This document shows, piece after piece, positions 1-64,000 of a stretch of 64,000 bases of DNA (positions are counted from its first letter, which is position 1; each line of letters begins with the position of its first letter). The notes under the pieces are model-generated. The model was not told the origin of the DNA. It saw nothing but the letters and a program-made list of their open reading frames with translations, and ran no database searches. The position numbers and the translations under genes are program-made. The DNA lies in the NCBI GenBank assembly GCA_022702935.2, contig JAKIML020000043.1, forward strand, positions 1-64,000, in the 5' to 3' direction. This stretch comes from Bacillota bacterium (lineage in GTDB: Bacteria > Bacillota > Clostridia > DSM-8532).

Positions 1-135
1 GCATTCCTGTTTGCCTTTGTAGTACTCCAAAGCGTGTTCTCCAATGCCGGAATGAAGGGCGGATTCAAGCTGTTACTGCCTGGTTGGATGAAGGGCAAGG
101 TCAAGATGGAGTTAAAAGAGACTGTGAAATCCTAG
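1..135 (+). CDS. C-terminal end of a gene cut by the window edge
   Basis: Frame 1 is open from the first base to a TAG stop and gives 44 residues. It begins with a hydrophobic stretch (AFLFAFVVLQSVF), which could be the end of a membrane helix, and ends with a basic, lysine-rich tail. A clear intrinsic terminator follows 18 bases later, which supports a real gene end here. The fragment is too short to assign to a family. It could be the C-terminus of a small membrane protein or of a permease. Confidence 0.6.
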   Translation, partial: AFLFAFVVLQSVFSNAGMKGGFKLLLPGWMKGKVKMELKETVKS

Positions 136-153
136 AGCCAGAACTGTTATAAT

Positions 154-190
154 AAACCCGCAAACCAATAAGGTATGCGGGTTTTGTTGT
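154..190 (+). terminator. Intrinsic terminator after the left-edge gene
   Basis: AAACCCGCA (154-162) pairs with TGCGGGTTT (176-184) around a 13-base loop and is followed by a T-rich run. It ends the partial gene upstream and separates it from the RCC1-like lipoprotein gene. Confidence 0.8.
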
Positions 191-337
191 AAATGAGCAT
201 GCAAATAATTTATAATTGCTTCTATAATGTCACGATCAATGTGGTATATGATTAATGTTTGACTTTCACCGGCTTTAAATGAAGCATTGATTGGACTTTT
301 TTGCATCAACACAGGCATACTACAGGAGGAATGCATC

Positions 338-1603
338 ATGGGAAAAAAGATTTTAAGTCTTACGCTGACCTTAGCTCTGTCAGCGACACTCGTGCTGGGA
401 GGCTGTTCAGCAAGAAATTCAGCGGAGAATGGGGATGAACCCAATAAGTATACGGTAGCATCAAAGGAGCCGGTGGAAAATGTGAAACCCACCAAAACGT
501 CCGAGCCTTCTTCTAAGGAAGGCAAAGCAACGGATCTGGGACCGGCCGTATTGAAGATTTCGGCATACAAAACCGTTTCGGCAGGCGATCATTCTCTATA
601 TATAGACGATGAAGGCAATCTCTGGGTCTGGGGACAAAATAGGTTTGGCGAGGTGGGAGACGGCAGCGACACGACACGCATTATGCCTTTTAAGGTTATG
701 ACGGAGGTTGTCTCAGTCTCCTCAGGGGGCTTTCATTCCATGGCCATCAAGTCAGACGGCAGTCTGTGGGCTTGGGGCCACAATGACCGAGGTCAATTGG
801 GTGATGGGACCAATGAGGATAAATATCTCCCGGTAAAGATTATGGATGATGTGACATCGGTTACTGCAAGCAACTGGGCCACCATGGCCATTAAGACCGA
901 CGGCAGCCTGTGGGCTTGGGGACTGAACCATTACGGGGCACTGGGCGATGGTACCAACCAGGATAGAAACACGCCAGTTAAGATTTTGGATCATGTGGTT
1001 ATGGCAGCGCCAAGCGATGAATACGCACTGGCTATAAGAGCTGATGGCAGCCTCTGGGGCTGGGGCGGAAATTCTTACGGCCAGTTGGCCGATGACCAGG
1101 GCTTTATGTCCTCCAGACCCCCGTTTAAGATCATGGATGATGTCGTATCGGTTGCAGCCGGCGGCCAGTTTGCCTATGCCATCAAGTCTGACGGCAGCTT
1201 GTGGTCCTGGGGGAGCAACGGATGCGGCGAACTGGGAGACGGCACCAGAGAGGACAGAAGGACGCCTAAAAAGATCATGGATGATGTAGTATCCATTTCG
1301 GCTGGTAATCAGCATGGTATGGCGCTTAAAAAGGATGGCACCCTTTGGGCCTGGGGCCGGAACGATGTGTACCAATTAAGTGAAAACTGCACCGAGGAAT
1401 TAGTGCTGAGCCCTGTTCAAATCATGGAGGATATTGCAATGGTTTCTACCGGAAACCATGTCACCCTGGTTCAGAAGAACGATGGCACCCTTTGGGTTTG
1501 GGGAAGCACTGAAAAGGGCAGCTTAGGCTACAGTACCGTTTTTGGTTCACCCGTCCCTGTAAATCTTATTATGGGCAGTACAGTGGAAATCTATTATAGA
1601 TAG
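338..1603 (+). CDS. Lipoprotein with seven RCC1-type repeats
   Basis: The 421-residue product starts with a lipoprotein signal peptide whose lipobox LGGC puts the lipidated Cys at residue 23, so it should be anchored on the outer face of the membrane. A low-complexity Ser/Lys/Pro linker leads to seven repeats of about 47-50 residues from roughly residue 94 to the end. Each has a core like LWAWGxNxxGxLGDGT...P..IMDDVVSV..G..H..A.K.DGS. Seven such blades make one RCC1/BNR-type beta-propeller. The start is the ATG at 338, which has AGGAGGA at 324-330; the longer in-frame start at 287 has no ribosome site and would spoil the signal peptide. The gene stands alone between terminators. Bacterial RCC1-like proteins are usually surface or secreted binding modules; the ligand is unknown. 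Confidence 0.85.
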   Translation: MGKKILSLTLTLALSATLVLGGCSARNSAENGDEPNKYTVASKEPVENVKPTKTSEPSSKEGKATDLGPAVLKISAYKTVSAGDHSLYIDDEGNLWVWGQNRFGEVGDGSDTTRIMPFKVMTEVVSVSSGGFHSMAIKSDGSLWAWGHNDRGQLGDGTNEDKYLPVKIMDDVTSVTASNWATMAIKTDGSLWAWGLNHYGALGDGTNQDRNTPVKILDHVVMAAPSDEYALAIRADGSLWGWGGNSYGQLADDQGFMSSRPPFKIMDDVVSVAAGGQFAYAIKSDGSLWSWGSNGCGELGDGTREDRRTPKKIMDDVVSISAGNQHGMALKKDGTLWAWGRNDVYQLSENCTEELVLSPVQIMEDIAMVSTGNHVTLVQKNDGTLWVWGSTEKGSLGYSTVFGSPVPVNLIMGSTVEIYYR

Positions 1604-1692
1604 GACCACTAGCCTTTAACGTTAATTCATTTAGCATCAGTACGCATGGTACTGGCTTTTAAGAATTTGAATAGCAAACCATATGAATATCA

Positions 1693-1727
1693 GAACCCGT
1701 GGAATGACGTTTCCACGGGTTCTTTAT
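1693..1727 (+). terminator. Intrinsic terminator after the RCC1-like gene
   Basis: GAACCCGTGGAA (1693-1704) pairs perfectly with TTCCACGGGTTC (1711-1722) around six bases, followed by TTTATT. The stem also lies just beyond the stop codon of the convergent gene at 1736-2104. Confidence 0.85.
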
Positions 1728-1735
1728 TGCTGCTT

Positions 1736-2104
1736 TTAGTCTATATGCTTCTTGATTTCATTGATCTTATTCTTCAGTCCCAGAATGATTTTTTTGTTTT
1801 GCACAATTTCCTCGCCAAAAACCCCTTTTTTCATCAGGTCATTGGTCTGCTCCTCAAAGATTCTGAGGCATTCCTTGTAGTAAAGCATGGCATCGGCATA
1901 TTTTCCTTCACTTTCAAGGTTCAGAGCCTTGGTGCCAAGCTCTTTTACTGTCTCCGCTCTCCTTATTGAGTTAATGTTAAAGCCTATTTCCTTGATTTTT
2001 TCTTCGGTATGCTTTTCTAATTTTTTGTCAATGATACCGTTTTTGCTTTCCTTTTTGTCCTGATTCTTGCCTTTGTCAGTGCCTTTGCTGATGCCTTTTT
2101 CCAT
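1736..2104 (-). CDS. Small basic helical protein, TPR/MIT-like segment
   Basis: The 122-residue product has a very lysine-rich, disordered N-terminus (residues 1-35). Two or three amphipathic helices follow, containing ALNLESEGKYADAMLYYKE, which resembles a tetratricopeptide or MIT-type helical hairpin. There is no signal peptide or membrane segment. The gene is convergent with the RCC1 lipoprotein and lies downstream of tRNA-fMet on the same strand, but a terminator separates it from the tRNA. The ribosome site is weak (AAAGGCGG about 12 bases before ATG). I do not recognise a named family; a protein-protein interaction role is an inference from the helical repeat only. Confidence 0.55.
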   Translation of the reverse strand: MEKGISKGTDKGKNQDKKESKNGIIDKKLEKHTEEKIKEIGFNINSIRRAETVKELGTKALNLESEGKYADAMLYYKECLRIFEEQTNDLMKKGVFGEEIVQNKKIILGLKNKINEIKKHID

Positions 2105-2223
2105 ATGCGACCCATCCGCCTTTCCCTGTAAAAGTCAGTACATCATGCCACACTCTTATTCTATTACATCTAGCGCACAGCTCACAAGAAGAGAAGGCCT
2201 CTCACGCATATCGTCCAGAAAAC

Positions 2224-2256
2224 AAAAAAGACCAACCTGTTCGGTTGATCTTTTTT
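2224..2256 (-). terminator. Intrinsic terminator of tRNA-fMet
   Basis: On the minus strand GATCAACC pairs with GGTTGGTC around a five-base loop and runs into six T residues (stem 2230-2237 with 2243-2250). The other strand also ends in T residues, so it may work both ways. Confidence 0.85.
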
Positions 2257-2260
2257 CCTT

Positions 2261-2338
<78 letters not shown>

Positions 2339-2360
2339 ACGTCATTTTGAGTGCTTTTAT

Positions 2361-2389
2361 AGTATAGCACCGGTTTTAAAATTTTGCAA
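2361..2389 (-). promoter_or_regulatory. Sigma-A promoter of tRNA-fMet
   Basis: On the minus strand TTGCAA (2384-2389) and TATACT (2361-2366) are separated by 17 bases. Transcription would start about 15 bases before the tRNA. Confidence 0.75.
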
Positions 2390-2551
2390 CCCCTATTTGA
2401 CGTTTACCAAAAATTTACGTTACCCGCCTCGCTATCTGATTGGAAAACCTGGCTTACAACGCTATATTGCGTGTTGTGATTATCCTGTTCTGTTTTGCAC
2501 CCTTTTGCCTGAGCGTATTACAACTTGTAATTCTAGTTGCAGTAAACCTTG

Positions 2552-3268
2552 CTATTGGCTTACCCCTTTCACCGCAAATTCAATCTTTGTAAATATCTCC
2601 TTTGCGGTTGTAACCTTGGACATATCGGAATGGATCTCATAATCCTTACCCAGCACATGACCCGTTCCCACAATCTCAGGAACGATTGTTCCCTCAGTTG
2701 CTTTTCCGGTATCAAGGCTGGCCTTCCACAGGATGGAGGGCTGCCCGTTCACGTCATTGTAACCCTCATCGCCTTCTTTAAGATCCTTCTTATAGTAATC
2801 ATTATAGTCGAAGGAGACATTGGCCTCCAAATAGATATTCACTGTCTTTCCCACAAAATCCTCAGGGATTTGGCATTTTATTATGGCTGTATCTTTAGAG
2901 GGGCTTGCGCTGCTTATGGCGTCAAGCTGAGTGGCCCTTTCACTTTCCTTGCCCAGGAACTCCCTGCCCGCAGCCCCATACCATATGGGAAGCGCAGAGG
3001 GCCTGTCACTGCTGCCCGTCCACTTATTCTGAGCCACTTTCTTTGTGGCATAAATTGTCTTTACCGAGCCGCCATCATCCTCCAGCCAGATGGTAAATGT
3101 GGGATAATACTTCCCAAAGATGCCCCCTGCATAGGCGTCCTTGTTAAGGCTTAAGCTAACTTCAAGATAGGGCTTTGATGGGTCAACGGAGCCCATGGTC
3201 TGCGAATTGCTGCCGCAGCCTGATAATAGCATAACACAAACCAGCAATAACAAATAAACCCGTTTCAT
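2552..3268 (-). CDS. DUF2271-like lipoprotein
   Basis: The 238-residue product has a short signal peptide with lipobox LSGC (Cys18). The mature part contains PTFTIWLEDDGG..VKTIYAT, then ALPIWYGA and LDAISSASP, which resembles the DUF2271 family of secreted proteins often found near flavin-transfer or membrane redox systems. The start is supported by AAGGAG about ten bases upstream. It lies 101 bases downstream of the ABC-2 permease genes on the same strand, with no clear terminator between, so it may be the last gene of that operon. Its role is unknown. The 150 bases between it and the tRNA promoter show nothing recognisable. Confidence 0.75.
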   Translation of the reverse strand: MKRVYLLLLVCVMLLSGCGSNSQTMGSVDPSKPYLEVSLSLNKDAYAGGIFGKYYPTFTIWLEDDGGSVKTIYATKKVAQNKWTGSSDRPSALPIWYGAAGREFLGKESERATQLDAISSASPSKDTAIIKCQIPEDFVGKTVNIYLEANVSFDYNDYYKKDLKEGDEGYNDVNGQPSILWKASLDTGKATEGTIVPEIVGTGHVLGKDYEIHSDMSKVTTAKEIFTKIEFAVKGVSQ

Positions 3269-3369
3269 CCTTTTATCTCCTTATCTTTTTTACAAACTAT
3301 TACGCCTATGATGCGTGTTTGTCTGATATTGCCCGTCAGTTATGGTGCGTTAAGAGAGCTGAACCTTCA

Positions 3370-4512
3370 TCAGGAGGCGTAATGGGCCTGTTTGCGGCTA
3401 AAGCCGAAGATGGCTAAAGCAAAGAAGGCAAAGGCGAAGGCGCTGATGACACCAATGTTGAGTAATACATCAGACAGGGTCTCACCCCTGATAAGCGCTT
3501 CAATTCCATCCAGGGCCCAACGCTGGGGCAGGAACATGGCCATCTTCTGCATATAGTCCGGCATGAGCTCAATATCCCAAAAGCAGCCTGAAATGAGGCA
3601 GGTAGGATAGATAAAAAGGGTTGACAATGTGCCGAAATGGTTTTCATTTTTAGCGAAGGACACCAGCATCAAATTAACGGCCACTCCTGCCACAAGCAGC
3701 GGAAACATCATAATCATCAGTATGGATACAGGCACGCCCACATCAATCTTAAACAAATAGCGAAGGAGAAGCATAGTCAAGAGGGTTTGTCCGGTCACCA
3801 GACCTATATTCACCACAACATTGCCCAGGATGAATTCGTAGCCCTTAATGGGCGCACAGCGTATCCTGGACAGGGTTCTCTCCTTCTGTTCACGGATGAT
3901 GAGGGAGGCGGTTCTTCCTGCGCCAACCAGAAGGAACTGGATGAGAAAGCCCATTCCCATATAGGTGATGATATAATTGTTGACCATGTTCTTTACATCC
4001 GAAAGCTCCACCTTGGTGGTTAATGCCTGAAATTGTTTGTAGAGCGTATTGTAGACTTCAATATCCTTTCCTGCACCTTGAGCCAGCAGCCTTTGATTAC
4101 GGAGAAAGGTTGTAAGATAGCTGTCCAGCCATCCGGTCACCGCAAAGCCTTGAACCGACACCACATCGATTTGCTTTGTTCCATCATTTAAGAAGCTCTG
4201 TGTGAAGCCCTCGGGAATGACCAGGGCACAATCCAGCTTTCCGCCGGTAATAGCGCTGTTTATTTGGTCTTCTTCAATATGGGAGACCTTGAAACGATCC
4301 TGGCTCATGAGATCCTCTATCAGCTTTTGAGAGATGATGCCCTGATCCCTGTCGGCAATACCTACACGGATGGTGGTGCTTTCAACATTGCTGTATATCA
4401 TCAAAGGGATGAGAATGCCAATGACCGGAAGGATGACGAAGATAAAGATATTGCTCTTTTTTCGAAAAATCTGGCGGAGTAGGTTGCGGGCAATGAGTAA
4501 AAGATTGTTCAT
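3370..4512 (-). CDS. ABC-2 type exporter permease, second subunit
   Basis: The 380-residue product has one N-terminal transmembrane helix (about residues 20-40), a large extracytoplasmic region of about 150 residues, and five C-terminal helices ending in a basic tail. This is the layout of ABC-2 permeases of the NatB/YhaP/DrrB kind, where two permeases and one ATPase form an exporter. The start chosen is the ATG at 4512, which has AAGGAGG eight bases upstream and overlaps the stop of the preceding permease by four bases (ATGA), so the two are translationally coupled. A longer in-frame start at 4578 lies inside the upstream gene and lacks a ribosome site. The substrate is unknown; drugs, peptides or ions are all possible. 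Confidence 0.88.
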   Translation of the reverse strand: MNNLLLIARNLLRQIFRKKSNIFIFVILPVIGILIPLMIYSNVESTTIRVGIADRDQGIISQKLIEDLMSQDRFKVSHIEEDQINSAITGGKLDCALVIPEGFTQSFLNDGTKQIDVVSVQGFAVTGWLDSYLTTFLRNQRLLAQGAGKDIEVYNTLYKQFQALTTKVELSDVKNMVNNYIITYMGMGFLIQFLLVGAGRTASLIIREQKERTLSRIRCAPIKGYEFILGNVVVNIGLVTGQTLLTMLLLRYLFKIDVGVPVSILMIMMFPLLVAGVAVNLMLVSFAKNENHFGTLSTLFIYPTCLISGCFWDIELMPDYMQKMAMFLPQRWALDGIEALIRGETLSDVLLNIGVISAFAFAFFALAIFGFSRKQAHYAS

Positions 4513-5639
4513 ACCTTTACCTCCTTTTTCGAGAATATGGCCGAAATACTGATAAAGATCACCGCGATAGAAAAACATATGATGATCGTGGTGCCCAGGG
4601 AGGAATAATCATTGGCGTACACGATGCTCAGTATGGTCTTGTTAATCCATTTGATGGGGGAGATATAGGCCATAGTGCTCAATATTCCGCCCACGCCAAA
4701 GATATCAAGGTTCACATAGCCTCCGCCCAAGAACACCAGGATGGGTATAAGGGTCTGTATCAAAGCGTAAGCGTTTTCATGGGACTTAAAGAGATAGGCA
4801 AAACCGATGCCCACCGAGACCATCATCACGATCTCAGCCAGTATGACCAAAAAGACCGAGAATAGATCCTCTCCCCAATTAGCGCCCAAAAAGAGCTTGC
4901 CAATAATGAATACGAAGATTACCTGGCACAGGGTGGTGATGATAACCCCTATCCCTTTGGAAATCAGCAGCTCATGGTTTTTAACAGGAGTGATGAAGAT
5001 CCTGTACAGGGTTCTGTGCCTTTTATCCTCCACCACGGTGGACATGGCAGCCAGGCTTGAATACATGATGATGAGGGTGAGCATGGTAATGGCGTAATAG
5101 TCCATTGCTCGCGGACTCTTGCTCCTGTTTAGGGATACCTGTCGGGTAAAGCTTTGCGAGGTATCGGTATTTGCCATGGTTTGTAGGGCCTCAGGATGGG
5201 TCTGCGCCACCGTCGTCATCACATCAAAGGTTTGCGTAAAGCTCTTCATGATGGTCTGGAGGAATGAGGCATTGTAACCACTGCTATCCCGGGTGAAAAT
5301 GGTAATCCGGTTTTCTCCCACAAGGATGAATCCGTGAGTTTCGCCGCTCTCCACAAGAGCCTTTGCCTTGTCGATATCAGGTTCTTCGGCTAAAAAAACG
5401 TGTGCTTCATGGCTTACGGGCAGAAAATCCCGTTCAAAGGCCTGGGCCAGCAAGGAGTCGCCTTCCTTGGCATACAGGCAGGAGAGATCCTCAAGATCCC
5501 CATCATCGGCATAGAGTCCCGAGAGGGCAAAGCCCAGCACAAGGGTGAGAACCAGGGGAAAGAGTGTCATAAGAACGAGCCCGCCGGTATCCCGAAACTG
5601 CTGTTTGACTTCCTTGACAATAAGTCGAACAATCTTCAT
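4509..5639 (-). CDS. ABC-2 type exporter permease, first subunit
   Basis: The 376-residue product has the same plan as its downstream partner. One N-terminal helix (LVLMTLFPLVLTLVLGFALSG) is followed by an extracytoplasmic domain of about 130 residues and then five or six helices. The two permeases probably form a heterodimer energised by the ATPase encoded just upstream. An AGGAGG site lies nine bases before ATG, and the gene begins five bases after the ATPase stop. Sequence features do not show the substrate. Confidence 0.88.
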   Translation of the reverse strand: MKIVRLIVKEVKQQFRDTGGLVLMTLFPLVLTLVLGFALSGLYADDGDLEDLSCLYAKEGDSLLAQAFERDFLPVSHEAHVFLAEEPDIDKAKALVESGETHGFILVGENRITIFTRDSSGYNASFLQTIMKSFTQTFDVMTTVAQTHPEALQTMANTDTSQSFTRQVSLNRSKSPRAMDYYAITMLTLIIMYSSLAAMSTVVEDKRHRTLYRIFITPVKNHELLISKGIGVIITTLCQVIFVFIIGKLFLGANWGEDLFSVFLVILAEIVMMVSVGIGFAYLFKSHENAYALIQTLIPILVFLGGGYVNLDIFGVGGILSTMAYISPIKWINKTILSIVYANDYSSLGTTIIICFSIAVIFISISAIFSKKEVKV

Positions 5640-5644
5640 ATGCC

Positions 5645-6589
5645 TTACGCCTCCTGATCCCTGAGTTTTCGGCCGGTGAGGCTTAAAAAGACGGTTTCAA
5701 GATCGGGGGTTCGGCTTTCTATATTACGAATAGTGTTATCCGAGGTCATCAGGGTATTGATGATTTTAGGGAAGCTGACCACATCCCTGGAGGTGCTGAT
5801 GCGAAGCTCATTCTCATGAATATTGACATTTTTAACCCCGGGAATATCGAGAAGGGCTTTTTCATCCACCTTAAGGCCGTTCTCCACGGTGATGCAAAGG
5901 GTGTCGGTATCGCTGACCATGGCTTTGAGCTCCTTGGAAGTGCCCTCGGCAATAACCTTGCCATGATCCATAATGGCAATTCTGGAGCAGACCTCCTCCA
6001 CTTCCTCCATGTAATGGCTGGTGTAGATAATGGTGCTTCCTCGGCGATTAAGCTCTTTGACAGACTGGAGAATATGATTGCGGGACTGGGGATCAATGCC
6101 CACGGTAGGTTCATCCATGATAATCAGCTTGGGCTTGTGGGCGATGGCACAGGCGATGTTCAGCCTCCTTTTCATACCTCCCGAGAAGCTTTTGGGGAAC
6201 CGCTTCTGGTAGTCGGTAAGTCCCACGAACTCCAGAGCTTCAAGGGTATTTTTGTGAAGCTCCTTTCCCTTGATACCGTAGAGTCCGGCAAAGAAGCTGA
6301 TATTTTCGTAGGCCGTGAGATCGTTGTATACGGCAATATCCTGAGGGACAATGCCTATCTGGGTTTTGGCAAAGTGCTCATGCTTTAAAGGATCCTTGCC
6401 AAAGATTCTGAGCGAGCCTGAATTGGGGCTCAGAAGCCCGCAAATGACATTAATGGTGGTGCTTTTTCCAGCGCCATTGGGTCCCAGCAGGCCAAAGATC
6501 TCACCCTCGCGGACTGAAAGATCCACATTGTCCACAGCCACAATGGATCCGAATCGTTTGACGAGACCATTGAGTTCAAGTGCTATCAT
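5645..6589 (-). CDS. ABC-2 exporter ATPase (NatA/DrrA type)
   Basis: The 314-residue product carries Walker A GPNGAGKST, Q-loop, signature SGGMKRRLNIA, Walker B LIIMDEPTVGID and an H-loop (YTSHYMEEVE). A C-terminal extension of about 90 residues is typical of DrrA/NatA-type ATPases. It should power the two permeases encoded immediately downstream. A promoter-like sequence with an inverted repeat lies at 6693-6720 between this gene and the response regulator gene, so the exporter can be transcribed separately from the two-component genes. This layout is common for exporters switched on by their neighbouring regulator. Confidence 0.93.
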   Translation of the reverse strand: MIALELNGLVKRFGSIVAVDNVDLSVREGEIFGLLGPNGAGKSTTINVICGLLSPNSGSLRIFGKDPLKHEHFAKTQIGIVPQDIAVYNDLTAYENISFFAGLYGIKGKELHKNTLEALEFVGLTDYQKRFPKSFSGGMKRRLNIACAIAHKPKLIIMDEPTVGIDPQSRNHILQSVKELNRRGSTIIYTSHYMEEVEEVCSRIAIMDHGKVIAEGTSKELKAMVSDTDTLCITVENGLKVDEKALLDIPGVKNVNIHENELRISTSRDVVSFPKIINTLMTSDNTIRNIESRTPDLETVFLSLTGRKLRDQEA

Positions 6590-6692
6590 CCTTAAAACCT
6601 CTTTTCATCATCAAAGGGTATATCATGCTATAAACACGGCTGCATTCATGCCTTATGATGATTATATAGAGATCCTTCAGGGTGATTGAAGT

Positions 6693-6720
6693 ATCATAGG
6701 TCATGATTTTGAGGTGACAA
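6693..6720 (-). promoter_or_regulatory. Promoter with inverted repeat before the ABC-2 exporter operon
   Basis: On the minus strand TTGTCA (6715-6720) and TATGAT (6693-6698) are 16 bases apart. The repeat TCAT-N5-ATGA (6694-6706) overlaps the -10 box, and GAC-TTTT-GTC overlaps the -35 box. NarL-type regulators bind such short inverted repeats, so this is the likely target of the adjacent response regulator (inference). Confidence 0.5.
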
Positions 6721-6723
6721 AAG

Positions 6724-7374
6724 TCATGTGAGCCTTCCGCCGTTGAGATAATAGATGGCCACCTGGGTCCGGTGCTCCAGGCCGGTTTTGTCCAGAATAG
6801 ATGTGATATAGTTCTTGACAGTTCCTTCAGAAATAAACAGGGCAGCAGCAATCTCCCGATTGGAAAGGCCCTGGGCGATGAGCTTCATGATCTCAAGCTC
6901 CCTGTCTGAAAAAAGGGTGGTGTCAAAATGAGGGATATCTTTTGCAGAGGGAGCGGGAGACAGGCTGTCCTTAAGTTTTTCCAGCACTACATGCTCCATG
7001 ACCGAGCCCCCCTGATATACCATTTTTATGGCCGCCTTAATCTTGTCAGGGGCATTGTTTTTCAGAAGATACCCCTTTGCGCCCGATAAAATGGCCTCAC
7101 GGATCAGGGAATTATCATCGAAGGTGGTGAGAATTAAAACCTTAACAGAGGTTCTTTGACAGATTTCCCGGGTCGCGGCCACCCCATCCATGACGGGCAT
7201 GCGGATATCCAAAAGGGCCACGTCGATGTCAGAATGGGAAAGACAGGCCTCAACAGCCTCTTTTCCGTTTGAAGCACAGGCAACGATTGAAAACTCCGGA
7301 TCCATACCCAGAATGATATTAAGTCCTTCTCGTATCAGGGCATCATCATCAGCCAGCAGAAGCCGAATGGCCAT
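6724..7374 (-). CDS. NarL/LuxR-family response regulator
   Basis: The 216-residue product has a receiver domain (residues 1-120) with acidic pocket ADDD (9-11), phosphoacceptor Asp56 in LLDIRMP, Thr in LTTFDD and Lys in GYLLK. A C-terminal LuxR-type helix-turn-helix (about 150-210) follows, with SDRELEIMKLIAQGLSNREIA and ISEGTVKNYITSIL. It overlaps the kinase gene by 26 bases and has its own AAGGAGG site seven bases before ATG. It is the cognate regulator of that kinase and probably controls the exporter operon that follows on the same strand. Confidence 0.94.
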   Translation of the reverse strand: MAIRLLLADDDALIREGLNIILGMDPEFSIVACASNGKEAVEACLSHSDIDVALLDIRMPVMDGVAATREICQRTSVKVLILTTFDDNSLIREAILSGAKGYLLKNNAPDKIKAAIKMVYQGGSVMEHVVLEKLKDSLSPAPSAKDIPHFDTTLFSDRELEIMKLIAQGLSNREIAAALFISEGTVKNYITSILDKTGLEHRTQVAIYYLNGGRLT

Positions 7375-8482
7375 AGTGTTCCTCCTTTAGCGGTATGAGC
7401 ATGGTCAGAGAAAAACCGCTGCTTGTATCAATGAGCAGCTTTCCATCAACCGAGCAAAGCCTTTCCTCCATCCCCGACAGCCCCAGTCCTTTTTTAAATT
7501 CGCCGCTGACCGATCCGTTATCACTGAGCTGGAGCCTTGCCATCCTATTCATAATATACAGGGAGACAGAGACTTGGGTGGCGTTGGAATGGCGCAGTAC
7601 ATTGGTCAGTCCTTCGGTGACATTTTCTAAAAAAATCTTCCAAACGGCAGGGGATAAACGAGAGATGTCTCCCTCATAGGTCAGGGAGGCCTGAAGCCCG
7701 TGCTGGGACTTAAAATCATCCAGCATAAGCCTGATCCGATTAAGCCCCATTTGCTCCGACGGCGGCTTCATATTACGAAGGGTTACACGGATACTTTCAA
7801 GGCCATCCCGCAGGGCTTCGATGACCTTGTCCAGCATGGCAGAGGCCTTATGGGGATCCGATGCTGCCAGGAGCTTAACGGCCTCCAATTGCATGAGGCT
7901 CCCTGAAATGGAGTGTCCTACTTTATCGTGAATCTCCTGAGCGATTTTATTGCGTTCCTCAAGCTGGGCCGTATAGGTTAACTGCTGCTTAAGGGCTTCA
8001 CCACGGCTGATTTTAACATGCAGCCGGTCATTTTCAAGACTGAGGGTATAAATCTGCTTTTGAAGGTCCTCAAGCCTATACTCCCTGTCTATGAGCACCA
8101 GAAGCGCAATGCAGAAGCCCGAAACCAGGGCGTGAAGGGCATAAAGGCCATGAATGAAGGAGAATGGAAAGACGGCCGCAAGGATGAGAAGCCCCCATAG
8201 GGTCTTTATCCTGAGAATATAAATGCCTTCCAGACATAGAATGGGTATCGTTAAAAGCATGATGGGAAAGAAACATGGCATGACAAGCGTAAACGCCATC
8301 GAAAGCATGAGAAAGACCAGCTTAAGCTTTTTTTGCTGTGTGACAGGAATTAAAACCCCAAAGGCCATGATGACTAAAGGATAGATGACTAAAAACGCAA
8401 AAGACCTACTGGGGGTATCAAGATGTATGATGATACCATAGCCCAGGGTTATAATTTTGGCAATCAGGATGGCGTTAACCAT
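7349..8482 (-). CDS. Sensor histidine kinase, HisKA_3 type with multi-helix membrane domain
   Basis: The 377-residue product has about five or six N-terminal membrane helices (residues 1-130) with almost no extracellular domain, then a short coiled coil. The HisKA_3 box is EERNKIAQEIHDKVGHS, with phosphoaccepting His185, followed by an ATPase domain with N-box-like ENVTEGLTNVLRHSNA and G-box GLGLSGMEERL. This is the intramembrane-sensing DesK/LiaS-like kinase plan. The start is placed at the ATG at 8482, which has AAGGAG ten bases upstream. The longer ATG at 8527 lies within the -10 box of a good promoter and cannot be in the mRNA. It probably senses membrane or antibiotic stress through its helices (family knowledge). 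Confidence 0.9.
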   Translation of the reverse strand: MVNAILIAKIITLGYGIIIHLDTPSRSFAFLVIYPLVIMAFGVLIPVTQQKKLKLVFLMLSMAFTLVMPCFFPIMLLTIPILCLEGIYILRIKTLWGLLILAAVFPFSFIHGLYALHALVSGFCIALLVLIDREYRLEDLQKQIYTLSLENDRLHVKISRGEALKQQLTYTAQLEERNKIAQEIHDKVGHSISGSLMQLEAVKLLAASDPHKASAMLDKVIEALRDGLESIRVTLRNMKPPSEQMGLNRIRLMLDDFKSQHGLQASLTYEGDISRLSPAVWKIFLENVTEGLTNVLRHSNATQVSVSLYIMNRMARLQLSDNGSVSGEFKKGLGLSGMEERLCSVDGKLLIDTSSGFSLTMLIPLKEEHYGHSASAG

Positions 8483-8525
8483 CAGGCTTATTCTCCTTAA
8501 GAGAGGTTGGGGCGGTGATATCCTC

Positions 8526-8554
8526 ATTTTAGCAAGGGCTTATGACCCGGGCAA
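8526..8554 (-). promoter_or_regulatory. Sigma-A promoter of the two-component genes
   Basis: On the minus strand TTGCCC (8549-8554) and TAAAAT (8526-8531) are 17 bases apart. The predicted start is near 8519, upstream of the kinase start at 8482. Confidence 0.6.
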
Positions 8555-8587
8555 GAAATATCATTACATCCTGGAACTTGACAGCAG

Positions 8588-8615
8588 AAAATAAAAATCC
8601 CGGCATGCACCGGGA
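8588..8615 (-). terminator. Intrinsic terminator of the DUF4397 gene
   Basis: TCCCGG (8598-8603) pairs with CCGGGA (8610-8615) and on the minus strand is followed by TTTTTATTTT. Confidence 0.8.
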
Positions 8616-8639
8616 AGTTTAGGGGAGGAAGTCCTGGGC

Positions 8640-9293
8640 TTAAGGATTAATGTAGGTATTGCCATCCAGAGGAATCAGTACCTGAAGGCCGGGCTGACTG
8701 TTAATAAGGCCGATGGCATAAATGGTGTAGAATCGATCGGGCAGTATGTGAATGTTGGGGACTTCCAGTATCACGTCATTGGTTCCGGCCACTCTGAGTC
8801 GGATATTATAGGTTTGAGACGGTGCTATGATATAATGGGTGGTCTCCTTGAACCGGACATCGCTGAATAGTACCGTGCCATCGGGCAGTATTACATCCAC
8901 ATTGGGCGTGGTGGGGGCTAGATGGCTGAACCGCAGCATGGCTGTTCCCTGGGGGATGGGAATCTTAGGCTCTGCAATGGGCAGGAGACTGATATTGGGA
9001 AGCTGTCCCGCAACGGCTATGGTATAGATGGTGAGGTCGGGCAGAGTGGCTGTGGTTACTATGAGAGGGGTATCCCTCCTGCCTGCGGGAAATACTTCAA
9101 ACTGGTAGGTTCCGGCTTTTAAGGCCCGATATTCGGTGAATCCCCTGTAATTAAGATTTCTGGCCAGGGGAATACCATTGGCATACACATCCACGGCAGG
9201 CGCATTGGGAACCGCATGCAAAATCCTTATATGAATGGAATTATGCTGCGGCATATAGGCATTATGGGGCGTCAAATTATGGGCAAAGAACAT
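8640..9293 (-). CDS. Protein with two DUF4397 domains, probable spore-surface protein
   Basis: The 217-residue product contains two copies of the DUF4397 beta-sandwich. The first has RILHAVPNAPAVDVYANG (about residues 24-41); the second has RFSHLAPTTPNVDVILPDGT (about 122-141). There is no signal peptide and no membrane segment, which argues against ordinary secretion. A GAGGTGA site precedes ATG. The upstream region carries AC-N17-CATATATTA at 9330-9357, a close match to the sigma-K consensus of the late mother cell, so the protein may be laid on the forespore surface from the mother cell (inference). The biochemical role of DUF4397 is unknown. Confidence 0.82.
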   Translation of the reverse strand: MFFAHNLTPHNAYMPQHNSIHIRILHAVPNAPAVDVYANGIPLARNLNYRGFTEYRALKAGTYQFEVFPAGRRDTPLIVTTATLPDLTIYTIAVAGQLPNISLLPIAEPKIPIPQGTAMLRFSHLAPTTPNVDVILPDGTVLFSDVRFKETTHYIIAPSQTYNIRLRVAGTNDVILEVPNIHILPDRFYTIYAIGLINSQPGLQVLIPLDGNTYINP

Positions 9294-9329
9294 TTAAGTC
9301 ACCTCTATGAATTTATCCGTGAGCTACTT

Positions 9330-9357
9330 TAATATATGACAGCTTGGACAAAAAGGT
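9330..9357 (-). promoter_or_regulatory. Sigma-K-like promoter of the DUF4397 gene
   Basis: On the minus strand an AC dinucleotide (9356-9357) is followed after 17 bases by CATATATTA (9330-9338), which fits the sigma-K pattern AC-N16/17-CATANNNTA. No sigma-A promoter is seen in this position. Confidence 0.45.
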
Positions 9358-9490
9358 CATAGGTGGTGAAAAGCCACAGGCCCAAGGGGTGGGGGCAGTG
9401 ATTTTTTGGGCATATCCGGGGGGTTGTCTCAATAATATTTTAATGTAAATGTAATATTCCGTACCGGGATTCGGGGATGGTAAATTATAC

Positions 9491-9525
9491 CTAAGGTTGC
9501 ATCCTTAGTGTTTTATTGATATAAT
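9491..9525 (+). promoter_or_regulatory. Sigma-A promoter with a perfect inverted repeat around the -35 box
   Basis: TTGCAT (9497-9502) and TATAAT (9520-9525) are 17 bases apart, ahead of the c-di-AMP riboswitch. CTAAGG (9491-9496) and CCTTAG (9503-9508) form a perfect inverted repeat centred on the -35 hexamer, a layout expected of a repressor operator. The 160 bases between this and the DUF4397 promoter show nothing else recognisable. Confidence 0.65.
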
Positions 9526-9580
9526 GTACGAAGCAAATGGAATAAATCGTCATATAGTTGTAATATATGCAATAAAAAAA

Positions 9581-9690
9581 GGCTGAATTTCTTAATAAAA
9601 GAAAACGGAGGACCCACTCACTGGGGTTAATCCATTGAAAAATGGTAGGGGGCTCCTATTCCCCGCACCCGTCAGCTAACTCCGGAAGCC
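9581..9690 (+). promoter_or_regulatory. c-di-AMP (ydaO/yuaA-type) riboswitch
   Basis: The leader contains the conserved ydaO-type elements in order: GGAGGACCCA, GGGGTTAATCC, TAGGG, then CGCACCCGTCAGCTAACTCCGG. P1 can close between GGCT (9581-9584) and AGCC (9687-9690). It precedes an SH3-NlpC/P60 hydrolase gene, the classic target of this class. No terminator follows P1, and the Shine-Dalgarno sequence starts only three bases after it. The hairpin loop CTCCTATT (9653-9660) is exactly complementary to AATAGGAG (9693-9700), the Shine-Dalgarno region, which suggests control of translation. Confidence 0.9.
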
Positions 9691-9706
9691 TAAATAGGAG
9701 GAAACC

Positions 9707-10768
9707 ATGAAAAAACAGAAGCCAAATGCTTCATTCATCATCCTGGTCGCGCTATTTATCCTCACGCAAGCAACCTTTGCTTTTTCCGGTACGCTATTCC
9801 CCCAAGGGGTTACTGAAGATAAAGCTGTTGAGAATAACGAAATTCTTGCAATAGATGATAATGCAGAGCTATTAGCCACAAATGATGCTGAGACATCTAT
9901 GGATACACAGGAGCTTAAGGAACTGGCGGCTGAAACACTTTTACCAGTTATTCAGAATTCAGTTCTGGCATCTGCCTCAAAAGTTCCTGAAACATCTCAG
10001 ACCGCTTTAGCCGCTGCAGCAACAGAAACCACTCAGGCAGCTCTAGAAGCTCAGCAGGCGGCAACAGAACCAAAGAAAGAAATCAAGCCCGTCGTTCGCT
10101 ATGTCAATGCAAACACCCTGAATGTCAGAGAATCACCCAGCAGTGAAAGTAAGCTGATAACAACCATCGGCAGAGGCGATAAAGTTACCTATTACGAAAC
10201 TGAGGGCGAATGGGCCAGAATTATTACATGGACTGATAAGAAAGGGTACATCCTAGCCAAGTATCTTGTGGATTCTGAAAAAGATGTTCAGAAGGTTGAA
10301 AAGAAAACAACCACCTCCACCCCCAAGAAAACCTCTACTGTTTCCCGCTCCGGCTCCGATTCTGCAGCTTCTTCCGAGCCCCCAAGCGCTGAGGCACAAT
10401 CCCTGACAGAGCAAATCATTGAATATGCTAAAAGCCTTCAGGGTGTAAAATATGTTCATGGCGGTTATTCCACCAAAAGTCTTGACTGCTCAGGCTTTAC
10501 GAAGTTTGTCTTTGCCAAATTCGGTATATCGCTTCCACGTTCATCCTCAGCCTATTCAGGTGTAGGCACCAAGGTATCCCGTTCGGATATCAGAGCTGGC
10601 GATATCCTTCTGTTTGACGGCTGGGGAAACAGCACCCTGAATCATGTGGGCATCTATATTGGCAACGGCCAGTTCATTCATGCCTCAACCACAAAGGGCA
10701 AGGTTGTCATTCAGGACCTTAACTCCTACAGAGGAACTTATTTAGGTGCAAGACGCGTTATCAAATAA
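9707..10768 (+). CDS. SH3b-NlpC/P60 cell-wall endopeptidase
   Basis: The 353-residue product has an N-terminal hydrophobic export segment (residues 8-28). An Ala/Glu-rich region with predicted helices (30-125) leads to one bacterial SH3 domain (about 128-187, with LNVRESPSSESK), then a Ser/Thr/Pro linker and a C-terminal NlpC/P60 domain. Catalytic residues are Cys261 in LDCSGF, His313 in LNHVGIYIG and His325 in FIHAS. It should cleave peptidoglycan stem peptides outside the membrane. It is made from a long leader holding a c-di-AMP riboswitch, consistent with coupling wall hydrolysis to this osmotic and wall-stress messenger. AGGAGG lies six bases before ATG. A strong terminator follows, so it is a single-gene unit. 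Confidence 0.93.
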   Translation: MKKQKPNASFIILVALFILTQATFAFSGTLFPQGVTEDKAVENNEILAIDDNAELLATNDAETSMDTQELKELAAETLLPVIQNSVLASASKVPETSQTALAAAATETTQAALEAQQAATEPKKEIKPVVRYVNANTLNVRESPSSESKLITTIGRGDKVTYYETEGEWARIITWTDKKGYILAKYLVDSEKDVQKVEKKTTTSTPKKTSTVSRSGSDSAASSEPPSAEAQSLTEQIIEYAKSLQGVKYVHGGYSTKSLDCSGFTKFVFAKFGISLPRSSSAYSGVGTKVSRSDIRAGDILLFDGWGNSTLNHVGIYIGNGQFIHASTTKGKVVIQDLNSYRGTYLGARRVIK

Positions 10769-10801
10769 TAAGGTCTTGCGAAATTAAATAGTGAAGATTT
10801 T

Positions 10802-10833
10802 AAAAGGCTCCCTAGCGCAGGGAGCCTTTTTGC
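10802..10833 (+). terminator. Intrinsic terminator of the NlpC/P60 gene
   Basis: AAAAGGCTCCCT (10802-10813) pairs perfectly with AGGGAGCCTTTT (10819-10830) around AGCGC and ends in a T run. Confidence 0.9.
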
Positions 10834-10967
10834 ACCTCTGATACAGCCAATACTTGAACACGTAAAAAATTAGTAAGAAATTTTTAAGAAACCCGCGAAC
10901 CATTTGAACCATGCCGCGTCTAATAACTAAGAGGTATCATTTTCCATGGGAGATTACAGTATATCCA

Positions 10968-10996
10968 TTGTCTGGAAATTGGTATTGTGGTATAAC
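10968..10996 (+). promoter_or_regulatory. Sigma-A promoter of lplA
   Basis: TTGTCT (10968-10973) and TATAAC (10991-10996) are 17 bases apart. The start near 11003 rules out the longer lplA reading frame that begins at 10911. Confidence 0.6.
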
Positions 10997-11042
10997 GGGG
11001 ATGAAGCGTTTTTGGCTATCCCATAGATATACAGGAGATAAA

Positions 11043-12074
11043 ATGGCTCGCAACATAAAGATCATTACGACGGACATCAAGAATCCTTGGATTAATCTTG
11101 CCCTTGAAGAGCATTTTTTATCACAGCCGACAGACACCGCCTGTTTGTTCCTTTGGCAGAACAAGGACACCGTTGTTATTGGCAGAAACCAAAATCCATG
11201 GACCGAATGCAACCTCAACCTTATGGAGGAGGACAATGTAAGATTAGCCCGGAGAATCACCGGCGGGGGTGCAGTTTTTCATGACAGGGGAAACCTGAAC
11301 TTCTCCTTTATTTTGTCCCGGGATCTCTATGATGTTAAACGGCAAAGTCAGGTTATTCTTAAGGCATTAAGCAGCCTGGGCATTGAAGGAACCATGAGTG
11401 GCCGCAATGACATGACGGCAAAGGGGAGGAAGTTTTCGGGGAATGCCTATGGCTTACGAGGCACCAATGCCCTTCATCACGGAACCCTGCTTATTGATGC
11501 CGATATAGACAGAATGTACCGTTATCTTTTGGTCTCGGCGGATAAAAAGAAGATTCCGGAAACCGCTTCAGTGAGAAATCGGGTTATCAATCTCAGAGAC
11601 ATTAATCCGAGCTTGAATATAGAAAAAGTTAAGGATGCTGTAATAGAGGCCTTTGAGGATGAATACGGCCCATGTACCGAACGCATTCACTATAGTGAAA
11701 AATGTGGATGCATGTGGCCCAAGGATGCCGCTTTCCGACGCATTGTGGCCCGGAATGGCTCCTGGGAGTGGTGCTATGGAGAGACCCCGGATCATGATAT
11801 GACCCTTAAGAACAGATTCTCCTGGGGCGGCATAGAACTCTTTTTTAAGTTGGTGGATGGCCTGATAGTAAAAGCTGAGATCTACTCGGATGCCCTTTGT
11901 GAGGAACTGATTGGGAGACTTCCCGAGGTGTTTGTGGGCGAGAAGCTTTCGGGCTGCCATTTGTCACAGAAACTTAATAAATCCAAGGCGACCCTTACCG
12001 ATCTCACCAAAGATAGTGATTATAAGGATCTTGTACTGGATGATCTGGCTGCCTGGATTCAGGGCATGCTCTAA
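11043..12074 (+). CDS. lplA: Lipoate-protein ligase A
   Basis: The 343-residue product is of usual length for two-domain LplA. The catalytic N-terminal domain has GRNQNPW, RRITGGGAVFHDRGNLNFSFI (the lipoyl-AMP binding loop) and the lysine-containing KFSGNAYGLRG segment. The C-terminal accessory domain includes WEWCYGETPDHDMTLKNRFSWG. It activates free lipoate with ATP and transfers it to the lysine of E2 or GcvH lipoyl domains in the cytoplasm. The start at 11043 has AGGAG at 11033-11037 and lies downstream of a good promoter. An ABC operon begins 87 bases later on the same strand, with no clear terminator between. Confidence 0.93.
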   Translation: MARNIKIITTDIKNPWINLALEEHFLSQPTDTACLFLWQNKDTVVIGRNQNPWTECNLNLMEEDNVRLARRITGGGAVFHDRGNLNFSFILSRDLYDVKRQSQVILKALSSLGIEGTMSGRNDMTAKGRKFSGNAYGLRGTNALHHGTLLIDADIDRMYRYLLVSADKKKIPETASVRNRVINLRDINPSLNIEKVKDAVIEAFEDEYGPCTERIHYSEKCGCMWPKDAAFRRIVARNGSWEWCYGETPDHDMTLKNRFSWGGIELFFKLVDGLIVKAEIYSDALCEELIGRLPEVFVGEKLSGCHLSQKLNKSKATLTDLTKDSDYKDLVLDDLAAWIQGML

Positions 12075-12161
12075 TAGACAGTAGAAGGTTCTCATATACA
12101 TTGATAGAATGGAAAAAGATGAGCACGAGGTTTTATATGCATCAAAACAAAGGAGGTTCCT

Positions 12162-12878
12162 ATGTCCACAATCATCAAACTGGATAATGTGTACAGGGCG
12201 TATCGGATGGGCTCGGAACGGATAATGGCTGTGAACGGCATCAGCCTTGACATAGAAGAAGGCGAAATCTGTTGTCTGCAAGGTCCTTCGGGATCGGGAA
12301 AATCAACCCTTCTTCATATGATGGCTGGCCTGGATAAGCCTTCAAAGGGTTCCATTTACATAGGCAAGACACGGATTGAGACCCTGAACGAAAACCAATT
12401 GGCCCTTTTCCGACAGCGCTATGTAGGCTTTATCTTTCAAAGCTATTACCTTATCCCCACACTGACGGCGCTGGAGAATGTGTCCATGCCCCTTACCTTC
12501 TGCGGCATTCCAAAATCCAAGCGTATCAAGATTGCCAAGGAATTGCTGGAGGCGGTGGGATTAAAGGATCGTATGAAGCATAAGCCCGCACAGATGAGCG
12601 GCGGTCAGCAGCAGCGTGTCAGTATAGCCAGAGCCTTCTCCAATAATCCCAAGGTGGTCTTTGCCGATGAGCCCACCGGGAATCTGGACACGGCGACCAC
12701 CTTTGAAATGATGGATCTGATGACAAACATGGCCAAACAGCGAAATCAAACCCTGGTGATTGTCACCCATGACACTGAAATCTCCTCCTATGCGTCACGC
12801 ATTGTGAGGATTCGCGACGGAAAGATAGAAAAGATTGAGAATGGAAGGGATATGCATGATGAGAAAATTAACGCTTAA
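12162..12878 (+). CDS. MacB/LolD-type ABC transporter ATPase
   Basis: The 238-residue product has Walker A GPSGSGKSTLLH, the MacB-family Q-loop segment FIFQSYYLIPTLTALENV, signature MSGGQQQRVSIARA, Walker B VVFADEPTGNLD and H-loop VTHD. These are hallmarks of the LolD/MacB/YknY group, which act as mechanotransmission ATPases with FtsX-fold permeases rather than classical transporters. AAAGGAGG precedes ATG. The end overlaps the start of the large extracytoplasmic protein by 23 bases, so the three genes are coupled and should form one complex. Confidence 0.94.
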   Translation: MSTIIKLDNVYRAYRMGSERIMAVNGISLDIEEGEICCLQGPSGSGKSTLLHMMAGLDKPSKGSIYIGKTRIETLNENQLALFRQRYVGFIFQSYYLIPTLTALENVSMPLTFCGIPKSKRIKIAKELLEAVGLKDRMKHKPAQMSGGQQQRVSIARAFSNNPKVVFADEPTGNLDTATTFEMMDLMTNMAKQRNQTLVIVTHDTEISSYASRIVRIRDGKIEKIENGRDMHDEKINA

Positions 12879-15315
12879 GAAAACACAAACTTGGATTGTA
12901 CTGGTGGTCTTTCTTTTCACCACTTTCGTTAGCATGACGGGTTTGACCTTGCCTGCCAACGCGGCCAATGATTTGAAACTGATTAACGTAGCAACAAACC
13001 CCTCAACGGTTATTCCCGGCACATTCTTTGATTTGGCGTTGAATTTTGAGAATAACAGTGCTGATACCATTACGGTTAATTCCATTGATTTCAGCGGGAA
13101 CTCCAATATTTCCATTGGCAAGGGATTAGATTATGCCATCAATGAGACCATTTCAGGGGAAGACACTAAGGCATTTGAAATCAAGTCCATGAAATACTTC
13201 GGGTCTTCTTCGCTCCTGAACCTGAGCTTTACCGTAAAGTATACAATATCGGGTGTTCCGGGTACATATGAAAATACCATAGTGATTCCAGTAGAGCAGC
13301 CTAAGACAGATCCCAATCCCCAGCAGCCCGATACCTCTAAATACAAGCCCACCTTCCAGGTCGATCTTTCAAGCTATAATGTGGTAGAGGCGGGAAAATC
13401 CAATACCATACAACTTTCCATTAAGAATACCAGTTCTCTCTATGAAGCACGCAATATTGTTTATGTGCCTGTTTATGACAAGGATTCTCCTTTTGTCTCC
13501 AGCAAGGCTGTTTCGTCCATGCCTATAAGCCGGCTTGATAAAAGCAGCACAACCAACGCCAGCATTTCTGTTGAGGTAGACAAGTTTGCGGCAGAGGGAA
13601 CCTATCCCTTCACTTTTAAGCTGTCCTATACGAACCCATGGAATACCGAATATCCTGCAGAGACTTTTACCATATACCTTAAGATAACCAATCCCCAGAC
13701 CAACGCCAATCTTGAGATTAATTTCAAAGATGGTAAGAGTGTCTCTGCCGCAGCAGGCAGCACCTTTGCCGTGCCTCTCTCCATCTGGAACAAAGGTTCC
13801 TTTACCGCGAAAAATGTAAAGGTTACCTTAACAGGGCTTTCACAGGATACTTTCACCCTGGCCTCTGGAACCGGCCGTTATGACTTTACCCGAATCTACG
13901 GCAATGAAGCCTATGATATGAACTTTACCGTTCGTGCTTCTTCCAGCCTCAAGAGCGGAAGCTATCCCTTGACCTTCAGTATTGAATACACCGATGAAAA
14001 GGGCAATAAGGTTACCGATGAACAGCAGGTTTGGATTCCTGTTGCAGGTAATGAGGATAAGGTGTCCCAGATTGAGCTTCTGGACATCACACCTTCCCAG
14101 ACCAATGTCAAGCCCGGCGAGAGCTTCAGCGTCACTGTCAAGGTGAGGAACAGCGGTGATTTTGAGGCCCGCCAGATTAAGGTTTCAGCCGACGGTACAA
14201 CCGCGCTGATGCCTGTTTCCCAGAACCTGCATATTATCTCAAGCCTTAAGAAGGATGAAACCAAGACCATCGTCTTTAGGTTCCAGCCCCAGCCCGATGC
14301 GGCCAGAGGCAGTGTTCCCGTTACCATTAAGGTGGATTCGGTGGAAGCAGGGAACACCACCTCCATTGCTCAGGCCATATCGGTGTTCATTGACTCTGAC
14401 AACGACGGCGGCAAGCCTGAAGCAGGAAAGAATGTTCCTAAGATCATTGTCAAGAGCTATGCCTCTACCCCTACGCTGGTACAGGCTGGTGACAAGTTCA
14501 CCCTGGATCTGACCTTCCTCAATACCCATGCTTCCAAGACTATCCGTAATATCAAGGGTAATTTCATTGTCACTGAGAGCTCCAATGAGACCGGGAATGT
14601 TTTCTCACCCGTTGATTGCAGTAACACCTTCTACATTGATGAAATCGGCCCCAAAGGCACCTATGATTGGAGCCTGACCCTGTACACCATCCCCGATGCG
14701 AAATCCAAAACCTATACCGTGACCATATCCTTTGAATACGAGGATACGGAGGGGAACCCCTATAAGGCTGATGAAATCATAGGTATTCCGGTTTACCAGC
14801 CTTCCAGGTTTGAAACCTCCGAGATCTATATTCCAAACGAAAGTATGCTAGGTCAACCCACCTATGTTGGTTTTGAAATGTACAATATGGGCAAGACCAC
14901 CATTTACAATGTCAGACTGACCATCGAGGCTGATGAAGGCAGCTTCAATGCCGATCCCAAGAGCAATTACTTTGGCAATTTTGAGTCTGGCTATAGAGAA
15001 TATTTTGAATTCATGCTTACACCCATGATGCCCGGCCAGGCCAAGGGCCGCATTATCTTCCAGTATGAAACCGCCAGCGGCGAGCAGCAGGAGATGATCA
15101 AGGAAATCTCCATGAACGTCATGGAAATGCCCGTTTTTGATGATATGCCTGTGGACGGATTCCCCATGGATCCGGGCGTTGACCAAGCTCCCAAAGGCTT
15201 CTTCCAGAGTGTTTGGTTCTATATCATCCTGGGTGTGGTTGTTGTAGGTGTTGTTGTATTGGTCATTGTTCTGGTTAAGCGCAAGCGCAAAAAAGACAAG
15301 GAGTTTGAATTTTAA
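12856..15315 (+). CDS. Large extracytoplasmic protein with tandem CARDB/NEW3-like domains and a C-terminal membrane anchor
   Basis: The 819-residue product has a signal peptide (about residues 1-37, ending ...PANAAND) and a series of about six Ig-like beta-sandwich repeats. These recur as phrases such as VKPGESFSVTVKVRNSGDFEARQIKV and VEAGKSNTIQLSIKNTS, as in COG1361/CARDB proteins. One C-terminal helix follows (FYIILGVVVVGVVVLVIVLV) with a basic cytoplasmic tail. The start at 12856 has GGAAGGG seven bases upstream; a TTG at 12835 is less likely. It sits between the ATPase and the FtsX-type permease, one base from the latter, in the place where a membrane-fusion protein would be in MacAB/YknXYZ systems. 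It may extend the permease out through the thick wall (inference). Confidence 0.85.
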   Translation: MMRKLTLKKTQTWIVLVVFLFTTFVSMTGLTLPANAANDLKLINVATNPSTVIPGTFFDLALNFENNSADTITVNSIDFSGNSNISIGKGLDYAINETISGEDTKAFEIKSMKYFGSSSLLNLSFTVKYTISGVPGTYENTIVIPVEQPKTDPNPQQPDTSKYKPTFQVDLSSYNVVEAGKSNTIQLSIKNTSSLYEARNIVYVPVYDKDSPFVSSKAVSSMPISRLDKSSTTNASISVEVDKFAAEGTYPFTFKLSYTNPWNTEYPAETFTIYLKITNPQTNANLEINFKDGKSVSAAAGSTFAVPLSIWNKGSFTAKNVKVTLTGLSQDTFTLASGTGRYDFTRIYGNEAYDMNFTVRASSSLKSGSYPLTFSIEYTDEKGNKVTDEQQVWIPVAGNEDKVSQIELLDITPSQTNVKPGESFSVTVKVRNSGDFEARQIKVSADGTTALMPVSQNLHIISSLKKDETKTIVFRFQPQPDAARGSVPVTIKVDSVEAGNTTSIAQAISVFIDSDNDGGKPEAGKNVPKIIVKSYASTPTLVQAGDKFTLDLTFLNTHASKTIRNIKGNFIVTESSNETGNVFSPVDCSNTFYIDEIGPKGTYDWSLTLYTIPDAKSKTYTVTISFEYEDTEGNPYKADEIIGIPVYQPSRFETSEIYIPNESMLGQPTYVGFEMYNMGKTTIYNVRLTIEADEGSFNADPKSNYFGNFESGYREYFEFMLTPMMPGQAKGRIIFQYETASGEQQEMIKEISMNVMEMPVFDDMPVDGFPMDPGVDQAPKGFFQSVWFYIILGVVVVGVVVLVIVLVKRKRKKDKEFEF

Positions 15316-16676
15316 TGAAACTTGTCGATCTACTGTTTCTGAGCATTAAGAATCTATGGCGTCATAAGCTGCGTTCCCTTTTGACCATTTTAGGGGTTAT
15401 GATCGGTACCTGCGCTATTGTGATCATGCTCTCCCTGGGTATTGCCATGAACCGTAATTTCATGACCCAGGTCAATCAGATGGGCAATATCATGCAGATC
15501 CAGATCTATAACTACAACTCGGGCGGGAAGACCTCCGACGGCAAGGATATTCCCAAGTTGGACGATAAAATGGTGGCCGAATTAGAAAAGATCAAGGGCG
15601 TTGAAGGCGCAACCCCTGTGCTGAATATCTCCGTTAAAATGATTGCGGGGAAATATGTGGGTTGGCTTCAGATCATAGGCATTAAAACCAGTATGTTTGA
15701 GGCCCTGGACATCCCTATTGCTCAAGGCCGATCCCTCGAGGATGGGGATACCAACCAGATGGTGATAGGAACCTATGTGCCCAATAATTTCTATAACCCC
15801 AAGGCCACCCGCTGGGAGCCGGCCCCTGCCGACTTTAACCTGATGGAGGAGGACACCTCCATAACCTGGGATATGAGTTACGGGGAAAAGTATGCTGACA
15901 AGACAAAATCCAAGAACAAGCTCAAGCCCGTCAAGGTTGAGGTTGTAGGCATGGTGGGTCAAACCGGACGTGAGTACGACTGGTCCGCTGTAATGCCCCT
16001 GGAAACGGTAAAGCAGTATCAGAAGGAAATTGAAAAGTATAACAAGCAAAATAATGGTTCCGGCGGCATGATCGTTTACGCCAGTGGCTCTTCGAGCAGT
16101 ACCGACAATGGTTACCAACAGGTTATCGTTAAGGCTAAAACCATTGATGATGTGGTTCCCGTTATGGAGGCCATCAAGGAATACGGCTATGAATGCTATA
16201 GTCCTATCCAAATTTTGGAGGAAATGAAGAAGCAATCAGCTGGACTTCGCCAGATCCTTCTGGGTATCGGTATCATGTCCTTCTTCATTGCAGCTATCGG
16301 TATTGCCAATACCATGTATATGTCCATTTATGAGCGCACCCGGGAGATTGGTATTTTCAAGGTCATTGGCGCCAGACTCAAGGACATCAAGCATTTATTC
16401 ATGCTTGAGGCCGGATGGATCGGTGTTTTTGGAGGAATGCTGGGGGTTGGACTATCCTTCCTGCTCTCCTATCTGCTCAACAGATTCAACATTGGCCTGG
16501 GGAGCTCCGTGATCTGGACCCCGGAGGGCGAACAAAGACTACCGTCCTCATATATACCCATTTGGCTGGCTTTAGCTGGCTTTGGCTTTTCGCCTGTTGC
16601 AAGCCTCATGGCAGGTCTGCTTCCATCCAGAAGGGCTATGAAGCTGAGTGTCATGCGTGCTTTGCGCCAGGATTAA
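15315..16676 (+). CDS. MacB/FtsX-family ABC permease
   Basis: The 453-residue product begins with a basic stretch and a first helix (LRSLLTILGVMIGTCAIVIMLSLG). A large extracytoplasmic domain follows (about residues 50-310), then three C-terminal helices with the family sequence YERTREIGIFKVIGA between the second and third. This is the four-helix FtsX fold of MacB and YknZ. The stop of the preceding gene and this ATG share one base (TAATG), with AAGGAG upstream. The product pairs with the LolD-like ATPase encoded at 12162. In this family the complex exports or extracts peptides, lipids or drugs; the substrate here cannot be read from sequence. Confidence 0.92.
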   Translation: MKLVDLLFLSIKNLWRHKLRSLLTILGVMIGTCAIVIMLSLGIAMNRNFMTQVNQMGNIMQIQIYNYNSGGKTSDGKDIPKLDDKMVAELEKIKGVEGATPVLNISVKMIAGKYVGWLQIIGIKTSMFEALDIPIAQGRSLEDGDTNQMVIGTYVPNNFYNPKATRWEPAPADFNLMEEDTSITWDMSYGEKYADKTKSKNKLKPVKVEVVGMVGQTGREYDWSAVMPLETVKQYQKEIEKYNKQNNGSGGMIVYASGSSSSTDNGYQQVIVKAKTIDDVVPVMEAIKEYGYECYSPIQILEEMKKQSAGLRQILLGIGIMSFFIAAIGIANTMYMSIYERTREIGIFKVIGARLKDIKHLFMLEAGWIGVFGGMLGVGLSFLLSYLLNRFNIGLGSSVIWTPEGEQRLPSSYIPIWLALAGFGFSPVASLMAGLLPSRRAMKLSVMRALRQD

Positions 16677-16873
16677 AGGTCTTATCCTCAAAAACCGTTG
16701 AAGGGAAAGACAAAAGGTGGAATAAAAAGCCGGGAATTCGCATATAGTTAGAACACTACTCATATAGGATGGATGCTCAGTTTTAGGGCGCTTGTCCTTT
16801 TGAAAAGACTCCCTATAATGCTATCCGGGGGCAGTGAGGCAAAAACTCCTGCTCCCGTGATAGAAAAAAACAT

Positions 16874-16902
16874 TTGCATTTTTCAGCTATTTGGTATATT
16901 AT
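16874..16902 (+). promoter_or_regulatory. Sigma-A promoter of the leader ORF and heterodimeric exporter
   Basis: TTGCAT (16874-16879) and TATTAT (16897-16902) are 17 bases apart, giving a start near 16909. The mRNA would carry a leader of about 300 bases before the first exporter gene. Upstream, 16826-16857 holds an imperfect G/C hairpin without a T run. Confidence 0.75.
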
Positions 16903-16944
16903 TCTATATGCCTATCATTAATTAATCGAAAGGAGGTCGCGAAT

Positions 16945-17055
16945 ATGTTCAAAAATAAATATATCGGACACGGATTCAGAATTGAAAGCAGGTTTGACAT
17001 GGTCGCGGCCGCCGGCTCGATCTCATTGGCCCGTCATAGAGGCATTATCCTCTAG
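16945..17055 (+). CDS. 36-residue leader peptide upstream of an ABC exporter
   Basis: This ORF starts with ATG and has an excellent ribosome site (AAAGGAGG at 16929-16936, spacing eight). It encodes 36 residues beginning MFKNKYIGHGFRIES and ending SLARHRGIIL. The peptide has no signal sequence and no known motif. A six-base hairpin (TAGAGG/CCTCTA, 17037-17054) covers its last codons and stop. It is followed by a terminator-like structure at 17080-17153 and then by the exporter genes. The arrangement resembles the BmrB leader ORF before Bacillus subtilis bmrCD, where translation of a leader controls transcription of a heterodimeric exporter. It could instead be a small functional peptide. Confidence 0.7.
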   Translation: MFKNKYIGHGFRIESRFDMVAAAGSISLARHRGIIL

Positions 17056-17079
17056 TCAAAATCCGGATCATTAAAACCT

Positions 17080-17153
17080 ATAGCTTTAAGTTCTGAGTCA
17101 TGTGGAAAGCCCTTGGCTTGTTTTGGCATTTCCTGAAAGCTATTTTTTCTTTG
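17080..17153 (+). terminator. Conditional terminator (attenuator) before the exporter genes
   Basis: ATAGCTTT (17080-17087) pairs perfectly with AAAGCTAT (17136-17143), and inside it GGAAAGCC (17104-17111) pairs with GGCATTTCC (17125-17133) with one bulged A. The structure runs directly into TTTTTTCTTT. It lies after the leader ORF and 54 bases before the first exporter gene, so readthrough is needed for expression. Confidence 0.6.
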
Positions 17154-17206
17154 GATGATGCCGCTGAGGAACCCTTTGTCTTTTACGGTTCAAAAGGAGG
17201 ATATAA

Positions 17207-19024
17207 ATGTTTAATAAATTGAAACTGTTGATGCGATTCATGCGGGGAAGCGGCATGACTTACGCCATCAGTATTGTGGCTGTTTTGTTTATGACTGTGT
17301 TCGGGGCTGTTACCCCCCTGGTTATAAAGACTACTGTGGACTCCATCATTGGGGATGAGCCTTTAAATCTGCCTTCATGGACGAAAAATATCATGGAGCA
17401 AATTGGGGGACTGGCATTTATACGCCAGAATCTCTGGACCGTCCTGATCCTGTTGGTGGCAATTACAGTACTGCAGGGAATCTTCATGTATTTAAAGGGA
17501 AAGCTGTCGGCAGTGGCGGCTCAGGAGTCTTCAAAGAGGGTCAGGGAGAAACTCTATGACCATTTGATGCACCTGCCCTTTGACTATCATGTTAAGGCGC
17601 AGACAGGTGATATTGTCCAGCGATGCACCTCGGACATCGAAACCGTCCAGAATTTTGTTTCGGGCCAGCTTATTGAAGCGCTGCAGATCATCATGCAGGT
17701 CATTGTGGTCATGGGCATTATGATTTCCATGAGCTTTAAATACACCCTTATCTCCATTGTCCTGATACCCATTATATTGGTCATTACCATCCGGTTCTTT
17801 ATCAATATGATGAAGATATTTCTCCAAACCGATGAAGCTGAAGGTATTATGTCCACAGCCCTCCAGGAGAATCTGACCGGGGTTCGTGTGGTCAAGGCCT
17901 TCGGTGCACAGAACTTTGAGATGGAGAAGTTTGATGAGAAGAACAGGAACTATAAAAACCTGAACCTGAAGATTGTGGAGCTGATGGCTGATTTCTGGAG
18001 CGGGACCGACCTTTTGTGCATGCTCCAGCACGCCCTGGTACTGACCATTGGTACCTTCTGGGTGGTTGAAGGGGATATTACCATAGGAACCCTGATAGCC
18101 TTCTCATCCTATGCGGGAATGCTTGTATGGCCCTTAAGAAGCTTAGGCCAAATGATGGGATTTATGGGCCAGGCCTTTGTTTCGCTGGGACGTATCCATG
18201 AGATCCTGGACACCAAGCCCGAGGACTATACAGAGGGCCGCAAGGACGTACCCATTCATGGTGAGATTGTCTTTGACAACGTGCGCTTTGAGTACGAACC
18301 TGGAAAGCCCATCCTGAACGGGCTCAGCTTTAAAATTGAGAAAGGAACCACCGTGGCCATTTTGGGAGCCACCGGCTCGGGCAAAAGCTCCCTGGTGCAT
18401 TTGCTGCTGAGGTTGTATGATTATCAGGGGGGCCATATCACCATTGACGGTGTTGAGCTCTCCCAAATCAGCCGGGAATGGATCAGAAAGCATGTGGGCA
18501 TTGTGCTTCAGGAGCCCTTCCTGTTCTCCAGAAACATCCGGGAGAACATTCGTATCGGCGACGCTTCCATTAATGATGAGGACATCTGTCGCGCCGCACA
18601 AACCGCATCCATTCATGATGCCATCCTGGAATTTGAGAAGGGCTATGATACCATTGTGGGAGAAAGAGGGGTTACCCTTTCAGGAGGACAGCGGCAACGG
18701 GTTGCCATTGCCAGAACTGTTGCTAAGGATGTTCCCATTCTGATCTTTGATGACTCCTTAAGCGCCGTGGATACTGAGACCGATGCCCAAATCCGCCAGG
18801 CGCTGCGGGAAAGAAGAAAGGACACCACCACCATTATTATCTCCCACCGTATAACAACTCTGGCTGAGGCCGATAAAATTCTTGTCCTGGACAAAGGCTG
18901 CATTGTGGAATCGGGTTCCCATGAGGAGCTCATTGCCAAAGAAGGGCTGTATAAAAAGATTTGGGAAATTCAAAGCTCCCTGGGTGAGGATCTTGTTGAA
19001 GCCATGCCTGCCGCATCCGTGTAG
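17207..19024 (+). CDS. Heterodimeric ABC exporter half, degenerate-site subunit (BmrC/TM287-like)
   Basis: The 605-residue product fuses six membrane helices (about residues 15-320) to a nucleotide-binding domain with Walker A GATGSGKSS and canonical signature LSGGQRQR. The residue after Walker B is Asp516 (ILIFDDSLSAVD) where active ABC exporters have the catalytic Glu; the H-loop His is kept (ISHR). A Walker-B Asp in one subunit together with a degenerate signature in the other is the fingerprint of heterodimeric exporters such as TM287/288, LmrCD and BmrCD. AAAGGAGG precedes ATG. The partner gene begins 32 bases downstream. Likely function is export of drugs or lipophilic compounds. Confidence 0.93.
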   Translation: MFNKLKLLMRFMRGSGMTYAISIVAVLFMTVFGAVTPLVIKTTVDSIIGDEPLNLPSWTKNIMEQIGGLAFIRQNLWTVLILLVAITVLQGIFMYLKGKLSAVAAQESSKRVREKLYDHLMHLPFDYHVKAQTGDIVQRCTSDIETVQNFVSGQLIEALQIIMQVIVVMGIMISMSFKYTLISIVLIPIILVITIRFFINMMKIFLQTDEAEGIMSTALQENLTGVRVVKAFGAQNFEMEKFDEKNRNYKNLNLKIVELMADFWSGTDLLCMLQHALVLTIGTFWVVEGDITIGTLIAFSSYAGMLVWPLRSLGQMMGFMGQAFVSLGRIHEILDTKPEDYTEGRKDVPIHGEIVFDNVRFEYEPGKPILNGLSFKIEKGTTVAILGATGSGKSSLVHLLLRLYDYQGGHITIDGVELSQISREWIRKHVGIVLQEPFLFSRNIRENIRIGDASINDEDICRAAQTASIHDAILEFEKGYDTIVGERGVTLSGGQRQRVAIARTVAKDVPILIFDDSLSAVDTETDAQIRQALRERRKDTTTIIISHRITTLAEADKILVLDKGCIVESGSHEELIAKEGLYKKIWEIQSSLGEDLVEAMPAASV

Positions 19025-19056
19025 ACTAATCCTGATGTAGAAAGGATGAAGAACTC

Positions 19057-20880
19057 ATGCATTATGAGGAACAGGAATACAGTAAACGCCTTGATCTCAA
19101 TACTATTAAAAAACTTGCTGTATTCGCAAAACCCTATAAAAAGGGTATTATCACATTAATTATACAGATGGTTCTGCTGGCCTTGGTGGATGCCTTCTTC
19201 CCCAAGCTCAACCAGTATGCCATAGATCATTTTGCGGTTAAAAAGACACTGGATGGCTTCTGGATCTACTGTGTGTTTGCCGTGGTGTTGGTGGTTTTCC
19301 AGGCATTGAATGTTCGTCTTATGATTCACAATGCCGGAACCATAGAGAACAGCATTCCTTATGATATTCGAAAGGCGGCCTTTAAGAAGCTTCAGGAGCT
19401 TCCCCTGGCCTACTATGACAGAACCCCGGTGGGCTGGCTTATGGCCAGGCTGACCTCCGATGTCAGAAGGATAGGGGCTACCCTGTCCTGGCATGTGGTG
19501 GATTTCTTCTGGTCCATCTTTCTGGTGGTATTGATGACCATCTTCATGCTGGCTACCAACGTGGGCTATGCCCTGCTGGTGCTCTCGGTAGTCCCCTTGC
19601 TGGTGATTATCAGCATGATTTTCCAGAAGAAGATCCTCCATAACTACAGAAAGAACAGAAAATACAATTCTCAGATCACCGCCGGATTCAATGAAGGGAT
19701 TACGGGCGCTAAGACCATCAAGTCCCTAGGTGCCGAGGAGCACATGCTGGACGAGTTTAAAAAGGTCACCACTGAGATGCGGAACTTCACCATCAGAGCG
19801 GCCACCATTTCGTCCCTCTATACGCCCATCATCATATTCCTGGGCAGTATTGCAACGGGATTGGTGCTCTGGAAGGGCGGCATTGAGGTGCGTGGGCAGA
19901 TTACCAGCTACGGAACACTGGTTCTGTTCACCTCATATGCGGTACAGTTCTTCGAGCCTGTTAAGCAGTTTGCCAGGGTGTTTACCGAACTCCAATACAC
20001 CCAGGCCTCTGCCGAACGTGTAGTAACACTGCTGGAAACCGAGAATGATATTGTGGACAGTGAGGACGTTATTCAGCTTTTTGGAACTATGTTTGAGTCC
20101 AACCGTGAAGAATGGCCCAAGTTTAAAGGCGACATTGAGTTTAAGAATGTGACCTTCCGCTATAAAGAGGGCGGAAACATCCTTGAAAACTTTAATTTGA
20201 CCATTAAGGCCGGTGAGAAGATAGCCCTTGTTGGAGAAACGGGCTCGGGAAAGACCACCATTGTCAATCTGGCCTGCCGCTTCTATGAGCCCACTGAGGG
20301 TCAGATCCTTATTGACGGTGTGGATTACCGGGAACGCCCCCTGCTGTGGCTGTATTCCAACATTGGCTATGTGCTTCAGGAGCCCCATCTCTTCAGCGGC
20401 ACCGTAAGGGAGAACATTGCTTACGGGCGCCAGGGCGCTACTCAGGAGGATATTGAAGCTGCGGCCAAGATCGTCAATGCCCATGACTTCATAGTCAACC
20501 TGGAGAATGGTTATGATTCGGAGGTAGGCGAGCGGGGAAGCCGTTTATCTACCGGTCAGAAGCAGTTGATATCCTTTGCCCGGGCCATTTTGTCCGACCC
20601 CGGCATGTTTGTTCTGGATGAGGCCACTTCTTCGGTGGACACCGAGACTGAGCATCTTATACAGGATGCCCTCAACAAGGCTTTGGAGGGAAGAACCAGC
20701 TTTATCATTGCTCACAGGCTCTCCACCATACGCTCGGCAGACCGCATCCTTGTCATTGATAAGGGCCGGATCATTGAAGAAGGGACCCATAAGCAGCTCA
20801 TCAAGAAGAAGGGCCACTATTATCAACTCTATACCAATCAGCTCATTGAAGAACAGGAAAAGGCGGCATTTGCCCAATAG
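19057..20880 (+). CDS. Heterodimeric ABC exporter half, catalytic-site subunit (BmrD/TM288-like)
   Basis: The 607-residue product has the same six-helix plus ATPase plan as its partner, with Walker A GETGSGKTT, Walker B FVLDEATSSVD (catalytic Glu522) and H-loop IAHRLST. Its signature is LSTGQKQ rather than LSGGQ. It therefore supplies the good Walker B to the active site and the poor signature to the degenerate site, fitting the upstream subunit exactly. A hairpin terminator follows the stop. The pair should act as one asymmetric exporter in the cytoplasmic membrane. Confidence 0.93.
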   Translation: MHYEEQEYSKRLDLNTIKKLAVFAKPYKKGIITLIIQMVLLALVDAFFPKLNQYAIDHFAVKKTLDGFWIYCVFAVVLVVFQALNVRLMIHNAGTIENSIPYDIRKAAFKKLQELPLAYYDRTPVGWLMARLTSDVRRIGATLSWHVVDFFWSIFLVVLMTIFMLATNVGYALLVLSVVPLLVIISMIFQKKILHNYRKNRKYNSQITAGFNEGITGAKTIKSLGAEEHMLDEFKKVTTEMRNFTIRAATISSLYTPIIIFLGSIATGLVLWKGGIEVRGQITSYGTLVLFTSYAVQFFEPVKQFARVFTELQYTQASAERVVTLLETENDIVDSEDVIQLFGTMFESNREEWPKFKGDIEFKNVTFRYKEGGNILENFNLTIKAGEKIALVGETGSGKTTIVNLACRFYEPTEGQILIDGVDYRERPLLWLYSNIGYVLQEPHLFSGTVRENIAYGRQGATQEDIEAAAKIVNAHDFIVNLENGYDSEVGERGSRLSTGQKQLISFARAILSDPGMFVLDEATSSVDTETEHLIQDALNKALEGRTSFIIAHRLSTIRSADRILVIDKGRIIEEGTHKQLIKKKGHYYQLYTNQLIEEQEKAAFAQ

Positions 20881-20895
20881 ACCTGAAAGAAAAAA

Positions 20896-20927
20896 GCAGC
20901 TCCACCTGACATGGGTGGAGCTTTATA
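20896..20927 (+). terminator. Bidirectional terminator after the exporter genes
   Basis: AGCTCCACC (20898-20906) pairs with GGTGGAGCT (20914-20922) around seven bases. It lies between convergent genes and is T-flanked on both strands. Confidence 0.8.
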
Positions 20928-20941
20928 TTAGGTAAGGCTGC

Positions 20942-22795
20942 TTAGAAGACCTTGTATCTGCATTGCTTGTTATTCAGCAGGTTTTGCTCGGCCTTGTGGT
21001 AAATGATGTCGAAATCGTTATCCACACTACCCAGGGCCGAGCCCCAACTTATACTGATGGCATAGGGCTTGTTGATGGTGCGGTTGACCTCATTAAGCCC
21101 ATTGGTGAAACGATTGACGATGGTCTTTATGGGGTCGCTCTGGATATTCTTAACCAGGATAACATACCGTTCACAACTCTGATGGGAAAGGAAATCGTCA
21201 TCCCGAATGGATTTTGACAAGAGCTGGGACACCTTGGAGATGGTAAATTCACCCTCATCAAAGCCATACTTGGAGTTAATCTCAAAGAAGTTGTCTATCT
21301 CTACCAGTATAAGCACATATTCACCTGTACTGCTCCTGCGGTGCTGTAGCATATTGGCCGCCAGAAAACGAAGATGATTGAGCTTGTCCAGGTTCTCTTT
21401 CACCGTCAGCTCGTTCAAGCGCTTATTGGATTTTTTGAGGCTTTCATGGGCATCCAGAAGCCTTCTTTCAATTTCCCGCTGCTCCTTGGCCTGGTATTGG
21501 CTGCCTAAATAATGGCACAGCTCCAGACCCAGGTCGTCAATGAACGGCGCCAAAGCTTCATAGGCCGAAATAAGCAGAAAACCATACTGATTCTTGCTGA
21601 AATAGAGCGGTTTGATGAGTATGGGCTCCTGAATGTCCTCAAAAAACTGATCGGGCAGGATGTCGGAGAACGGGAAGGGCTTGTTATAGGTGATGACCTT
21701 CCCCCGGGAATACCCATAGAACAGGGTTCCTTTAAGGTTGGGCCGCAATTGCGTGTCGTCAAAAGGAATAACCTCGGGATAGCAGACTATATAACAATGG
21801 GAAATATTATTCTCTTCCAAATAGCTGGTCAGCTCCTGGTTAAGCTCCACCGAGTCAAGCAACTGGAGCCGCCCATTTAAACGATAGGAGCTGATATAGG
21901 GGAAGGGAGAATCAAACTTCAGATCTTCCTTAAGGCTGCAGCCGCAGGACTCACGAAGGAGAAGCTCGGGCTCCACCGTATAGGTCGTCCTTTTGTTCCG
22001 CTGGCTGAAGATGAGCTCAAACAGGGCAGATACCGACTTTTTGGCCATCTCGTCAAAACGCTGACTGACAGTGGTTATCAACGGCGGGCAATAATCAAAA
22101 TAGCCTGTTCCGTCAAAGCCGGACACAGCCACATCATCAGGAACACGAATCCCATGATCAAAAAAGCAGCGAATGGCTCCCAGTGCCATTTCATCATTGG
22201 CGCAAACCACCGCATCAATCTCTTTTCGTTTAATGGGCTCTACAAGAACCTTGGCATGGTTGTAGCCCGAGGTATATCGGAAATTTCCCGACAGAAGGAA
22301 TTCTGGCTTCACGGTCAAACCATGCTTTTGAAGAATGTCCAAAAAGGTTTTCTTGCGCTCATTGGATTCCTGATGGGCCAGGGGTCCGCCAATATGAGCG
22401 AATTTCGTATAATGGTGGGTCTCAATAAGGTGAGAAACCACTTGATGAAAACCAATGGAATTATTCAGCCTGATGGAGGTGAGCTCATCGAAATCTACAC
22501 CAATTGATACAACAGGCAGGTCTATAGCCCGTGCAAACTCCTCCACAATTGCGTTGCCACAGTTTGTATTAACGGCGCTTGAAAGAATCAGCAAACCATC
22601 CAGGCGCTCTTGCCGAATTATCCTGAGCAGTGTATTACTTGTAAAATTTTTCAAGGAATTGTTGTCAAGACTATGCCCCTCAAAGACTATGAGGCTTGCC
22701 TTTCGTTCCTTAAGCTCTTGAGCAATCCATTTGTAGAAACTTAAACAATAGCTGCTGTCAAAAACACCTATGAGTAGACCTATTCTCATAACCAC
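20942..22795 (-). CDS. Cytoplasmic LacI-type sugar-binding fold fused to a degenerate GGDEF domain
   Basis: The 617-residue product begins directly with a periplasmic-binding-protein type I fold (MRIGLLIGVFDSSYCLSFYK... to about residue 290, with VSHLIETHHYTKFAHIGGP and VVCANDEMALGAIRCFFDHG). This is the ligand domain of LacI regulators, but no helix-turn-helix precedes it and no signal peptide is present. A middle region (about 300-450) and a short coiled coil lead to a C-terminal GGDEF-like domain (about 470-617), recognisable from ILVEIDNFFEINSKYGFDEGE. The expected GGDEF signature reads SCERYV, so the domain should not make c-di-GMP. It may bind nucleotide or serve as a dimeriser. The start is GTG 22795 or ATG 22789. 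Confidence 0.8.
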   Translation of the reverse strand: MVMRIGLLIGVFDSSYCLSFYKWIAQELKERKASLIVFEGHSLDNNSLKNFTSNTLLRIIRQERLDGLLILSSAVNTNCGNAIVEEFARAIDLPVVSIGVDFDELTSIRLNNSIGFHQVVSHLIETHHYTKFAHIGGPLAHQESNERKKTFLDILQKHGLTVKPEFLLSGNFRYTSGYNHAKVLVEPIKRKEIDAVVCANDEMALGAIRCFFDHGIRVPDDVAVSGFDGTGYFDYCPPLITTVSQRFDEMAKKSVSALFELIFSQRNKRTTYTVEPELLLRESCGCSLKEDLKFDSPFPYISSYRLNGRLQLLDSVELNQELTSYLEENNISHCYIVCYPEVIPFDDTQLRPNLKGTLFYGYSRGKVITYNKPFPFSDILPDQFFEDIQEPILIKPLYFSKNQYGFLLISAYEALAPFIDDLGLELCHYLGSQYQAKEQREIERRLLDAHESLKKSNKRLNELTVKENLDKLNHLRFLAANMLQHRRSSTGEYVLILVEIDNFFEINSKYGFDEGEFTISKVSQLLSKSIRDDDFLSHQSCERYVILVKNIQSDPIKTIVNRFTNGLNEVNRTINKPYAISISWGSALGSVDNDFDIIYHKAEQNLLNNKQCRYKVF

Positions 22796-22944
22796 CCGCT
22801 ACCTTTACCCTCTTGGATAGCAACTATCCTTAAAAACTTATTACCACCGTAAGCCAAAAAATAACAGGAATATGCATCAATACCACCAATTAATGAGTGT
22901 CATTTTACACAAAAGGAAGGGGTTCCTGGAAGGTATTTTTTCCG

Positions 22945-22973
22945 TTGACGTAACGTGTAAAAATGTCTATAAT
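22945..22973 (+). promoter_or_regulatory. Sigma-A promoter of the M-box/corA transcript
   Basis: TTGACG (22945-22950) and TATAAT (22968-22973) are 17 bases apart, a near-consensus promoter with a start near 22980. Confidence 0.85.
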
Positions 22974-22995
22974 TGAGTTGACTTAAAGTCTCTTA

Positions 22996-23150
22996 GAATC
23001 TCTATTAGGTGAGGCTCCTATACAGATAAATGCTGCTGCCCGGAAACGTCGAGAGACGCCAATGGGTGAACAGACTCTACCGGATTAAGGTCTTGTCTAA
23101 TGTAGCTGGTGAAAGCCTAAGCTGTATAGTGCCAAAGCTCAATGACGGGA
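22996..23150 (+). promoter_or_regulatory. Mg2+ riboswitch (M-box, ykoK leader)
   Basis: The leader carries the M-box core almost unchanged: TTAGGTGAGGCTCCTATAC, GCTGCTGCCCGGAAACGTCG, AGAGACGCCAATGGGTGAAC, then GCTGGTGAAAGCC and AGTGCCAAAGCTC. It is followed by a hairpin terminator and then by corA. High Mg2+ stabilises the aptamer and favours termination in this family. It is transcribed from the promoter just upstream. Confidence 0.95.
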
Positions 23151-23179
23151 GTGTGATCATTATGGATAGTAGTGATGGT

Positions 23180-23205
23180 AATCCGCTCCGGCGGATTTTT
23201 CTTAT
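23180..23205 (+). terminator. M-box expression-platform terminator
   Basis: AATCCGC (23180-23186) and GCGGATT (23191-23197) form a tight hairpin with a TCCG loop followed by TTTCTT. The 134 bases from here to corA contain further short hairpins but no motif I recognise. Confidence 0.85.
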
Positions 23206-23339
23206 ATTGTCAATTCAGGCAGGTCAAAGGGTTGTAATTCCCTAGTCTTTCAGGGATGTGCAAGCCTTAAATTAAGCCTGCGAAGGCCCGTTGGGTATTT
23301 TTCAAAGAGGTGATTTTTATAGAAAGAAGGTGATTTCCG

Positions 23340-24281
23340 ATGATGGAAATCTTAAAGTCTCACGATCGTGGGGCTGAGTTAATTGCGCTTGATTTCATTG
23401 AAAAAGGCAGCTGGATTAATTTAGTCGCTCCTACTGAGGACGAACTGAATCTGGTGATAAAGAATATAGGTCTTGAGCGAAGTATGCTTGTAGACCCCTT
23501 GGATGATGAAGAAAAACCGCGTATTGAAGTTGACGACGACCAGACACTTATCATTGTTGACGTTCCCTATGTTTTTGAGGATGAGCAGTCCATTAAGTTT
23601 GAAACAGTACCTTTAGGCCTTTTGCTGGTGCGGGATGACTATATCATCACCATCAGCAGCAAGCAGACCTCTGTTTTTGATCGCTTCAGAAACGGCCAGA
23701 TAAAGGACTTTTATACACATAAAAAGACCCGGTTTATACTGCAGATACTTTACCATGTGGCGAAAGACTATTTGAAGTACTTAAAGCACATTGACAAGAA
23801 AAGTGAGTTTCTTGAAAAGGCTTTGCATAAATCACTGAGAAACAAGGAACTGTATAAGCTTCTGGAGCTGAGTAAGAGCCTTGTCTACTTCACCACATCC
23901 TTACGATCCAATGAAATCGTTCTTGAACGACTGCTCAGAGGCAAGTTCATCAAGATGTATGAGGAGGATCAGGAGCTTCTGGAGGATACCATTATCGAGA
24001 ATAAACAGGCCATCGAGATGTCCAATATCTACAGCACCATCTTAAGCGGCACCATGGATGCCTTTGCCTCGGTGATATCCAATAACCAGAACAGTGTGAT
24101 GAAGTTCCTGGCGGCGATTACCATCGTCATTTCGCTGCCCAATATTGTCTATAGCTTCTTTGGACAGAACTTCCCCATACCCTTCAGTGACAACCCCTTT
24201 ATGTGGTTGTATGTGCTCATTGGGTCCATTGTTCTTTCCCTGGCTGTGGCCTTTGTCCTCTATAGACGGGATATGTTCTGA
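23340..24281 (+). CDS. corA: CorA-family magnesium transporter with a GQN motif
   Basis: The 313-residue product has the cytoplasmic alpha/beta funnel domain (residues 1-240) and two C-terminal helices, ending in the basic tail YRRDMF typical of CorA. The family signature at the end of helix 1 is normally Gly-Met-Asn; here it reads GQN (residues 275-277, in FFGQNFP). CorA pentamers carry Mg2+, Co2+ or Ni2+ down the membrane potential. The M-box leader shows that this protein is part of Mg2+ homeostasis despite the altered filter residue. The start has GAAGGTGAT upstream; ATG 23340 and ATG 23343 are equally possible. Confidence 0.92.
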   Translation: MMEILKSHDRGAELIALDFIEKGSWINLVAPTEDELNLVIKNIGLERSMLVDPLDDEEKPRIEVDDDQTLIIVDVPYVFEDEQSIKFETVPLGLLLVRDDYIITISSKQTSVFDRFRNGQIKDFYTHKKTRFILQILYHVAKDYLKYLKHIDKKSEFLEKALHKSLRNKELYKLLELSKSLVYFTTSLRSNEIVLERLLRGKFIKMYEEDQELLEDTIIENKQAIEMSNIYSTILSGTMDAFASVISNNQNSVMKFLAAITIVISLPNIVYSFFGQNFPIPFSDNPFMWLYVLIGSIVLSLAVAFVLYRRDMF

Positions 24282-24310
24282 ATTTGGGCTCAAATAGCGC
24301 AAATTAGGTG

Positions 24311-24339
24311 TTGATTTTTTCTTAAGTTTGTATTATCAT
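24311..24339 (+). promoter_or_regulatory. Promoter of tRNA-Arg
   Basis: TTGATT (24311-24316) and TATCAT (24334-24339) are 17 bases apart, about 28 bases before the tRNA. Confidence 0.6.
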
Positions 24340-24373
24340 AGTTTATGCGCCTTTTCAATAAGGCGCAACCTAT

Positions 24374-24450
24374 GCGCCCATAGCTCAACTGGATAGAGCG
24401 TCTGGCTACGGACCAGAAGGTTGTGGGTTCGACCCCTGCTGGGCGCGCCA
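24374..24450 (+). tRNA. tRNA-Arg (ACG)
   Basis: A 77-base cloverleaf with acceptor GCGCCCA/TGGGCGC, D arm AGCTCAACTGGATAGAGC, anticodon loop CTACGGA (anticodon ACG), T arm GTGGGTTCGACCCCTGC and encoded CCA. It is a single-gene unit with its own promoter and terminator. Confidence 0.95.
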
Positions 24451-24451
24451 A

Positions 24452-24492
24452 AACGGAGCCTGTAAGTTATGACTTACAGGCTCCGTTTCTAT
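24452..24492 (+). terminator. Long perfect terminator of tRNA-Arg
   Basis: A 17-base perfect stem (24452-24468 with 24473-24489) around TATG, ending in TTTCTAT. From here to 24730 (about 240 bases) I see no gene or motif. Confidence 0.9.
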
Positions 24493-24733
24493 ATGCACAG
24501 CTCTATGAGCCGCTTATAAGCACCCTGTATCCCTCCGCCTTGTGCCGGTCTTGATCCTCCCTTTTGCGACGGTCTGGCAGGCGTTTGCTCCAATTAATCA
24601 TTCGTCTTTATCTTGGAGATCTTTATGACGATCTTCCCTCAATTTTAACTATATAATGCTAATTACAGTAAGAGTCGCTATATTTTGGGTTCGTCTTTCC
24701 TTTTTTATTTTGCTCCTCTTACAAGTAAATCAC

Positions 24734-24762
24734 TTGAAAATATATTTAAAGAATTATAAAAT
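24734..24762 (+). promoter_or_regulatory. Promoter of the LacI-family regulator gene
   Basis: TTGAAA (24734-24739) and TAAAAT (24757-24762) are 17 bases apart in an A+T-rich stretch. Confidence 0.6.
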
Positions 24763-24804
24763 TAAAGTATAGAAAAGTTGATTTTTGTGTTTGGAGAGAT
24801 TGAT

Positions 24805-25839
24805 ATGGATAAGAAAAAAAAGCCCCGCCTGAAGGATATTGCGGATAAGTTAGGAATTTCTGTCAATGCCGTATCGTTGGCTCTGAACAATAAAGTGGGT
24901 GTAAGTGATGAAACCAGGCTCCAGGTCCTGAGGGTTGCCGATGATTTGGGGTATCTGGATCAATGCAAGGCGGCCGGGAAAAGGCCGCATTATAACAACA
25001 TCTGTGTTTTGCTTGAGGAAAAGGTCTTTAAGGATACACGGTTCTATCCCAAGGTCATTCTGGGCATTGAAAACGAGGCTAAGGCAAACCATTATGATAC
25101 GCTGCTCAATTTTATCAGCAAGGACAGATATGATGTTCCCCAATGCATTGAGCGCGGAAAGGTCGACGGGATTATTGTCCTCGGTCATATTGACGATGAA
25201 TATCTGAATTTGCTCAAGGCCTTTAAAATTCCCTTAATTCTTGTGGACTACGCTTCCATGTCGGTCAACACCGATGCTGTATTGACACAAAACATACCGG
25301 GAGCCTTTAAGGGGACCGAATATCTTATAAAAAACGGACATCGCCATATTGGATTCTTCGGGGAAATTGATGCTGCCATGAGCTTCAACGAACGATGGCT
25401 GGGCTTTAATATGGCGCTTAATCATTATCACATCCCTGTTTCAAGCGAATATTGCATCACGCGGAATGTAGAGGAGAATGCGCTTAAAAACAACTATCTG
25501 GCAATCGTCGACATGCTTAAGGACATGAAAAGCTTTCCCACGGCCTGGTTTTGTGCCAATGACTCGGCGGCGGCTGTGTTGATCAACGCACTAAAAAACC
25601 TGGGCAAAAAAGTCCCGGACGATATTTCTGTCATGGGCTTTGATGATATTGACATATGCGCAATGACAGAGCCCCAGCTTACGACCATGCACATCAGCAA
25701 GGAGGTCATGGGCATTACAGCAGTAAAAGAACTGCTGGACAACATCAAAGCACCCAATACCATGCAAAGGCATATTCGGCTGCCCGTGAGGCTGAAGGAA
25801 AGGGACTCGGTGCGCCGGATCACCGACGGTAAAAATTAA
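24805..25839 (+). CDS. LacI-family transcriptional regulator of the adjacent sugar operon
   Basis: The 344-residue product has an N-terminal LacI helix-turn-helix (RLKDIADKLGISVNAVSLALNN) and a hinge. A ligand-binding fold follows with GIIVLGHIDDEYL, GHRHIGFFG, CANDSAAAVLINAL and VMGFDDID. The start is ATG 24805 with GGAGAGA upstream; ATG 24778 has no ribosome site. It is followed 111 bases later by the sugar importer genes and probably represses or activates them in response to an oligosaccharide, most likely mannose-containing given the GH130 enzyme (inference). Confidence 0.93.
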   Translation: MDKKKKPRLKDIADKLGISVNAVSLALNNKVGVSDETRLQVLRVADDLGYLDQCKAAGKRPHYNNICVLLEEKVFKDTRFYPKVILGIENEAKANHYDTLLNFISKDRYDVPQCIERGKVDGIIVLGHIDDEYLNLLKAFKIPLILVDYASMSVNTDAVLTQNIPGAFKGTEYLIKNGHRHIGFFGEIDAAMSFNERWLGFNMALNHYHIPVSSEYCITRNVEENALKNNYLAIVDMLKDMKSFPTAWFCANDSAAAVLINALKNLGKKVPDDISVMGFDDIDICAMTEPQLTTMHISKEVMGITAVKELLDNIKAPNTMQRHIRLPVRLKERDSVRRITDGKN

Positions 25840-25855
25840 AGTAAAAAATAAATAA

Positions 25856-25912
25856 ATTCAAGTAAAATTTAATTGAATATCCATCGTTCTCTTCAATATA
25901 ATTATTGATGGA
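25856..25912 (+). promoter_or_regulatory. Promoter and operator-like repeats of the sugar ABC operon
   Basis: TTGAAT (25873-25878) and TATAAT (25897-25902) are 18 bases apart. ATTCAA (25856-25861) and TTGAAT (25873-25878) form an inverted repeat over the -35 box, and TCCATC (25880-25885) with GATGGA (25907-25912) forms a second one around the -10 box. Either could be the operator of the LacI-type protein. Confidence 0.55.
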
Positions 25913-25950
25913 AGGAACTTTCTTTTCCAAAAGCAGAAGGAGGGATATTT

Positions 25951-27294
25951 ATGAAAAAGCGCATTTATTTCATTTTGACTTTAATGCTGGCTGTTTCACT
26001 TCTTTTCACTGCATGCGGAAACCAGCAGGTATCTGATACTTCGGGTACATCCACACCGGAGAGTACGCCGAAAGCATCGGACAATAGCAAGCCTAAAGAG
26101 AAGGTAGAAGTTAAGCTTTCCACCTGGGCAGGCTCCGAGGAAGCTGCGGAGCTTCAGGCAATTCTTGATCGTTTGAATGCAGCTTCAGATACCTATATCA
26201 TTGTACAGGATTCCAATCCTGCCGACTATGATACCCGTCTCACCACTCAGCTTTCGGGCAATGCAGGTCCCGATCTATTCTGGGTCAGCGCATCAAGAGC
26301 AGCCCAGTTTGCTGCCAGGGGTGTTATGCTTGACATCACCGACAGATTGAAGGCTTCCGGCAAGCCTGCAGCAAATACCAATGACTACTATGAGTCATCC
26401 TTCGGTCCTTTCTCAAAGGATGGAAAGATTTATGGTCTCCCATGGATTATGCAGCCCGTCGTCCTGTATGTGAATCAGGATGCTTTGGATAAGGTCGGCA
26501 TCACCATTGATCAGAACTGGAATTGGGACAGCTTTATGGATGCGGCCAAAAAACTCACTCTGGACAAGAATGGTAAGCATCTTGGAGAGAGCGGATTCGA
26601 TGCCAATAATGTGGTTCAGTGGGGCTTCACTTTAAATGGTTGGCCGCCTGTGCAAATGTTTATCTGGCAGGCCGGCGGCGAAGTCATTGCCCCGGATTTC
26701 AGCAGCTCGCCCATCGATACTGCTGAGGCCATGAAGGGCTTTAACTTCTATCGTCAATTGCTTGACAGCGGTGTTGTTCCTTCACAGCAAACCATCCGAG
26801 ACAGGGGCTTTGACCAGATGTTCAGGGATGGACAGGTTGCCATGTTCATGGGCGGAGCCGCCGACTCACTGGATACAAGGGTTGACAGCTTCAAATGTGT
26901 TGTTCGCGAGGTTCCGGCAGGTCCTACAGGTATTAAGGCTACCTTCGTAGATGTACTGGGTATGGGCATCAATGCTAAGACTAAGAATGCTGATGCCGCA
27001 TTTGAGGCCCTGGTTGATCTGTCCGAGGAAATACATAAGTGGAAGGTCATGCCGCCGCGCAAGTCTATCAGCAGCCTGGATAATATGGTAACACTGCATC
27101 CCGAAAGAAAGGACGCCTTTGCAGCCATCATCAACTCTCTGGAATATTCCAAGCCCTATCGATTCTATGAGGATTATCCGGATTGGGATACTGTATTCTG
27201 GAATCAGCTTATGGATCCCATTGTGAATAACAACGGCAATCCCGAGGCGCTTGTTCCCAGTGTTAAGCCTCTGCTCGACGAAGCACTTAAATAA
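25951..27294 (+). CDS. Sugar ABC transporter substrate-binding lipoprotein (CUT1)
   Basis: The 447-residue product has a signal peptide with lipobox FTAC (Cys about residue 23) and a short Ser/Thr/Pro linker. A family-1 extracellular solute-binding fold follows (VEVKLSTWAGSEEAAELQAIL, PDLFWVSASRAAQFAARG, YGLPWIMQPVVLYVNQDAL, QVAMFMGGAADS). It captures an oligosaccharide outside the membrane for the two permeases that follow. AGAAGGAGGG precedes ATG. A moderate terminator between this gene and the permeases would make the binding protein more abundant than the permeases, a usual arrangement. Confidence 0.94.
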   Translation: MKKRIYFILTLMLAVSLLFTACGNQQVSDTSGTSTPESTPKASDNSKPKEKVEVKLSTWAGSEEAAELQAILDRLNAASDTYIIVQDSNPADYDTRLTTQLSGNAGPDLFWVSASRAAQFAARGVMLDITDRLKASGKPAANTNDYYESSFGPFSKDGKIYGLPWIMQPVVLYVNQDALDKVGITIDQNWNWDSFMDAAKKLTLDKNGKHLGESGFDANNVVQWGFTLNGWPPVQMFIWQAGGEVIAPDFSSSPIDTAEAMKGFNFYRQLLDSGVVPSQQTIRDRGFDQMFRDGQVAMFMGGAADSLDTRVDSFKCVVREVPAGPTGIKATFVDVLGMGINAKTKNADAAFEALVDLSEEIHKWKVMPPRKSISSLDNMVTLHPERKDAFAAIINSLEYSKPYRFYEDYPDWDTVFWNQLMDPIVNNNGNPEALVPSVKPLLDEALK

Positions 27295-27317
27295 ATCCAT
27301 GGGAGAGGCAGAATTAT

Positions 27318-27345
27318 AAAGGAGGCTCAAATGCCTCCTTTTATA
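27318..27345 (+). terminator. Intercistronic attenuating terminator
   Basis: AAAGGAGGC (27318-27326) pairs with GCCTCCTTT (27333-27341) around six bases, followed by TAT. It is probably leaky, since the permease gene 20 bases on has no promoter of its own. Confidence 0.65.
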
Positions 27346-27361
27346 AAAAAGAAGGGGTTCT

Positions 27362-28345
27362 ATGGATAGATTTTGGGGCACTTTTACACGTTGGCTTATA
27401 ACACCGGTCTGCCTGTTTGTATTGGCTGCAGGATTGTATTTCCTGATGCGGCTGTTCCGCTTAAGAAAGGATCAGGCCACCGGTATTGCCTTAATATCCC
27501 CTTGGCTCTTAGGATTTCTGGGGTTTACGGCATTTCCAATTTTGTACTCGCTCTATTTAAGCTTTACTGATTTTAACCTGTTTGGCAAGGAGAATTGGGT
27601 AGGCCTTAGCAACTACATAAAGTTATTCACCAAGGATATTGAATTCTGGCCCTCGGTAAGGATTACACTCTCCTATGCCCTGCTCACCCTGCCCATAGGC
27701 ATTTTCGGTTCGCTTCTGGTTGCGCTCCTTGTAAACCGGGAGTTACGCGGTATAAAGATTTACAGGACCATATTCTATCTTACGGCCATCCTCCCTGAGT
27801 CGGCTGTGGCTATCATCTGGAGGCAGCTTTTTAACGGTGAGTCAGGTCTGATTAACTTCTTCCTGTCGCTTTTTGGCGTGAACAAAATCGACTGGTTTGG
27901 CAATCCCCAATATGTCCTGACCGCATTTGTCATCATCAGTGTCTGGGGAATATTTGGCACCAACACGATTATCTTCCTGGCAGCCCTTAAGGATGTTCCC
28001 AAAAACCTGTATGAGGCAGCAGAGATTGACGGTGCTTCATCCTTCAGCAAATTAAAGTATATAACTATCCCACAAATATCTTCGGTGATTCTCGTTCAGG
28101 TGATTATGAGCCTGATTGGATCACTACAGATGTTTACAGTTGCCCAGTTCTTAAGACCCACCACACAGGCAGGACTATTTATGAATCAGCTTGTTTATAC
28201 CAGGGGCTTTACTCAGCTCCATATGGGCGAAGCTTCGGCCATAGCCTGGGTGCTGTTTGTCATCATCCTTGTCCTCACACTGGTGGTATTCAAGTCCTCC
28301 CCGGCATGGGTTCATTATGAAGCTGAAGTTAAGAAGGCGAGGTAG
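27362..28345 (+). CDS. Sugar ABC transporter permease, MalF-like
   Basis: The 327-residue product has an extra N-terminal helix (LITPVCLFVLAAGLYFLMRLF) before the usual six-helix core that starts ATGIALISPWLLGFLGFTAFP. The ATPase-docking EAA loop reads NLYEAAEIDGASSFSKLKYITIP. It forms the channel with the permease encoded five bases downstream. No ATPase is encoded in this operon, so the complex must borrow one, and the MsmK-type ATPase at 53456 is the obvious candidate. Confidence 0.93.
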   Translation: MDRFWGTFTRWLITPVCLFVLAAGLYFLMRLFRLRKDQATGIALISPWLLGFLGFTAFPILYSLYLSFTDFNLFGKENWVGLSNYIKLFTKDIEFWPSVRITLSYALLTLPIGIFGSLLVALLVNRELRGIKIYRTIFYLTAILPESAVAIIWRQLFNGESGLINFFLSLFGVNKIDWFGNPQYVLTAFVIISVWGIFGTNTIIFLAALKDVPKNLYEAAEIDGASSFSKLKYITIPQISSVILVQVIMSLIGSLQMFTVAQFLRPTTQAGLFMNQLVYTRGFTQLHMGEASAIAWVLFVIILVLTLVVFKSSPAWVHYEAEVKKAR

Positions 28346-28349
28346 CGGT

Positions 28350-29219
28350 ATGGAAAATGCACTTCCATTAGGTCAGTCCCAATCAAAGCGTAAAATCATT
28401 ATTGATATTATTGTCTACATAATTCTTACTGCTATGGCAGCGGTCATATTGATTCCGCTTTTCTGGATGATATCCACTTCGCTGAAATCCAATGCCGATA
28501 TTTTTGCATGGCCGCCGGAGTGGATTCCTGACCCGCCCCATTGGGAGAATATTGCCAATGCATGGAACGCCATGCCCTTCAACAAATTTCTGCAAAATAG
28601 CCTGTTCATTGTTATCCTTGGCGTCAGCGCCGAGGTGATCAGTGAGACCATTGTGGCCTATGGGTTTGCGCGATATGATTTTCCGGGCAAAAACATCATC
28701 TTCATCATTCTGCTCAGCACCATGATGCTGCCAGGGCATGTAACCTTGATCCCCACTTATATTATCTGGAACAAAATCGGACTTGTGGGAGAGTTTGATC
28801 CGCTGGTTCTGAGGGCATGGACAGCCTGGGGCCCCTTCTATATCTTCCTTATGAGACAGTTCTTTATGGGAATCCCGAAAGAGCTTGATGATGCGGCCGA
28901 TATTGACGGCGCATCACTGCCCCGAAAATTCTTCCAGATTATGCTTCCACAGATAAAGCCCATAATTGCGGCCATCTCGGTTTTTGCATTCCGAGGCTAT
29001 TTTAACGATTTCCAGGGTCCCCTCATTTACCTGTCCGATAAGAACAAGTATACCATGACCCTTGGCATGTACTTTTTCATGGGGGGCGTGAACGAGGCTC
29101 CAAAATGGAATTACCTTATGGTCATAGCGCTCATCATCGCTCTGCCTAGCATTGTTCTCTATTTCGCAGCTCAAAAATACTTCATTGAAGGCTTGACCTT
29201 CACAGGAATGAAAGACTGA
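28350..29219 (+). CDS. Sugar ABC transporter permease, MalG-like
   Basis: The 289-residue product has six helices with the MalG-type start (ILIPLFWMISTSLKSNADIFAWPPEW) and EAA loop PKELDDAADIDGASLPRKFFQIMLP. The start at 28350 follows a GAGGTAGCGG site five bases after the upstream stop. The longer frame starting at 28257 lies inside the first permease gene and is not used. It pairs with the MalF-like permease. Confidence 0.94.
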   Translation: MENALPLGQSQSKRKIIIDIIVYIILTAMAAVILIPLFWMISTSLKSNADIFAWPPEWIPDPPHWENIANAWNAMPFNKFLQNSLFIVILGVSAEVISETIVAYGFARYDFPGKNIIFIILLSTMMLPGHVTLIPTYIIWNKIGLVGEFDPLVLRAWTAWGPFYIFLMRQFFMGIPKELDDAADIDGASLPRKFFQIMLPQIKPIIAAISVFAFRGYFNDFQGPLIYLSDKNKYTMTLGMYFFMGGVNEAPKWNYLMVIALIIALPSIVLYFAAQKYFIEGLTFTGMKD

Positions 29220-29244
29220 TCGTTGGATTATACGGAGGGGTAGA

Positions 29245-30156
29245 ATGTTCAGATTAACCAGACTGCAGGATGAACCTGTGCTCACTCCCATAGAGGCCCA
29301 CCCCTGGGAGCGGGCTGCCGTATTCAATACCGCAGTAATATACGAAGATAATCAATTTCATCTTTTTTACAGAGCCTCGGACAATCCCTTTTTTCTGGAC
29401 ACGGCGGTGCCCGAAGCCGAGCGTAAATTCACTTCGGTCATTGGCTATGCAGTGAGTCATGATGGGCTTCATTTTCAACGCTTTGACAAGCCGCTTTTGA
29501 AGCCCTTTCATGTCAATGATGACTGGGGCATTGAGGATCCAAGGCTGACCAAGATAGACGATACCTATTATATGGTCTATGCCGCCTTTGGGGGCAAGAG
29601 CTGGAATAATGTGAAGGTTTCCTTAGTCACATCCAAGGACCTGAAAAATTGGGGGAAGGGCAGAATTTTGCTTGATGAGGAACCCAACAAGGATGCCTGC
29701 TTATTGTCCGAAAAAGTCAACCAGAAATACTTTCTGTTCCACAGAAGAATGCCATCCATATGGACGGCCGTTTCAGACGATCTCATCAACTGGGTTGATC
29801 ACAGAATGATTATGGCGCCGCGTGAAGGAAAATGGGATAGTAAAAAAATAGGCATCGCCGGCCCTCCGCTTAAGATCAATGATGGCTGGCTTCTCATATA
29901 CCACGGCGTGGATCAAGACAATGTGTATCGACTGGGAGCGGCTTTGCTGGATAAGGATGATCCTAACAAGGTTATTGCTCGTCAGGATGAACCCATCCTT
30001 GAGCCCGAGCTTGAATGGGAAATCAACGGCCTGATTCCCCGTGTGGTTTTCAGTTGTGGGGGATGTATTGTCAACGACTATCTTTATGTTTATTATGGAG
30101 GAGCCGATCAGTGTATCGGTGTGGCCGGCATTGAAGTAGATAAGATCAAGTTTTGA
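29245..30156 (+). CDS. Glycoside hydrolase family 130 phosphorylase-like enzyme
   Basis: The 303-residue product has the five-bladed propeller signatures of GH130: WERAAVFNTAVIYEDNQFHLFYRAS, WGIEDPRLTKIDDTYYMVYAAF, GIAGPPLKINDGWLLIYHGVD, then GALIPRVVF-like NGLIPRVVFSCGG and YYGGADQCIGVA. The Asp of the IEDPR segment is the proton donor in the family. GH130 enzymes phosphorolyse beta-mannosides (beta-1,4-mannooligosaccharides or mannosylglucose) inside the cell, releasing mannose-1-phosphate. Its place right after an importer supports use of a mannose-containing oligosaccharide. GGAGGGG lies before ATG. Confidence 0.9.
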   Translation: MFRLTRLQDEPVLTPIEAHPWERAAVFNTAVIYEDNQFHLFYRASDNPFFLDTAVPEAERKFTSVIGYAVSHDGLHFQRFDKPLLKPFHVNDDWGIEDPRLTKIDDTYYMVYAAFGGKSWNNVKVSLVTSKDLKNWGKGRILLDEEPNKDACLLSEKVNQKYFLFHRRMPSIWTAVSDDLINWVDHRMIMAPREGKWDSKKIGIAGPPLKINDGWLLIYHGVDQDNVYRLGAALLDKDDPNKVIARQDEPILEPELEWEINGLIPRVVFSCGGCIVNDYLYVYYGGADQCIGVAGIEVDKIKF

Positions 30157-30169
30157 TTTGGAGGCTCAT

Positions 30170-31117
30170 ATGGGATTTCACAATGAAGTAGGACCCATAA
30201 AATGCAGGGAGCTGCTTCAAGCATTTAAAGAAAGAGACCCTGGCAGAACGGGCGAGAAATTAACCTTTTACCATGTAGGGGGTAAGGATGTTTACAACAT
30301 CACGGCGCCCTTTGAGGTGGACTGTCGTAGAGTTATAGCGGGAAGGGTAGAAAGCAGGGATTCGGAGTATTCAAAGGTCATGTTTTTTGAATATGACGGA
30401 CAGGGCTGGTCTCCCATAGACGGAGCACAGAGCTTTGACCTTCAGGACCCCTTTGTTGCACGAATCCACGGTGAGATTGTTCTGGGAGGCGTGGAGGTCT
30501 GGCCAAAAGACGATGAGCCAAACAGTTTGCTATGGAGGACTGTCTTTTACAGAGGAGCCAATATTTATGACTTGAAGCCCTTTGCCAAGGGGCCTGTGGG
30601 TATGAAGGACATCAGGCTTGTAACGCTTTCGGATGGCACTATTGGTGTATTTACAAGACCTCAGGGAGACATTGGGGGAAGGGGCAAAATCGGCTATACC
30701 ACCATTGCCTCACTGGATGACCTCAATGAGGAGGTTATTGAAAAGGCTCCGCTGATTGACAATCAGTTTGACCCCGAAGAATGGGGAGGGGTCAATGAGG
30801 CCCATCTCCTAAGCAATGGCATGCTGGGGGTTCTGGGGCACATTGCCTGCTTTGATGAAATGGGAGACAGACACTACTATTCAATGGCCTTTATGTTTGA
30901 TCCCGTTCAAAAGAGGCCATCCCCCCTTAAAATCATTGCTGCAAGGAGCAATTTTAAGGAAGGCGCATATAAGAGAAAGGATTTGACCGACGTTATATTC
31001 AGCGGTGGTATCATCAGACGTGATGATGGGTATGCGGAGCTTTATTGCGGTGTAAGTGATGCAGAAGCGCATTGGATTGTCATTCCCGATCCTTTCCTCG
31101 AATATGAGGATATGTAA
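30170..31117 (+). CDS. DUF1861 family protein, partner of GH130
   Basis: The 315-residue product belongs to the DUF1861 group, predicted five-bladed propellers seen next to GH130 genes (FEVDCRRVIAGRVESRDSEYS, FDLQDPFVARIHGEIVLGGVEVW, GMKDIRLVTLSDGTIGVFTRPQG). The start is the ATG at 30170, with GGAGG five bases upstream; a TTG at 30158 lies before that site. It is the last gene of the sugar operon, 13 bases after GH130, and a strong terminator follows. It probably acts on the same imported glycan, but its reaction is not known. Confidence 0.85.
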   Translation: MGFHNEVGPIKCRELLQAFKERDPGRTGEKLTFYHVGGKDVYNITAPFEVDCRRVIAGRVESRDSEYSKVMFFEYDGQGWSPIDGAQSFDLQDPFVARIHGEIVLGGVEVWPKDDEPNSLLWRTVFYRGANIYDLKPFAKGPVGMKDIRLVTLSDGTIGVFTRPQGDIGGRGKIGYTTIASLDDLNEEVIEKAPLIDNQFDPEEWGGVNEAHLLSNGMLGVLGHIACFDEMGDRHYYSMAFMFDPVQKRPSPLKIIAARSNFKEGAYKRKDLTDVIFSGGIIRRDDGYAELYCGVSDAEAHWIVIPDPFLEYEDM

Positions 31118-31133
31118 TCATAAATCAGAAAAT

Positions 31134-31186
31134 ATCAGGGGGTTGGCTCAATAAGATCGAGCCAACCCCTGATACTTTCTTTTTTT
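31134..31186 (+). terminator. Terminator of the sugar utilisation operon
   Basis: A 15-16 base stem (31134-31149 with 31159-31173, one extra G) is followed by a run of T residues. It lies between convergent genes and may serve both. Confidence 0.9.
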
Positions 31187-31205
31187 TCGCACATCACTTG
31201 TGTAC

Positions 31206-32153
<948 letters not shown>

Positions 32154-32396
32154 TCGCATTCGACACAAAAAGTGAAAAATTTTAAGATTTATGACGAAAA
32201 CATGACCTTAGCTAAAAGAAAATCACTGAATTAATTCGCTAGTGGAAAATTGCTGCGAAACATATGGCGGGGCTCCTTTATGGTAAATGCGGATATCACT
32301 GATATGCCTAAGAAAGGGGGAAACTCATAACAAGTAATCCTATAACTCGTCCGCTGTTTGTCTTTGATTTTTTTCTGAATAGGGCGCATATCGGTA

Positions 32397-32423
32397 ACGA
32401 AAATTATTTTTCTACATAGCATG
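32397..32423 (+). promoter_or_regulatory. Sigma-K-like promoter of the gene at 32457
   Basis: AC (32397-32398) is followed after 16 bases by CATAGCATG (32415-32423), the same pattern as the divergent BclB-type promoter. Confidence 0.4.
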
Positions 32424-32456
32424 TATTAGATTGCAAGATAACAGGAGAAATGCGCA

Positions 32457-33302
32457 ATGGGTGAAATAGATAGCACATGCAAGGAAATAGTCATTGATCT
32501 TAAGAAGATTGATATCTTTGCAAAGCACGTTCTGGCTAAGGCAATTCTGAAGAATACGCGGATACTCTTCCAGGAAGCCTATGATGAGAATATGAATGGC
32601 ACAGGAGAAAAGCTTCCGTTCAGGCTCTATATTATCAATCACAATTCTGTACCTTCAGCAACACCGGATATTGGATCTGATGTTCGCTGCATAAAGCTGT
32701 ATAAACGGCGTATAGCAGAAGGTTATCCGCTCAATACCATGATCTGTACCAAGAAGTCCCGGGTAACCATAAGATACGAGCTGATCCTTGTAGTGGAATA
32801 TGAAGACGGCTTTGTGGATGTTATCAACTTGCCCGGCAATCTTTCCAACAGGCTGCTTTATGATCCGCTCACAACAAAGGCCTTTGTTGATTCAACAGTC
32901 ATATCGGATACAGGTTTGCCCATAGCACAACACCAGAATATATGTTTGCCTCATGAGACACTAACCATTGTCAGCAATGGCGTGAACATTTATCCCTGGT
33001 TTGATTATTCAGTGAATATTCCGCTGACCCACTTTGACAGGTCATTGAAGGGCTATGATCTGGATTGCCTGGAGCTGGAATCCTTTGTGCTTCTCAAGTG
33101 CCTCAACTTTGAAGTGGATGTCATTGAAAGAGAGCAAGTCTTCATTGATCTGACCAATACCCTGTCGGTATGGACAACGGTGGTTTCGGTGGGTGTATTC
33201 GAAGACATTATCGATAAGCTGGGCATCGAAAACGATATCGAGATCTGCGGGCATCCTGAGTTTGAGCAAAAGGATTGCAAGGATCCGAAGCCTTGCTGCT
33301 AA
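32457..33302 (+). CDS. Unknown protein, possible spore coat component
   Basis: The 281-residue product has no signal peptide, no membrane helix and no family I recognise. It is rich in beta-strand-like segments (RVTIRYELILVVEYEDGFVDVINLP; FVLLKCLNFEVDVIEREQVFIDLTN) that suggest two related sandwich domains, and it ends in a short Cys-rich tail (KDCKDPKPCC). ACAGGAGA precedes ATG. It is divergent from the BclB-type gene and shares with it a sigma-K-like promoter pattern. Together with the Cys-rich tail, this makes a spore-coat or exosporium role plausible but unproven. Confidence 0.7.
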   Translation: MGEIDSTCKEIVIDLKKIDIFAKHVLAKAILKNTRILFQEAYDENMNGTGEKLPFRLYIINHNSVPSATPDIGSDVRCIKLYKRRIAEGYPLNTMICTKKSRVTIRYELILVVEYEDGFVDVINLPGNLSNRLLYDPLTTKAFVDSTVISDTGLPIAQHQNICLPHETLTIVSNGVNIYPWFDYSVNIPLTHFDRSLKGYDLDCLELESFVLLKCLNFEVDVIEREQVFIDLTNTLSVWTTVVSVGVFEDIIDKLGIENDIEICGHPEFEQKDCKDPKPCC

Positions 33303-33443
33303 ACCCATGAATAAAGAGAAAGCCGTTCTATCCGCTTTATATAAGTGTGAGTTCATATGGGGGCAGGAGTATCTGGGGTGCAATGTGAACAACTCCTGAT
33401 GCACAAGTTAATATAGGATAGATTAATCTCTATCAATTCCTGT

Positions 33444-33478
33444 TGAAGGGGCATCGAATAGTTATTCATGCCCTTTCA
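33444..33478. other. Hairpin without T run downstream of the 32457 gene
   Basis: TGAAGGGGCAT (33444-33454) pairs with ATGCCCTTTCA (33468-33478) with one G-U pair. No T run follows, so termination is uncertain. The rest of 33303-33537 shows nothing else convincing. Confidence 0.4.
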
Positions 33479-33536
33479 GCCTTCCCTGTAAGCTCATGGC
33501 ATACCCGATTTCTTATTTTACTCTGGGTGTGAAGAC

Positions 33537-33567
33537 ATAAGAAAAGCCATCGTTTGAAGCGATGGCT
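33537..33567 (-). terminator. Terminator of the tRNA-Met/tRNA-Glu transcript
   Basis: AGCCATCG (33545-33552) pairs with CGATGGCT (33560-33567), and on the minus strand TTTTCTT follows. Confidence 0.8.
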
Positions 33568-33571
33568 ATTT

Positions 33572-33646
33572 TGGTGACCCCAAGGGGATTCGAACCCCTG
33601 TTACAGCCTTGAAAGGGCCGTGTCTTAACCTCTTGACCATGGGGCC
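33572..33646 (-). tRNA. tRNA-Glu (TTC)
   Basis: A 75-base cloverleaf on the minus strand with acceptor GGCCCCA/TGGGGTC, anticodon loop CTTTCAA (anticodon TTC), T arm AGGGGTTCGAATCCCCT and encoded CCA. It lies seven bases downstream of tRNA-Met in the same transcript. Confidence 0.95.
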
Positions 33647-33653
33647 ATTGATA

Positions 33654-33730
33654 TGGTAGCGGCGGTCGGAATTGAACCAACGACACTGCGGGTATGAACC
33701 GCATGCTCTAGCCAACTGAGCTACGCCGCC
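33654..33730 (-). tRNA. tRNA-Met (CAT), elongator type
   Basis: A 77-base cloverleaf on the minus strand with acceptor GGCGGCG/CGCCGCT, fully paired first base, anticodon loop TTCATAC (CAT), T arm GTTGGTTCAATTCCGAC and encoded CCA. The acceptor and lack of a GGG/CCC anticodon stem mark it as elongator rather than initiator. A lysidine-modified tRNA-Ile is the alternative for any CAT tRNA, but the sequence looks like Met. Confidence 0.9.
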
Positions 33731-33765
33731 ATGTTAGTGTCCACACTCTCGCGTGACGCTATTAC

Positions 33766-33794
33766 ATAATAGCAGACACAGAAAAGCTCGTCAA
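33766..33794 (-). promoter_or_regulatory. Sigma-A promoter of the tRNA-Met/tRNA-Glu operon
   Basis: On the minus strand TTGACG (33789-33794) and TATTAT (33766-33771) are 17 bases apart. Confidence 0.8.
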
Positions 33795-33913
33795 GAGTTT
33801 TTATAAAAAAAGAATGACAAACAGCGACATCTTCCTTGATTAATTTTTTCCAGTTGTGATATCCTATAAACATTGGATATAAGCAGGATTGATAGATTTA
33901 AGGAGTTTGCAGA

Positions 33914-34693
33914 ATGAAAGAGAGAATTTATACCATACCCATCAATGAGGCCTTCGATCAGGACAGTGAATGCCCCCTATGTATTTGTGAGCGCAAACTG
34001 GAAAACGATGCCCTGGAATATACCCTGGGCCCCGCCATGATGGAGCCTGACAGCCGCATTGAAACCAATCGGACGGGCTTTTGCAATCTCCATTTTACGA
34101 AGCTTTATAATCTGCAGCAGAACCGCCTGCCCCTGGCCCTGGTCATAGAGACCCATATGCTTGAGCAAATCAACGCCATTGAGGAGATCTATAAAAAGCA
34201 TGAAAACGCGTTGGCCAAGGAGAGTGAAAAGGGGGTTTTAAGCTCTGCGCTGGATGCAGTCAAGGGTAAGAAAAGCGTTTCAAGCAAGCTTCTTGAAGAG
34301 CTTTTACATAAGCTTACCCATCTGGAATCTACCTGCGCCGTATGCGACAGAATGAATGGTCAGATGGACAAGCTGATAGATAATACCCTTTATCTATACA
34401 GTAAGGAGCCCGAGTTCAGGGCCAAGTTCCATGCCGGAAAGGGCTTTTGCCTTAAACATGTAAGAATGCTGCTTGAAAAAGCGCCCAAGGAGCTTAATTC
34501 GGGAATGCTTGCGGCTTTTCTCAAGGGACTTATGCCCCTGGAATTGGAGGAATTAAAACGCGTACAGGGCGATGTGAGCCATTTTGTCAAAATGTTTGAC
34601 TATCGAAACCAGGGTGCTGACTGGAAAAACTCCAGGGATGCGGTACCCCGAAGCATTGAAAAGCTCAGCGGCCCCTGCGATCTGAAGCGTTAA
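33914..34693 (+). CDS. DUF6062-like protein with duplicated Cys/His motifs
   Basis: The 259-residue product contains two copies of one metal-site pattern. CPLC (near residue 20) comes with GFCNLH (near 56), and CAVC (near 140) with GFCLKH (near 178). The eight Cys/His residues could bind two zinc ions or clusters. It has no membrane segment. AAGGAG lies about nine bases before ATG. It is the first gene of a unit with mazG (20 bases apart) and rqcP. Proteins like this are listed as DUF6062 in Clostridia (my recollection); the function is not known. Confidence 0.75.
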   Translation: MKERIYTIPINEAFDQDSECPLCICERKLENDALEYTLGPAMMEPDSRIETNRTGFCNLHFTKLYNLQQNRLPLALVIETHMLEQINAIEEIYKKHENALAKESEKGVLSSALDAVKGKKSVSSKLLEELLHKLTHLESTCAVCDRMNGQMDKLIDNTLYLYSKEPEFRAKFHAGKGFCLKHVRMLLEKAPKELNSGMLAAFLKGLMPLELEELKRVQGDVSHFVKMFDYRNQGADWKNSRDAVPRSIEKLSGPCDLKR

Positions 34694-34712
34694 GTGAAAG
34701 AAGGAACAAGCT

Positions 34713-35519
34713 ATGAAGAAGGAAAGATATGATTTTCAGGATTTGTTGGATATCATGGTCAGGCTGCGCGCCCCGGACGGCTGTCCCTGGGACAGGGAGC
34801 AGGATCATAAAAGCCTGAAGCGCTACCTGATCGAGGAAGCTTATGAGGTTCTGGAGGCCATCGATGAAGAAAGGCCCGATAAGCTGTGCGACGAGCTGGG
34901 GGATCTCCTTCTGCAGGTCATCTTCCATGCCCAGATTGCCAAGGAAAACGGCCAGTTTGATATGGGTGACGTAATTCATGGCATCAGTGCCAAGATGATT
35001 AATCGCCATCGCCATGTCTTTGGTGACGAGGAGGCTGAGACCCCCGATGACGTCATGGTCATTTGGGAAAAGGTTAAAAAGAGCGAAAAGGGCCATGAGA
35101 CACAGACCCAGGTCTTAAAGGATGTGCCCGGCAATCTGCCGGCCCTCATGCGCAGCTTCAAGGTTCAGCAGAAGGCTGCCCAGGTGGGCTTTGACTGGGA
35201 TGATGTGAAGGATGCCCTTCTTAAGGTAAAAGAGGAGATAACAGAGTTGGAGGATGCATATGCTAGAGGGGATAGCGCCAAGACCGAAGAGGAGCTGGGC
35301 GACCTGCTCTTTGCGGTGGTTAATGTATCCCGGTTCATGAAGGTTCAGCCCGAATTGGCACTGACGGCCACCACCAATAAATTTATCCGCCGCTTTGAGT
35401 ATGTGGAAACAGAGGCAGCCAAACAAGGGCGTAAACTCACTGAAATGTCTTTGGCCGAAATGGATGCGCTGTGGGATGAGGCCAAGCGCAAGGAAAGGGA
35501 ATCCGAAGGGGGAAAATAA
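34713..35519 (+). CDS. mazG: MazG nucleoside triphosphate pyrophosphohydrolase
   Basis: The 268-residue product is a full-length two-domain MazG. The N-terminal domain has LRAPDGCPWDREQDH..LIEEAYEVLEAID..DELGDLLLQVIFHAQ; the second has KEEITELEDAYARGD..TEEELGDLLFAVVN. The EExxE and ExxD residues coordinate Mg2+. It hydrolyses (d)NTPs to monophosphates in the cytoplasm, cleaning the nucleotide pool. It occupies the yabN position in the conserved Firmicutes yabN-yabO-yabP-yabQ-divIC block. Confidence 0.95.
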   Translation: MKKERYDFQDLLDIMVRLRAPDGCPWDREQDHKSLKRYLIEEAYEVLEAIDEERPDKLCDELGDLLLQVIFHAQIAKENGQFDMGDVIHGISAKMINRHRHVFGDEEAETPDDVMVIWEKVKKSEKGHETQTQVLKDVPGNLPALMRSFKVQQKAAQVGFDWDDVKDALLKVKEEITELEDAYARGDSAKTEEELGDLLFAVVNVSRFMKVQPELALTATTNKFIRRFEYVETEAAKQGRKLTEMSLAEMDALWDEAKRKERESEGGK

Positions 35520-35521
35520 GC

Positions 35522-35761
35522 ATGAGAATAGATAAGTTTCTGAAGGTAAGTCGTATTATTAAAAGACGAACTCTGGCCAATGAGGCCTGCTCCAAAGAAA
35601 AGGTCACCATCAACGGGAAGACGGCCAAGCCGGGAAGTGAGGTCAAGGTGGGGGATGTGGTGGAAATCCGCTTTGGTGAGAATGTTACCCGGTTCAAGGT
35701 GCTTAAGGTCACCGAGCATGTGAGAAAGGAAGAAAGCGTTGAGATGTACGAGCTCCTGTAA
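35522..35761 (+). CDS. rqcP: S4-domain RNA-binding protein RqcP (YabO)
   Basis: The 79-residue product is a single S4 domain (MRIDKFLKVSRIIKRRTLANEACSKEKVTINGK...). In Bacillus the same gene in the same position works with RqcH in ribosome-associated quality control, helping alanine-tail synthesis on stalled 50S subunits. It begins two bases after mazG, with GAAGGGGG in the end of mazG. The stop codon lies inside the loop of a terminator hairpin (35751-35775). Confidence 0.9.
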   Translation: MRIDKFLKVSRIIKRRTLANEACSKEKVTINGKTAKPGSEVKVGDVVEIRFGENVTRFKVLKVTEHVRKEESVEMYELL

Positions 35762-35775
35762 TAAGGAGCTTTTTT
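35751..35775 (+). terminator. Terminator overlapping the rqcP stop
   Basis: AGCTCC (35751-35756) pairs with GGAGCT (35765-35770) and is followed by TTTTT. It splits the housekeeping part (mazG-rqcP) from yabP-yabQ. CATAAAAT at 35780-35787 resembles a sigma-E -10 box (CATACANT) for yabP. Confidence 0.7.
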
Positions 35776-35839
35776 CATGCATAAAATGCATCGGCGGAAC
35801 TTTCGGCCTACCAAAAAGCAGCCATAAGGAGGTGCTGTT

Positions 35840-36130
35840 ATGCCTGAAGAACGTAAGGCTTTTGAACAGCGCACGCAAAATATCATATTAAAAGACAGAA
35901 GACGCCTGATGATATCGGGTGTGAGGCATGTAGAGAGCTTTAATGAGGATTGCATTGTTCTGGATACAGAGCTGGGTATTCTGGTGGTCAGAGGGGTAGG
36001 AATGCACATTAACAAGCTGAATGTGGAGACCTCTGAGCTGGATGTGGAAGGGGAGATCGGCTCCTGTGAATACCTGGACAGCGGGGCACCCCAACGCAAA
36101 GGAGGCTTCTTCTCGGGCCTTTTCAGATAG
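35840..36130 (+). CDS. yabP: Sporulation protein YabP
   Basis: The 96-residue product matches the small YabP family (RRRLMISGVRHVESFNEDCIVLDTELGILVVRGVGMHINKLNVETSELDVEGEI), a beta-rich domain shared with YqfC. In Bacillus, YabP is made under sigma-E in the mother cell and is needed for spore formation. The C-terminal tail (KGGFFSGLFR) is short and hydrophobic. AAGGAGG precedes ATG. yabQ follows 17 bases later. Confidence 0.93.
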   Translation: MPEERKAFEQRTQNIILKDRRRLMISGVRHVESFNEDCIVLDTELGILVVRGVGMHINKLNVETSELDVEGEIGSCEYLDSGAPQRKGGFFSGLFR

Positions 36131-36147
36131 AGAGGCGGCTATAGACG

Positions 36148-36624
36148 ATGCATGACGGAGTAATGTATGAATTAACGGTTTTCGGCGGGGCAGGTGCAGC
36201 GGGTGTGCTGCTTGCTTTCCTGTATGATTTATTTCGGTTAAAACGCAGGATAATGAAAACCACACCCATGATGACCCACGTGGAGGATGTCCTGTACTGG
36301 ATCTGTTCGGCCATTATTCTGTTCCTATCCTCCTATATCCTCAGCAGCGGCGAAACACGCCTCTATTTCTATTTAGGCGCATTCACAGGGGGGCTTCTTT
36401 ATTTGGGCCTTTTCAGCAAGCCCATCCTATGGCTTCTATCCCTCCTGATTAAGATTATTGTCTGGCCCTTTCGGGAGATTATCAAATTCTTAAAGCCCAT
36501 TCTTCATGTCTTTTTGCTGCTGGTAAAAAGGTTGCTGGGTAAGGTGAAAAACCGTGCCGCCATCGAGGGCTATCGCGCCAGAGTGGGCTTTTATCGGATA
36601 CGCAATGCCTTTACCAAGAAATAG
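36148..36624 (+). CDS. yabQ: Spore cortex biosynthesis membrane protein YabQ
   Basis: The 158-residue product has four predicted helices (about residues 8-28, 48-68, 75-92 and 95-115) with the family motif LLAFLYDLFRLKRR..K..PMMTHVEDVLYWI, and a basic C-terminal tail. YabQ localises to the forespore outer membrane and is needed for the cortex. The start is ATG 36148 (GAGGCGG upstream); ATG 36163 with GGAG is the alternative. Confidence 0.92.
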   Translation: MHDGVMYELTVFGGAGAAGVLLAFLYDLFRLKRRIMKTTPMMTHVEDVLYWICSAIILFLSSYILSSGETRLYFYLGAFTGGLLYLGLFSKPILWLLSLLIKIIVWPFREIIKFLKPILHVFLLLVKRLLGKVKNRAAIEGYRARVGFYRIRNAFTKK

Positions 36625-36699
36625 GATGTTTTGGCCTCGTCAGGGCAGTTTTAACCTCAGAAATCATTAAAATGTCTGAAGTATAGGACTAAAGACTCT

Positions 36700-36727
36700 T
36701 TTACACGAATTGGCAATATGTTATAAT
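36700..36727 (+). promoter_or_regulatory. Sigma-A promoter of divIC
   Basis: TTTACA (36700-36705) and TATAAT (36722-36727) are 16 bases apart. The start near 36734 excludes the longer divIC frame from 36710. Confidence 0.75.
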
Positions 36728-36772
36728 AGTAACCACCATAGATTTTTTTACTTAAGAAAAAGGGTGAATGAG

Positions 36773-37057
36773 ATGTCGGGACAGAAGACGAAAAAAGGCT
36801 GGTGGGTCGGACCGCTGGTAATATTCATGATGGTCTATGCGGCCTTTACCTTTTACTCACAGTCGGAAGATCTGTATCTCATTAATTTGCAAATCAAACA
36901 GCTTGAGCAGAAAATCGCCAGAGAAGAAGCCATTAAAGCGGAGCTTCTGAAGGAAAAGGATGAACTGGCCAGCGACGAGAGCATAGAGAAGATAGCCCGT
37001 GAGAAGCTGGGCATGGTCAAGGATGGCGAGAAGGTTTTTGTGGATACCAATAAATAG
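36773..37057 (+). CDS. divIC: Septum formation initiator DivIC/FtsB-like
   Basis: The 94-residue product has a basic cytoplasmic N-terminus, one helix (WVGPLVIFMMVYAAFTFY), an extracellular coiled coil (LQIKQLEQKIAREEAIKAELLKEKDEL) and a C-terminal domain IEKIAREKLGMVKDGEKVFVD. This is the DivIC/FtsB plan. It joins DivIB and FtsL in the divisome. The start follows AAGGGTGA and lies after the promoter above. Confidence 0.92.
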   Translation: MSGQKTKKGWWVGPLVIFMMVYAAFTFYSQSEDLYLINLQIKQLEQKIAREEAIKAELLKEKDELASDESIEKIAREKLGMVKDGEKVFVDTNK

Positions 37058-37071
37058 AGCTTGAAAAATGT

Positions 37072-37101
37072 AAGAACCTGCATAGAAGCAGGTTCTTTTT
37101 G
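37072..37101 (+). terminator. Terminator between divIC and ldh
   Basis: AAGAACCTGC (37072-37081) pairs perfectly with GCAGGTTCTT (37088-37097), then TTT. It lies between convergent genes. Confidence 0.85.
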
Positions 37102-37117
37102 TTTCTTATGGATGTTT

Positions 37118-38074
37118 TCAGAGTTTAAGCTGCCTGATAACCCCTTTCAGGGTGTCGGCCGATTTTTTCAGGAGGCTGTGCTCCTCGGGGGTAATGGGCA
37201 CCTCAATGACTTTGTTAACGCCATTTCTGTCTACCAGGGTGGGGACGCTTATGGCCACATCCTCCAGACCATAGGCCCCCTGCATGATGCTGGAGACGGT
37301 GAGGATGGAGTGTTCATCCCTCATAATGGCCTCGCTGATCCTTTGGACAGCCAGGGCCACGGCAAAATAGGTAGCGCCCTTGGCCTTAATGATCTCGTAG
37401 GCCGAGTTCTTGACCTGGTTGAAGATCTCATTCATCTCGGCATTGTCCGAACATTTGTGGCAGCTTTTGCAATAAGCGTCCATGGGCATTCCGGCAATGG
37501 AGGTCAGGCTCCATGCCGGCAGCTCGGTATCCCCGTGTTCGCCTAAAATATAGCCATGGACGTTTCGGGTATCCACACCCACATGCTCACCAATGAGGTA
37601 ACGGAAGCGTGCGGTATCCAGGACGGTTCCTGAGCCCAGGACACGGGACACCGGGAACCCGGAAAGCTTCCAGGTCACATAGGTAAGAATGTCCACAGGA
37701 TTGGTGACCACCAGCAAAAGAGCATCCTCGGGCTGATTGAATTTTATGACTTCAGATACAATGGACTTGAAGACCTCGGTATTTTTGTGGACCAGATCAA
37801 TCCGGGTTTCGCCTTCCTTTTGGTTGGCGCCTGCGGTAATGATGATGAGATCTGAGTCCTTACTGTCCTTATAGGTTCCCTGATAGATTCTGACGGGTTT
37901 TGCAAAGGGAAGGCCGTGATTGAGATCCATGGCCTCACCTTTGGCCTTGGTTTCGTTAATATCAATGAGCACCAGTTCCGAAAACAGACCACTCAGCATG
38001 AGGGTATAGGCTGTGGTAGAGCCTACATACCCGGCACCGATGACTGTAACCTTGTGAATATCCTTCTTAATCAT
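37118..38074 (-). CDS. ldh: L-lactate dehydrogenase
   Basis: The 318-residue product has the Rossmann motif GAGYVGSTTAYTLM, the NAD-binding Asp in LIDINETKAKGEAMDL, the mobile loop with catalytic Arg (QKEGETRIDLV), DTARFRYLIGE and the His-containing GEHGDTELPAWS. The Arg/His/Asp set and substrate Arg (TARFR) indicate LDH rather than malate dehydrogenase. It reduces pyruvate to lactate with NADH, as expected in fermentation. AGGGGTGAT precedes ATG. A TACGG-N7-CCGTA inverted repeat lies upstream at 38104-38120 and may be an operator. Confidence 0.93.
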   Translation of the reverse strand: MIKKDIHKVTVIGAGYVGSTTAYTLMLSGLFSELVLIDINETKAKGEAMDLNHGLPFAKPVRIYQGTYKDSKDSDLIIITAGANQKEGETRIDLVHKNTEVFKSIVSEVIKFNQPEDALLLVVTNPVDILTYVTWKLSGFPVSRVLGSGTVLDTARFRYLIGEHVGVDTRNVHGYILGEHGDTELPAWSLTSIAGMPMDAYCKSCHKCSDNAEMNEIFNQVKNSAYEIIKAKGATYFAVALAVQRISEAIMRDEHSILTVSSIMQGAYGLEDVAISVPTLVDRNGVNKVIEVPITPEEHSLLKKSADTLKGVIRQLKL

Positions 38075-38103
38075 AACAAATCACCCCTTTGGGCTTCAGT
38101 CTA

Positions 38104-38120
38104 TACGGCATATATCCGTA
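38104..38120. promoter_or_regulatory. Inverted repeat upstream of ldh
   Basis: TACGG (38104-38108) and CCGTA (38116-38120) flank seven A/T-rich bases, 30 bases before the ldh start. It does not match the Rex or cre consensus that I know. Confidence 0.3.
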
Positions 38121-38186
38121 TTTATGAATTACCACAAAGGGGTGAAAGTAAACATATTTCCTTAAAAGGATAAAAAAGGATAAAAT

Positions 38187-39872
38187 TTAACCCTTATTGG
38201 CGATCTTAGCCCAGGTATCCTTCAGACCCACGGTCTTGTTAAACACCGGTGCGTTGGGTTTAGAGTCCTTATTGTCCACGCAGAAATAGCCCATACGCAG
38301 GAACTGGAACCGATCTCCTGGCTGTGCATTGGCCAGGGCGGGCTCAAGCTTGCAGTTCTTCAATACGATGAGGGAATTGGGATTTAAGTTGTCCTTGTAG
38401 TCCCCTCCCTCGGGATAATCCTCAGGATCTTCTTTGTTAAATAGCATGTCGTAGAGGCGAACTTCGGCTTCGATAGCATGTCTTGCCGAAACCCAGTGAA
38501 TGGTACCCTTAACCTTGCGGCCGTCCGGGGATTCTCCGCCACGGGAAGCCGGATCATAGGTGGCCTTCACCAATGTCACCTTTCCGTTCTCATCGGTCTC
38601 ATAGCCTGTGCATTTGATAAAGTAGGCATTCTTCAGGCGAACCTCGCCATCGGGCTTTAAGCGGAAGTATTTGGGCGGAGGATCAATCATGAAGTCGTCC
38701 TGCTCGATATAAATCTCCTTGCAGAAGGGCACCTTCCGCGTACCTCTGTCGGGCTGCTCGGGGTTGTTCTCCACATCAAATTCCTCAACCAGATCCTCAG
38801 GATAGTTTTCGATAACCACCTTCAGTGGATTTAGCACGCCCATGACACGATCGGCTGTTTTGTTCAGCGTCTCACGCACGCAGTGCTCCAAAAGCCCCCA
38901 ATCGGCGATGCTATTGGTCTTGGAAACCCCGATAAGATCGATAAAGTTGCGGATGGATTCGGCAGGGAAGCCTCTGCGCCTTAATCCGCACAGGGTGGGC
39001 ATTCTGGGGTCATCCCAACCCGAGACATAATTCTTCTCCACCAGCTCACGGAGCTTGCGCTTGCTCATGACGGTGTAGTTAATGTTCAGACGGGCAAATT
39101 CGTACTGACGGGGCGGATTCTTAATGTCCAGATTCTCCAGCACCCAATCATAGAGGGGACGATGATCCACATACTCAATGGAGCACAAAGAATGGGTGAT
39201 TCCCTCAATGGCGTCCTGCAGAGGATGGGCAAAGTCGTACATGGGATAGATGCACCACTTGTCCCCTGTACGATGGTGATGCTCCTTCTTAATACGATAG
39301 ATAACAGGGTCCCGCATATTGATATTGGGGGAGGCCATGTCAATCTTTGCTCTTAAAACCTTTTCCCCGCTTTCGAACTCGCCGGCGCGCATTCTCATAA
39401 ACAGGTCCAGGTTTTCCTCAATGCTGCGGTTTCTCCAGGGGCTCTCCTTACCGGGCTCGGTCAGGGTGCCGCGGTATTCCCGGATCTGATCCACATCAAG
39501 ATCGTCAACATAGGCTAAGCCCTTTTTGATGAGCTTGATGGCATATTCAAAGATTTGCTCGCTGTAATCGGAACCATAGAAAAGGCGATCCTCGAAATCA
39601 AAGCCCATCCAGCGGATGTCCTCTATGATGGCATCCACATACTCCACATCTTCCTTGGTGGGATTGGTGTCATCAAAGCGAAGATTGCACTTGCCGCCGT
39701 ATTTTTGGGCAATTCCAAAGTCGATAACCATGGCCTTGGTATGGCCTATATGCAGATAGCCGTTGGGTTCGGGTGGGAAACGTGTACGAATTTCTTTGAC
39801 CCGGCCGCTTTCCAGATCGGCTTCGACAATTTCTTCAATAAAATTCTTCTGCCGAATTTCCATTTCTTCCAT
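38187..39872 (-). CDS. glnS: Glutaminyl-tRNA synthetase
   Basis: The 561-residue product is class I, with HIGH motif [11 protein letters not shown] and KMSKS-type VMSKRKL. GlnRS-specific segments include [22 protein letters not shown] and the anticodon-binding beta-barrel C-terminus ([30 protein letters not shown]). Length equals the E. coli enzyme. It charges tRNA-Gln directly. GAAGGTG lies before ATG, and a good promoter is present at 39941-39969. Confidence 0.95.
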
Positions 39873-39940
39873 ATTGTTAACACACCTTCTAATTGAATTT
39901 TGTGTACATTAAAGGTTTCTCATAAGCCATTATTATGGTT

Positions 39941-39969
39941 ATTATAAGCCAACCAACGCCCAAAGTAAA
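39941..39969 (-). promoter_or_regulatory. Sigma-A promoter of glnS
   Basis: On the minus strand TTTACT (39964-39969) and TATAAT (39941-39946) are 17 bases apart, 70 bases before the glnS start. Confidence 0.75.
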
Positions 39970-40050
39970 CATGCACCTTTTTCAAAGTAACAGGGACTCA
40001 TTGCTATGATTTATCGTCATTATCAACACTGTCACCGGTGCTCTTAATAC

Positions 40051-40836
40051 TTATTGAAGGTCTACTTCGGACATCTTGTGCAATTCCTGGACACCAATAT
40101 TGCTCTGGTTTATGACCATATTGCCGTTCTCATCCTTTATTCTTTCGGTATAGTCTCCGGTAAGATAATTGTAGGAGAATTCATCAGCATCCTCCATGGT
40201 GGTGTCGCCGGTAAAGTAATTGCCTTCAGTATAACCAATTAAGTACCATTCATCATCAATGAACCTGAAGACATACCTATAATACCAGCGATAATTGCTG
40301 CCGCCGTAATAAGCGAGGGTCAGATCCCCATTTTCGATAGTGATGCCGTCATAAGGGTCGCCCCAGACACCGCCGCTATTGGCATTGCGGATTTCGGTCT
40401 TTATGGACAGGTCGAAACCATTATTGCCGTTATTGAAGGCTATCAGCATGGCCCTTCTGTAGAACTCAAAATCGTACTCATCGACCTCGGGTTCATTTTT
40501 CTCAATCACAATCACCGCATCATCCCTGCCGTCACCGTTTAAGTCACCCTTAATCACCTGAGGTTTATCATCATAGGGCGACACAAAGATATGCCATCCG
40601 GCAGGGACCAGTAAATCAATATCTGCTTCAGAAGGCTGCGCTTCGGGTGTTGCTTCAGGCGCATTCGGGGTTGAGGCAGAGGGGGTGGCCGTCGGCGTTT
40701 CGTCATCAGGTGTTGAAGTAACCACCGGTTCATCGGAAACAGGAGTTGAGGTGTTTCCCGATGCAGGTTCTGTTCTGCTGCAACCAGTCATAAGCATGGC
40801 GATAACCATGAAAACGAGCAATAACTTTTTATTCAT
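40051..40836 (-). CDS. Lipoprotein with an FG-GAP/VCBS-like calcium loop
   Basis: The 261-residue product has a lipobox MTGC (Cys19), a Thr/Pro/Ser linker of about 60 residues (TSTPVSDEPVVTSTPDDETP...) and a C-terminal beta-rich domain with KGDLNGDGRDDAVIVIEKNE, an integrin-like Asp-rich loop. The linker should let the domain reach through the wall. The start is ATG 40836; TTG 40848 is upstream of it. No partner gene is obvious. Two other lipoproteins in the window (46077 and 47016) show the same idea. Confidence 0.75.
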   Translation of the reverse strand: MNKKLLLVFMVIAMLMTGCSRTEPASGNTSTPVSDEPVVTSTPDDETPTATPSASTPNAPEATPEAQPSEADIDLLVPAGWHIFVSPYDDKPQVIKGDLNGDGRDDAVIVIEKNEPEVDEYDFEFYRRAMLIAFNNGNNGFDLSIKTEIRNANSGGVWGDPYDGITIENGDLTLAYYGGSNYRWYYRYVFRFIDDEWYLIGYTEGNYFTGDTTMEDADEFSYNYLTGDYTERIKDENGNMVINQSNIGVQELHKMSEVDLQ

Positions 40837-40915
40837 ATTCAAACCCAACCTTTACTTTATAGACTGTCCAATGATAGACACTACAACTACCAATATACAC
40901 TATTCAAGGACTAAG

Positions 40916-41692
40916 TTAAATTGTCCGGTCATCCAGCACCCTCAACGGAGATTTCTTTTTTGATAATGACAAAGCCAGCTTGGGGCAATGATGAATGCAA
41001 CGATAACAGTTTTCGCACTTTTCTTTTGTGAAGCCCGGATAGTTCTCCTGATCCTGTACCAGAGCCCCGGCAGGACAGTTCTTGATACACTGCCCACATT
41101 TTATGCATTTGTTTTTATGAAGGTAAATCCTGAACTTCAGATGCTTTCCCATAAACTTGTTGGGATAGTTCAGAATACTATAGAGCTTGAACCGAGGAAT
41201 CCTTGCCTTAATGGCATTGAATTTAAATGTATTGATAAAGCTTGAACACGCTTTGGCCACTTTTTCGTCCAGCTTCTTTTCATGGGTAAACAGGAAGTTC
41301 CATTGAGGGAACAAAAGTGTCCCGTCGGTTGCAGCACAGCGGAAAGACTGGCTCTGCACGGGGATGATGTTCTTAAGAATGCACATCTTTGCAAAGATTC
41401 TCAGCGCATTGGCAGAATAAAGCCCACAGGTGGAAAAAAGCAATGCTGGAAGAGGCTTTTCAAGCCTTTCAAGACCCTTCATGAACGCTTCCATTCTGGG
41501 AGACGGACTGGCATGAATGGTTGGGAAGCCTATAATCATTCCGTCATATTGGTTGAAGTCAAGGCAGGCGGGGAGCGCCTCCACCGAGAAAATATCTGTG
41601 TTAAAATGTGGAGAGAGTTCATTCAGAGCTTTCTCGGCAACCATTTTGGTATTACATACACCGGAATGGTAGAGAATGATGATTCGCTTCAT
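40916..41692 (-). CDS. EFR1-type flavodoxin-ferredoxin fusion protein
   Basis: The 258-residue product has a flavodoxin-like N-terminal domain (IILYHSGVCNTKMVAEKAL, MIIGFPTIHASPS, ALLFSTCGLYSANALR). A ferredoxin domain with two 4Fe-4S motifs follows (CIKCGQCIKNCPAGA and CENCYRCIHHCPKLA, about residues 195-235). Such EFR1 family proteins are common in Clostridia and are thought to move electrons, but their partners are not known. An AGGA-containing site precedes ATG. It sits alone on the minus strand, and a nucleotidyltransferase gene is 35 bases upstream. Confidence 0.88.
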   Translation of the reverse strand: MKRIIILYHSGVCNTKMVAEKALNELSPHFNTDIFSVEALPACLDFNQYDGMIIGFPTIHASPSPRMEAFMKGLERLEKPLPALLFSTCGLYSANALRIFAKMCILKNIIPVQSQSFRCAATDGTLLFPQWNFLFTHEKKLDEKVAKACSSFINTFKFNAIKARIPRFKLYSILNYPNKFMGKHLKFRIYLHKNKCIKCGQCIKNCPAGALVQDQENYPGFTKEKCENCYRCIHHCPKLALSLSKKKSPLRVLDDRTI

Positions 41693-41727
41693 ACCCAGTC
41701 CTTTCTAGGCCAAAATAAAAAACAGGT

Positions 41728-42528
41728 TCAGGACGATCTGGATGAAATGGTGACCGTCTTTTGAAGAGCATACCGAGGGCCAGCCAGACTATGTATTTCC
41801 TCAAGCATGGTGCTGGCAAAGTCAATCATCAGCTCAGTATTCCATTGACTGTCATGGGCCTTGTTTTGATAGAAAAGAACAGCAGTTTTTAGGAGCTCGG
41901 CATATTTTTGAGGAAAATGTTTGATGCCCCAAAGTCCGCCCTCCAGCTTGGATGAGATGACACGGCTTCTTAAATAATACAGGACCCGGCACAGATTAAG
42001 GATGCAATAAACCGGGTTGTCAATGATGTCTTCCCTTGTATTTTGAATATCTCTGAGGATTGAGTCAATATAATACTGCTCCGGAAGATCGGTAAACATG
42101 TCGGCTATGGCTTCTCCCGTCAAGCATTGCCCCCTGTGTCTGATGATGAACATATGGGCTGCCAAGTCATAATCCGTACCCTTATCGCAAACATAGGTCC
42201 TATCCTTTGCATAGGCCTCACGAAATGCCTCGGAATAGTGAAGTTCAAAGGGGGTGGGGTATTGGAAGCATTGTGCATACTTCTTCAGGATGACGCTCAT
42301 TTCAATCCCTTTTTTGGGGGACTCCCTCAGGGCTAGGATCTCATCCACAAGAGCGCGTTTTGCGGCAGCATCAAGAGGATGGTTTACAACCACCAGGAAA
42401 TCGATATCGCTCTGTTCGGTATAACAACCCATGGCCAGAGAGCCATGCAGGTAAATACCCGACAGGTTCTCTTTAAGAATGTTTGAATATTGCTTTACGA
42501 GTACATCCAGTATTTTATATGGATCCAT
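41728..42528 (-). CDS. Aminoglycoside nucleotidyltransferase-like protein (AadA/DUF4111)
   Basis: The 266-residue product starts with a polymerase-beta fold site, GIYLHGSLAMGCYTEQSDIDFLVVV, with the GS and DxD residues that bind Mg-ATP. It continues with the alpha-helical DUF4111 domain (CILNLCRVLYYLRSR..SSKLEGGLWGIKHFP) found in ANT(3'')/ANT(9) enzymes. Those adenylylate spectinomycin or streptomycin. Family members with no resistance activity are common on chromosomes, so the substrate is uncertain. GAGGTAAT precedes ATG. No mobile element is nearby. Confidence 0.82.
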   Translation of the reverse strand: MDPYKILDVLVKQYSNILKENLSGIYLHGSLAMGCYTEQSDIDFLVVVNHPLDAAAKRALVDEILALRESPKKGIEMSVILKKYAQCFQYPTPFELHYSEAFREAYAKDRTYVCDKGTDYDLAAHMFIIRHRGQCLTGEAIADMFTDLPEQYYIDSILRDIQNTREDIIDNPVYCILNLCRVLYYLRSRVISSKLEGGLWGIKHFPQKYAELLKTAVLFYQNKAHDSQWNTELMIDFASTMLEEIHSLAGPRYALQKTVTISSRSS

Positions 42529-42577
42529 AATATTACCTCACTGACAGCGCCGCAGCCTGTTTTTTAATTAAACACTT

Positions 42578-43171
42578 CTATCTCCCTGTAGTATGGTTTT
42601 GACCTGATTTGGGTTTAAAAATATCTTGGTATACATATTTGAAGAAGTCTTTCATAATCAGGATATCCTGCTTTACATTCATCTTAAGCACTGGAGGATG
42701 TTTCAGTGCATAGGGAATAAAAAAGAATACAACGAACAATATACCGCTGGTTGTAAGAAAAACATCCTTCAGATCAAAGATAAAAAGACCTTTAAGCCTG
42801 ATATAGTCAAGGCTGCCAGGCCAGAAGACAATATCTATCAGCTTGCACCATGCACCTGCCATAAAAAATATATAGGATTGAGTAACAATGGCGTTTACGC
42901 GATATTTGCTTTTTCCATACTTATAGATATAAGCCGCCAGAATAATCGCAAGAATGCTTAAGATAAAATGCGGAAGATAACCAATTCCAAAGTCAAACAG
43001 CGAATTAAACCAGGAGAGCTTTGTATTAAAAACAGGGGAGAAGCTCACAAATTCTCCGATTATATTGAATCGGCTTTCAAAGAACCATTGATATATGATA
43101 ATTTTAATCATCTGGTCAATGAATACGAACAAGATGACTGCCAAGGCTGGGGTGATGCTTCTCCGTCTCAT
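42578..43171 (-). CDS. Divergent signal peptidase II-like membrane protein
   Basis: The 197-residue product has four helices and retains LspA landmarks: IDQMIKIII in the first helix, FSPVFNTKLSWFN near the NxG region, then GAWCKLIDIVFWPGSLDYI and FDLKDVFLTTSGILFV, where the Asp of SLDYI and LKDV sit where the two catalytic aspartates of lipoprotein signal peptidase lie. The usual Asn-Asp-Arg around the first site is altered (KLIDI), and a basic tail of about 45 residues is added. The start at 43171 has AAGGAGGG nine bases upstream. It may be an accessory lipoprotein signal peptidase or an inactive relative. Confidence 0.7.
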   Translation of the reverse strand: MRRRSITPALAVILFVFIDQMIKIIIYQWFFESRFNIIGEFVSFSPVFNTKLSWFNSLFDFGIGYLPHFILSILAIILAAYIYKYGKSKYRVNAIVTQSYIFFMAGAWCKLIDIVFWPGSLDYIRLKGLFIFDLKDVFLTTSGILFVVFFFIPYALKHPPVLKMNVKQDILIMKDFFKYVYQDIFKPKSGQNHTTGR

Positions 43172-43245
43172 GAAATCAACCCTCCTTAAATTTAGTAATC
43201 TTCGACAGTATTCATGTGCATCGTCCAACAAGCCTGGTAGACGGC

Positions 43246-43983
43246 TTAATCCTTTATAGCTTTTATGATGATGCACGAGGTCTTGTGGAATTCATCGGCC
43301 AGCTCAGGACGTTTTTCCAAAGCATCCTGGCTGGGTAGGGGCTCGACCACCTTTTCAATCCTGAACCCTGTTGAAATAAGGGTATTGAGTATCTCGGACA
43401 GGGGACGGTGATACTTTTCAACACCGTCGATAAACCAGTAAACATGCCTTTCACCACTGACCATGTAATCAGCAAGGTTATAGTAGAGCCTATTGCCGGC
43501 ATCATCCTTTGTCCAGACAGGTCCGAACTTCGGGGCAGTGGTTATGGGATGCTCCTGGGAGAACAACAATATCCCGCCTGGATTCAGCTTTTCATAGATA
43601 ATCTTCACCAAATGCGCAAAGTCCTTAACATAATGAATAGCCAGTGAGCTGAAGATTAAGTCAAAGGTATGAGAAAGCTTAGGGATATCCATCATGTCCA
43701 TGACGCTGTACTCAATGGCCGAACCGGCATTTTCTTTTTTTGCCACATCAATCATCTTGCTTGAAATATCTACACCTACAACATGGGCGGCTCCCCGTTT
43801 CATAAAATCTGTGCAGTTGCTTCCAAAGCCACAACCCAGGTCAAGAACCTTTAGACCGGATAGATCCGGGAGCAGTGCTTTAATGGCCGGTTGCTCAACC
43901 AGATTATTGTAGTTGTAGGCTTTATCCCTCAGCGCTTTATACTTCTCAAAAAACTCACTGTTGTCAAATAGATTCTGGCTCAT
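43246..43983 (-). CDS. Class I SAM-dependent methyltransferase
   Basis: The 245-residue product has the SAM site VLDLGCGFGSNCTDF (motif I), GVDISSKMI (motif II), FDLIFSSLAIHYV (motif IV-like) and LNPGGILLFSQEHP. The plan is of the Methyltransf_11 small-molecule group. GGGAGG lies before ATG. The substrate cannot be told; free-standing members act on quinones, drugs or other small molecules. Confidence 0.88.
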   Translation of the reverse strand: MSQNLFDNSEFFEKYKALRDKAYNYNNLVEQPAIKALLPDLSGLKVLDLGCGFGSNCTDFMKRGAAHVVGVDISSKMIDVAKKENAGSAIEYSVMDMMDIPKLSHTFDLIFSSLAIHYVKDFAHLVKIIYEKLNPGGILLFSQEHPITTAPKFGPVWTKDDAGNRLYYNLADYMVSGERHVYWFIDGVEKYHRPLSEILNTLISTGFRIEKVVEPLPSQDALEKRPELADEFHKTSCIIIKAIKD

Positions 43984-44078
43984 TTAAACCTCCCATTATG
44001 CGGAACTCTATTGAGCATCTCCGTCAAAGGGCATGATTCTGGCCCATGCAGGGTTCAATTTCAAAAAAGCATAATTGC

Positions 44079-44591
44079 TTATCTGACATGCTTCTCCCAG
44101 TAGATATACTCATGGTCCCTTCGTGTTTCGGTCATGCCGCACCGGGTCAAAACTTTTATGGAGCCGACATTATCCAGCAGACACTCTGCAAGGATAGTCT
44201 TCACACCTTGCTGCTGAGAGGCCCAATCCATTAATCCGCGTGCAGCTTCAAGGCCATAACCCTTCTTTTGCTCATCATCAACCAGGCCAAAGCCAATTTC
44301 GATTTTACCGTCATCATCGGGTTTACCCTTAAAGCCTGCATCGCCAATGATCTGCATCCCGTCTTTCTTTATAACCATCCATATGTCGAACCCGCTGATA
44401 TCCTCATCGCTTTTGATAAGGTCCTTAAGAAACCATAAAATATCAAGGGTATCCTGACGCGGCCATTTTTCATGGAGTTGCAGCCCCAGTTTGGTGACTT
44501 CATCTGTATTGTTTTCGATTAACGTATGCATCATTTTGTGGGTCATGGGCATGAGGATTAATCGCTCAGTTTCAATATTCGATACGCTCAA
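44079..44591 (-). CDS. GNAT acetyltransferase, RimJ/RimL-like
   Basis: The 170-residue product has the typical start TERLILMPMTHKM, the acetyl-CoA loop EKKGYGLEAARGL-like sequence (DEQKKGYGLEAARGLMDWA), and the C-terminal LDNVGSIKVLTRCGMTE of the RimJ/RimL/ribosomal-protein N-acetyltransferase branch. It starts with TTG, seven bases after AAGGAG. The substrate may be a protein N-terminus or a small amine. Confidence 0.85.
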   Translation of the reverse strand: MSVSNIETERLILMPMTHKMMHTLIENNTDEVTKLGLQLHEKWPRQDTLDILWFLKDLIKSDEDISGFDIWMVIKKDGMQIIGDAGFKGKPDDDGKIEIGFGLVDDEQKKGYGLEAARGLMDWASQQQGVKTILAECLLDNVGSIKVLTRCGMTETRRDHEYIYWEKHVR

Positions 44592-44679
44592 ATTAACACT
44601 CCTTCATTTTATTAAGTCTCTGACAGTAAAGAGGAAACTCAGGGGGTATGTCCTGAACCTCATGATGGAAGAACGATTT

Positions 44680-45444
44680 TTACAACTCTGCGCAGGCCTC
44701 AATAGCGAACATGAGCAGGCCTTCGCGGATTTCTTTGCGATCCTTCCATCCCCTGGCATCCCATTCTTCGCAACTCACATTATCACCGCCATAAAGCAAC
44801 TGAGCAAAAACCACATTCCTGAATTGAGCCACGGCGCATAATGCCGAGCATTCCATTTCCACAGTGACACAGCCTTCCTCTCTTCTCAGCTTCACCTTGT
44901 CGATGGTTTCTCGATAGATAGCGTCGGTGGTCCAGGTTTTTGCCAGAAGGTAACTGCATTTATGTCGTTTCAGCACTCTTTCAATGGCCTCAATGCCTTC
45001 TTTGCTGGGCTGAACCTCGCGGCTCGGTGCTAAATAGTGATATGAGGTGCCTTCATCTCTGACAGCCGAGTTGGGAACAATCACATGTCCTACTGCGATA
45101 TCCTTATTCAGTACGCCAGCACCGCCACAGGCGATAAATTTCCTGGCACCCAGGGCAATAACCTCCTCCAGCATGCCTGCTGCAAAGGGCGCCCCTACGC
45201 CTGGGTGGAACAGGGCAATTCTCTTTCCCTCATAGTTAAGTTCGTAGACGGGAAAAAGGCCGGCCTCTGAATACAGATTCTGGACAAGCTTCAATCTGCC
45301 CTCGTTTTTGAGTTTCTCGATAACGTCTTGAAAAAAGCAGATGACGGTATTCTCAGGAATATCTATTTTCTCGATGACTTTGTGGGGTTCAATAATGGCA
45401 TTTCTGTTGGAATCAAACTCCAAGATGGGAAACTCTTTTTTCAT
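44680..45444 (-). CDS. Nucleoside phosphorylase (uridine phosphorylase-like)
   Basis: The 254-residue product is of the PNP/UDP phosphorylase fold: ALFHPGVGAPFAAGMLEEVIALGARKFIACGGAGVL (phosphate and ribose site), VIVPNSAVRDEGTSYHY, TTDAIYRET, and CVTVEMECSALCAVAQFR with the base-binding Glu-Met-Glu. It should cleave a nucleoside with phosphate, feeding base salvage. GGAGGAT precedes ATG. It stands between two acetyltransferase genes with no operon partner of related function. Confidence 0.85.
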   Translation of the reverse strand: MKKEFPILEFDSNRNAIIEPHKVIEKIDIPENTVICFFQDVIEKLKNEGRLKLVQNLYSEAGLFPVYELNYEGKRIALFHPGVGAPFAAGMLEEVIALGARKFIACGGAGVLNKDIAVGHVIVPNSAVRDEGTSYHYLAPSREVQPSKEGIEAIERVLKRHKCSYLLAKTWTTDAIYRETIDKVKLRREEGCVTVEMECSALCAVAQFRNVVFAQLLYGGDNVSCEEWDARGWKDRKEIREGLLMFAIEACAEL

Positions 45445-45494
45445 ATGATCCTCCTGGATTGCGCGTTATAAGTGAGACCTTTTATTTTAGGATG

Positions 45495-45968
45495 CTAGAG
45501 CAGGTTTAATTTCATAGGAATGAAATGGGAGGCTTCCTTCTCTTCAAAACCCAGTTTTTTATAGACGGACTTTCCCATCTCTGAGGAAGAAAGCTCAATA
45601 AAGGAGACGTTTTGCTTTTTGGCCACATCTATGAGGCAATTCAAAGCACTTGTGGCATAACCCTTTTTCCGATGCTGGGGATATGTAAGCACATTGAGCA
45701 TAAGACCTGTTTTTCCGGTAGGCCATGACAGATTGGCAGGTTTATCGAATATCACCAGAAAGGCAGCGGATAAAACGGTTCCCTGTTCATCTTCAACCAA
45801 TGCAGCAAAGAAATCCTGATTCAAGTGCTTTGAGTAATATTCCTGAAGCTGGGCGCGCATGGCGCTTTTCTGCGTCGGGGTTGTTTCCCAGCCTTCCTCA
45901 GCAAAATAGTCAAATCTCACCTGGATGAGCTTTTCGGTATCCTGGCCATTGGCTAATCTGACTGTCAC
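45495..45968 (-). CDS. GNAT acetyltransferase
   Basis: The 157-residue product begins TVRLANGQDTEKLIQVRFDYF and has the acetyl-CoA loop TYPQHRKKGYATSALNCLI, with the terminal KLGFEEKE. The start is the GTG at 45968, with AAGGAG eight bases before. The longer frame from TTG 46001 overlaps the -10 box TATAAT at 45993-45998 and cannot be translated from that promoter. The substrate is not known. Confidence 0.83.
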   Translation of the reverse strand: MTVRLANGQDTEKLIQVRFDYFAEEGWETTPTQKSAMRAQLQEYYSKHLNQDFFAALVEDEQGTVLSAAFLVIFDKPANLSWPTGKTGLMLNVLTYPQHRKKGYATSALNCLIDVAKKQNVSFIELSSSEMGKSVYKKLGFEEKEASHFIPMKLNLL

Positions 45969-46035
45969 GGCGACCACTCCTTGTTTTGAGCAATTATACA
46001 ATATTTTCTTAATATTATCACTAAACGCTCAAAAA

Positions 46036-46070
46036 AAGAAGTGTGGCCATGTTTTTATGCCACACTTCAT
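46036..46070 (-). terminator. Terminator of the lipoprotein gene at 46077
   Basis: GAAGTGTGGC (46038-46047) pairs perfectly with GCCACACTTC (46059-46068); on the minus strand seven T residues follow. Confidence 0.85.
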
Positions 46071-46076
46071 AACCCT

Positions 46077-46970
46077 TCATTCCAACCATTGATCCGCGTG
46101 GTGGCCGCCAACACCGTACCAGCGCGGATGACTTAATTGCCAGAATTCATCGTTGTAATACTTTGTGCCGTCCACTGTTGTACTGGGATCAAGCATCTCC
46201 TCATTAACAGTTTCCAGTTTTCCGTTTTTTAAGGCCATCTCAATAATCTTTAGTCCAGCGTATCCATCGGCCTCATAATCATACACATACTCAAAGCTCA
46301 GACTGTTGGAAACCACAAACTCTCCATTGATAAATCGATAGATATACCAGTCATGATAACCCGCTCCCGAGCCTCCTGTGGAGTAAATACGTTTGTTTTC
46401 AGAATCCAGGGCGGGGTTGCAGATTTGTGCAAAGGATTTGGATGGCTCAAAGGTTGACTTGGCTGCATTCCATAACCAGCAATCATACCAGGTATTGCTA
46501 TGGGCGCCATGGAAGCAGTTAAGGATAATCACATCCTTATAGCCGTCGAAGTTCACATCGGTGACATGAAGGCCCATGGTATCCATCATTTCAGGATAAA
46601 CAGCGTAGGATTCGGGATCAAAGGAGACCGAAAGGATGGGGTTATCCTTCTCATCGTAAATCTCCAGGCTTAATACGAAGATATCCTCACCCGATGCCAC
46701 AAAACGGTATTCGGGCATGGTTTCGTGGATTTTGGCGCGAACTTCATATTGATAAATTTGAGGCCCGGGATCAGGAATAGCAGATATAAAGGACTCCTGG
46801 GAAGGAGTGGGCAGTTCATCCGGCAAATCAAGGTCTACTTGTGACTCCTGAACGAATAATTGCACATTTTCAGTCTCGTCATTGACCTGAAATTTATTCG
46901 ATGGCAACCGATTTGAGCAACCGCCTAAGATAAGCACCACAAGCCCGAATAAAACAATAACCTTTTTCAA
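46077..46970 (-). CDS. Lipoprotein with an FG-GAP-like repeat
   Basis: The 297-residue product has lipobox LGGC (Cys18) and a beta-rich mature domain. It contains HVTDVNFDGYKDVIILNCFHGAHSNTWYDCWLWN, a pattern seen in XAC2610-type and FG-GAP proteins where an Asp-rich loop binds calcium. It starts with TTG, nine bases after AGGAGGG. It lies 45 bases downstream of another surface lipoprotein gene (47016) on the same strand, possibly one unit. Function unknown. Confidence 0.75.
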   Translation of the reverse strand: MKKVIVLFGLVVLILGGCSNRLPSNKFQVNDETENVQLFVQESQVDLDLPDELPTPSQESFISAIPDPGPQIYQYEVRAKIHETMPEYRFVASGEDIFVLSLEIYDEKDNPILSVSFDPESYAVYPEMMDTMGLHVTDVNFDGYKDVIILNCFHGAHSNTWYDCWLWNAAKSTFEPSKSFAQICNPALDSENKRIYSTGGSGAGYHDWYIYRFINGEFVVSNSLSFEYVYDYEADGYAGLKIIEMALKNGKLETVNEEMLDPSTTVDGTKYYNDEFWQLSHPRWYGVGGHHADQWLE

Positions 46971-47015
46971 TTCATGAACCCTCCTCGTTCATGCCAAGTC
47001 CTGTATGTGTGATAA

Positions 47016-48056
47016 TTATTTTACAACATATTCTGAGAATTTACTCCCGTCAAGGGTTATCCATTCCATATCGGGACCATCTTTGATTTCCTGGGTGACT
47101 CCGATTTGCCTCTCCCTTTCCGCAATCCGAGCGTTAACCTCGTCGGGTGTAATAAAGGGAATGAGCGCTTCATCAAAGATGTCTTTATACACACTGTTGA
47201 TATAGATGGTATCGTCCTCTAAAAGCTGCATATTACTGTCGAACACATAGAAGGTATAATAAAGATTATTGTCATCACCAAAACGAATGGTATCAACCTG
47301 CATAAAGGGCGATATTCCCTTGGCCTCAGCCACTTTGGGGATCATGCTCAGGTTCTCGGTGTAAGTAAGCTGATTTATGTCCTGTTCAGTGATAATGGAT
47401 ACGATGTGCTGCGTCAAGCCATTTTCACCTAAAAGGCCATATGCAACAATGTGGTTACTGGCTCCGCCGCTGCCGCCTGTTTGATAATATCCATATTGGT
47501 TCATGATAAAATAGCTTCGGGCCCAGGTTGCAAAATCATAGCAAAAATAAAGATTACCGTCCATGTACTTTATGACATAACCAAAGGTACTGTCACCATA
47601 GAAATTTAAGCCGTTAAAGCGTATCACCAGTTCAGTAACGCCATCATTGCCGCAATCAATAAAGCTATAATCTATGTAATCTACTTTACCGTTGACTGAT
47701 GCATCATAGAACTCATCCGCAATGGCTTTAAGGATATCCGATAGGGTGTAACTGCGTCCCGCTTCAAACAGGGCATCCCCCATACTGGTTGGCAGGTAAA
47801 GCTCAGTGGAAACCTTCAGCTCATCATTGAGAAACTTCTCATAAGCCTCCATGGACTCTTCAATGATTGATGGGGCAGATGGGGTAGGCGGACTTGTGGG
47901 AGACTCCACAACGATTGACGTTTCGATTGGCTCATTGGTTTCTTCCTCTATGATCTCTTTGCCGGAAGCATTTGCATTCTCCAATCTGGAACAACTGCTT
48001 GCCCCGAGCAATAAAGAAAGAGTTAATGTGAACATAATCAGTTTTCGCGCTTTCAC
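47016..48056 (-). CDS. Surface lipoprotein with an Asp-rich loop
   Basis: The 346-residue product has a signal peptide with lipobox ASSC (Cys about 22), a Thr/Pro-rich linker (SPTSPPTPSAPS), a helical segment, and YIDYSFIDCGNDGVTELVIRFNG, an FG-GAP-like loop also seen in the downstream lipoprotein. The start is GTG 48056. The ATG at 48074 that would extend the frame is followed by AGG-AGG codons, and these are the Shine-Dalgarno sequence for the GTG nine bases on. A promoter lies at 48105-48133. Function unknown. Confidence 0.75.
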   Translation of the reverse strand: MKARKLIMFTLTLSLLLGASSCSRLENANASGKEIIEEETNEPIETSIVVESPTSPPTPSAPSIIEESMEAYEKFLNDELKVSTELYLPTSMGDALFEAGRSYTLSDILKAIADEFYDASVNGKVDYIDYSFIDCGNDGVTELVIRFNGLNFYGDSTFGYVIKYMDGNLYFCYDFATWARSYFIMNQYGYYQTGGSGGASNHIVAYGLLGENGLTQHIVSIITEQDINQLTYTENLSMIPKVAEAKGISPFMQVDTIRFGDDNNLYYTFYVFDSNMQLLEDDTIYINSVYKDIFDEALIPFITPDEVNARIAERERQIGVTQEIKDGPDMEWITLDGSKFSEYVVK

Positions 48057-48104
48057 TTTATTGTTCCTCCTCATTTGCTGTCACAGTAGTGTCAGTCTTT
48101 CTAT

Positions 48105-48133
48105 ATTATCATAAAGTGACGGATTAATTCCAA
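48105..48133 (-). promoter_or_regulatory. Promoter of the lipoprotein gene at 47016
   Basis: On the minus strand TTGGAA (48128-48133) and GATAAT (48105-48110) are 17 bases apart. Confidence 0.55.
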
Positions 48134-48180
48134 GCCTCTTGCAAGGTTTCCCGGAACAATCTGTCCAGATGCTCCACATC

Positions 48181-48378
48181 TCACTTTTCATTATCGCTCA
48201 ATTTTCTGACATAGTCACTAAAGTAAGCAAATTTTTCTTCCAAGAATGTGCTGATAATATTTATTCTCGGCTCTTTTTTCAGCTCCTTGATCACCTTCTT
48301 TTTTCCCAGTAAGTTATTTATCTCTTTTTGCAGCTCGGGTTCTAAAGATACTGAGTTCAGCAGTGTTTCGAAGAGCAT
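48181..48378 (-). CDS. Small hypothetical protein
   Basis: The 65-residue reading frame has a helical, charged composition (ELQKEINNLLGKKKVIKELKKEPRINIISTFLEEKF) that looks protein-like, but there is no ribosome site before its ATG (CCACCCCCT only). It is 50 bases from the lipoprotein promoter and divergent from the DUF3800 gene. It may be a remnant or a chance frame at the edge of the A+T-rich accessory stretch. Confidence 0.35.
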   Translation of the reverse strand: MLFETLLNSVSLEPELQKEINNLLGKKKVIKELKKEPRINIISTFLEEKFAYFSDYVRKLSDNEK

Positions 48379-48492
48379 AGGGGGTGGCGTTCCGTGTTGC
48401 TCTATCTCAAATGATTACTAGTATATTATAGATTTTCTTCATATAGCAACTACACTTGATGTTTTGCTATAGATACAAAATTCTACAAAATA

Positions 48493-48501
48493 TGGTATAA
48501 T
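48493..48501 (+). promoter_or_regulatory. Extended -10 promoter of the DUF3800 gene
   Basis: TGGTATAAT (48493-48501) is an extended -10 element, 33 bases before the start codon. No good -35 box is present at the proper distance, as is usual for extended -10 promoters. Confidence 0.55.
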
Positions 48502-48533
48502 ATATCAAGAAGAACCAAGGGAGAAGCGAAAAA

Positions 48534-49226
48534 ATGAATATATATATTGATGAATCTGGAAGCATGACAAAGGAAGTTAATGAGTGGAAAAACAAGTTCT
48601 TTGTCATAACATTACTATTAACCGATAAGCCCGATATGCTGAAAAGAGCCTATAAACGTTTTGTAAGCAAACACTATACTGATCTGCAGAGCATGGATAC
48701 AAGTAATAAGATGTTTGACCAAGGTTCTTTTAAGGAATTAAAGGGCTATTGCTTTACTCCTCAAATGAAAAGAAAATTTGTTTATTTTTTTTGCCAAAAG
48801 AATAATTTTCGCTTGCTATTTATTAGGGTAAGTAACCTGAAAGCAAGTGACAATTTGTTTCGTAATAAGGCAAGAGCGTTTAATTATATACTCAAATTAG
48901 CTTTTGAATATTTACATAATCAAAAAATTCTATCTGATCGTGAATGGAACATTCAAATAGACGAAAGGAACGTTAAAAAAGATGCTAAATATCAATTACA
49001 AGATTTTCTGTTAACAGAGCTATCAACGGGTAAAAACATTGTTGATAATATATCTGTCCAGTATTATGATTCATGTAATAATAAACTAGTACAATTGGCA
49101 GATGTTTTCTCTAATATATTTTATTCAAATATCTTGACTTGTGGTGCGTTTAGTAAAGAAATTAGATATATGAAAGAAAATGGGTATACCATTAATATAT
49201 TTAAGTTTCCTCCTATCGGTAAATAA
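48534..49226 (+). CDS. DUF3800 domain protein
   Basis: The 230-residue product shows the DUF3800 landmarks in order: N-terminal IYIDESGS, FFVITLLL, ELKGYC (about residue 69), IQIDERNVKK (about 141), and VQLADVFSNIFY near the C-terminus. The Asp/Glu residues at these points suggest a metal-dependent nuclease-like (RNase H-type) active site, though no activity is proven for the family. Codons are A+T-rich compared with neighbours, which suggests horizontal gain. AAGGGAGA precedes ATG. Two copies of a structured RNA follow the stop codon. RNA motifs near DUF3800 genes have been reported in other bacteria, so gene and RNAs may be one system. Confidence 0.88.
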   Translation: MNIYIDESGSMTKEVNEWKNKFFVITLLLTDKPDMLKRAYKRFVSKHYTDLQSMDTSNKMFDQGSFKELKGYCFTPQMKRKFVYFFCQKNNFRLLFIRVSNLKASDNLFRNKARAFNYILKLAFEYLHNQKILSDREWNIQIDERNVKKDAKYQLQDFLLTELSTGKNIVDNISVQYYDSCNNKLVQLADVFSNIFYSNILTCGAFSKEIRYMKENGYTINIFKFPPIGK

Positions 49227-49254
49227 TTCACTTCTATCATGAATAATATAATAA

Positions 49255-49340
49255 TGTGGCATCAACAGTAAGTCCTATAGTATGCTTTTTCCTGAGTAAG
49301 CACTATGAGTTAGTGCCGTACGTAGGCGATTGATGCCACA
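49255..49340 (+). ncRNA. DUF3800-associated structured RNA, copy A
   Basis: The 86-base unit begins 29 bases after the DUF3800 stop. P1 is a perfect ten-base stem (49255-49264 with 49331-49340). Inside come ACAGTAAGTCCTA, a weak P3, hairpin P4 GCACTA/TAGTGC (49300-49305 with 49311-49316, loop TGAGT), then GTAGGCGAT. CCTA (49274-49277) can pair with TAGG (49323-49326) as P2. Copy B has the same constant blocks but different stem sequences that still pair. A TATAAT at 49247-49252 could give a separate start, but no -35 box is clear, so the RNA may be cut from the 3' UTR. Confidence 0.75.
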
Positions 49341-49364
49341 CATAACAATAAATGGATAATAATA

Positions 49365-49393
49365 TTGACTATACAGCAATATTTTAGTATACT
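49365..49393 (+). promoter_or_regulatory. Consensus promoter of structured RNA copy B
   Basis: TTGACT (49365-49370) and TATACT (49388-49393) are 17 bases apart, one of the best promoters in the window. The predicted start (about 49399-49401) coincides with the first base pair of P1 in copy B. Confidence 0.85.
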
Positions 49394-49398
49394 GTAAA

Positions 49399-49527
49399 TA
49401 CGTTAACAGTAAGTCCTAGTAGCATGCCATTGTCATGGTAAGTGATATATGTTATCATCGTGCCTAGGCAATTAACGTAACCTTAAGTAATGAGGAGTTA
49501 TCTCAAGTTATGAGATAACTCCTTTTT
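49399..49527 (+). ncRNA. DUF3800-associated structured RNA, copy B, with its own promoter and terminator
   Basis: P1 is TACGTTA/TAACGTA (49399-49405 with 49473-49479). ACAGTAAGTCCTA follows, then AGCATGC, P3 GCCAT/ATGGT with loop TGTC (49426-49430 with 49435-49439), GTAAG, P4 GTGATA/TATCAT with loop TATGT (49442-49447 with 49453-49458), and CTAGGCAAT. The spacing between AGCATGC and GTAAG is identical to copy A. The transcript starts at P1 and ends at an intrinsic terminator (49493-49527), so it would be an RNA of about 128 bases. No ORF lies within it. Confidence 0.8.
49493..49527 (+). terminator. Intrinsic terminator of structured RNA copy B
   Basis: A 13-base perfect stem, AGGAGTTATCTCA (49493-49505) with TGAGATAACTCCT (49511-49523), is followed by TTTT. 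Confidence 0.92.
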
Positions 49528-49540
49528 AGTTAGTATTAAA

Positions 49541-49567
49541 GGGCTACGTTATAATACTGATTAGCCC
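49541..49567 (+). other. Inverted repeat with a TATAAT in its loop
   Basis: GGGCTA (49541-49546) and TAGCCC (49562-49567) flank CGTTATAATACTG. It may be a regulated promoter for the membrane protein at 49735, but the -35 box is poor. The rest of 49568-49734 holds no gene I can support. Confidence 0.3.
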
Positions 49568-49734
49568 AGAACAGTGACTATAGGTGGCCTTAATCAATAC
49601 TCTCCGACAAGACTATTGAATAGCTTCTTTTTTGAAACCATCATGTTATGGGCGATTAATCCCTAGGAAATGAATTATCACATCTTGGTTAACATAGAAT
49701 TTACTGGAAGGATTTTCATGGTGGGGGTGTTTTT

Positions 49735-50721
49735 GTGAAAAAGCTCCGTTATCCGGTACTGGTGAGGCTTGCTCAATGGTTGATGCGAAAGTTCCCGTTC
49801 ACAACACCTTTCTTCAAACTCCTTAAGGCCATCTTTGGCAACAAGCTTGTAAAGTGCATGATCTCATTAGCATTTCCCATCATCTTCTTCATAGAGGGCA
49901 AAAGCGTTACAGTCATAACCGCAAAAGAAATCACCATGTTTTCAGTGACAGGCTTTTTCTTTGCCGTCTTAAACGCCCTGGTCCTTGCCGTGGAAAATTA
50001 TCGTGTCATATCGCTGCATCGTGCGGGATCCTATGCCTCCATTCTCAATAAAATCAACGTCATTGAAAATGATATTGCTTCGGAAATCGTTCATCAGAAC
50101 AAGAACATTAATAACAGCCAGAACTTCCTGCCGGGGAATCTTGCCGGGCTGGGCAAGGTCATTGAGAATAATAGCATAATTGACAAAATCGCATATATAA
50201 TATGTAAGAGTATCTTTGACTGGCTTAAAGAAGTCACAGAGGAGACATGCTTCAGGATAACGGTGTTTCAAAGATTTAAGGATGAACAGGGTGAGTTTGT
50301 TGAGCCCATTGCCCATGAGTTTGAAGACAATGGCTCGCCCAATGCCGAACGAATCCATCTGTGTGCGCCGGGAGAAAAGTATTATGTAAGGTTGCTTTTT
50401 GAGAGAAACATAAACACCATTGATGTTTTAGCCTCTCGAAAGGATATACAGGCCGTTAAGCTCCTCCCCGATGAGGATGCTTCCCAACTGGTGAGTGTAC
50501 CTATCAGGATTAATAAGCGAACCACCTTCCTCTTTCAGATTGCCTCTGATAAAAAAGATGTTTTGGGAAAGAATAAACATGATATCAAAAGTAGCTTTAA
50601 GTTACTTCTTCCTCTGGTAAACATGATTATCCCGTTCTGTTATGGGGATAAACTTATCAAGGACCTATGCGACAACTTTATTGTGCACTATCCTTCGAGA
50701 ACCACAAAGTCGAGAAAATGA
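49735..50721 (+). CDS. Two-helix membrane protein with a cytoplasmic GAF-like domain
   Basis: The 328-residue product has a basic amphipathic start, two helices close together (CMISLAFPIIFFIEGKSVTVI and FSVTGFFFAVLNALVLAV, about residues 41-90), a short coiled segment, and a C-terminal soluble domain of about 190 residues. That domain's strand/helix order (CFRITVFQRFKD...; YYVRLLFERN; ASQLVSVPIRINKRTTFLFQIASDK) resembles a GAF-type sensor domain. The start is GTG with GGGGGTG upstream. No close family is recognised. A small protein gene follows, and the pair sits next to the DUF3800/RNA locus. A role as membrane effector or sensor is inference. Confidence 0.7.
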   Translation: MKKLRYPVLVRLAQWLMRKFPFTTPFFKLLKAIFGNKLVKCMISLAFPIIFFIEGKSVTVITAKEITMFSVTGFFFAVLNALVLAVENYRVISLHRAGSYASILNKINVIENDIASEIVHQNKNINNSQNFLPGNLAGLGKVIENNSIIDKIAYIICKSIFDWLKEVTEETCFRITVFQRFKDEQGEFVEPIAHEFEDNGSPNAERIHLCAPGEKYYVRLLFERNINTIDVLASRKDIQAVKLLPDEDASQLVSVPIRINKRTTFLFQIASDKKDVLGKNKHDIKSSFKLLLPLVNMIIPFCYGDKLIKDLCDNFIVHYPSRTTKSRK

Positions 50722-50727
50722 AAGGAG

Positions 50728-50742
50728 ACGTTGAACCAACGT
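50728..50742 (+). promoter_or_regulatory. Hairpin between Shine-Dalgarno and start codon
   Basis: ACGTTG (50728-50733) pairs perfectly with CAACGT (50737-50742) around AAC. It directly follows AAAGGAG (50721-50727) and ends one base before ATG 50744, so folding changes the effective spacing of the ribosome site. Confidence 0.5.
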
Positions 50743-50743
50743 G

Positions 50744-50941
50744 ATGAACAAGATTATAGATTTCAGCATTTTAACTGCATCGTGCGCCGAGGAGCTGGAG
50801 GATGACGATTATGTGATGCAGGGTAAGGAGACCAAACTGGATAATAAGACAATGCAGCGTCTGTCCAATGAGCATGCCAAAAACATTGAAAGGCTTAGAA
50901 GAGAGGGACAGCTTATCACCATCAAGGACTTTTGTATTTAG
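50744..50941 (+). CDS. Small acidic/helical protein downstream of the two-helix membrane protein
   Basis: The 65-residue product (starting MNKIIDFSILTASC) has an acidic middle (EELEDDDYV) and a charged helix (LSNEHAKNIERLRREGQ). No family is recognised. It has AAAGGAG 16 bases before ATG, with a perfect six-base hairpin in between; a GTG three bases earlier is within that hairpin. It begins 22 bases after the membrane protein and probably shares its mRNA, so it may be a partner or regulator. Confidence 0.65.
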   Translation: MNKIIDFSILTASCAEELEDDDYVMQGKETKLDNKTMQRLSNEHAKNIERLRREGQLITIKDFCI

Positions 50942-50987
50942 AACAGGAAAGGTTTCAAAAGGGAAGAATATGATTTACAGCTCAAAA

Positions 50988-51033
50988 TAAAAGACCGCTT
51001 CAACTCATTATTGAGATTTGAACGGCCTTTTAT
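50988..51033. terminator. Bidirectional terminator between the small gene and argB
   Basis: An imperfect stem AAAAGACCGCTTCAACTC with GAGATTTGAACGGCCTTTT (one bulge, one mismatch) sits between convergent genes, with T-rich ends on both strands. Confidence 0.7.
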
Positions 51034-51068
51034 TCTATATACCACACTAATCTGGGGGGAGTAGTGCG

Positions 51069-51980
51069 TTATAGCTTTTCCTTGCTGTGGTAGGGACGTA
51101 TCTGCTGCGTGATCATGGTCCCGATACCCTTATTCGTGAATATCTCCAAAAGAATGCAATGGGGAATACGCCCGTCAATGATGTGGGTCCTGCCCACACC
51201 TTTTTCTACGGCGTGAACGCAGCCTAATACCTTGGGAATCATACCACCCACGATAACCTTCTCATCAATGAGGCGATGGACCTCATCACAGGTAAGGGCA
51301 TGGAGAATGGCGCCTTCATTCCTGCTATCCTTGACCCCTTCCACATCGGTTAAGAGAATGAGTTTCTCTGCCTTGAGGGCTGCAGCCAGTTCAGCAGCCA
51401 CTGTATCAGCGTTAATGTTATAGCTCTGCCCATTTTTATCTGTGCCAATGGGAGCCACAACGGGAATATATTCGTCCTTGGCCAGAATCTCCAGCACATG
51501 GGTGTTGATCTTGGTAATGTCACCCACAAACCCCAGGTCCACCTGCTCACCATCCACGGATTCATAATGCTTCTCGCATTCAATGAGCACGCCGTCAATA
51601 CCGCAGATACCTACAGCCTTTCCGCCCTTCTGATTCAAAAGGGAGACAATCTCCTTGTTGGTTTTGCCCACCAATACCATCTGAGCGACCTCCATGGCCT
51701 GAGCATCGGTTTTTCTGAGGCCATTGACAAATTCGGACTGGATATTGAAGGTCTTTAAGGCCTTGGTGATTTCAGGCCCGCCCCCATGAACCACCACCGG
51801 GTTCATACCTATGTACTTTAAGAGAGTAATATCCTCCATGACCGAGTTCTTGAGCTCCTCGTTGATCATGGCATTCCCGCCGTATTTGATGACCACGGTT
51901 TTGCCAGCCAGGGCTTGAATATAGGGAAGCGCTTCTATAAGGATTTCTGCTTTGCGAATGATTTCCGATAACTCAAACAT
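51069..51980 (-). CDS. argB: Acetylglutamate kinase
   Basis: The 303-residue product has the amino-acid kinase motifs [64 protein letters not shown] and [11 protein letters not shown]. It phosphorylates N-acetylglutamate in arginine synthesis. The N-terminal helix ([26 protein letters not shown]) is of the kind that makes arginine-sensitive hexamers, so feedback inhibition by arginine is likely (family knowledge). It lies 48 bases downstream of argC in the same operon. Confidence 0.95.
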
Positions 51981-52028
51981 TTTCAGGACGCCTTTCTTCC
52001 ATAAATTTTGGGTCAGGGTTGTTACATA

Positions 52029-53072
52029 TTAAAGATATAAGGCCGGAGTCAATAAGCCTTCGGTTTCATCAAGGCCTGCCATGAGGTTTAAGGCCTGAAT
52101 GGCCTGACTGGCTGAGCCCTTGCCCAGATTGTCAAGGGCCGAGACCACAATCAACCGATTGAGCCTCTGTTCCACAACAACACTGATGTCAATATAATTG
52201 GAGCCTGCCACATATTTGGTTTCGGGCAATTGACCCACAGGAAGCACCCGTATAAAGGGTTCGTCCTTATAGAACTCTTCATAGAGATCATGCACATCCT
52301 GGGTGGTCACCCCGTCCTTTGCCAGGTTCAGATAGCTGGTAGCCAGCATGCCGCGCTTTATGGGGGCAAGATGGGGTGTGAAGGAGACCAGCACTTCTTC
52401 TCCGGCAATAAGGGAGAGCTCCTGCTCTATCTCAGGAGTATGGCGGTGATTGCTCACGCCATAGGCCTTGAAGTTTTCATCCAATTCGCAGAAGGCGTAA
52501 GACAACTCGGATTTTCTTCCTGCGCCGCTTACTCCAGAGGTGGCGTCAATAATAATTCCCTTGGTCGAAACCAGCTTTTCCTTCAAAGCGGGCAGAATGC
52601 CCAAAATGGAGCATGTGGGATAGCATCCGGGATCAGCCACCAGCCGGGCGGCCTTTATCTTATCACGATAGAGCTCGGGAAGGCCGTAAACTGCCTGATT
52701 GATGAGTTGGGGAGCGGGATGAACGGCTTTATACCATTTTTCATAGACCGCAACGTCCCTGAACCGGAAATCGGCGCTATGGTCAATGACCCTCTTACCC
52801 TTCTCCAAAAGGCTTGGAATAACATCGTTGGACACGCCGTGGGGAAGGGCTGTAATGAAGAAATCAGCCTTTTGTGCCACCTTATCTATGTCCAGCTCAT
52901 CACAGGGCATGTCAAAGACCCCACGCAAGGACGGATAGACTGATGAATAGGGTTGACCGACAAAGCTATTGGACACAATAGTGGTGATTTCAATGTCCTT
53001 TCTTGTGGATAATAACCGAAGGATCTCTGCACCTACATATCCGGTTGCTCCGATAATGCCTACTTTAAGCAT
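52029..53072 (-). CDS. argC: N-acetyl-gamma-glutamyl-phosphate reductase
   Basis: The 347-residue product has the NADP-binding GIIGATGYVGAEILRLL, catalytic Cys in VADPGCYPTCSILGILP and the conserved HRHTPEIEQEL and ALDNLGKGSASQAIQ. It reduces N-acetylglutamyl phosphate to the semialdehyde, the step after ArgB. GGGAGGG precedes ATG. It is first in an argC-argB operon whose promoter carries two ARG-box-like sites. argJ, argD and argF are not in the window. Confidence 0.95.
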   Translation of the reverse strand: MLKVGIIGATGYVGAEILRLLSTRKDIEITTIVSNSFVGQPYSSVYPSLRGVFDMPCDELDIDKVAQKADFFITALPHGVSNDVIPSLLEKGKRVIDHSADFRFRDVAVYEKWYKAVHPAPQLINQAVYGLPELYRDKIKAARLVADPGCYPTCSILGILPALKEKLVSTKGIIIDATSGVSGAGRKSELSYAFCELDENFKAYGVSNHRHTPEIEQELSLIAGEEVLVSFTPHLAPIKRGMLATSYLNLAKDGVTTQDVHDLYEEFYKDEPFIRVLPVGQLPETKYVAGSNYIDISVVVEQRLNRLIVVSALDNLGKGSASQAIQALNLMAGLDETEGLLTPALYL

Positions 53073-53248
53073 GTTATACCCTCCCAGGCATTCATTTGAT
53101 CTTCTGCCATATTCCTATACTGTATCCTCTTGCTGAAAGCTCCGTTTTGCCAGCCCGGAATTCTGCATGAACGGGTTGTTGTCCTGTGAAAAATCCCATT
53201 AATAAACACGTTCAAGCGCTAGGGGCATCTGCATAACAGGGGGTGTTA

Positions 53249-53279
53249 TAATTATACATTCAGATGCATAAAAATTCAA
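53249..53279 (-). promoter_or_regulatory. argC promoter with two ARG-box-like operators
   Basis: On the minus strand TTGAAT (53274-53279) and TATAAT (53251-53256) are 17 bases apart. TGAATTTTTATGCA (53265-53278) covers the -35 box and TGAATGTATAATTA (53249-53262) covers the -10 box. Both match the ArgR/AhrC consensus TGAATWWWWATTCA in one perfect half and partly in the other, and are two bases apart as usual for ArgR hexamers. The leader of about 170 bases to argC shows no T-box. Confidence 0.75.
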
Positions 53280-53455
53280 GTATGCATTTTGACTAAGTAT
53301 TTTAGCCCCATCCTTTGGACATTATTGCTTATGCAAAGTATCTAAAAGGCTTTTTCGTTTTTTGTGGAATAGTTAGCTAGTTTCCAAGCGGGGAAAGGTG
53401 CTAAATTATTAATATACAACCGATGCGCAGCATCAGGATTTTAGGAGGGAATATA

Positions 53456-54568
53456 ATGGCTGGTGTAGTATTAAAGAATGTCTATAAGACATATGCCGGT
53501 GGAGTTACAGCAGTAAGTGACTTTAACATTGATATCCAAGATAAAGAGTTTATCATTCTCGTTGGTCCTTCTGGATGCGGTAAGACCACAACCCTTAGAA
53601 TGATTGCAGGTCTTGAAGAAATTACTTCCGGTGAGCTCTACATAGGGGACAAGCTGTGTAATGACGTTGCTCCCAAGGACAGAGACATCGCGATGGTTTT
53701 CCAGAACTATGCTCTGTATCCTCACATGAGCGTATTTGACAACATGGCATTCGGTCTTAAGCTCAGAAAGACTCCCAAGGAAGAGATCAAGAGAAGAGTT
53801 CATGAAGCTGCAAGAATCCTTTCTATCGAGCACCTTCTTGACAGAAAGCCCAAGGCTCTCTCCGGTGGTCAGAGACAGCGTGTTGCCCTTGGCCGTGCTA
53901 TCGTTCGTGAACCCAAGGTATTCTTGATGGACGAACCTCTCTCCAACTTGGATGCTAAGCTCAGAGTTCAGATGAGAACCGAGATCTCCAAGCTCCATCT
54001 GAAGCTCAACACCACCTTCATCTACGTTACCCATGACCAGACCGAAGCTCTTACCATGGGTACCCGTATCGTTGTTATGAAGGACGGTTTGGTACAGCAG
54101 ATTGACAGTCCTCAGAAGCTCTATGATGAGCCTTGCAATATCTTCGTTGCTGGATTTATCGGAAGCCCGCAGATGAACTTTGCCAACGCTATTGTTGAGA
54201 AGGGTGCTGACGGTGTTGCCCTGAGATTCGGCGAGAACAGACTGCTTCTCCCCGCTGCTAAGGCTAAGGTTCTTGAAGAAACCGGCTACATCAACAAGGA
54301 AGTTATCTTCGGTATCCGTCCTGAGGATATTCATGACGAAGAAACCGCTTCTACCGTTGCTAATCCTGCAACCATCAATGCCGATGTAGAACTGACCGAA
54401 AGACTCGGTTCTGAAACCAACCTGTACCTCATTATCAATGGTATTAACTTCACCGCTCGCGTAAGTCCTAAGTCCAGGACCCAGGCCGGTGATAAGGTAC
54501 AAGTACTCTTTGACTTAAGCCGTCTCCACATTTTCGACAAGGAAACCGAGAAGGCTATCGTTCACTAA
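53456..54568 (+). CDS. msmK: Shared sugar ABC transporter ATPase (MsmK/UgpC/MalK type)
   Basis: The 370-residue product has Walker A GPSGCGKTT, signature LSGGQRQRVALGRAIVREP, Walker B VFLMDEPLSNLDAKLR and the C-terminal OB-fold/TOBE region (VIFGIRPEDIH). This is the CUT1 ATPase group that serves several sugar importers at once. It stands alone, with AGGAGGG before ATG 53456 and a terminator behind it, and uses strongly favoured codons (GTT, CTT, AAG, AGA), as expected of a well-expressed protein. It is the likely motor for the ATPase-less importer at 25951-29219. TTGGAC-N18-TATCTA near 53318-53347 may be its promoter. Confidence 0.93.
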   Translation: MAGVVLKNVYKTYAGGVTAVSDFNIDIQDKEFIILVGPSGCGKTTTLRMIAGLEEITSGELYIGDKLCNDVAPKDRDIAMVFQNYALYPHMSVFDNMAFGLKLRKTPKEEIKRRVHEAARILSIEHLLDRKPKALSGGQRQRVALGRAIVREPKVFLMDEPLSNLDAKLRVQMRTEISKLHLKLNTTFIYVTHDQTEALTMGTRIVVMKDGLVQQIDSPQKLYDEPCNIFVAGFIGSPQMNFANAIVEKGADGVALRFGENRLLLPAAKAKVLEETGYINKEVIFGIRPEDIHDEETASTVANPATINADVELTERLGSETNLYLIINGINFTARVSPKSRTQAGDKVQVLFDLSRLHIFDKETEKAIVH

Positions 54569-54581
54569 TCAGTCAAATAAG

Positions 54582-54616
54582 CAAGGGCCTTTCCTTTGGG
54601 AAGGGCCCTTTTTATT
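54582..54616 (+). terminator. Terminator of the msmK-type gene
   Basis: AAGGGCCTTTCC pairs with GGAAGGGCCCTT (one G-U) around TTTG, followed by TTTT. Confidence 0.88.
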
Positions 54617-54688
54617 ATTGTTGTTTTTGCCGATAAAAATGTGGAATAATTAATATAATATAGATCTATTCATCGGAGGACTATTTCA

Positions 54689-55513
54689 TTGCGACTGGTA
54701 GCATTTGTTGGCCCCAGCGGGACGGGCAAGAGCCATCGTGCCCTTTGGGTGGCCAAGGAGAATGGTCTGGACTATATCATTGACGATGGGCTGCTGATCC
54801 ACGAAAACTCCATTGTGGCGGGTAAATCCGCAAAAAAAGCGCCTTCCAAGCTGAGCTCAGTGAGGGTCGCCCTGTTTATTGAGGAGGAGCATAAGCTCCA
54901 GGTTAAGGAGGCCATTCAAAAGCATAAGCCTAAAGGAATCCTGATATTAGGGACATCGGACGGAATGGTGGACAAGATTGCCCAAACCCTTGAGCTGGGG
55001 GAGTTTGAAAAGCGTATCCGTATTGAGGACGTGGCAAGCCCCTATGAGATAGAGCAGGCCCGGAACACGCGCATTAAGCAGGGAAAGCATGTTATACCCG
55101 TTCCGGCCATGCAGTTGAAAAAGCAGTTTTCAGGGTACTTCCTGGATCCTTTGCAGCTTTTCAGGCGCAAGGGAAAGGGCGAGTTCCAGAACCTCGGCGA
55201 GAAATCAGTGGTGCGTCCCACCTTCAGCTATTTTGGGAAATACACCATCAGTGATTACGCCATCTACCAGGTGGTCAATCATATCCTTACCAGTATGCCC
55301 CAGGTGGAGAAGGTGACCCGTTTTCGTACCAACAATGGGCCAGATGGACTTTACATCGACTTGGATGTTATAATGGTATTTGGCTATAATTTACTGGAAG
55401 CTATAAAAACAGCACAGGAGACTATCTCGAGGGAACTGGACAGATTTGCCGGCTTCAATGTCAACAACCTGACGATCAATGTAAAGAACCTTGTTCTTAA
55501 AAAGAGCTCATAA
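54689..55513 (+). CDS. P-loop protein with a C-terminal Asp23/Gls24-like domain
   Basis: The 274-residue product begins with a Walker A, VAFVGPSGTGKSHRALWVA, and a short ATPase-like domain with DDGLLI and ILILGTSDGM (to about residue 150). It ends in a region of about 110 residues (TISDYAIYQVVNHILTSMPQVEKVTRFRTN...GLYIDLDVIMVFGYNLLEAIKTAQETISRELDRFAGFNVNNLTINVKNL) that has the Asp23/Gls24 envelope-stress fold. It starts with TTG nine bases after GGAGG. sigH follows 36 bases later, so the two may be co-transcribed. Its function is not known; membrane-associated wall-stress work is suggested by the Asp23 part. Confidence 0.75.
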   Translation: MRLVAFVGPSGTGKSHRALWVAKENGLDYIIDDGLLIHENSIVAGKSAKKAPSKLSSVRVALFIEEEHKLQVKEAIQKHKPKGILILGTSDGMVDKIAQTLELGEFEKRIRIEDVASPYEIEQARNTRIKQGKHVIPVPAMQLKKQFSGYFLDPLQLFRRKGKGEFQNLGEKSVVRPTFSYFGKYTISDYAIYQVVNHILTSMPQVEKVTRFRTNNGPDGLYIDLDVIMVFGYNLLEAIKTAQETISRELDRFAGFNVNNLTINVKNLVLKKSS

Positions 55514-55549
55514 TGCAGATGAGAACAAGAAGTCACGGAGGAAGGTCAA

Positions 55550-56197
55550 GTGTCTCAGACAAGAGAAGTGTCCATTGATTATACGGACATGGAAGATGAG
55601 GAAGTACTGGTTTATGCCAGAAAGGGTTGCACGCGTGGAATGGAGCACCTTATCGAGAAGTACAAGCCCCTGGTGAGGGCCAAAGCGCGCAGCTATTTTC
55701 TTGTGGGTGCCGATAGGGAGGATATCGTTCAGGAGGGGATGATAGGTCTTTTTAAAGCTGTCAGGGACTATAAGAACGATAAGAGTATCCCTTTTAAGGT
55801 CTTTGCAGAGATGTGCATCACACGGCAGATTATTACCGCTGTCAAGACGGCCACTCGCCAGAAGCATATTCCGCTCAATTCCTATGTCTCGTTAAATAAG
55901 AAGGTGTTTGATGAGGAGTCTGATAAGGTTCTTATTGAGGTGATACAGGAAATCTCAGTGGCTAATCCGGAGGAACTCTTCATCAGTAAGGAGGAATACA
56001 GCGGCATTGAAAGCAAAATGATGGAGCTGTTAAGTCCCTTTGAAAAAGAGGTGCTCTCCAAGTATCTGGCCGGAATTGCCTACCAGGACATTGCCAAGCA
56101 GCTTAATAAACCGGTGAAATCGGTGGACAATGCCCTTCAGCGATTGAAAAAGAAGATAGAGAAAAGCATTCAGTCGGTGAAAAACGAGGAAAAATAG
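55550..56197 (+). CDS. sigH: Sporulation/transition-phase sigma factor SigH
   Basis: The 215-residue product is a sigma-70-family factor with region 2 (EHLIEKYKPLVRAKARSYFLVGADREDIVQEGMIGLFKAVRDY), a conserved linker (AVKTATRQKHIPLNSYVSLNK, as in SigH) and region 4 (LSPFEKEVLSKYLAGIAYQDIAKQLNKPVKSVDNALQRLKKKI). The linker sequence and the length identify Spo0H/SigH rather than an ECF factor. It directs early stationary-phase and sporulation genes. It starts with GTG after GGAGG. A hairpin without T run (56230-56252) follows the stop. Confidence 0.95.
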   Translation: MSQTREVSIDYTDMEDEEVLVYARKGCTRGMEHLIEKYKPLVRAKARSYFLVGADREDIVQEGMIGLFKAVRDYKNDKSIPFKVFAEMCITRQIITAVKTATRQKHIPLNSYVSLNKKVFDEESDKVLIEVIQEISVANPEELFISKEEYSGIESKMMELLSPFEKEVLSKYLAGIAYQDIAKQLNKPVKSVDNALQRLKKKIEKSIQSVKNEEK

Positions 56198-56288
56198 CAT
56201 ACTTTTCCATGCATTTAAGACATAAAGAAGACCTGTTGGTGCTCAACAGGCCAAACTCATAAAAATGTGCTAAAAAGGAGGTAAAAGT

Positions 56289-56315
56289 ATGTTAAGGTAT
56301 CAGTGTCAGGCATAA
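56289..56315 (+). CDS. Eight-codon ORF with a strong ribosome site
   Basis: ATG at 56289 follows AAAAAGGAGG with six-base spacing and opens an ORF of eight codons (MLRYQCQA) ended by TAA. Its last codons form the 5' arm of a long-range stem (56297-56308 with 56365-56376). It lies 107 bases before the bacteriohemerythrin gene. It may be a regulatory uORF, or chance within a palindromic repeat. Confidence 0.35.
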   Translation: MLRYQCQA

Positions 56316-56376
56316 TTATATAAGAAATTTGTCGAAAAAGCAAGAAGGCCCATACATATTTTTGTGACACTGGTAC
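56297..56376 (+). repeat. Long-range 12-base inverted repeat
   Basis: GTATCAGTGTCA (56297-56308) pairs with TGACACTGGTAC (56365-56376) with one G-U, enclosing 56 A-rich bases. It could be an mRNA leader structure or a REP-like palindromic element. Confidence 0.55.
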
Positions 56377-56421
56377 AAACTAAGCCTTTAAATTTATCTC
56401 TATATAGAGGGGGAGATTATT

Positions 56422-56850
56422 ATGATTATCAAATGGAGAGACGAGTACAGTTGCTATGATCCCGTGATTGACGAGCAGCACAGGAAGTTAATGGAACTCA
56501 TCAATCAGATGAATGACATTGCAGATTTGGACGATGGATATGACCATTATGACGAAATCGTGGAGCTTTTTAATGGTCTGAAGGAGTATGCGGTTTATCA
56601 CTTTAATTATGAGGAAAGCCAGTTTGAGGCCCAGGGCTATGATTCCTTCAATACCAAGATTCAGGTTCTGGAGCACAAGAGCTTTGTCAACAAGGTGGCC
56701 GCCATTGATCTCTACGAACTGGATGAAAACCAGAATGAAACCGTGCGCTCGGTTCTGGACTTCCTGAGTAAATGGCTGGATCATCACATTCTTGATACCG
56801 ATAAGAGATTTGGCGAGTTCTTAAAGGAAAAGGAAAATCAAAAGGGCTGA
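56422..56850 (+). CDS. Bacteriohemerythrin
   Basis: The 142-residue product has the non-heme di-iron binding set of hemerythrin: His in IDEQHRKLMELIN, the YHFNYEESQFE segment (H..E), LEHKSF (H), and WLDHHILDTD (H...D). It is of usual single-domain length and binds O2 reversibly; in anaerobes this family acts in O2 sensing, carriage or detoxification. The start has GAGGGGGAG upstream. It stands alone. Confidence 0.93.
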   Translation: MIIKWRDEYSCYDPVIDEQHRKLMELINQMNDIADLDDGYDHYDEIVELFNGLKEYAVYHFNYEESQFEAQGYDSFNTKIQVLEHKSFVNKVAAIDLYELDENQNETVRSVLDFLSKWLDHHILDTDKRFGEFLKEKENQKG

Positions 56851-56884
56851 TAATTAATTATTTGAACTTTCTGGCAATGCTTCG

Positions 56885-56912
56885 TTGTACAGAGTCCTGA
56901 ATGGTGTATAAT
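56885..56912 (+). promoter_or_regulatory. Sigma-A promoter of the zapA operon
   Basis: TTGTAC (56885-56890) and TATAAT (56907-56912) are 16 bases apart. Confidence 0.7.
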
Positions 56913-56980
56913 AAAAGTGAAATAAGGCTCTTTTGAGATACTGTACGCAAGAAGAAAAAGCTTTGACTGGAGCTGATCGT

Positions 56981-57409
56981 TTGGCTGAGAAGAATAGAGT
57001 AACGGTACGGATAGCTGGAAACGAGTATGTGATAAGTGGTTCAGAATCTCCCGAATACATACAAAAGGTGGCGCTTTTTGTCGATCGAAAGATTTCGGAG
57101 ATTACCCGCAGGAACCACACCCTCAGTACATCCATGGCTTCGGTTCTGACCTCGGTCAATGTGGTGGATGAGATGTTCCGGATGAGCGAAACCCTCAATC
57201 TTCTGGAAAAGGAATACAATGACCTTAAGCGGAAGAACCAGGAGCTTAAGGAGGAGAATCAGCGTCTCAAGTCGGATAATCAAAAGCTCAAGGAACGTGA
57301 AAACCTGCTTTCCATTGAACTGACAAAAAAAGAAGTGGAGCTGAAGGAAGTCAGGAATCAGTTGAATAATATATCCGGCAATAAAAAGCCCAACGATTAC
57401 GGAGGATAA
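56981..57409 (+). CDS. zapA: Cell division protein ZapA
   Basis: The 142-residue product has the ZapA head (NRVTVRIAGNEYVISGSESPEYIQKVALFVDRKISEI) and then a long coiled coil (LNLLEKEYNDLKRKNQELKEENQRLKSDNQKLKERE), longer than in typical ZapA. ZapA bundles FtsZ filaments at the division site. The start is the TTG at 56981 with GGAG eight bases upstream. A TTG at 56933 gives 16 extra residues without a ribosome site. It heads a run with the DUF948-like, U32 and dut genes. Confidence 0.88.
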   Translation: MAEKNRVTVRIAGNEYVISGSESPEYIQKVALFVDRKISEITRRNHTLSTSMASVLTSVNVVDEMFRMSETLNLLEKEYNDLKRKNQELKEENQRLKSDNQKLKERENLLSIELTKKEVELKEVRNQLNNISGNKKPNDYGG

Positions 57410-57413
57410 AACC

Positions 57414-58040
57414 ATGCTATCAATTATGATTTCATTGGATGATCTGATGACCATCGTACTGTTTCTTCTTGGCGCAACCCTTTTGTGCTTTTTAATTTTT
57501 GCTGTTTCTAACCTTCTGCGCGTTTTAAGGAATGTCAACCAGCTTATCGAGAAGAATAAGGACAATATAGACAAGACCGTCGAAAAGCTGCCGGAAATCG
57601 CTGAGAACGCATCAAAGATCACGGGCATGGTCAAGAATAATCTTAACGATATCCAGCATGTGTTCGAGAATGTGGGCAAGATATCCGATACCGTGAAAAA
57701 AGGTGTGGATACCATACAGAATGATATCGTTCTGAAGGCCAAGAGCATTGTGGATTTGATTGATGTCATCAGAAGGTTTTTCGAAAAAAGGAAGGACCAG
57801 AGCAAGAACAATAAGAGCAGAAAGAAAAAAGGGACGGTCTATACTTATAAGTACAAACCCGGTCAGGAGCAGCCCGAGGAGATTCAAATCCAGACCGATG
57901 AAGCCATACAGGAGCCCTACAGAGACTATGTAAAGGTCGAATCCGAATCTGAATCCACAGCCGATTCTGAGGCTGATATCACGGAAGAGCCCGATGAGGA
58001 GATGACCGAGGACATCACGGATTATCAGGAAGAAGTTTAG
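57414..58040 (+). CDS. DUF948-like membrane-anchored protein with an acidic tail
   Basis: The 208-residue product has one N-terminal helix (TIVLFLLGATLLCFLIFAVSNLL), a long amphipathic region with heptad features (LIEKNKDNIDKTVEKLPEIAENASKITGMVKNNL) as in DUF948 proteins, a basic cluster, and an acidic tail (ESESESTADSEADITEEPDEE). It lies four bases after zapA and 11 before the U32 gene. A scaffold or envelope role is possible; function unknown. Confidence 0.75.
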   Translation: MLSIMISLDDLMTIVLFLLGATLLCFLIFAVSNLLRVLRNVNQLIEKNKDNIDKTVEKLPEIAENASKITGMVKNNLNDIQHVFENVGKISDTVKKGVDTIQNDIVLKAKSIVDLIDVIRRFFEKRKDQSKNNKSRKKKGTVYTYKYKPGQEQPEEIQIQTDEAIQEPYRDYVKVESESESTADSEADITEEPDEEMTEDITDYQEEV

Positions 58041-58051
58041 GACTATAGACA

Positions 58052-60496
58052 ATGAAGAATCAATTCATAGAGCTGCTTGCTCCGGCGGGCAGCTTTGAAT
58101 CACTTAAGGCGGCAGTTGCCAATGGCGCCAATGCCGTTTATTTAGGCGGCGGAAGGTTCAATGCCAGAGTCAATGCAGGAAATTTTTCCGGGCAGGAGCT
58201 CGTGGCAGCCTTGGACTATGCCCATGAGCGGGGTGTGAAGGTTTACCTGACCCTCAATACCCTGCTAAAGAATGATGAACTTAATGAAGCGATGGAATTA
58301 GCGGCATTTGTCTCTCAACAGGGGGCAGATGCTGTTATTGTTCAGGACCTGGGTTTACTAAGACTTATCAAAGAAGCCCTTCCCGAGCTTCCTGTCCATG
58401 TGAGCACCCAGGCCACCGTCACCCAGAGTGCCTCTGTGAGGATGCTGGAGCAACTGGGTGCCAGCCGGGTGGTTTTGGCCCGGGAGCTTTCCCTGGAGGA
58501 AATTAAGACCATCCGCCAAGCCTGCCGGGCTGAGCTGGAGGTCTTTGTCCATGGCGCGCTCTGCGTCTGCTATTCGGGCCAGTGCCTCATGTCCAGCTTT
58601 ATTGGCGGAAGGAGCGGCAACCGAGGCCTCTGTGCCCAGCCCTGCCGTCTTCCCTGGGCCCTGTCCCGAAACGGTCAGAGCTTTGATAAGGAGGGCTATC
58701 TCTTAAGCCCTCGGGATCTTATGGCTCTTGATCTTTTGCCCCGGCTCAAAGAAGCGGGGGTCTCCTCCCTCAAGCTGGAAGGCCGTATGAAATCCCCCGA
58801 ATACGTGGCCATTGTTACGGGCATTTACCGAAAGTACCTTGACCTTTTGGAGGAAAAGGGCGAAGCGGGCTTCAGAGTATCCGAGCAGGACAGGGAGCGG
58901 CTTTTACAGGCCTTTAATCGTGGGGGCTTTACCCAGCACTACCTTATAGGGGAAAAGAGCTACAATAGGCTTGTCTATACCCGGCATCCCAAGCACCAGG
59001 GCATCCTCATAGGCAAGGTTACCGGCAATCGGCCGCCCTATGTGCGGATAAGCCTGGACAAACCCCTAGCCATGGGGGACGGCCTGGAGATCATGGATGA
59101 AGCAAAAGGCACCCAAAGCCTTATTGTGACAGCCATTATGGAAGATAAGCACCATGTGCGGGAGGCTCAGGCAGGATCGTCCCCCTGGGTGGGAGATTTA
59201 AAAACCACCATCAAAGAGGGAAGTCTGGTCTATAAGACCCTTTCAAAGCCCCTTTTTGAAGAAGCCCGGCAAAGCTTTGAGCGGGGAGAAATGCGGCTTG
59301 TGCCCGTGGATATGGCCGTTACCCTTAAAATCGGCGAGCCCTTAAGGCTTCAGATTACCGATGACGAGGGCCATGCTGTAAGCCATAAGTCCGAGGTATT
59401 GGTGGAAAAGGCGCTTAAAAAGCCAATGACTGAGGAGCGTCTCAAGGAACAGCTTCAAAAGACAGGGGACACGCCCTATGGCTTAAGAACCCTTGATGTT
59501 TTCATGGACCCTGAAAGCACCGTTCCGGTATCGGCCATAAATGCCCTCAGACGAGAAGCCCTGGAGGCTCTGAAGGCACAAAGAATACAGGGCCATAAAC
59601 GCCCCGGCCGGGAGATAGTCATACCTGATTCTCCCGCCCAGGCAGGATATTTCCCAGGAAAGCGCCTGTCCCTGACCGCATCCTTTGTGCAATACCCTTC
59701 ATCGTTGGCCTTTCTCAACGGCAGGGTATCACGGGTTTACCTTCCCATAGGGCCTCGGGAGAGCCTTGAACGGCTTGCCGAGGGCTATAGCGGAGAAATC
59801 TTTCTGTGGACACCCTCGGTTCTAAGAGACGAGGAATGGGATGAACTTATGACTGCCCTTATGGACCTGCAGGACTTATTCGTAGGGCTCACCTATGGCA
59901 GCCTGGGAACCTTAAGCCTGCTTAAGAAGGCGTTTCCCAATAAGCTTTTCTGTGCCGATCAGTCCATGAATGTGTTTAACCGATATACGGCAGCGCTCCA
60001 GGCTCAGTCGGGCGCCGATATGGCCATACTTTCTCCCGAGTTGAGGCTTAACGAGCTTAAGGGCTTCGAGGCCGATTCGCCCCTGCTGGAGGCCTATGTC
60101 TATGGCCGGCTTCCGCTGATGACTATGGAACACTGTCCTTCGGCCGCAGAAACCGCCTGCTCGGGCCGATGTGAAGCATGTAATAAGAATAAGGGCTATC
60201 TGAAAGACCGAAAGGGCGAGATCTTCCCCTTTGTGCGTGACCCCAGAACCAGGACCACACGCATATTCAATGCCCATCCCATGTTCATGGACGATATGGC
60301 CGCTCTGAAAGAAACACCTATAAGCTATATCAAGCTGGCCTTTCTTCATGAGGATGAGGAAACCTTGGCGCAGATTGTGGACTATTACGCGGCTTTGGTG
60401 GATGATAAAGCGCCTTCCGACACTGTGACCGAGAGGATTAAGGACCTAAAGAGCCAGGGCTTTACCAAGGGCCACTGGTTCAGAGGGGTGGATTAA
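58052..60496 (+). CDS. U32 family peptidase-like RNA-modification protein
   Basis: The 814-residue product starts with the U32 domain (IELLAPAGSFESLKAAVANGANAVYLGG) and has the Cys set of the family (VHGALCVCYSGQCLMSSFIGGRSGNRGLCAQPCR, about residues 165-198). A long C-terminal DUF3656-type part follows, with CPSAAETACSGRCEACN near residue 695. Proteins of this plan (RlhA, TrhP) take part in hydroxylation of rRNA or tRNA bases and probably carry an Fe-S cluster, so the old 'peptidase' name is misleading. It is followed four bases later by dut. Confidence 0.9.
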   Translation: MKNQFIELLAPAGSFESLKAAVANGANAVYLGGGRFNARVNAGNFSGQELVAALDYAHERGVKVYLTLNTLLKNDELNEAMELAAFVSQQGADAVIVQDLGLLRLIKEALPELPVHVSTQATVTQSASVRMLEQLGASRVVLARELSLEEIKTIRQACRAELEVFVHGALCVCYSGQCLMSSFIGGRSGNRGLCAQPCRLPWALSRNGQSFDKEGYLLSPRDLMALDLLPRLKEAGVSSLKLEGRMKSPEYVAIVTGIYRKYLDLLEEKGEAGFRVSEQDRERLLQAFNRGGFTQHYLIGEKSYNRLVYTRHPKHQGILIGKVTGNRPPYVRISLDKPLAMGDGLEIMDEAKGTQSLIVTAIMEDKHHVREAQAGSSPWVGDLKTTIKEGSLVYKTLSKPLFEEARQSFERGEMRLVPVDMAVTLKIGEPLRLQITDDEGHAVSHKSEVLVEKALKKPMTEERLKEQLQKTGDTPYGLRTLDVFMDPESTVPVSAINALRREALEALKAQRIQGHKRPGREIVIPDSPAQAGYFPGKRLSLTASFVQYPSSLAFLNGRVSRVYLPIGPRESLERLAEGYSGEIFLWTPSVLRDEEWDELMTALMDLQDLFVGLTYGSLGTLSLLKKAFPNKLFCADQSMNVFNRYTAALQAQSGADMAILSPELRLNELKGFEADSPLLEAYVYGRLPLMTMEHCPSAAETACSGRCEACNKNKGYLKDRKGEIFPFVRDPRTRTTRIFNAHPMFMDDMAALKETPISYIKLAFLHEDEETLAQIVDYYAALVDDKAPSDTVTERIKDLKSQGFTKGHWFRGVD

Positions 60497-60500
60497 CCTA

Positions 60501-61010
60501 TTGAAAGTGAGTGAGAGCATGGTAGATGTTTATGTAGAGATTCTGCGTGATGATGTGCAGCTTCCGGCCTATGCCAATCCCTATGATGCGGGTATGGATG
60601 TGTGCGCGGCTGAGGATACCCTGATAAAACCCGAAGAGACGGTGATTGTTCCCACAGGGCTTAAGCTGGCTATTCCTGAGGGCTATGAGATACAGGTCCG
60701 CCCCAGGAGTGGCATTAGCTTCAGAACACCCTTACGCCTTCCCAACAGCCCCGGAACCATTGATGCAGGATATCGGGACGAATTGGGCATCATCATGACC
60801 AATACCTCCAGAGAAGGGAGCGAGAACCCTTCCGAAGTCCTTTCGCTGGATACCAAAGGGAATAAGCAAGGGACCTATCTTATCAAAAAAGGTGAGCGCA
60901 TTGCCCAATTGGTTCTGGCTCCCGTGCCCCGCATGAATCTGATCAAGGTTCAGTCGGTAAAGGATATTGGCTCCAACCGGGGCGGGGGCTTTGGCTCCAC
61001 CGGTGTGTAA
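60501..61010 (+). CDS. dut: dUTP diphosphatase
   Basis: The 169-residue product has all five trimeric dUTPase motifs: DAGMDV, PRSGIS, PGTIDAGYRDELGII, GERIAQLVL and the C-terminal GSNRGGGFGSTGV. An insert between motifs 3 and 4 (REGSENPSEVLSLDTKGNKQG) makes it longer than the common 145-150. It converts dUTP to dUMP. The start is TTG 60501 (GAGGGGTGG nine bases upstream) or ATG 60519. Confidence 0.93.
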   Translation: MKVSESMVDVYVEILRDDVQLPAYANPYDAGMDVCAAEDTLIKPEETVIVPTGLKLAIPEGYEIQVRPRSGISFRTPLRLPNSPGTIDAGYRDELGIIMTNTSREGSENPSEVLSLDTKGNKQGTYLIKKGERIAQLVLAPVPRMNLIKVQSVKDIGSNRGGGFGSTGV

Positions 61011-61117
61011 TATTCATGTGCCGTTATACATACCGGATAGTAAGGGAATGAGAAACACCAATATTCGGATAAACTAGGCTATTATGCCGTAAACCCTATC
61101 ATACGAGGAGGCCTATC

Positions 61118-62245
61118 ATGATTAATCAGCAACGCTTGGTGAATGAATTTTTAAGTCTTGTACGCATAGACAGTCTGACCAAAAAGGAAAGGGACATGGC
61201 CGATGCCCTGCTGAAGAAGCTTGCCGACATGGGCTATGAGCCCTACGAGGACGAAACCGCCGGTAAGATCGGGGGCAATGCAGGCAATGTCATCTGCCGC
61301 ATTAAGGGAGAACAAGGAAAGCCTGCCCTGCTTCTCATGGCCCATATGGACACGGTGGTGCCCGGGCTTAACAAAAAAGCGGTGGTGGAAGGGGATATTA
61401 TCCACACCGACGGAACCACTATTCTGGGCGGGGATGATGCCGCTGGCATCGCTGTTATTCTGGAGACCATAAGATCGCTTAAGGAGGACGGCACGCCTTT
61501 TGGGGACATCACCATAGCCTTTACCGTGGCCGAGGAGGGCGGCCTTTTCGGGGCCAGAAACCTGGACCTTTCAAAAATTCCGGTGGATTATGCCTTTATT
61601 CTGGATGATGGCGGGCCCATAGGCTCAGTGGCTGTGAAGGCCCCCTATTACAACCGCTTCCAGGCCATCTTCAAGGGACGCGCTGCCCATGCGGGCATGG
61701 AGCCTGAGAAAGGTCTGAATGCCATTCTTCTGGCCTCGGAGGCCATCGCAAAGATGCCCCATCTTGGACGGATTGATGAGGAAAGCACCTCCAATATCGG
61801 TATCATTCAAGGGGGACAGGCTCGGAATATTGTCTGTGATACCTGTACTGTGGAAGGTGAAGTGCGTTCTACCCAGGAAGAAAAGATTGAACGATTCACC
61901 AAGGAGATACTGGATTCCTTCCGGCAATCAGCCGAGGCCAGGGGCGGGAACGTTGATATTGAACTGGAACGCATGTATCCGGGCTATCATATCAAGGAGG
62001 ATGATCCCATTATACTGCTGCTCAAAGAGGCCTCCAGGCTATCAGGGATTCCGCTTCAGATGCATGCCACGGGCGGGGGCAGCGACACCAATATCATCAA
62101 TGGCCTGGGCATTCCCGCCGTTGATGTCAGTGTGGGCATGGAAAAGGTCCACAGCACCCAGGAGATGATCCTTATTTCCGATATGGTTAAGGCCTGCGAA
62201 TTCCTGACCGCCATCATCAAGGCTGCTTATTCATATAATCGTTAA
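61118..62245 (+). CDS. M20-family metallopeptidase (PepT-like)
   Basis: The 375-residue product has the zinc ligands and catalytic acids in LLMAHMDTVVPG, ILGGDDAAGIAVILE, FTVAEEGGLFGARNLD and GGGSDTNIINGLGIPAVDVSVGMEKVHSTQE. A lid/dimerisation domain lies between (about 180-290). It is close to the PepT/PepT-like group of tripeptidases in Firmicutes. GAGGAGG precedes ATG. The last 29 bases overlap the end of the convergent MotB-like gene. Confidence 0.9.
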   Translation: MINQQRLVNEFLSLVRIDSLTKKERDMADALLKKLADMGYEPYEDETAGKIGGNAGNVICRIKGEQGKPALLLMAHMDTVVPGLNKKAVVEGDIIHTDGTTILGGDDAAGIAVILETIRSLKEDGTPFGDITIAFTVAEEGGLFGARNLDLSKIPVDYAFILDDGGPIGSVAVKAPYYNRFQAIFKGRAAHAGMEPEKGLNAILLASEAIAKMPHLGRIDEESTSNIGIIQGGQARNIVCDTCTVEGEVRSTQEEKIERFTKEILDSFRQSAEARGGNVDIELERMYPGYHIKEDDPIILLLKEASRLSGIPLQMHATGGGSDTNIINGLGIPAVDVSVGMEKVHSTQEMILISDMVKACEFLTAIIKAAYSYNR

Positions 62246-63155
62246 TGATTCTCTGAATATTGGCATCCTTAATATGGATGGCAATTTGGATGCGTCGGTT
62301 TTTGGCTTTTGCCGCTTCATTGACCTCTTTGACCAAGGGTCTGAATTCTGAGAACCCCGAGGCTTGAAAGAAACTGCCATAGTTCTTTTCAAGAACGGGG
62401 TTTTCCTGCATCATGGCGGTGATGACTGCAATGGCTCTTTCACAGGAGAGAAAGTAATTGTTTTCGTAGGTGTCATCGGAGTCGGCATACCCCGAAATGG
62501 TGATGGAATCAATGTTTTCTCTCACCGAGGGCTTGGACAGGATATTTTCAAAGGCCAGTGCAAACTGCCGGAGCATGGCCCGCCCCGAAGGCGAAATCTC
62601 GCTGGAACCCTTGGCGAAAAGCAGGCTGCTTTGTATGACCAGATTGGCCTTATCGTCGATGGTCACCAGGGATTCACTGCTTGTGGAAAGGGTTTTGGCC
62701 AACTCGGCTTCTATGGAGGCCTTGACCTCTTTGAGCAGACTCAGCCGCAGTACCGAGATTTCCTCAAGCTTGCCCTTGACCTCGGCCAGCTCCTGCTCTT
62801 TGAGATAGAGTGCCTGCTGGTCCTGGGAAAGCTGTCCCTCCAGTTGATTGATTCGTGCCTCCCGCTCATTCAGAGAGGCTTCAAGCTCTGCCAGGGTTTG
62901 GGATTTTTCCCGGAGCTCCTCCTGGGCACGGCTTAAGTCCTGATGGGTCATACTAAGCTGGCTCTGCTGCCGGGTCAACTGGTTTTTGGCCTGATTAAGC
63001 TTGGCATCATAGGTCTGGAAGGAGAAAATCTGCTTAATCAGAAGGATGACAATAAAGAAGAACAGCACGAAAACAAGTGAGGACATGACATCGGTGAAGG
63101 ATGGCCAATAATGCTCCTCTTCATGGGATTGACGGGTCTTTGTCACAGCCTTCAT
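62217..63155 (-). CDS. MotB/OmpA-type protein with a long coiled coil
   Basis: The 312-residue product has a short cytoplasmic start and one helix that bears the MotB-type proton-carrying Asp (WPSFTDVMSSLVFVLFFF, about residues 17-35). A coiled coil of about 100 residues follows (residues 45-145), then a C-terminal OmpA/MotB peptidoglycan-binding domain (LLFAKGSSEISPSGRAML ... ITISGYADSDD ... NYFLSCERAIAVI ... AKNRRIQIAI). It overlaps the MotA-like gene by four bases, so the two form an ion-driven complex. There are no flagellar genes nearby. Size and layout resemble ZorB of Zorya phage-defence systems as much as MotB. Confidence 0.85.
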   Translation of the reverse strand: MKAVTKTRQSHEEEHYWPSFTDVMSSLVFVLFFFIVILLIKQIFSFQTYDAKLNQAKNQLTRQQSQLSMTHQDLSRAQEELREKSQTLAELEASLNEREARINQLEGQLSQDQQALYLKEQELAEVKGKLEEISVLRLSLLKEVKASIEAELAKTLSTSSESLVTIDDKANLVIQSSLLFAKGSSEISPSGRAMLRQFALAFENILSKPSVRENIDSITISGYADSDDTYENNYFLSCERAIAVITAMMQENPVLEKNYGSFFQASGFSEFRPLVKEVNEAAKAKNRRIQIAIHIKDANIQRIINDYMNKQP

Positions 63156-64000
63156 TTAGGCTCCCTCCATCTCTCGATTCTGGCAACCGCCGCTTCACTG
63201 TAATTCAAAAGCTTGTCGGGTATCTCATTGACCACCTTTAAGAAAAGCTTTCGATCCAGGGTGGATTCGTCCAGCTTTTGATTGAGCTCTGTAAAGAGCT
63301 TGCCCATGCCCTCCATGCGCCTGTTCTCCTGCCTGATTTCATGCACCAGGGACTTAAGCTCCTCGGAGCAGCCCGAAAGGTGTGTCTGTATCTGGCCGAA
63401 GGCTTCGGTCTGCCCAGTGATGGACTGGCATAGGGCCGTCACACTGGCCTGGGCCTGATGGATGTTCTGCCCGAATCCCTGATTAAATTCCCTAAGGGAT
63501 TCAAGTTCATGCCGGAGATCCTTAACCGTACGGTCAAAGAGGGTCAGAGAATCGCTTAAGAAGGTGGTCAGGATGTTCATCTCATCCTTTCGGTCAAGAC
63601 TGTCCTTAAGCTTGTCCTCCATGGATTCACCGGCCAGCTTGATATCCAGGTATTCCTCAAGCTGTGTGACAAAAAGCTTTTTAGCCTGTCCCGAATTGAA
63701 GAAGGTCATGGCCAGGGTAAAGAGAATGGAAAAGCCCGTTCCTAAAAGACTTGTGATAAAGGCCACCGACATGCCCTGGAAGGAGGCAAACAGTATTTGA
63801 AAGGTACTAGCTCCGGTGTCCAAAAGCATATTCTCGGCACCGGTTTCCGAGAGTGTGCTTCCTACATTGCTGATGGCCGATGTCAGCCCCAAAAAGGTTC
63901 CGAAAAGGCCTGTTGTGATGAGAAGACTATTGACCTTCTTTAAGAAGCTTTCGCCTGTTACGCAAAACTTGAGGTAGGCTTCCATGGCCATGTCCATAAT
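63152..64000 (-). CDS. MotA/TolQ/ExbB-like proton-channel protein, N-terminus beyond the window
   Basis: 282 residues are visible. Two helices (SLLITTGLFGTFLGLTSAISNV and GMSVAFITSLLGTGFSILFTLAM) match the last two helices of the MotA/TolQ/ExbB fold. A cytoplasmic helical tail of about 180 residues then carries long heptad stretches. The frame is open to the last base, and the first helices of the fold are missing, so the gene continues past 64000. It is coupled to the MotB-like gene by an ATGA overlap. A tail of this kind is typical of ZorA and of other non-flagellar motor proteins. Confidence 0.82.
   Translation of the reverse strand: MMDMAMEAYLKFCVTGESFLKKVNSLLITTGLFGTFLGLTSAISNVGSTLSETGAENMLLDTGASTFQILFASFQGMSVAFITSLLGTGFSILFTLAMTFFNSGQAKKLFVTQLEEYLDIKLAGESMEDKLKDSLDRKDEMNILTTFLSDSLTLFDRTVKDLRHELESLREFNQGFGQNIHQAQASVTALCQSITGQTEAFGQIQTHLSGCSEELKSLVHEIRQENRRMEGMGKLFTELNQKLDESTLDRKLFLKVVNEIPDKLLNYSEAAVARIERWREPK

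What the first reader, a model, noticed from the sequence alone, without database searches (positions are those of the whole stretch)
49227..49527. Two tandem copies of a structured RNA with compensatory stems, directly after a DUF3800 gene
Seen: two units share ACAGTAAGTCCTA at the 5' side, TAGGC(G/A)AT at the 3' side, and identical internal spacing. Their closing stems differ completely yet pair perfectly (ten bases in A, TACGTTA/TAACGTA in B). The internal hairpin also changes on both arms (GCACTA/TAGTGC against GTGATA/TATCAT), with five-base loops in both. This is covariation within one locus, strong evidence for selected RNA structure. Known: several RNA motif classes have been reported near DUF3800 genes, function unsolved. 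Inference: the DUF3800 protein, which has a nuclease-like acidic set, acts with or on these RNAs, perhaps as a defence or mobile module.
Basis: partly seen in the sequence, partly recalled or inferred. Interest (0 to 1): 0.88.

Follow-up and report, generated by a model that had tools for sequence, protein, structure and literature searches.

The report
Paired RNAs beside a DUF3800 nuclease
Next to a gene for an uncharacterised RNase-H-like enzyme (DUF3800) lie two copies of a real, evolutionarily conserved folded RNA that occurs with this enzyme across many gut bacteria and their phages, most likely as an RNA that binds and restrains the enzyme, which makes a long-unsolved protein-RNA pairing directly testable.

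Summary
Two copies of one structured RNA (A 49255-49340, B 49399-49479) follow a DUF3800 gene (48534-49226). A covariance model built without the window finds exactly these two in 64 kb (E 2e-15, 2e-18); the genome has no others. About 70 relatives, mostly from Clostridia and phages, show massive covariation (20 of 24 pairs with double changes). No Rfam family reaches threshold, but the three-way-junction core is homologous to Rfam DUF3800-I. Linkage is strong and asymmetric: cognate DUF3800 was never seen without the RNA (6/6 genomes, 13/13 viral loci), while the RNA also occurs alone. The copies are old, differentiated paralogs (A nearest A, B nearest B in 14/14 tandem loci). B-type and single copies carry their own promoter (37/38) and usually a terminator (32/38); A copies have neither (0/12). 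So B is probably a free ~130-nt sRNA and A part of the DUF3800 mRNA. The protein is predicted to be an RNase-HII-like nuclease. [quoted passage not shown] A new subtype of a known, functionally unsolved kind.

The parts
48534..49226 (+). DUF3800 gene, 230 aa, predicted RNase-HII-like nuclease; D6, E7, E68, D143 and D190 invariant in 26 relatives
49255..49340 (+). RNA copy A, 43 bases after the DUF3800 stop by motif position; no consensus -35 and no terminator, probably in the 3' UTR of the DUF3800 mRNA
49365..49393 (+). promoter of copy B: TTGACT (49365-49370), 17-base spacer, TATACT (49388-49393), ending 3 bases before the RNA model start
49399..49479 (+). RNA copy B: P1 stem 49399-49406/49472-49479, conserved internal loop CAGUAAGU/CAA, P2 stem, three-way junction with two hairpins joined by UAAG
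49494..49527 (+). intrinsic terminator of copy B (GGAGTTATCTCA-AGTTA-TGAGATAACTCC + T run)

Best explanation
This is a two-component locus: a DUF3800 nuclease and its cognate structured RNA, present as two differentiated copies. Copy B is a free small RNA made from a strong promoter and ended by its own terminator. Copy A probably lies in the DUF3800 mRNA. Most likely the RNA folds into a compact three-way-junction body, binds the nuclease and keeps it inactive, as RNA antitoxins do in type III toxin-antitoxin systems; copy A would let surplus nuclease bind or cut its own message (autoregulation). RNA-only copies in phage transcripts could act as decoys. Shown here: conserved structure, strand, linkage, one-way dependence, separate promoter and terminator, A/B differentiation, predicted nuclease fold. 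Inferred: binding, inhibition, toxicity, autoregulation, decoy role.
For: Covariation: 94.5% of cells paired vs 76.5% in shuffles and 25-43% when slid; 222 double-change cells vs 67. G-U dominates one pair and U-G another, which fits RNA on this strand. Linkage: in an RNA-first search of 391 genomes, 6 of 7 RNA-bearing genomes have DUF3800 adjacent; in protein-first searches, cognate DUF3800 always has the RNA (6/6 genomes, 13/13 viral loci). The dependence is one-way: the RNA persists without DUF3800 in many loci, including 100%-complete genome G369, whose only DUF3800 is a distant type, and beside broken DUF3800 genes (L180, L163, L127). That is expected for an antitoxin. Own promoter in 37/38 single or B copies, 0/12 A copies, 0/8 phage RNA-only copies, 8/11 chromosomal RNA-only copies. 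RNA can lie after the gene, before it with a terminator between (L218), or convergent to it (L112), so a trans-acting product fits better than a cis element. RNA and protein distances correlate, r=0.50, 0 of 5000 permutations. RNase HII is the best structural match. Precedent: abiF RNA, another RNA motif beside a toxic protein, was proven to be an RNA antitoxin in C. difficile (PMC12373285).
Against: No expression, binding or toxicity data. One-way dependence also fits an RNA cofactor, and RNA-only copies may be recent remnants. The Mantel correlation can arise from shared descent alone. The phage decoy idea rests on 8 copies. Copy A has a TATAAT-like -10 nearby, so weak transcription of its own is possible. 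In most loci the RNA follows the gene, unlike type III systems.
Confidence: 0.5

Rival explanations
1. The RNA is a required cofactor: DUF3800 and RNA form an active ribonucleoprotein nuclease, with the RNA positioning the enzyme or its substrate.
For: RNase-H-like fold as in RuvC-type RNA-guided nucleases; cognate DUF3800 never without RNA; DUF3800 accessory proteins occur beside Cas12a2 (PMC10910872) and other class 2 CRISPR loci (PMC12669027).
Against: No variable unpaired stretch that could be a guide: unpaired positions are mostly conserved and the longest variable ones are short loops. RNA genes with promoter persist without any cognate DUF3800, which a pure cofactor does not explain.
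Confidence: 0.22
2. The RNA is a regulatory small RNA with its own cellular target, and DUF3800 is the ribonuclease that matures or destroys it.
For: RNA genes survive alone with promoter and terminator in chromosomes; predicted RNase fold; copy A sits inside a putative mRNA.
Against: Very patchy distribution, 7 of 391 genomes, and phage carriage do not fit a core regulator; copy B has no more complementarity to the DUF3800 start region than shuffled sequence.
Confidence: 0.15
3. The RNA-like units are DNA recognition ends of a mobile element, with DUF3800 as its transposase-like or homing nuclease.
For: Patchy, phage-borne, found at unrelated sites; in L140 one copy lies on each side of the gene; variable gene content beside RNA B at one conserved site.
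Against: Only two copies in the genome; flanking copies are diverged A/B paralogs, not identical ends; promoters and terminators tuned to the RNA; no clean empty site found.
Confidence: 0.06
4. A cis-regulatory element or riboswitch controlling a neighbouring gene.
For: Copy A is probably in an untranslated region; L140 has a copy before the gene.
Against: Usually downstream of the gene, convergent in L112, with its own promoter and terminator in 37/38 and 32/38 single or B copies.
Confidence: 0.03

Closest known systems
Rfam DUF3800-I RNA (RF02969)
   Same: Same three-way-junction core (P2, small hairpin, UAAG junction, hairpin with AUGU loop) and DUF3800 gene next door. The model from this family hits 4 of 4 strong DUF3800-I loci on the core, E 4e-4 to 4e-3; L215 scores with both models.
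   Different: Fails the gathering score by far (16.6 vs 44.2 bits in L080, nothing for the window). Different 5' part: long covarying P1 and CAGUAAGU/CRA internal loop. DUF3800-I lies before a different DUF3800 subtype; here the RNA usually lies after the gene, with own promoter, and can be a two-copy set.
abiF RNA motif (RF03085) with AbiF, RCd22 in Clostridioides difficile (PMC12373285)
   Same: Structured RNA beside a putative RNase gene in clostridial prophages, two motif copies, shown to neutralise the toxic protein by direct binding in cis and in trans.
   Different: Unrelated protein (Abi_2/AbiF, Cas13-like ancestry) and unrelated RNA; there both copies are in one transcript before the gene.
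Type III toxin-antitoxin systems (ToxIN, CptIN, TenpIN)
   Same: Protein plus structured RNA; L218 and DUF3800-I have the order RNA - terminator - gene; phage RNA mimics of the antitoxin are known for ToxIN (PMC3475682, abstract).
   Different: DUF3800 is predicted RNase-H-like, with no sequence match to any solved structure; the RNA is an 85-nt body, not an array of 34-50-nt repeats; toxicity and neutralisation untested.
DUF3800 accessory proteins of CRISPR Cas12a2 and type VI-F loci (PMC10910872, PMC12669027)
   Same: DUF3800 domain, RNase H fold, linked to RNA systems.
   Different: Stand-alone 230-aa protein here, no TPR domain, no CRISPR array or cas gene identified beside the window gene.

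Membership tests
DUF3800 protein family (PF12686) | Pfam score above the gathering cut-off | tested here: met
   43 bits vs 21, residues 2-197
DUF3800-I RNA (RF02969) | score above the curated gathering cut-off (44.2 bits) | tested here: not met
   no window match up to E 10; L080 16.6 bits; L215, a distant relative, 38.4 bits
DUF3800-I RNA (RF02969) | three-way-junction core in the same register | tested here: met
   model R1, built without DUF3800-I, hits 4/4 strong DUF3800-I loci over core positions 19-72
DUF3800-I RNA (RF02969) | RNA before the DUF3800 gene with a terminator between (layout seen here in L191, L192, L194) | tested here: not met
   window and nearly all relatives have the RNA after the gene; exceptions L218 and one of the two L140 copies
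DUF3800-associated RNA motifs II-XI of Rfam | match to any of these models | tested here: not met
   complete Rfam 15 scan up to E 10 on the window units gives none; models were not aligned one by one
DUF3800-associated RNAs in the broad sense | covarying structured RNA consistently next to DUF3800 genes | tested here: met
Type III toxin-antitoxin | toxin is a ToxN-like endoribonuclease | tested here: not met
   model is RNase-H-like, best match RNase HII 1eke, E 1.4e-4
Type III toxin-antitoxin | RNA binds and neutralises a toxic protein | not testable with these tools
   needs an experiment
Type III toxin-antitoxin | toxin not maintained without antitoxin | tested here: met
   cognate DUF3800 with RNA in 6/6 genomes and 13/13 viral loci; RNA without DUF3800 is common; a cofactor would also give this
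RNA-guided mobile nucleases (IscB/HEARO, TnpB) | variable guide segment and element ends | tested here: not met
   no variable unpaired segment of guide length; RNA ends at its own terminator
Dispersed palindromic repeat (REP/MITE) | many copies in the genome | tested here: not met
   two copies only, both here

The most novel reading that the evidence does not exclude
DUF3800 plus this RNA is a new kind of RNA-restrained toxin: an RNase-HII-like nuclease held by a three-way-junction RNA, with the RNA split in one clade into a free inhibitor (B) and an mRNA-embedded autoregulatory site (A), and with phages carrying RNA-only, promoter-less copies in their transcripts as decoys. The same logic would then explain the other DUF3800 motifs, all of which would be one RNA superfamily.
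Probability: 0.3. Interest if true: 0.87.

Novelty: new variant of a known kind. Interest (0 to 1): 0.7.

Why it matters
RNA motifs beside DUF3800 genes have been listed for years without a function (PMC10910872 cites the association). This work adds a class missing from Rfam 15, links it to DUF3800-I through a shared core, and gives testable facts: which copy is a free RNA, that the nuclease is not found without it, and that the RNA survives without the nuclease and turns up alone in phages. If the RNA is an inhibitor, DUF3800 becomes a widespread new RNA-restrained nuclease system; if it is a cofactor, DUF3800 becomes a new RNA-dependent nuclease.

Tried and rejected
Rfam match: none credible at the window. 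First viral pattern scan: 84 loci, only 8 real on inspection, the rest chance or marine phage genes. Protein search with the window DUF3800 alone in viral contigs found nothing; the alignment found 17 loci. Named phage and plasmid records: RNA consensus gave no match; protein gave only 27-30% relatives in Streptococcus satellite phages and Listeria. Relatives in the same family and order: 0 of 32 other genomes. Empty-site test at the window: one genus relative (G013) shares only the right flank and has a different left neighbour, so no clean insertion boundary. Type-I-like antisense pairing of copy B to the DUF3800 start region: longest perfect complement 8, not above shuffles. PADLOC has no model for the protein. 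Defence genes occur among the neighbours (MADS, type IV restriction, CARF nuclease), but no matched control was run, so no enrichment is claimed.

Full report
What is there. A 230-codon DUF3800 gene (48534-49226, +; PF12686 43 bits) is followed 28 bases later by RNA unit A (49255-49340) and then unit B (49399-49479) and a strong terminator (49494-49527). Each unit has an outer stem P1, an asymmetric internal loop with invariant CAGUAAGU on one side and CRA on the other, stem P2, and a three-way junction that holds a short hairpin, UAAG and a 6-bp hairpin with a five-base loop. Single-sequence folding gives z -3.3 and -2.2.

Is it more than chance? A pattern scan of viral contigs, read by eye and folding, gave eight true relatives among 84 matches; a better pattern gave more in viral contigs and 73 loci in genomes, most of them real and nearly all from Clostridia. 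On 43 sequences (A2) RNAalifold finds 25 pairs, 20 with compensatory changes. For the 24-pair structure 94.5% of cells pair, against 76.5% in shuffles and 25-43% when slid, with 222 double-change cells against 67. The patterns fixed GTCC and GGC, so the two invariant P2 pairs are ascertainment: loci found through the protein or the model show C-G to U-A there (L218, L219, L183). The shuffle control ignores kinship; the sliding control keeps it. A model without window sequences (R2) finds only the two units in 64 kb (E 2e-18, 2.4e-15). Model E-values are rough. The genome has just these two copies; 0 of 32 other genomes of its order have one.

Linkage, tested both ways. RNA first: 7 of 391 genomes of the class carry the RNA, and 6 of the 7 have DUF3800 adjacent. 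Protein first: with the DUF3800 alignment A3 over the same 391 genomes, all 6 with a strong match (E below 1e-40) have the RNA next to it; two distant ones differ. In viral contigs 13 of 13 members at 37% identity or more have it. The RNA usually follows the gene on the same strand but lies before it in L218, on both sides in L140, and convergent in L112. The position varies while the pairing stays, which fits a trans-acting RNA.

RNA without DUF3800. About 20 loci have no DUF3800 beside the RNA. Of 13 such genomes searched, 7 have no DUF3800 at all; five others have only distant subtypes, including the 100%-complete G369; in one (L164) the gene is probably split from the RNA by a contig end. 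Several are metagenome assemblies, so absence is not always certain. At one feoB-linked site RNA B is kept while the slot beside it holds DUF3800+A (L111, L144, L152, L130), a small hydrophobic toxin-like ORF (L135) or other genes (L188). In L180, L163 and L127 DUF3800 is broken by deletion but the RNA and its promoter are intact; in L128 both are damaged.

Transcription units. A strict search for TTGA[CA]N-16..18-TANNNT ending near the model start finds it in 37 of 38 single or B copies, always 1-3 bases away; a terminator follows in 32 of 38. A copies: 0 of 12 for both. Phage RNA-only copies: 0 of 8 for both. Chromosomal RNA-only copies: 8 and 7 of 11 (earlier unclassified scan). So single and B copies are small-RNA genes starting at P1, A copies are most simply part of the DUF3800 message, and phage RNA-only copies lie inside phage transcripts (e.g. 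L066 next to the portal gene, L089 and L096 before terL).

A and B are different things. In 14 of 14 tandem loci the nearest relative of an A copy is another A copy, and of B another B, even in L140 where A lies on the other side of the gene. The DUF3800 proteins with tandem RNAs form one clade. So the window's pair is not a recent duplication but an old, maintained two-RNA set. RNA and protein distances correlate (r 0.50, 0 of 5000 permutations), as expected for partners, though shared descent alone can also give this.

The protein. AlphaFold2 gives pLDDT 92.6, pTM 0.91. The best solved match is RNase HII (1eke, E 1.4e-4, probability 1.00, TM about 0.5), then RNase H3. D6-E7 in YIDESG, E68, D143 and D190 are invariant in 26 members; the adjacent D-E pair recalls the DEAG motif of RNase HII (own knowledge). 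A published prediction also gives DUF3800 an RNase H fold with rearranged catalytic residues (PMC10910872).

Relation to known RNAs. No Rfam family reaches its threshold at the window. In the relative L080 the DUF3800-I model aligns in register to the junction core at only 16.6 bits, but model R1, made without DUF3800-I, hits all four strong DUF3800-I loci on that core (E 4e-4 to 4e-3), and L215 scores with both models. Two further DUF3800 subtypes carry RNAs of the same plan (stem, hairpin, UAAG, hairpin): L201 and the Streptococcus satellite-phage type L230-L233, shared with L214. I read the DUF3800 RNAs as one superfamily with subtype-specific outer parts. The paper that first described the DUF3800 motifs is not in the library, so statements about it rest on Rfam, on PMC10910872 and on memory.

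Mechanism. Known kinds that fit are RNA antitoxins. The AbiF RNA of C. difficile, a two-copy RNA beside a toxic protein in a prophage, neutralises that protein by direct binding in cis and in trans (PMC12373285). The one-way dependence, the survival of the RNA after loss of the nuclease, and RNA-only copies in phages fit this better than a cofactor or guide; no variable unpaired segment is long enough for a guide. The A/B split suggests a free inhibitor and a message-borne site for autoregulation. Binding, toxicity, inhibition and decoy action are inference. I give the inhibitor model about 50%, a cofactor 22%, a regulated small RNA 15%, a mobile-element end 6%.

Verdict. A real, selected, DUF3800-linked RNA; a new subtype of a known and functionally unsolved kind, with new evidence on how it is organised.

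Noticed in passing
L230-L233 about 2236-2350; L214 2180-2285 (minus strand): A further DUF3800 RNA type (TTCGTAAGTTGCC...GGTAACC, same hairpin-UAAG-hairpin plan) in Streptococcus satellite phages and one Clostridia chromosome; no Rfam match.
   Followed up: partly
L201 1262-1345 (minus strand): Another DUF3800 subtype with an RNA directly after its stop codon, weakly matched by model R1 (17.5 bits).
   Followed up: partly
L215 1316-1422 (minus strand): RNA that scores with both this family's model (35.1 bits) and DUF3800-I (38.4 bits): an intermediate between the two.
   Followed up: partly
L121 6573-6728, L135 6217-6369 (minus strand), L167 1386-1634: A small hydrophobic ORF resembling a type I toxin occupies the slot that holds DUF3800 + RNA A in relatives, next to the same RNA B. 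No Pfam match.
   Followed up: partly
L180 about 6521, L163 about 714: Two unrelated DUF3800 genes are cut at about residue 93-94 by deletions that spare the promoter of the RNA; in L180 a short TTGTGG microhomology flanks the deletion.
   Followed up: partly
neighbours of 28 DUF3800-RNA units (A4): Neighbouring genes include MADS mad2/mad3/mad8, a type IV restriction enzyme, a CARF-PDDEXK protein and phage terL/portal genes; no matched control was run.
   Followed up: no
window 49735-50721: Membrane-protein gene of unknown function before argB/argC, found in one other genome of the genus (63% identity), where glnS is its left neighbour; the DUF3800 side of the window is a variable region.
   Followed up: partly
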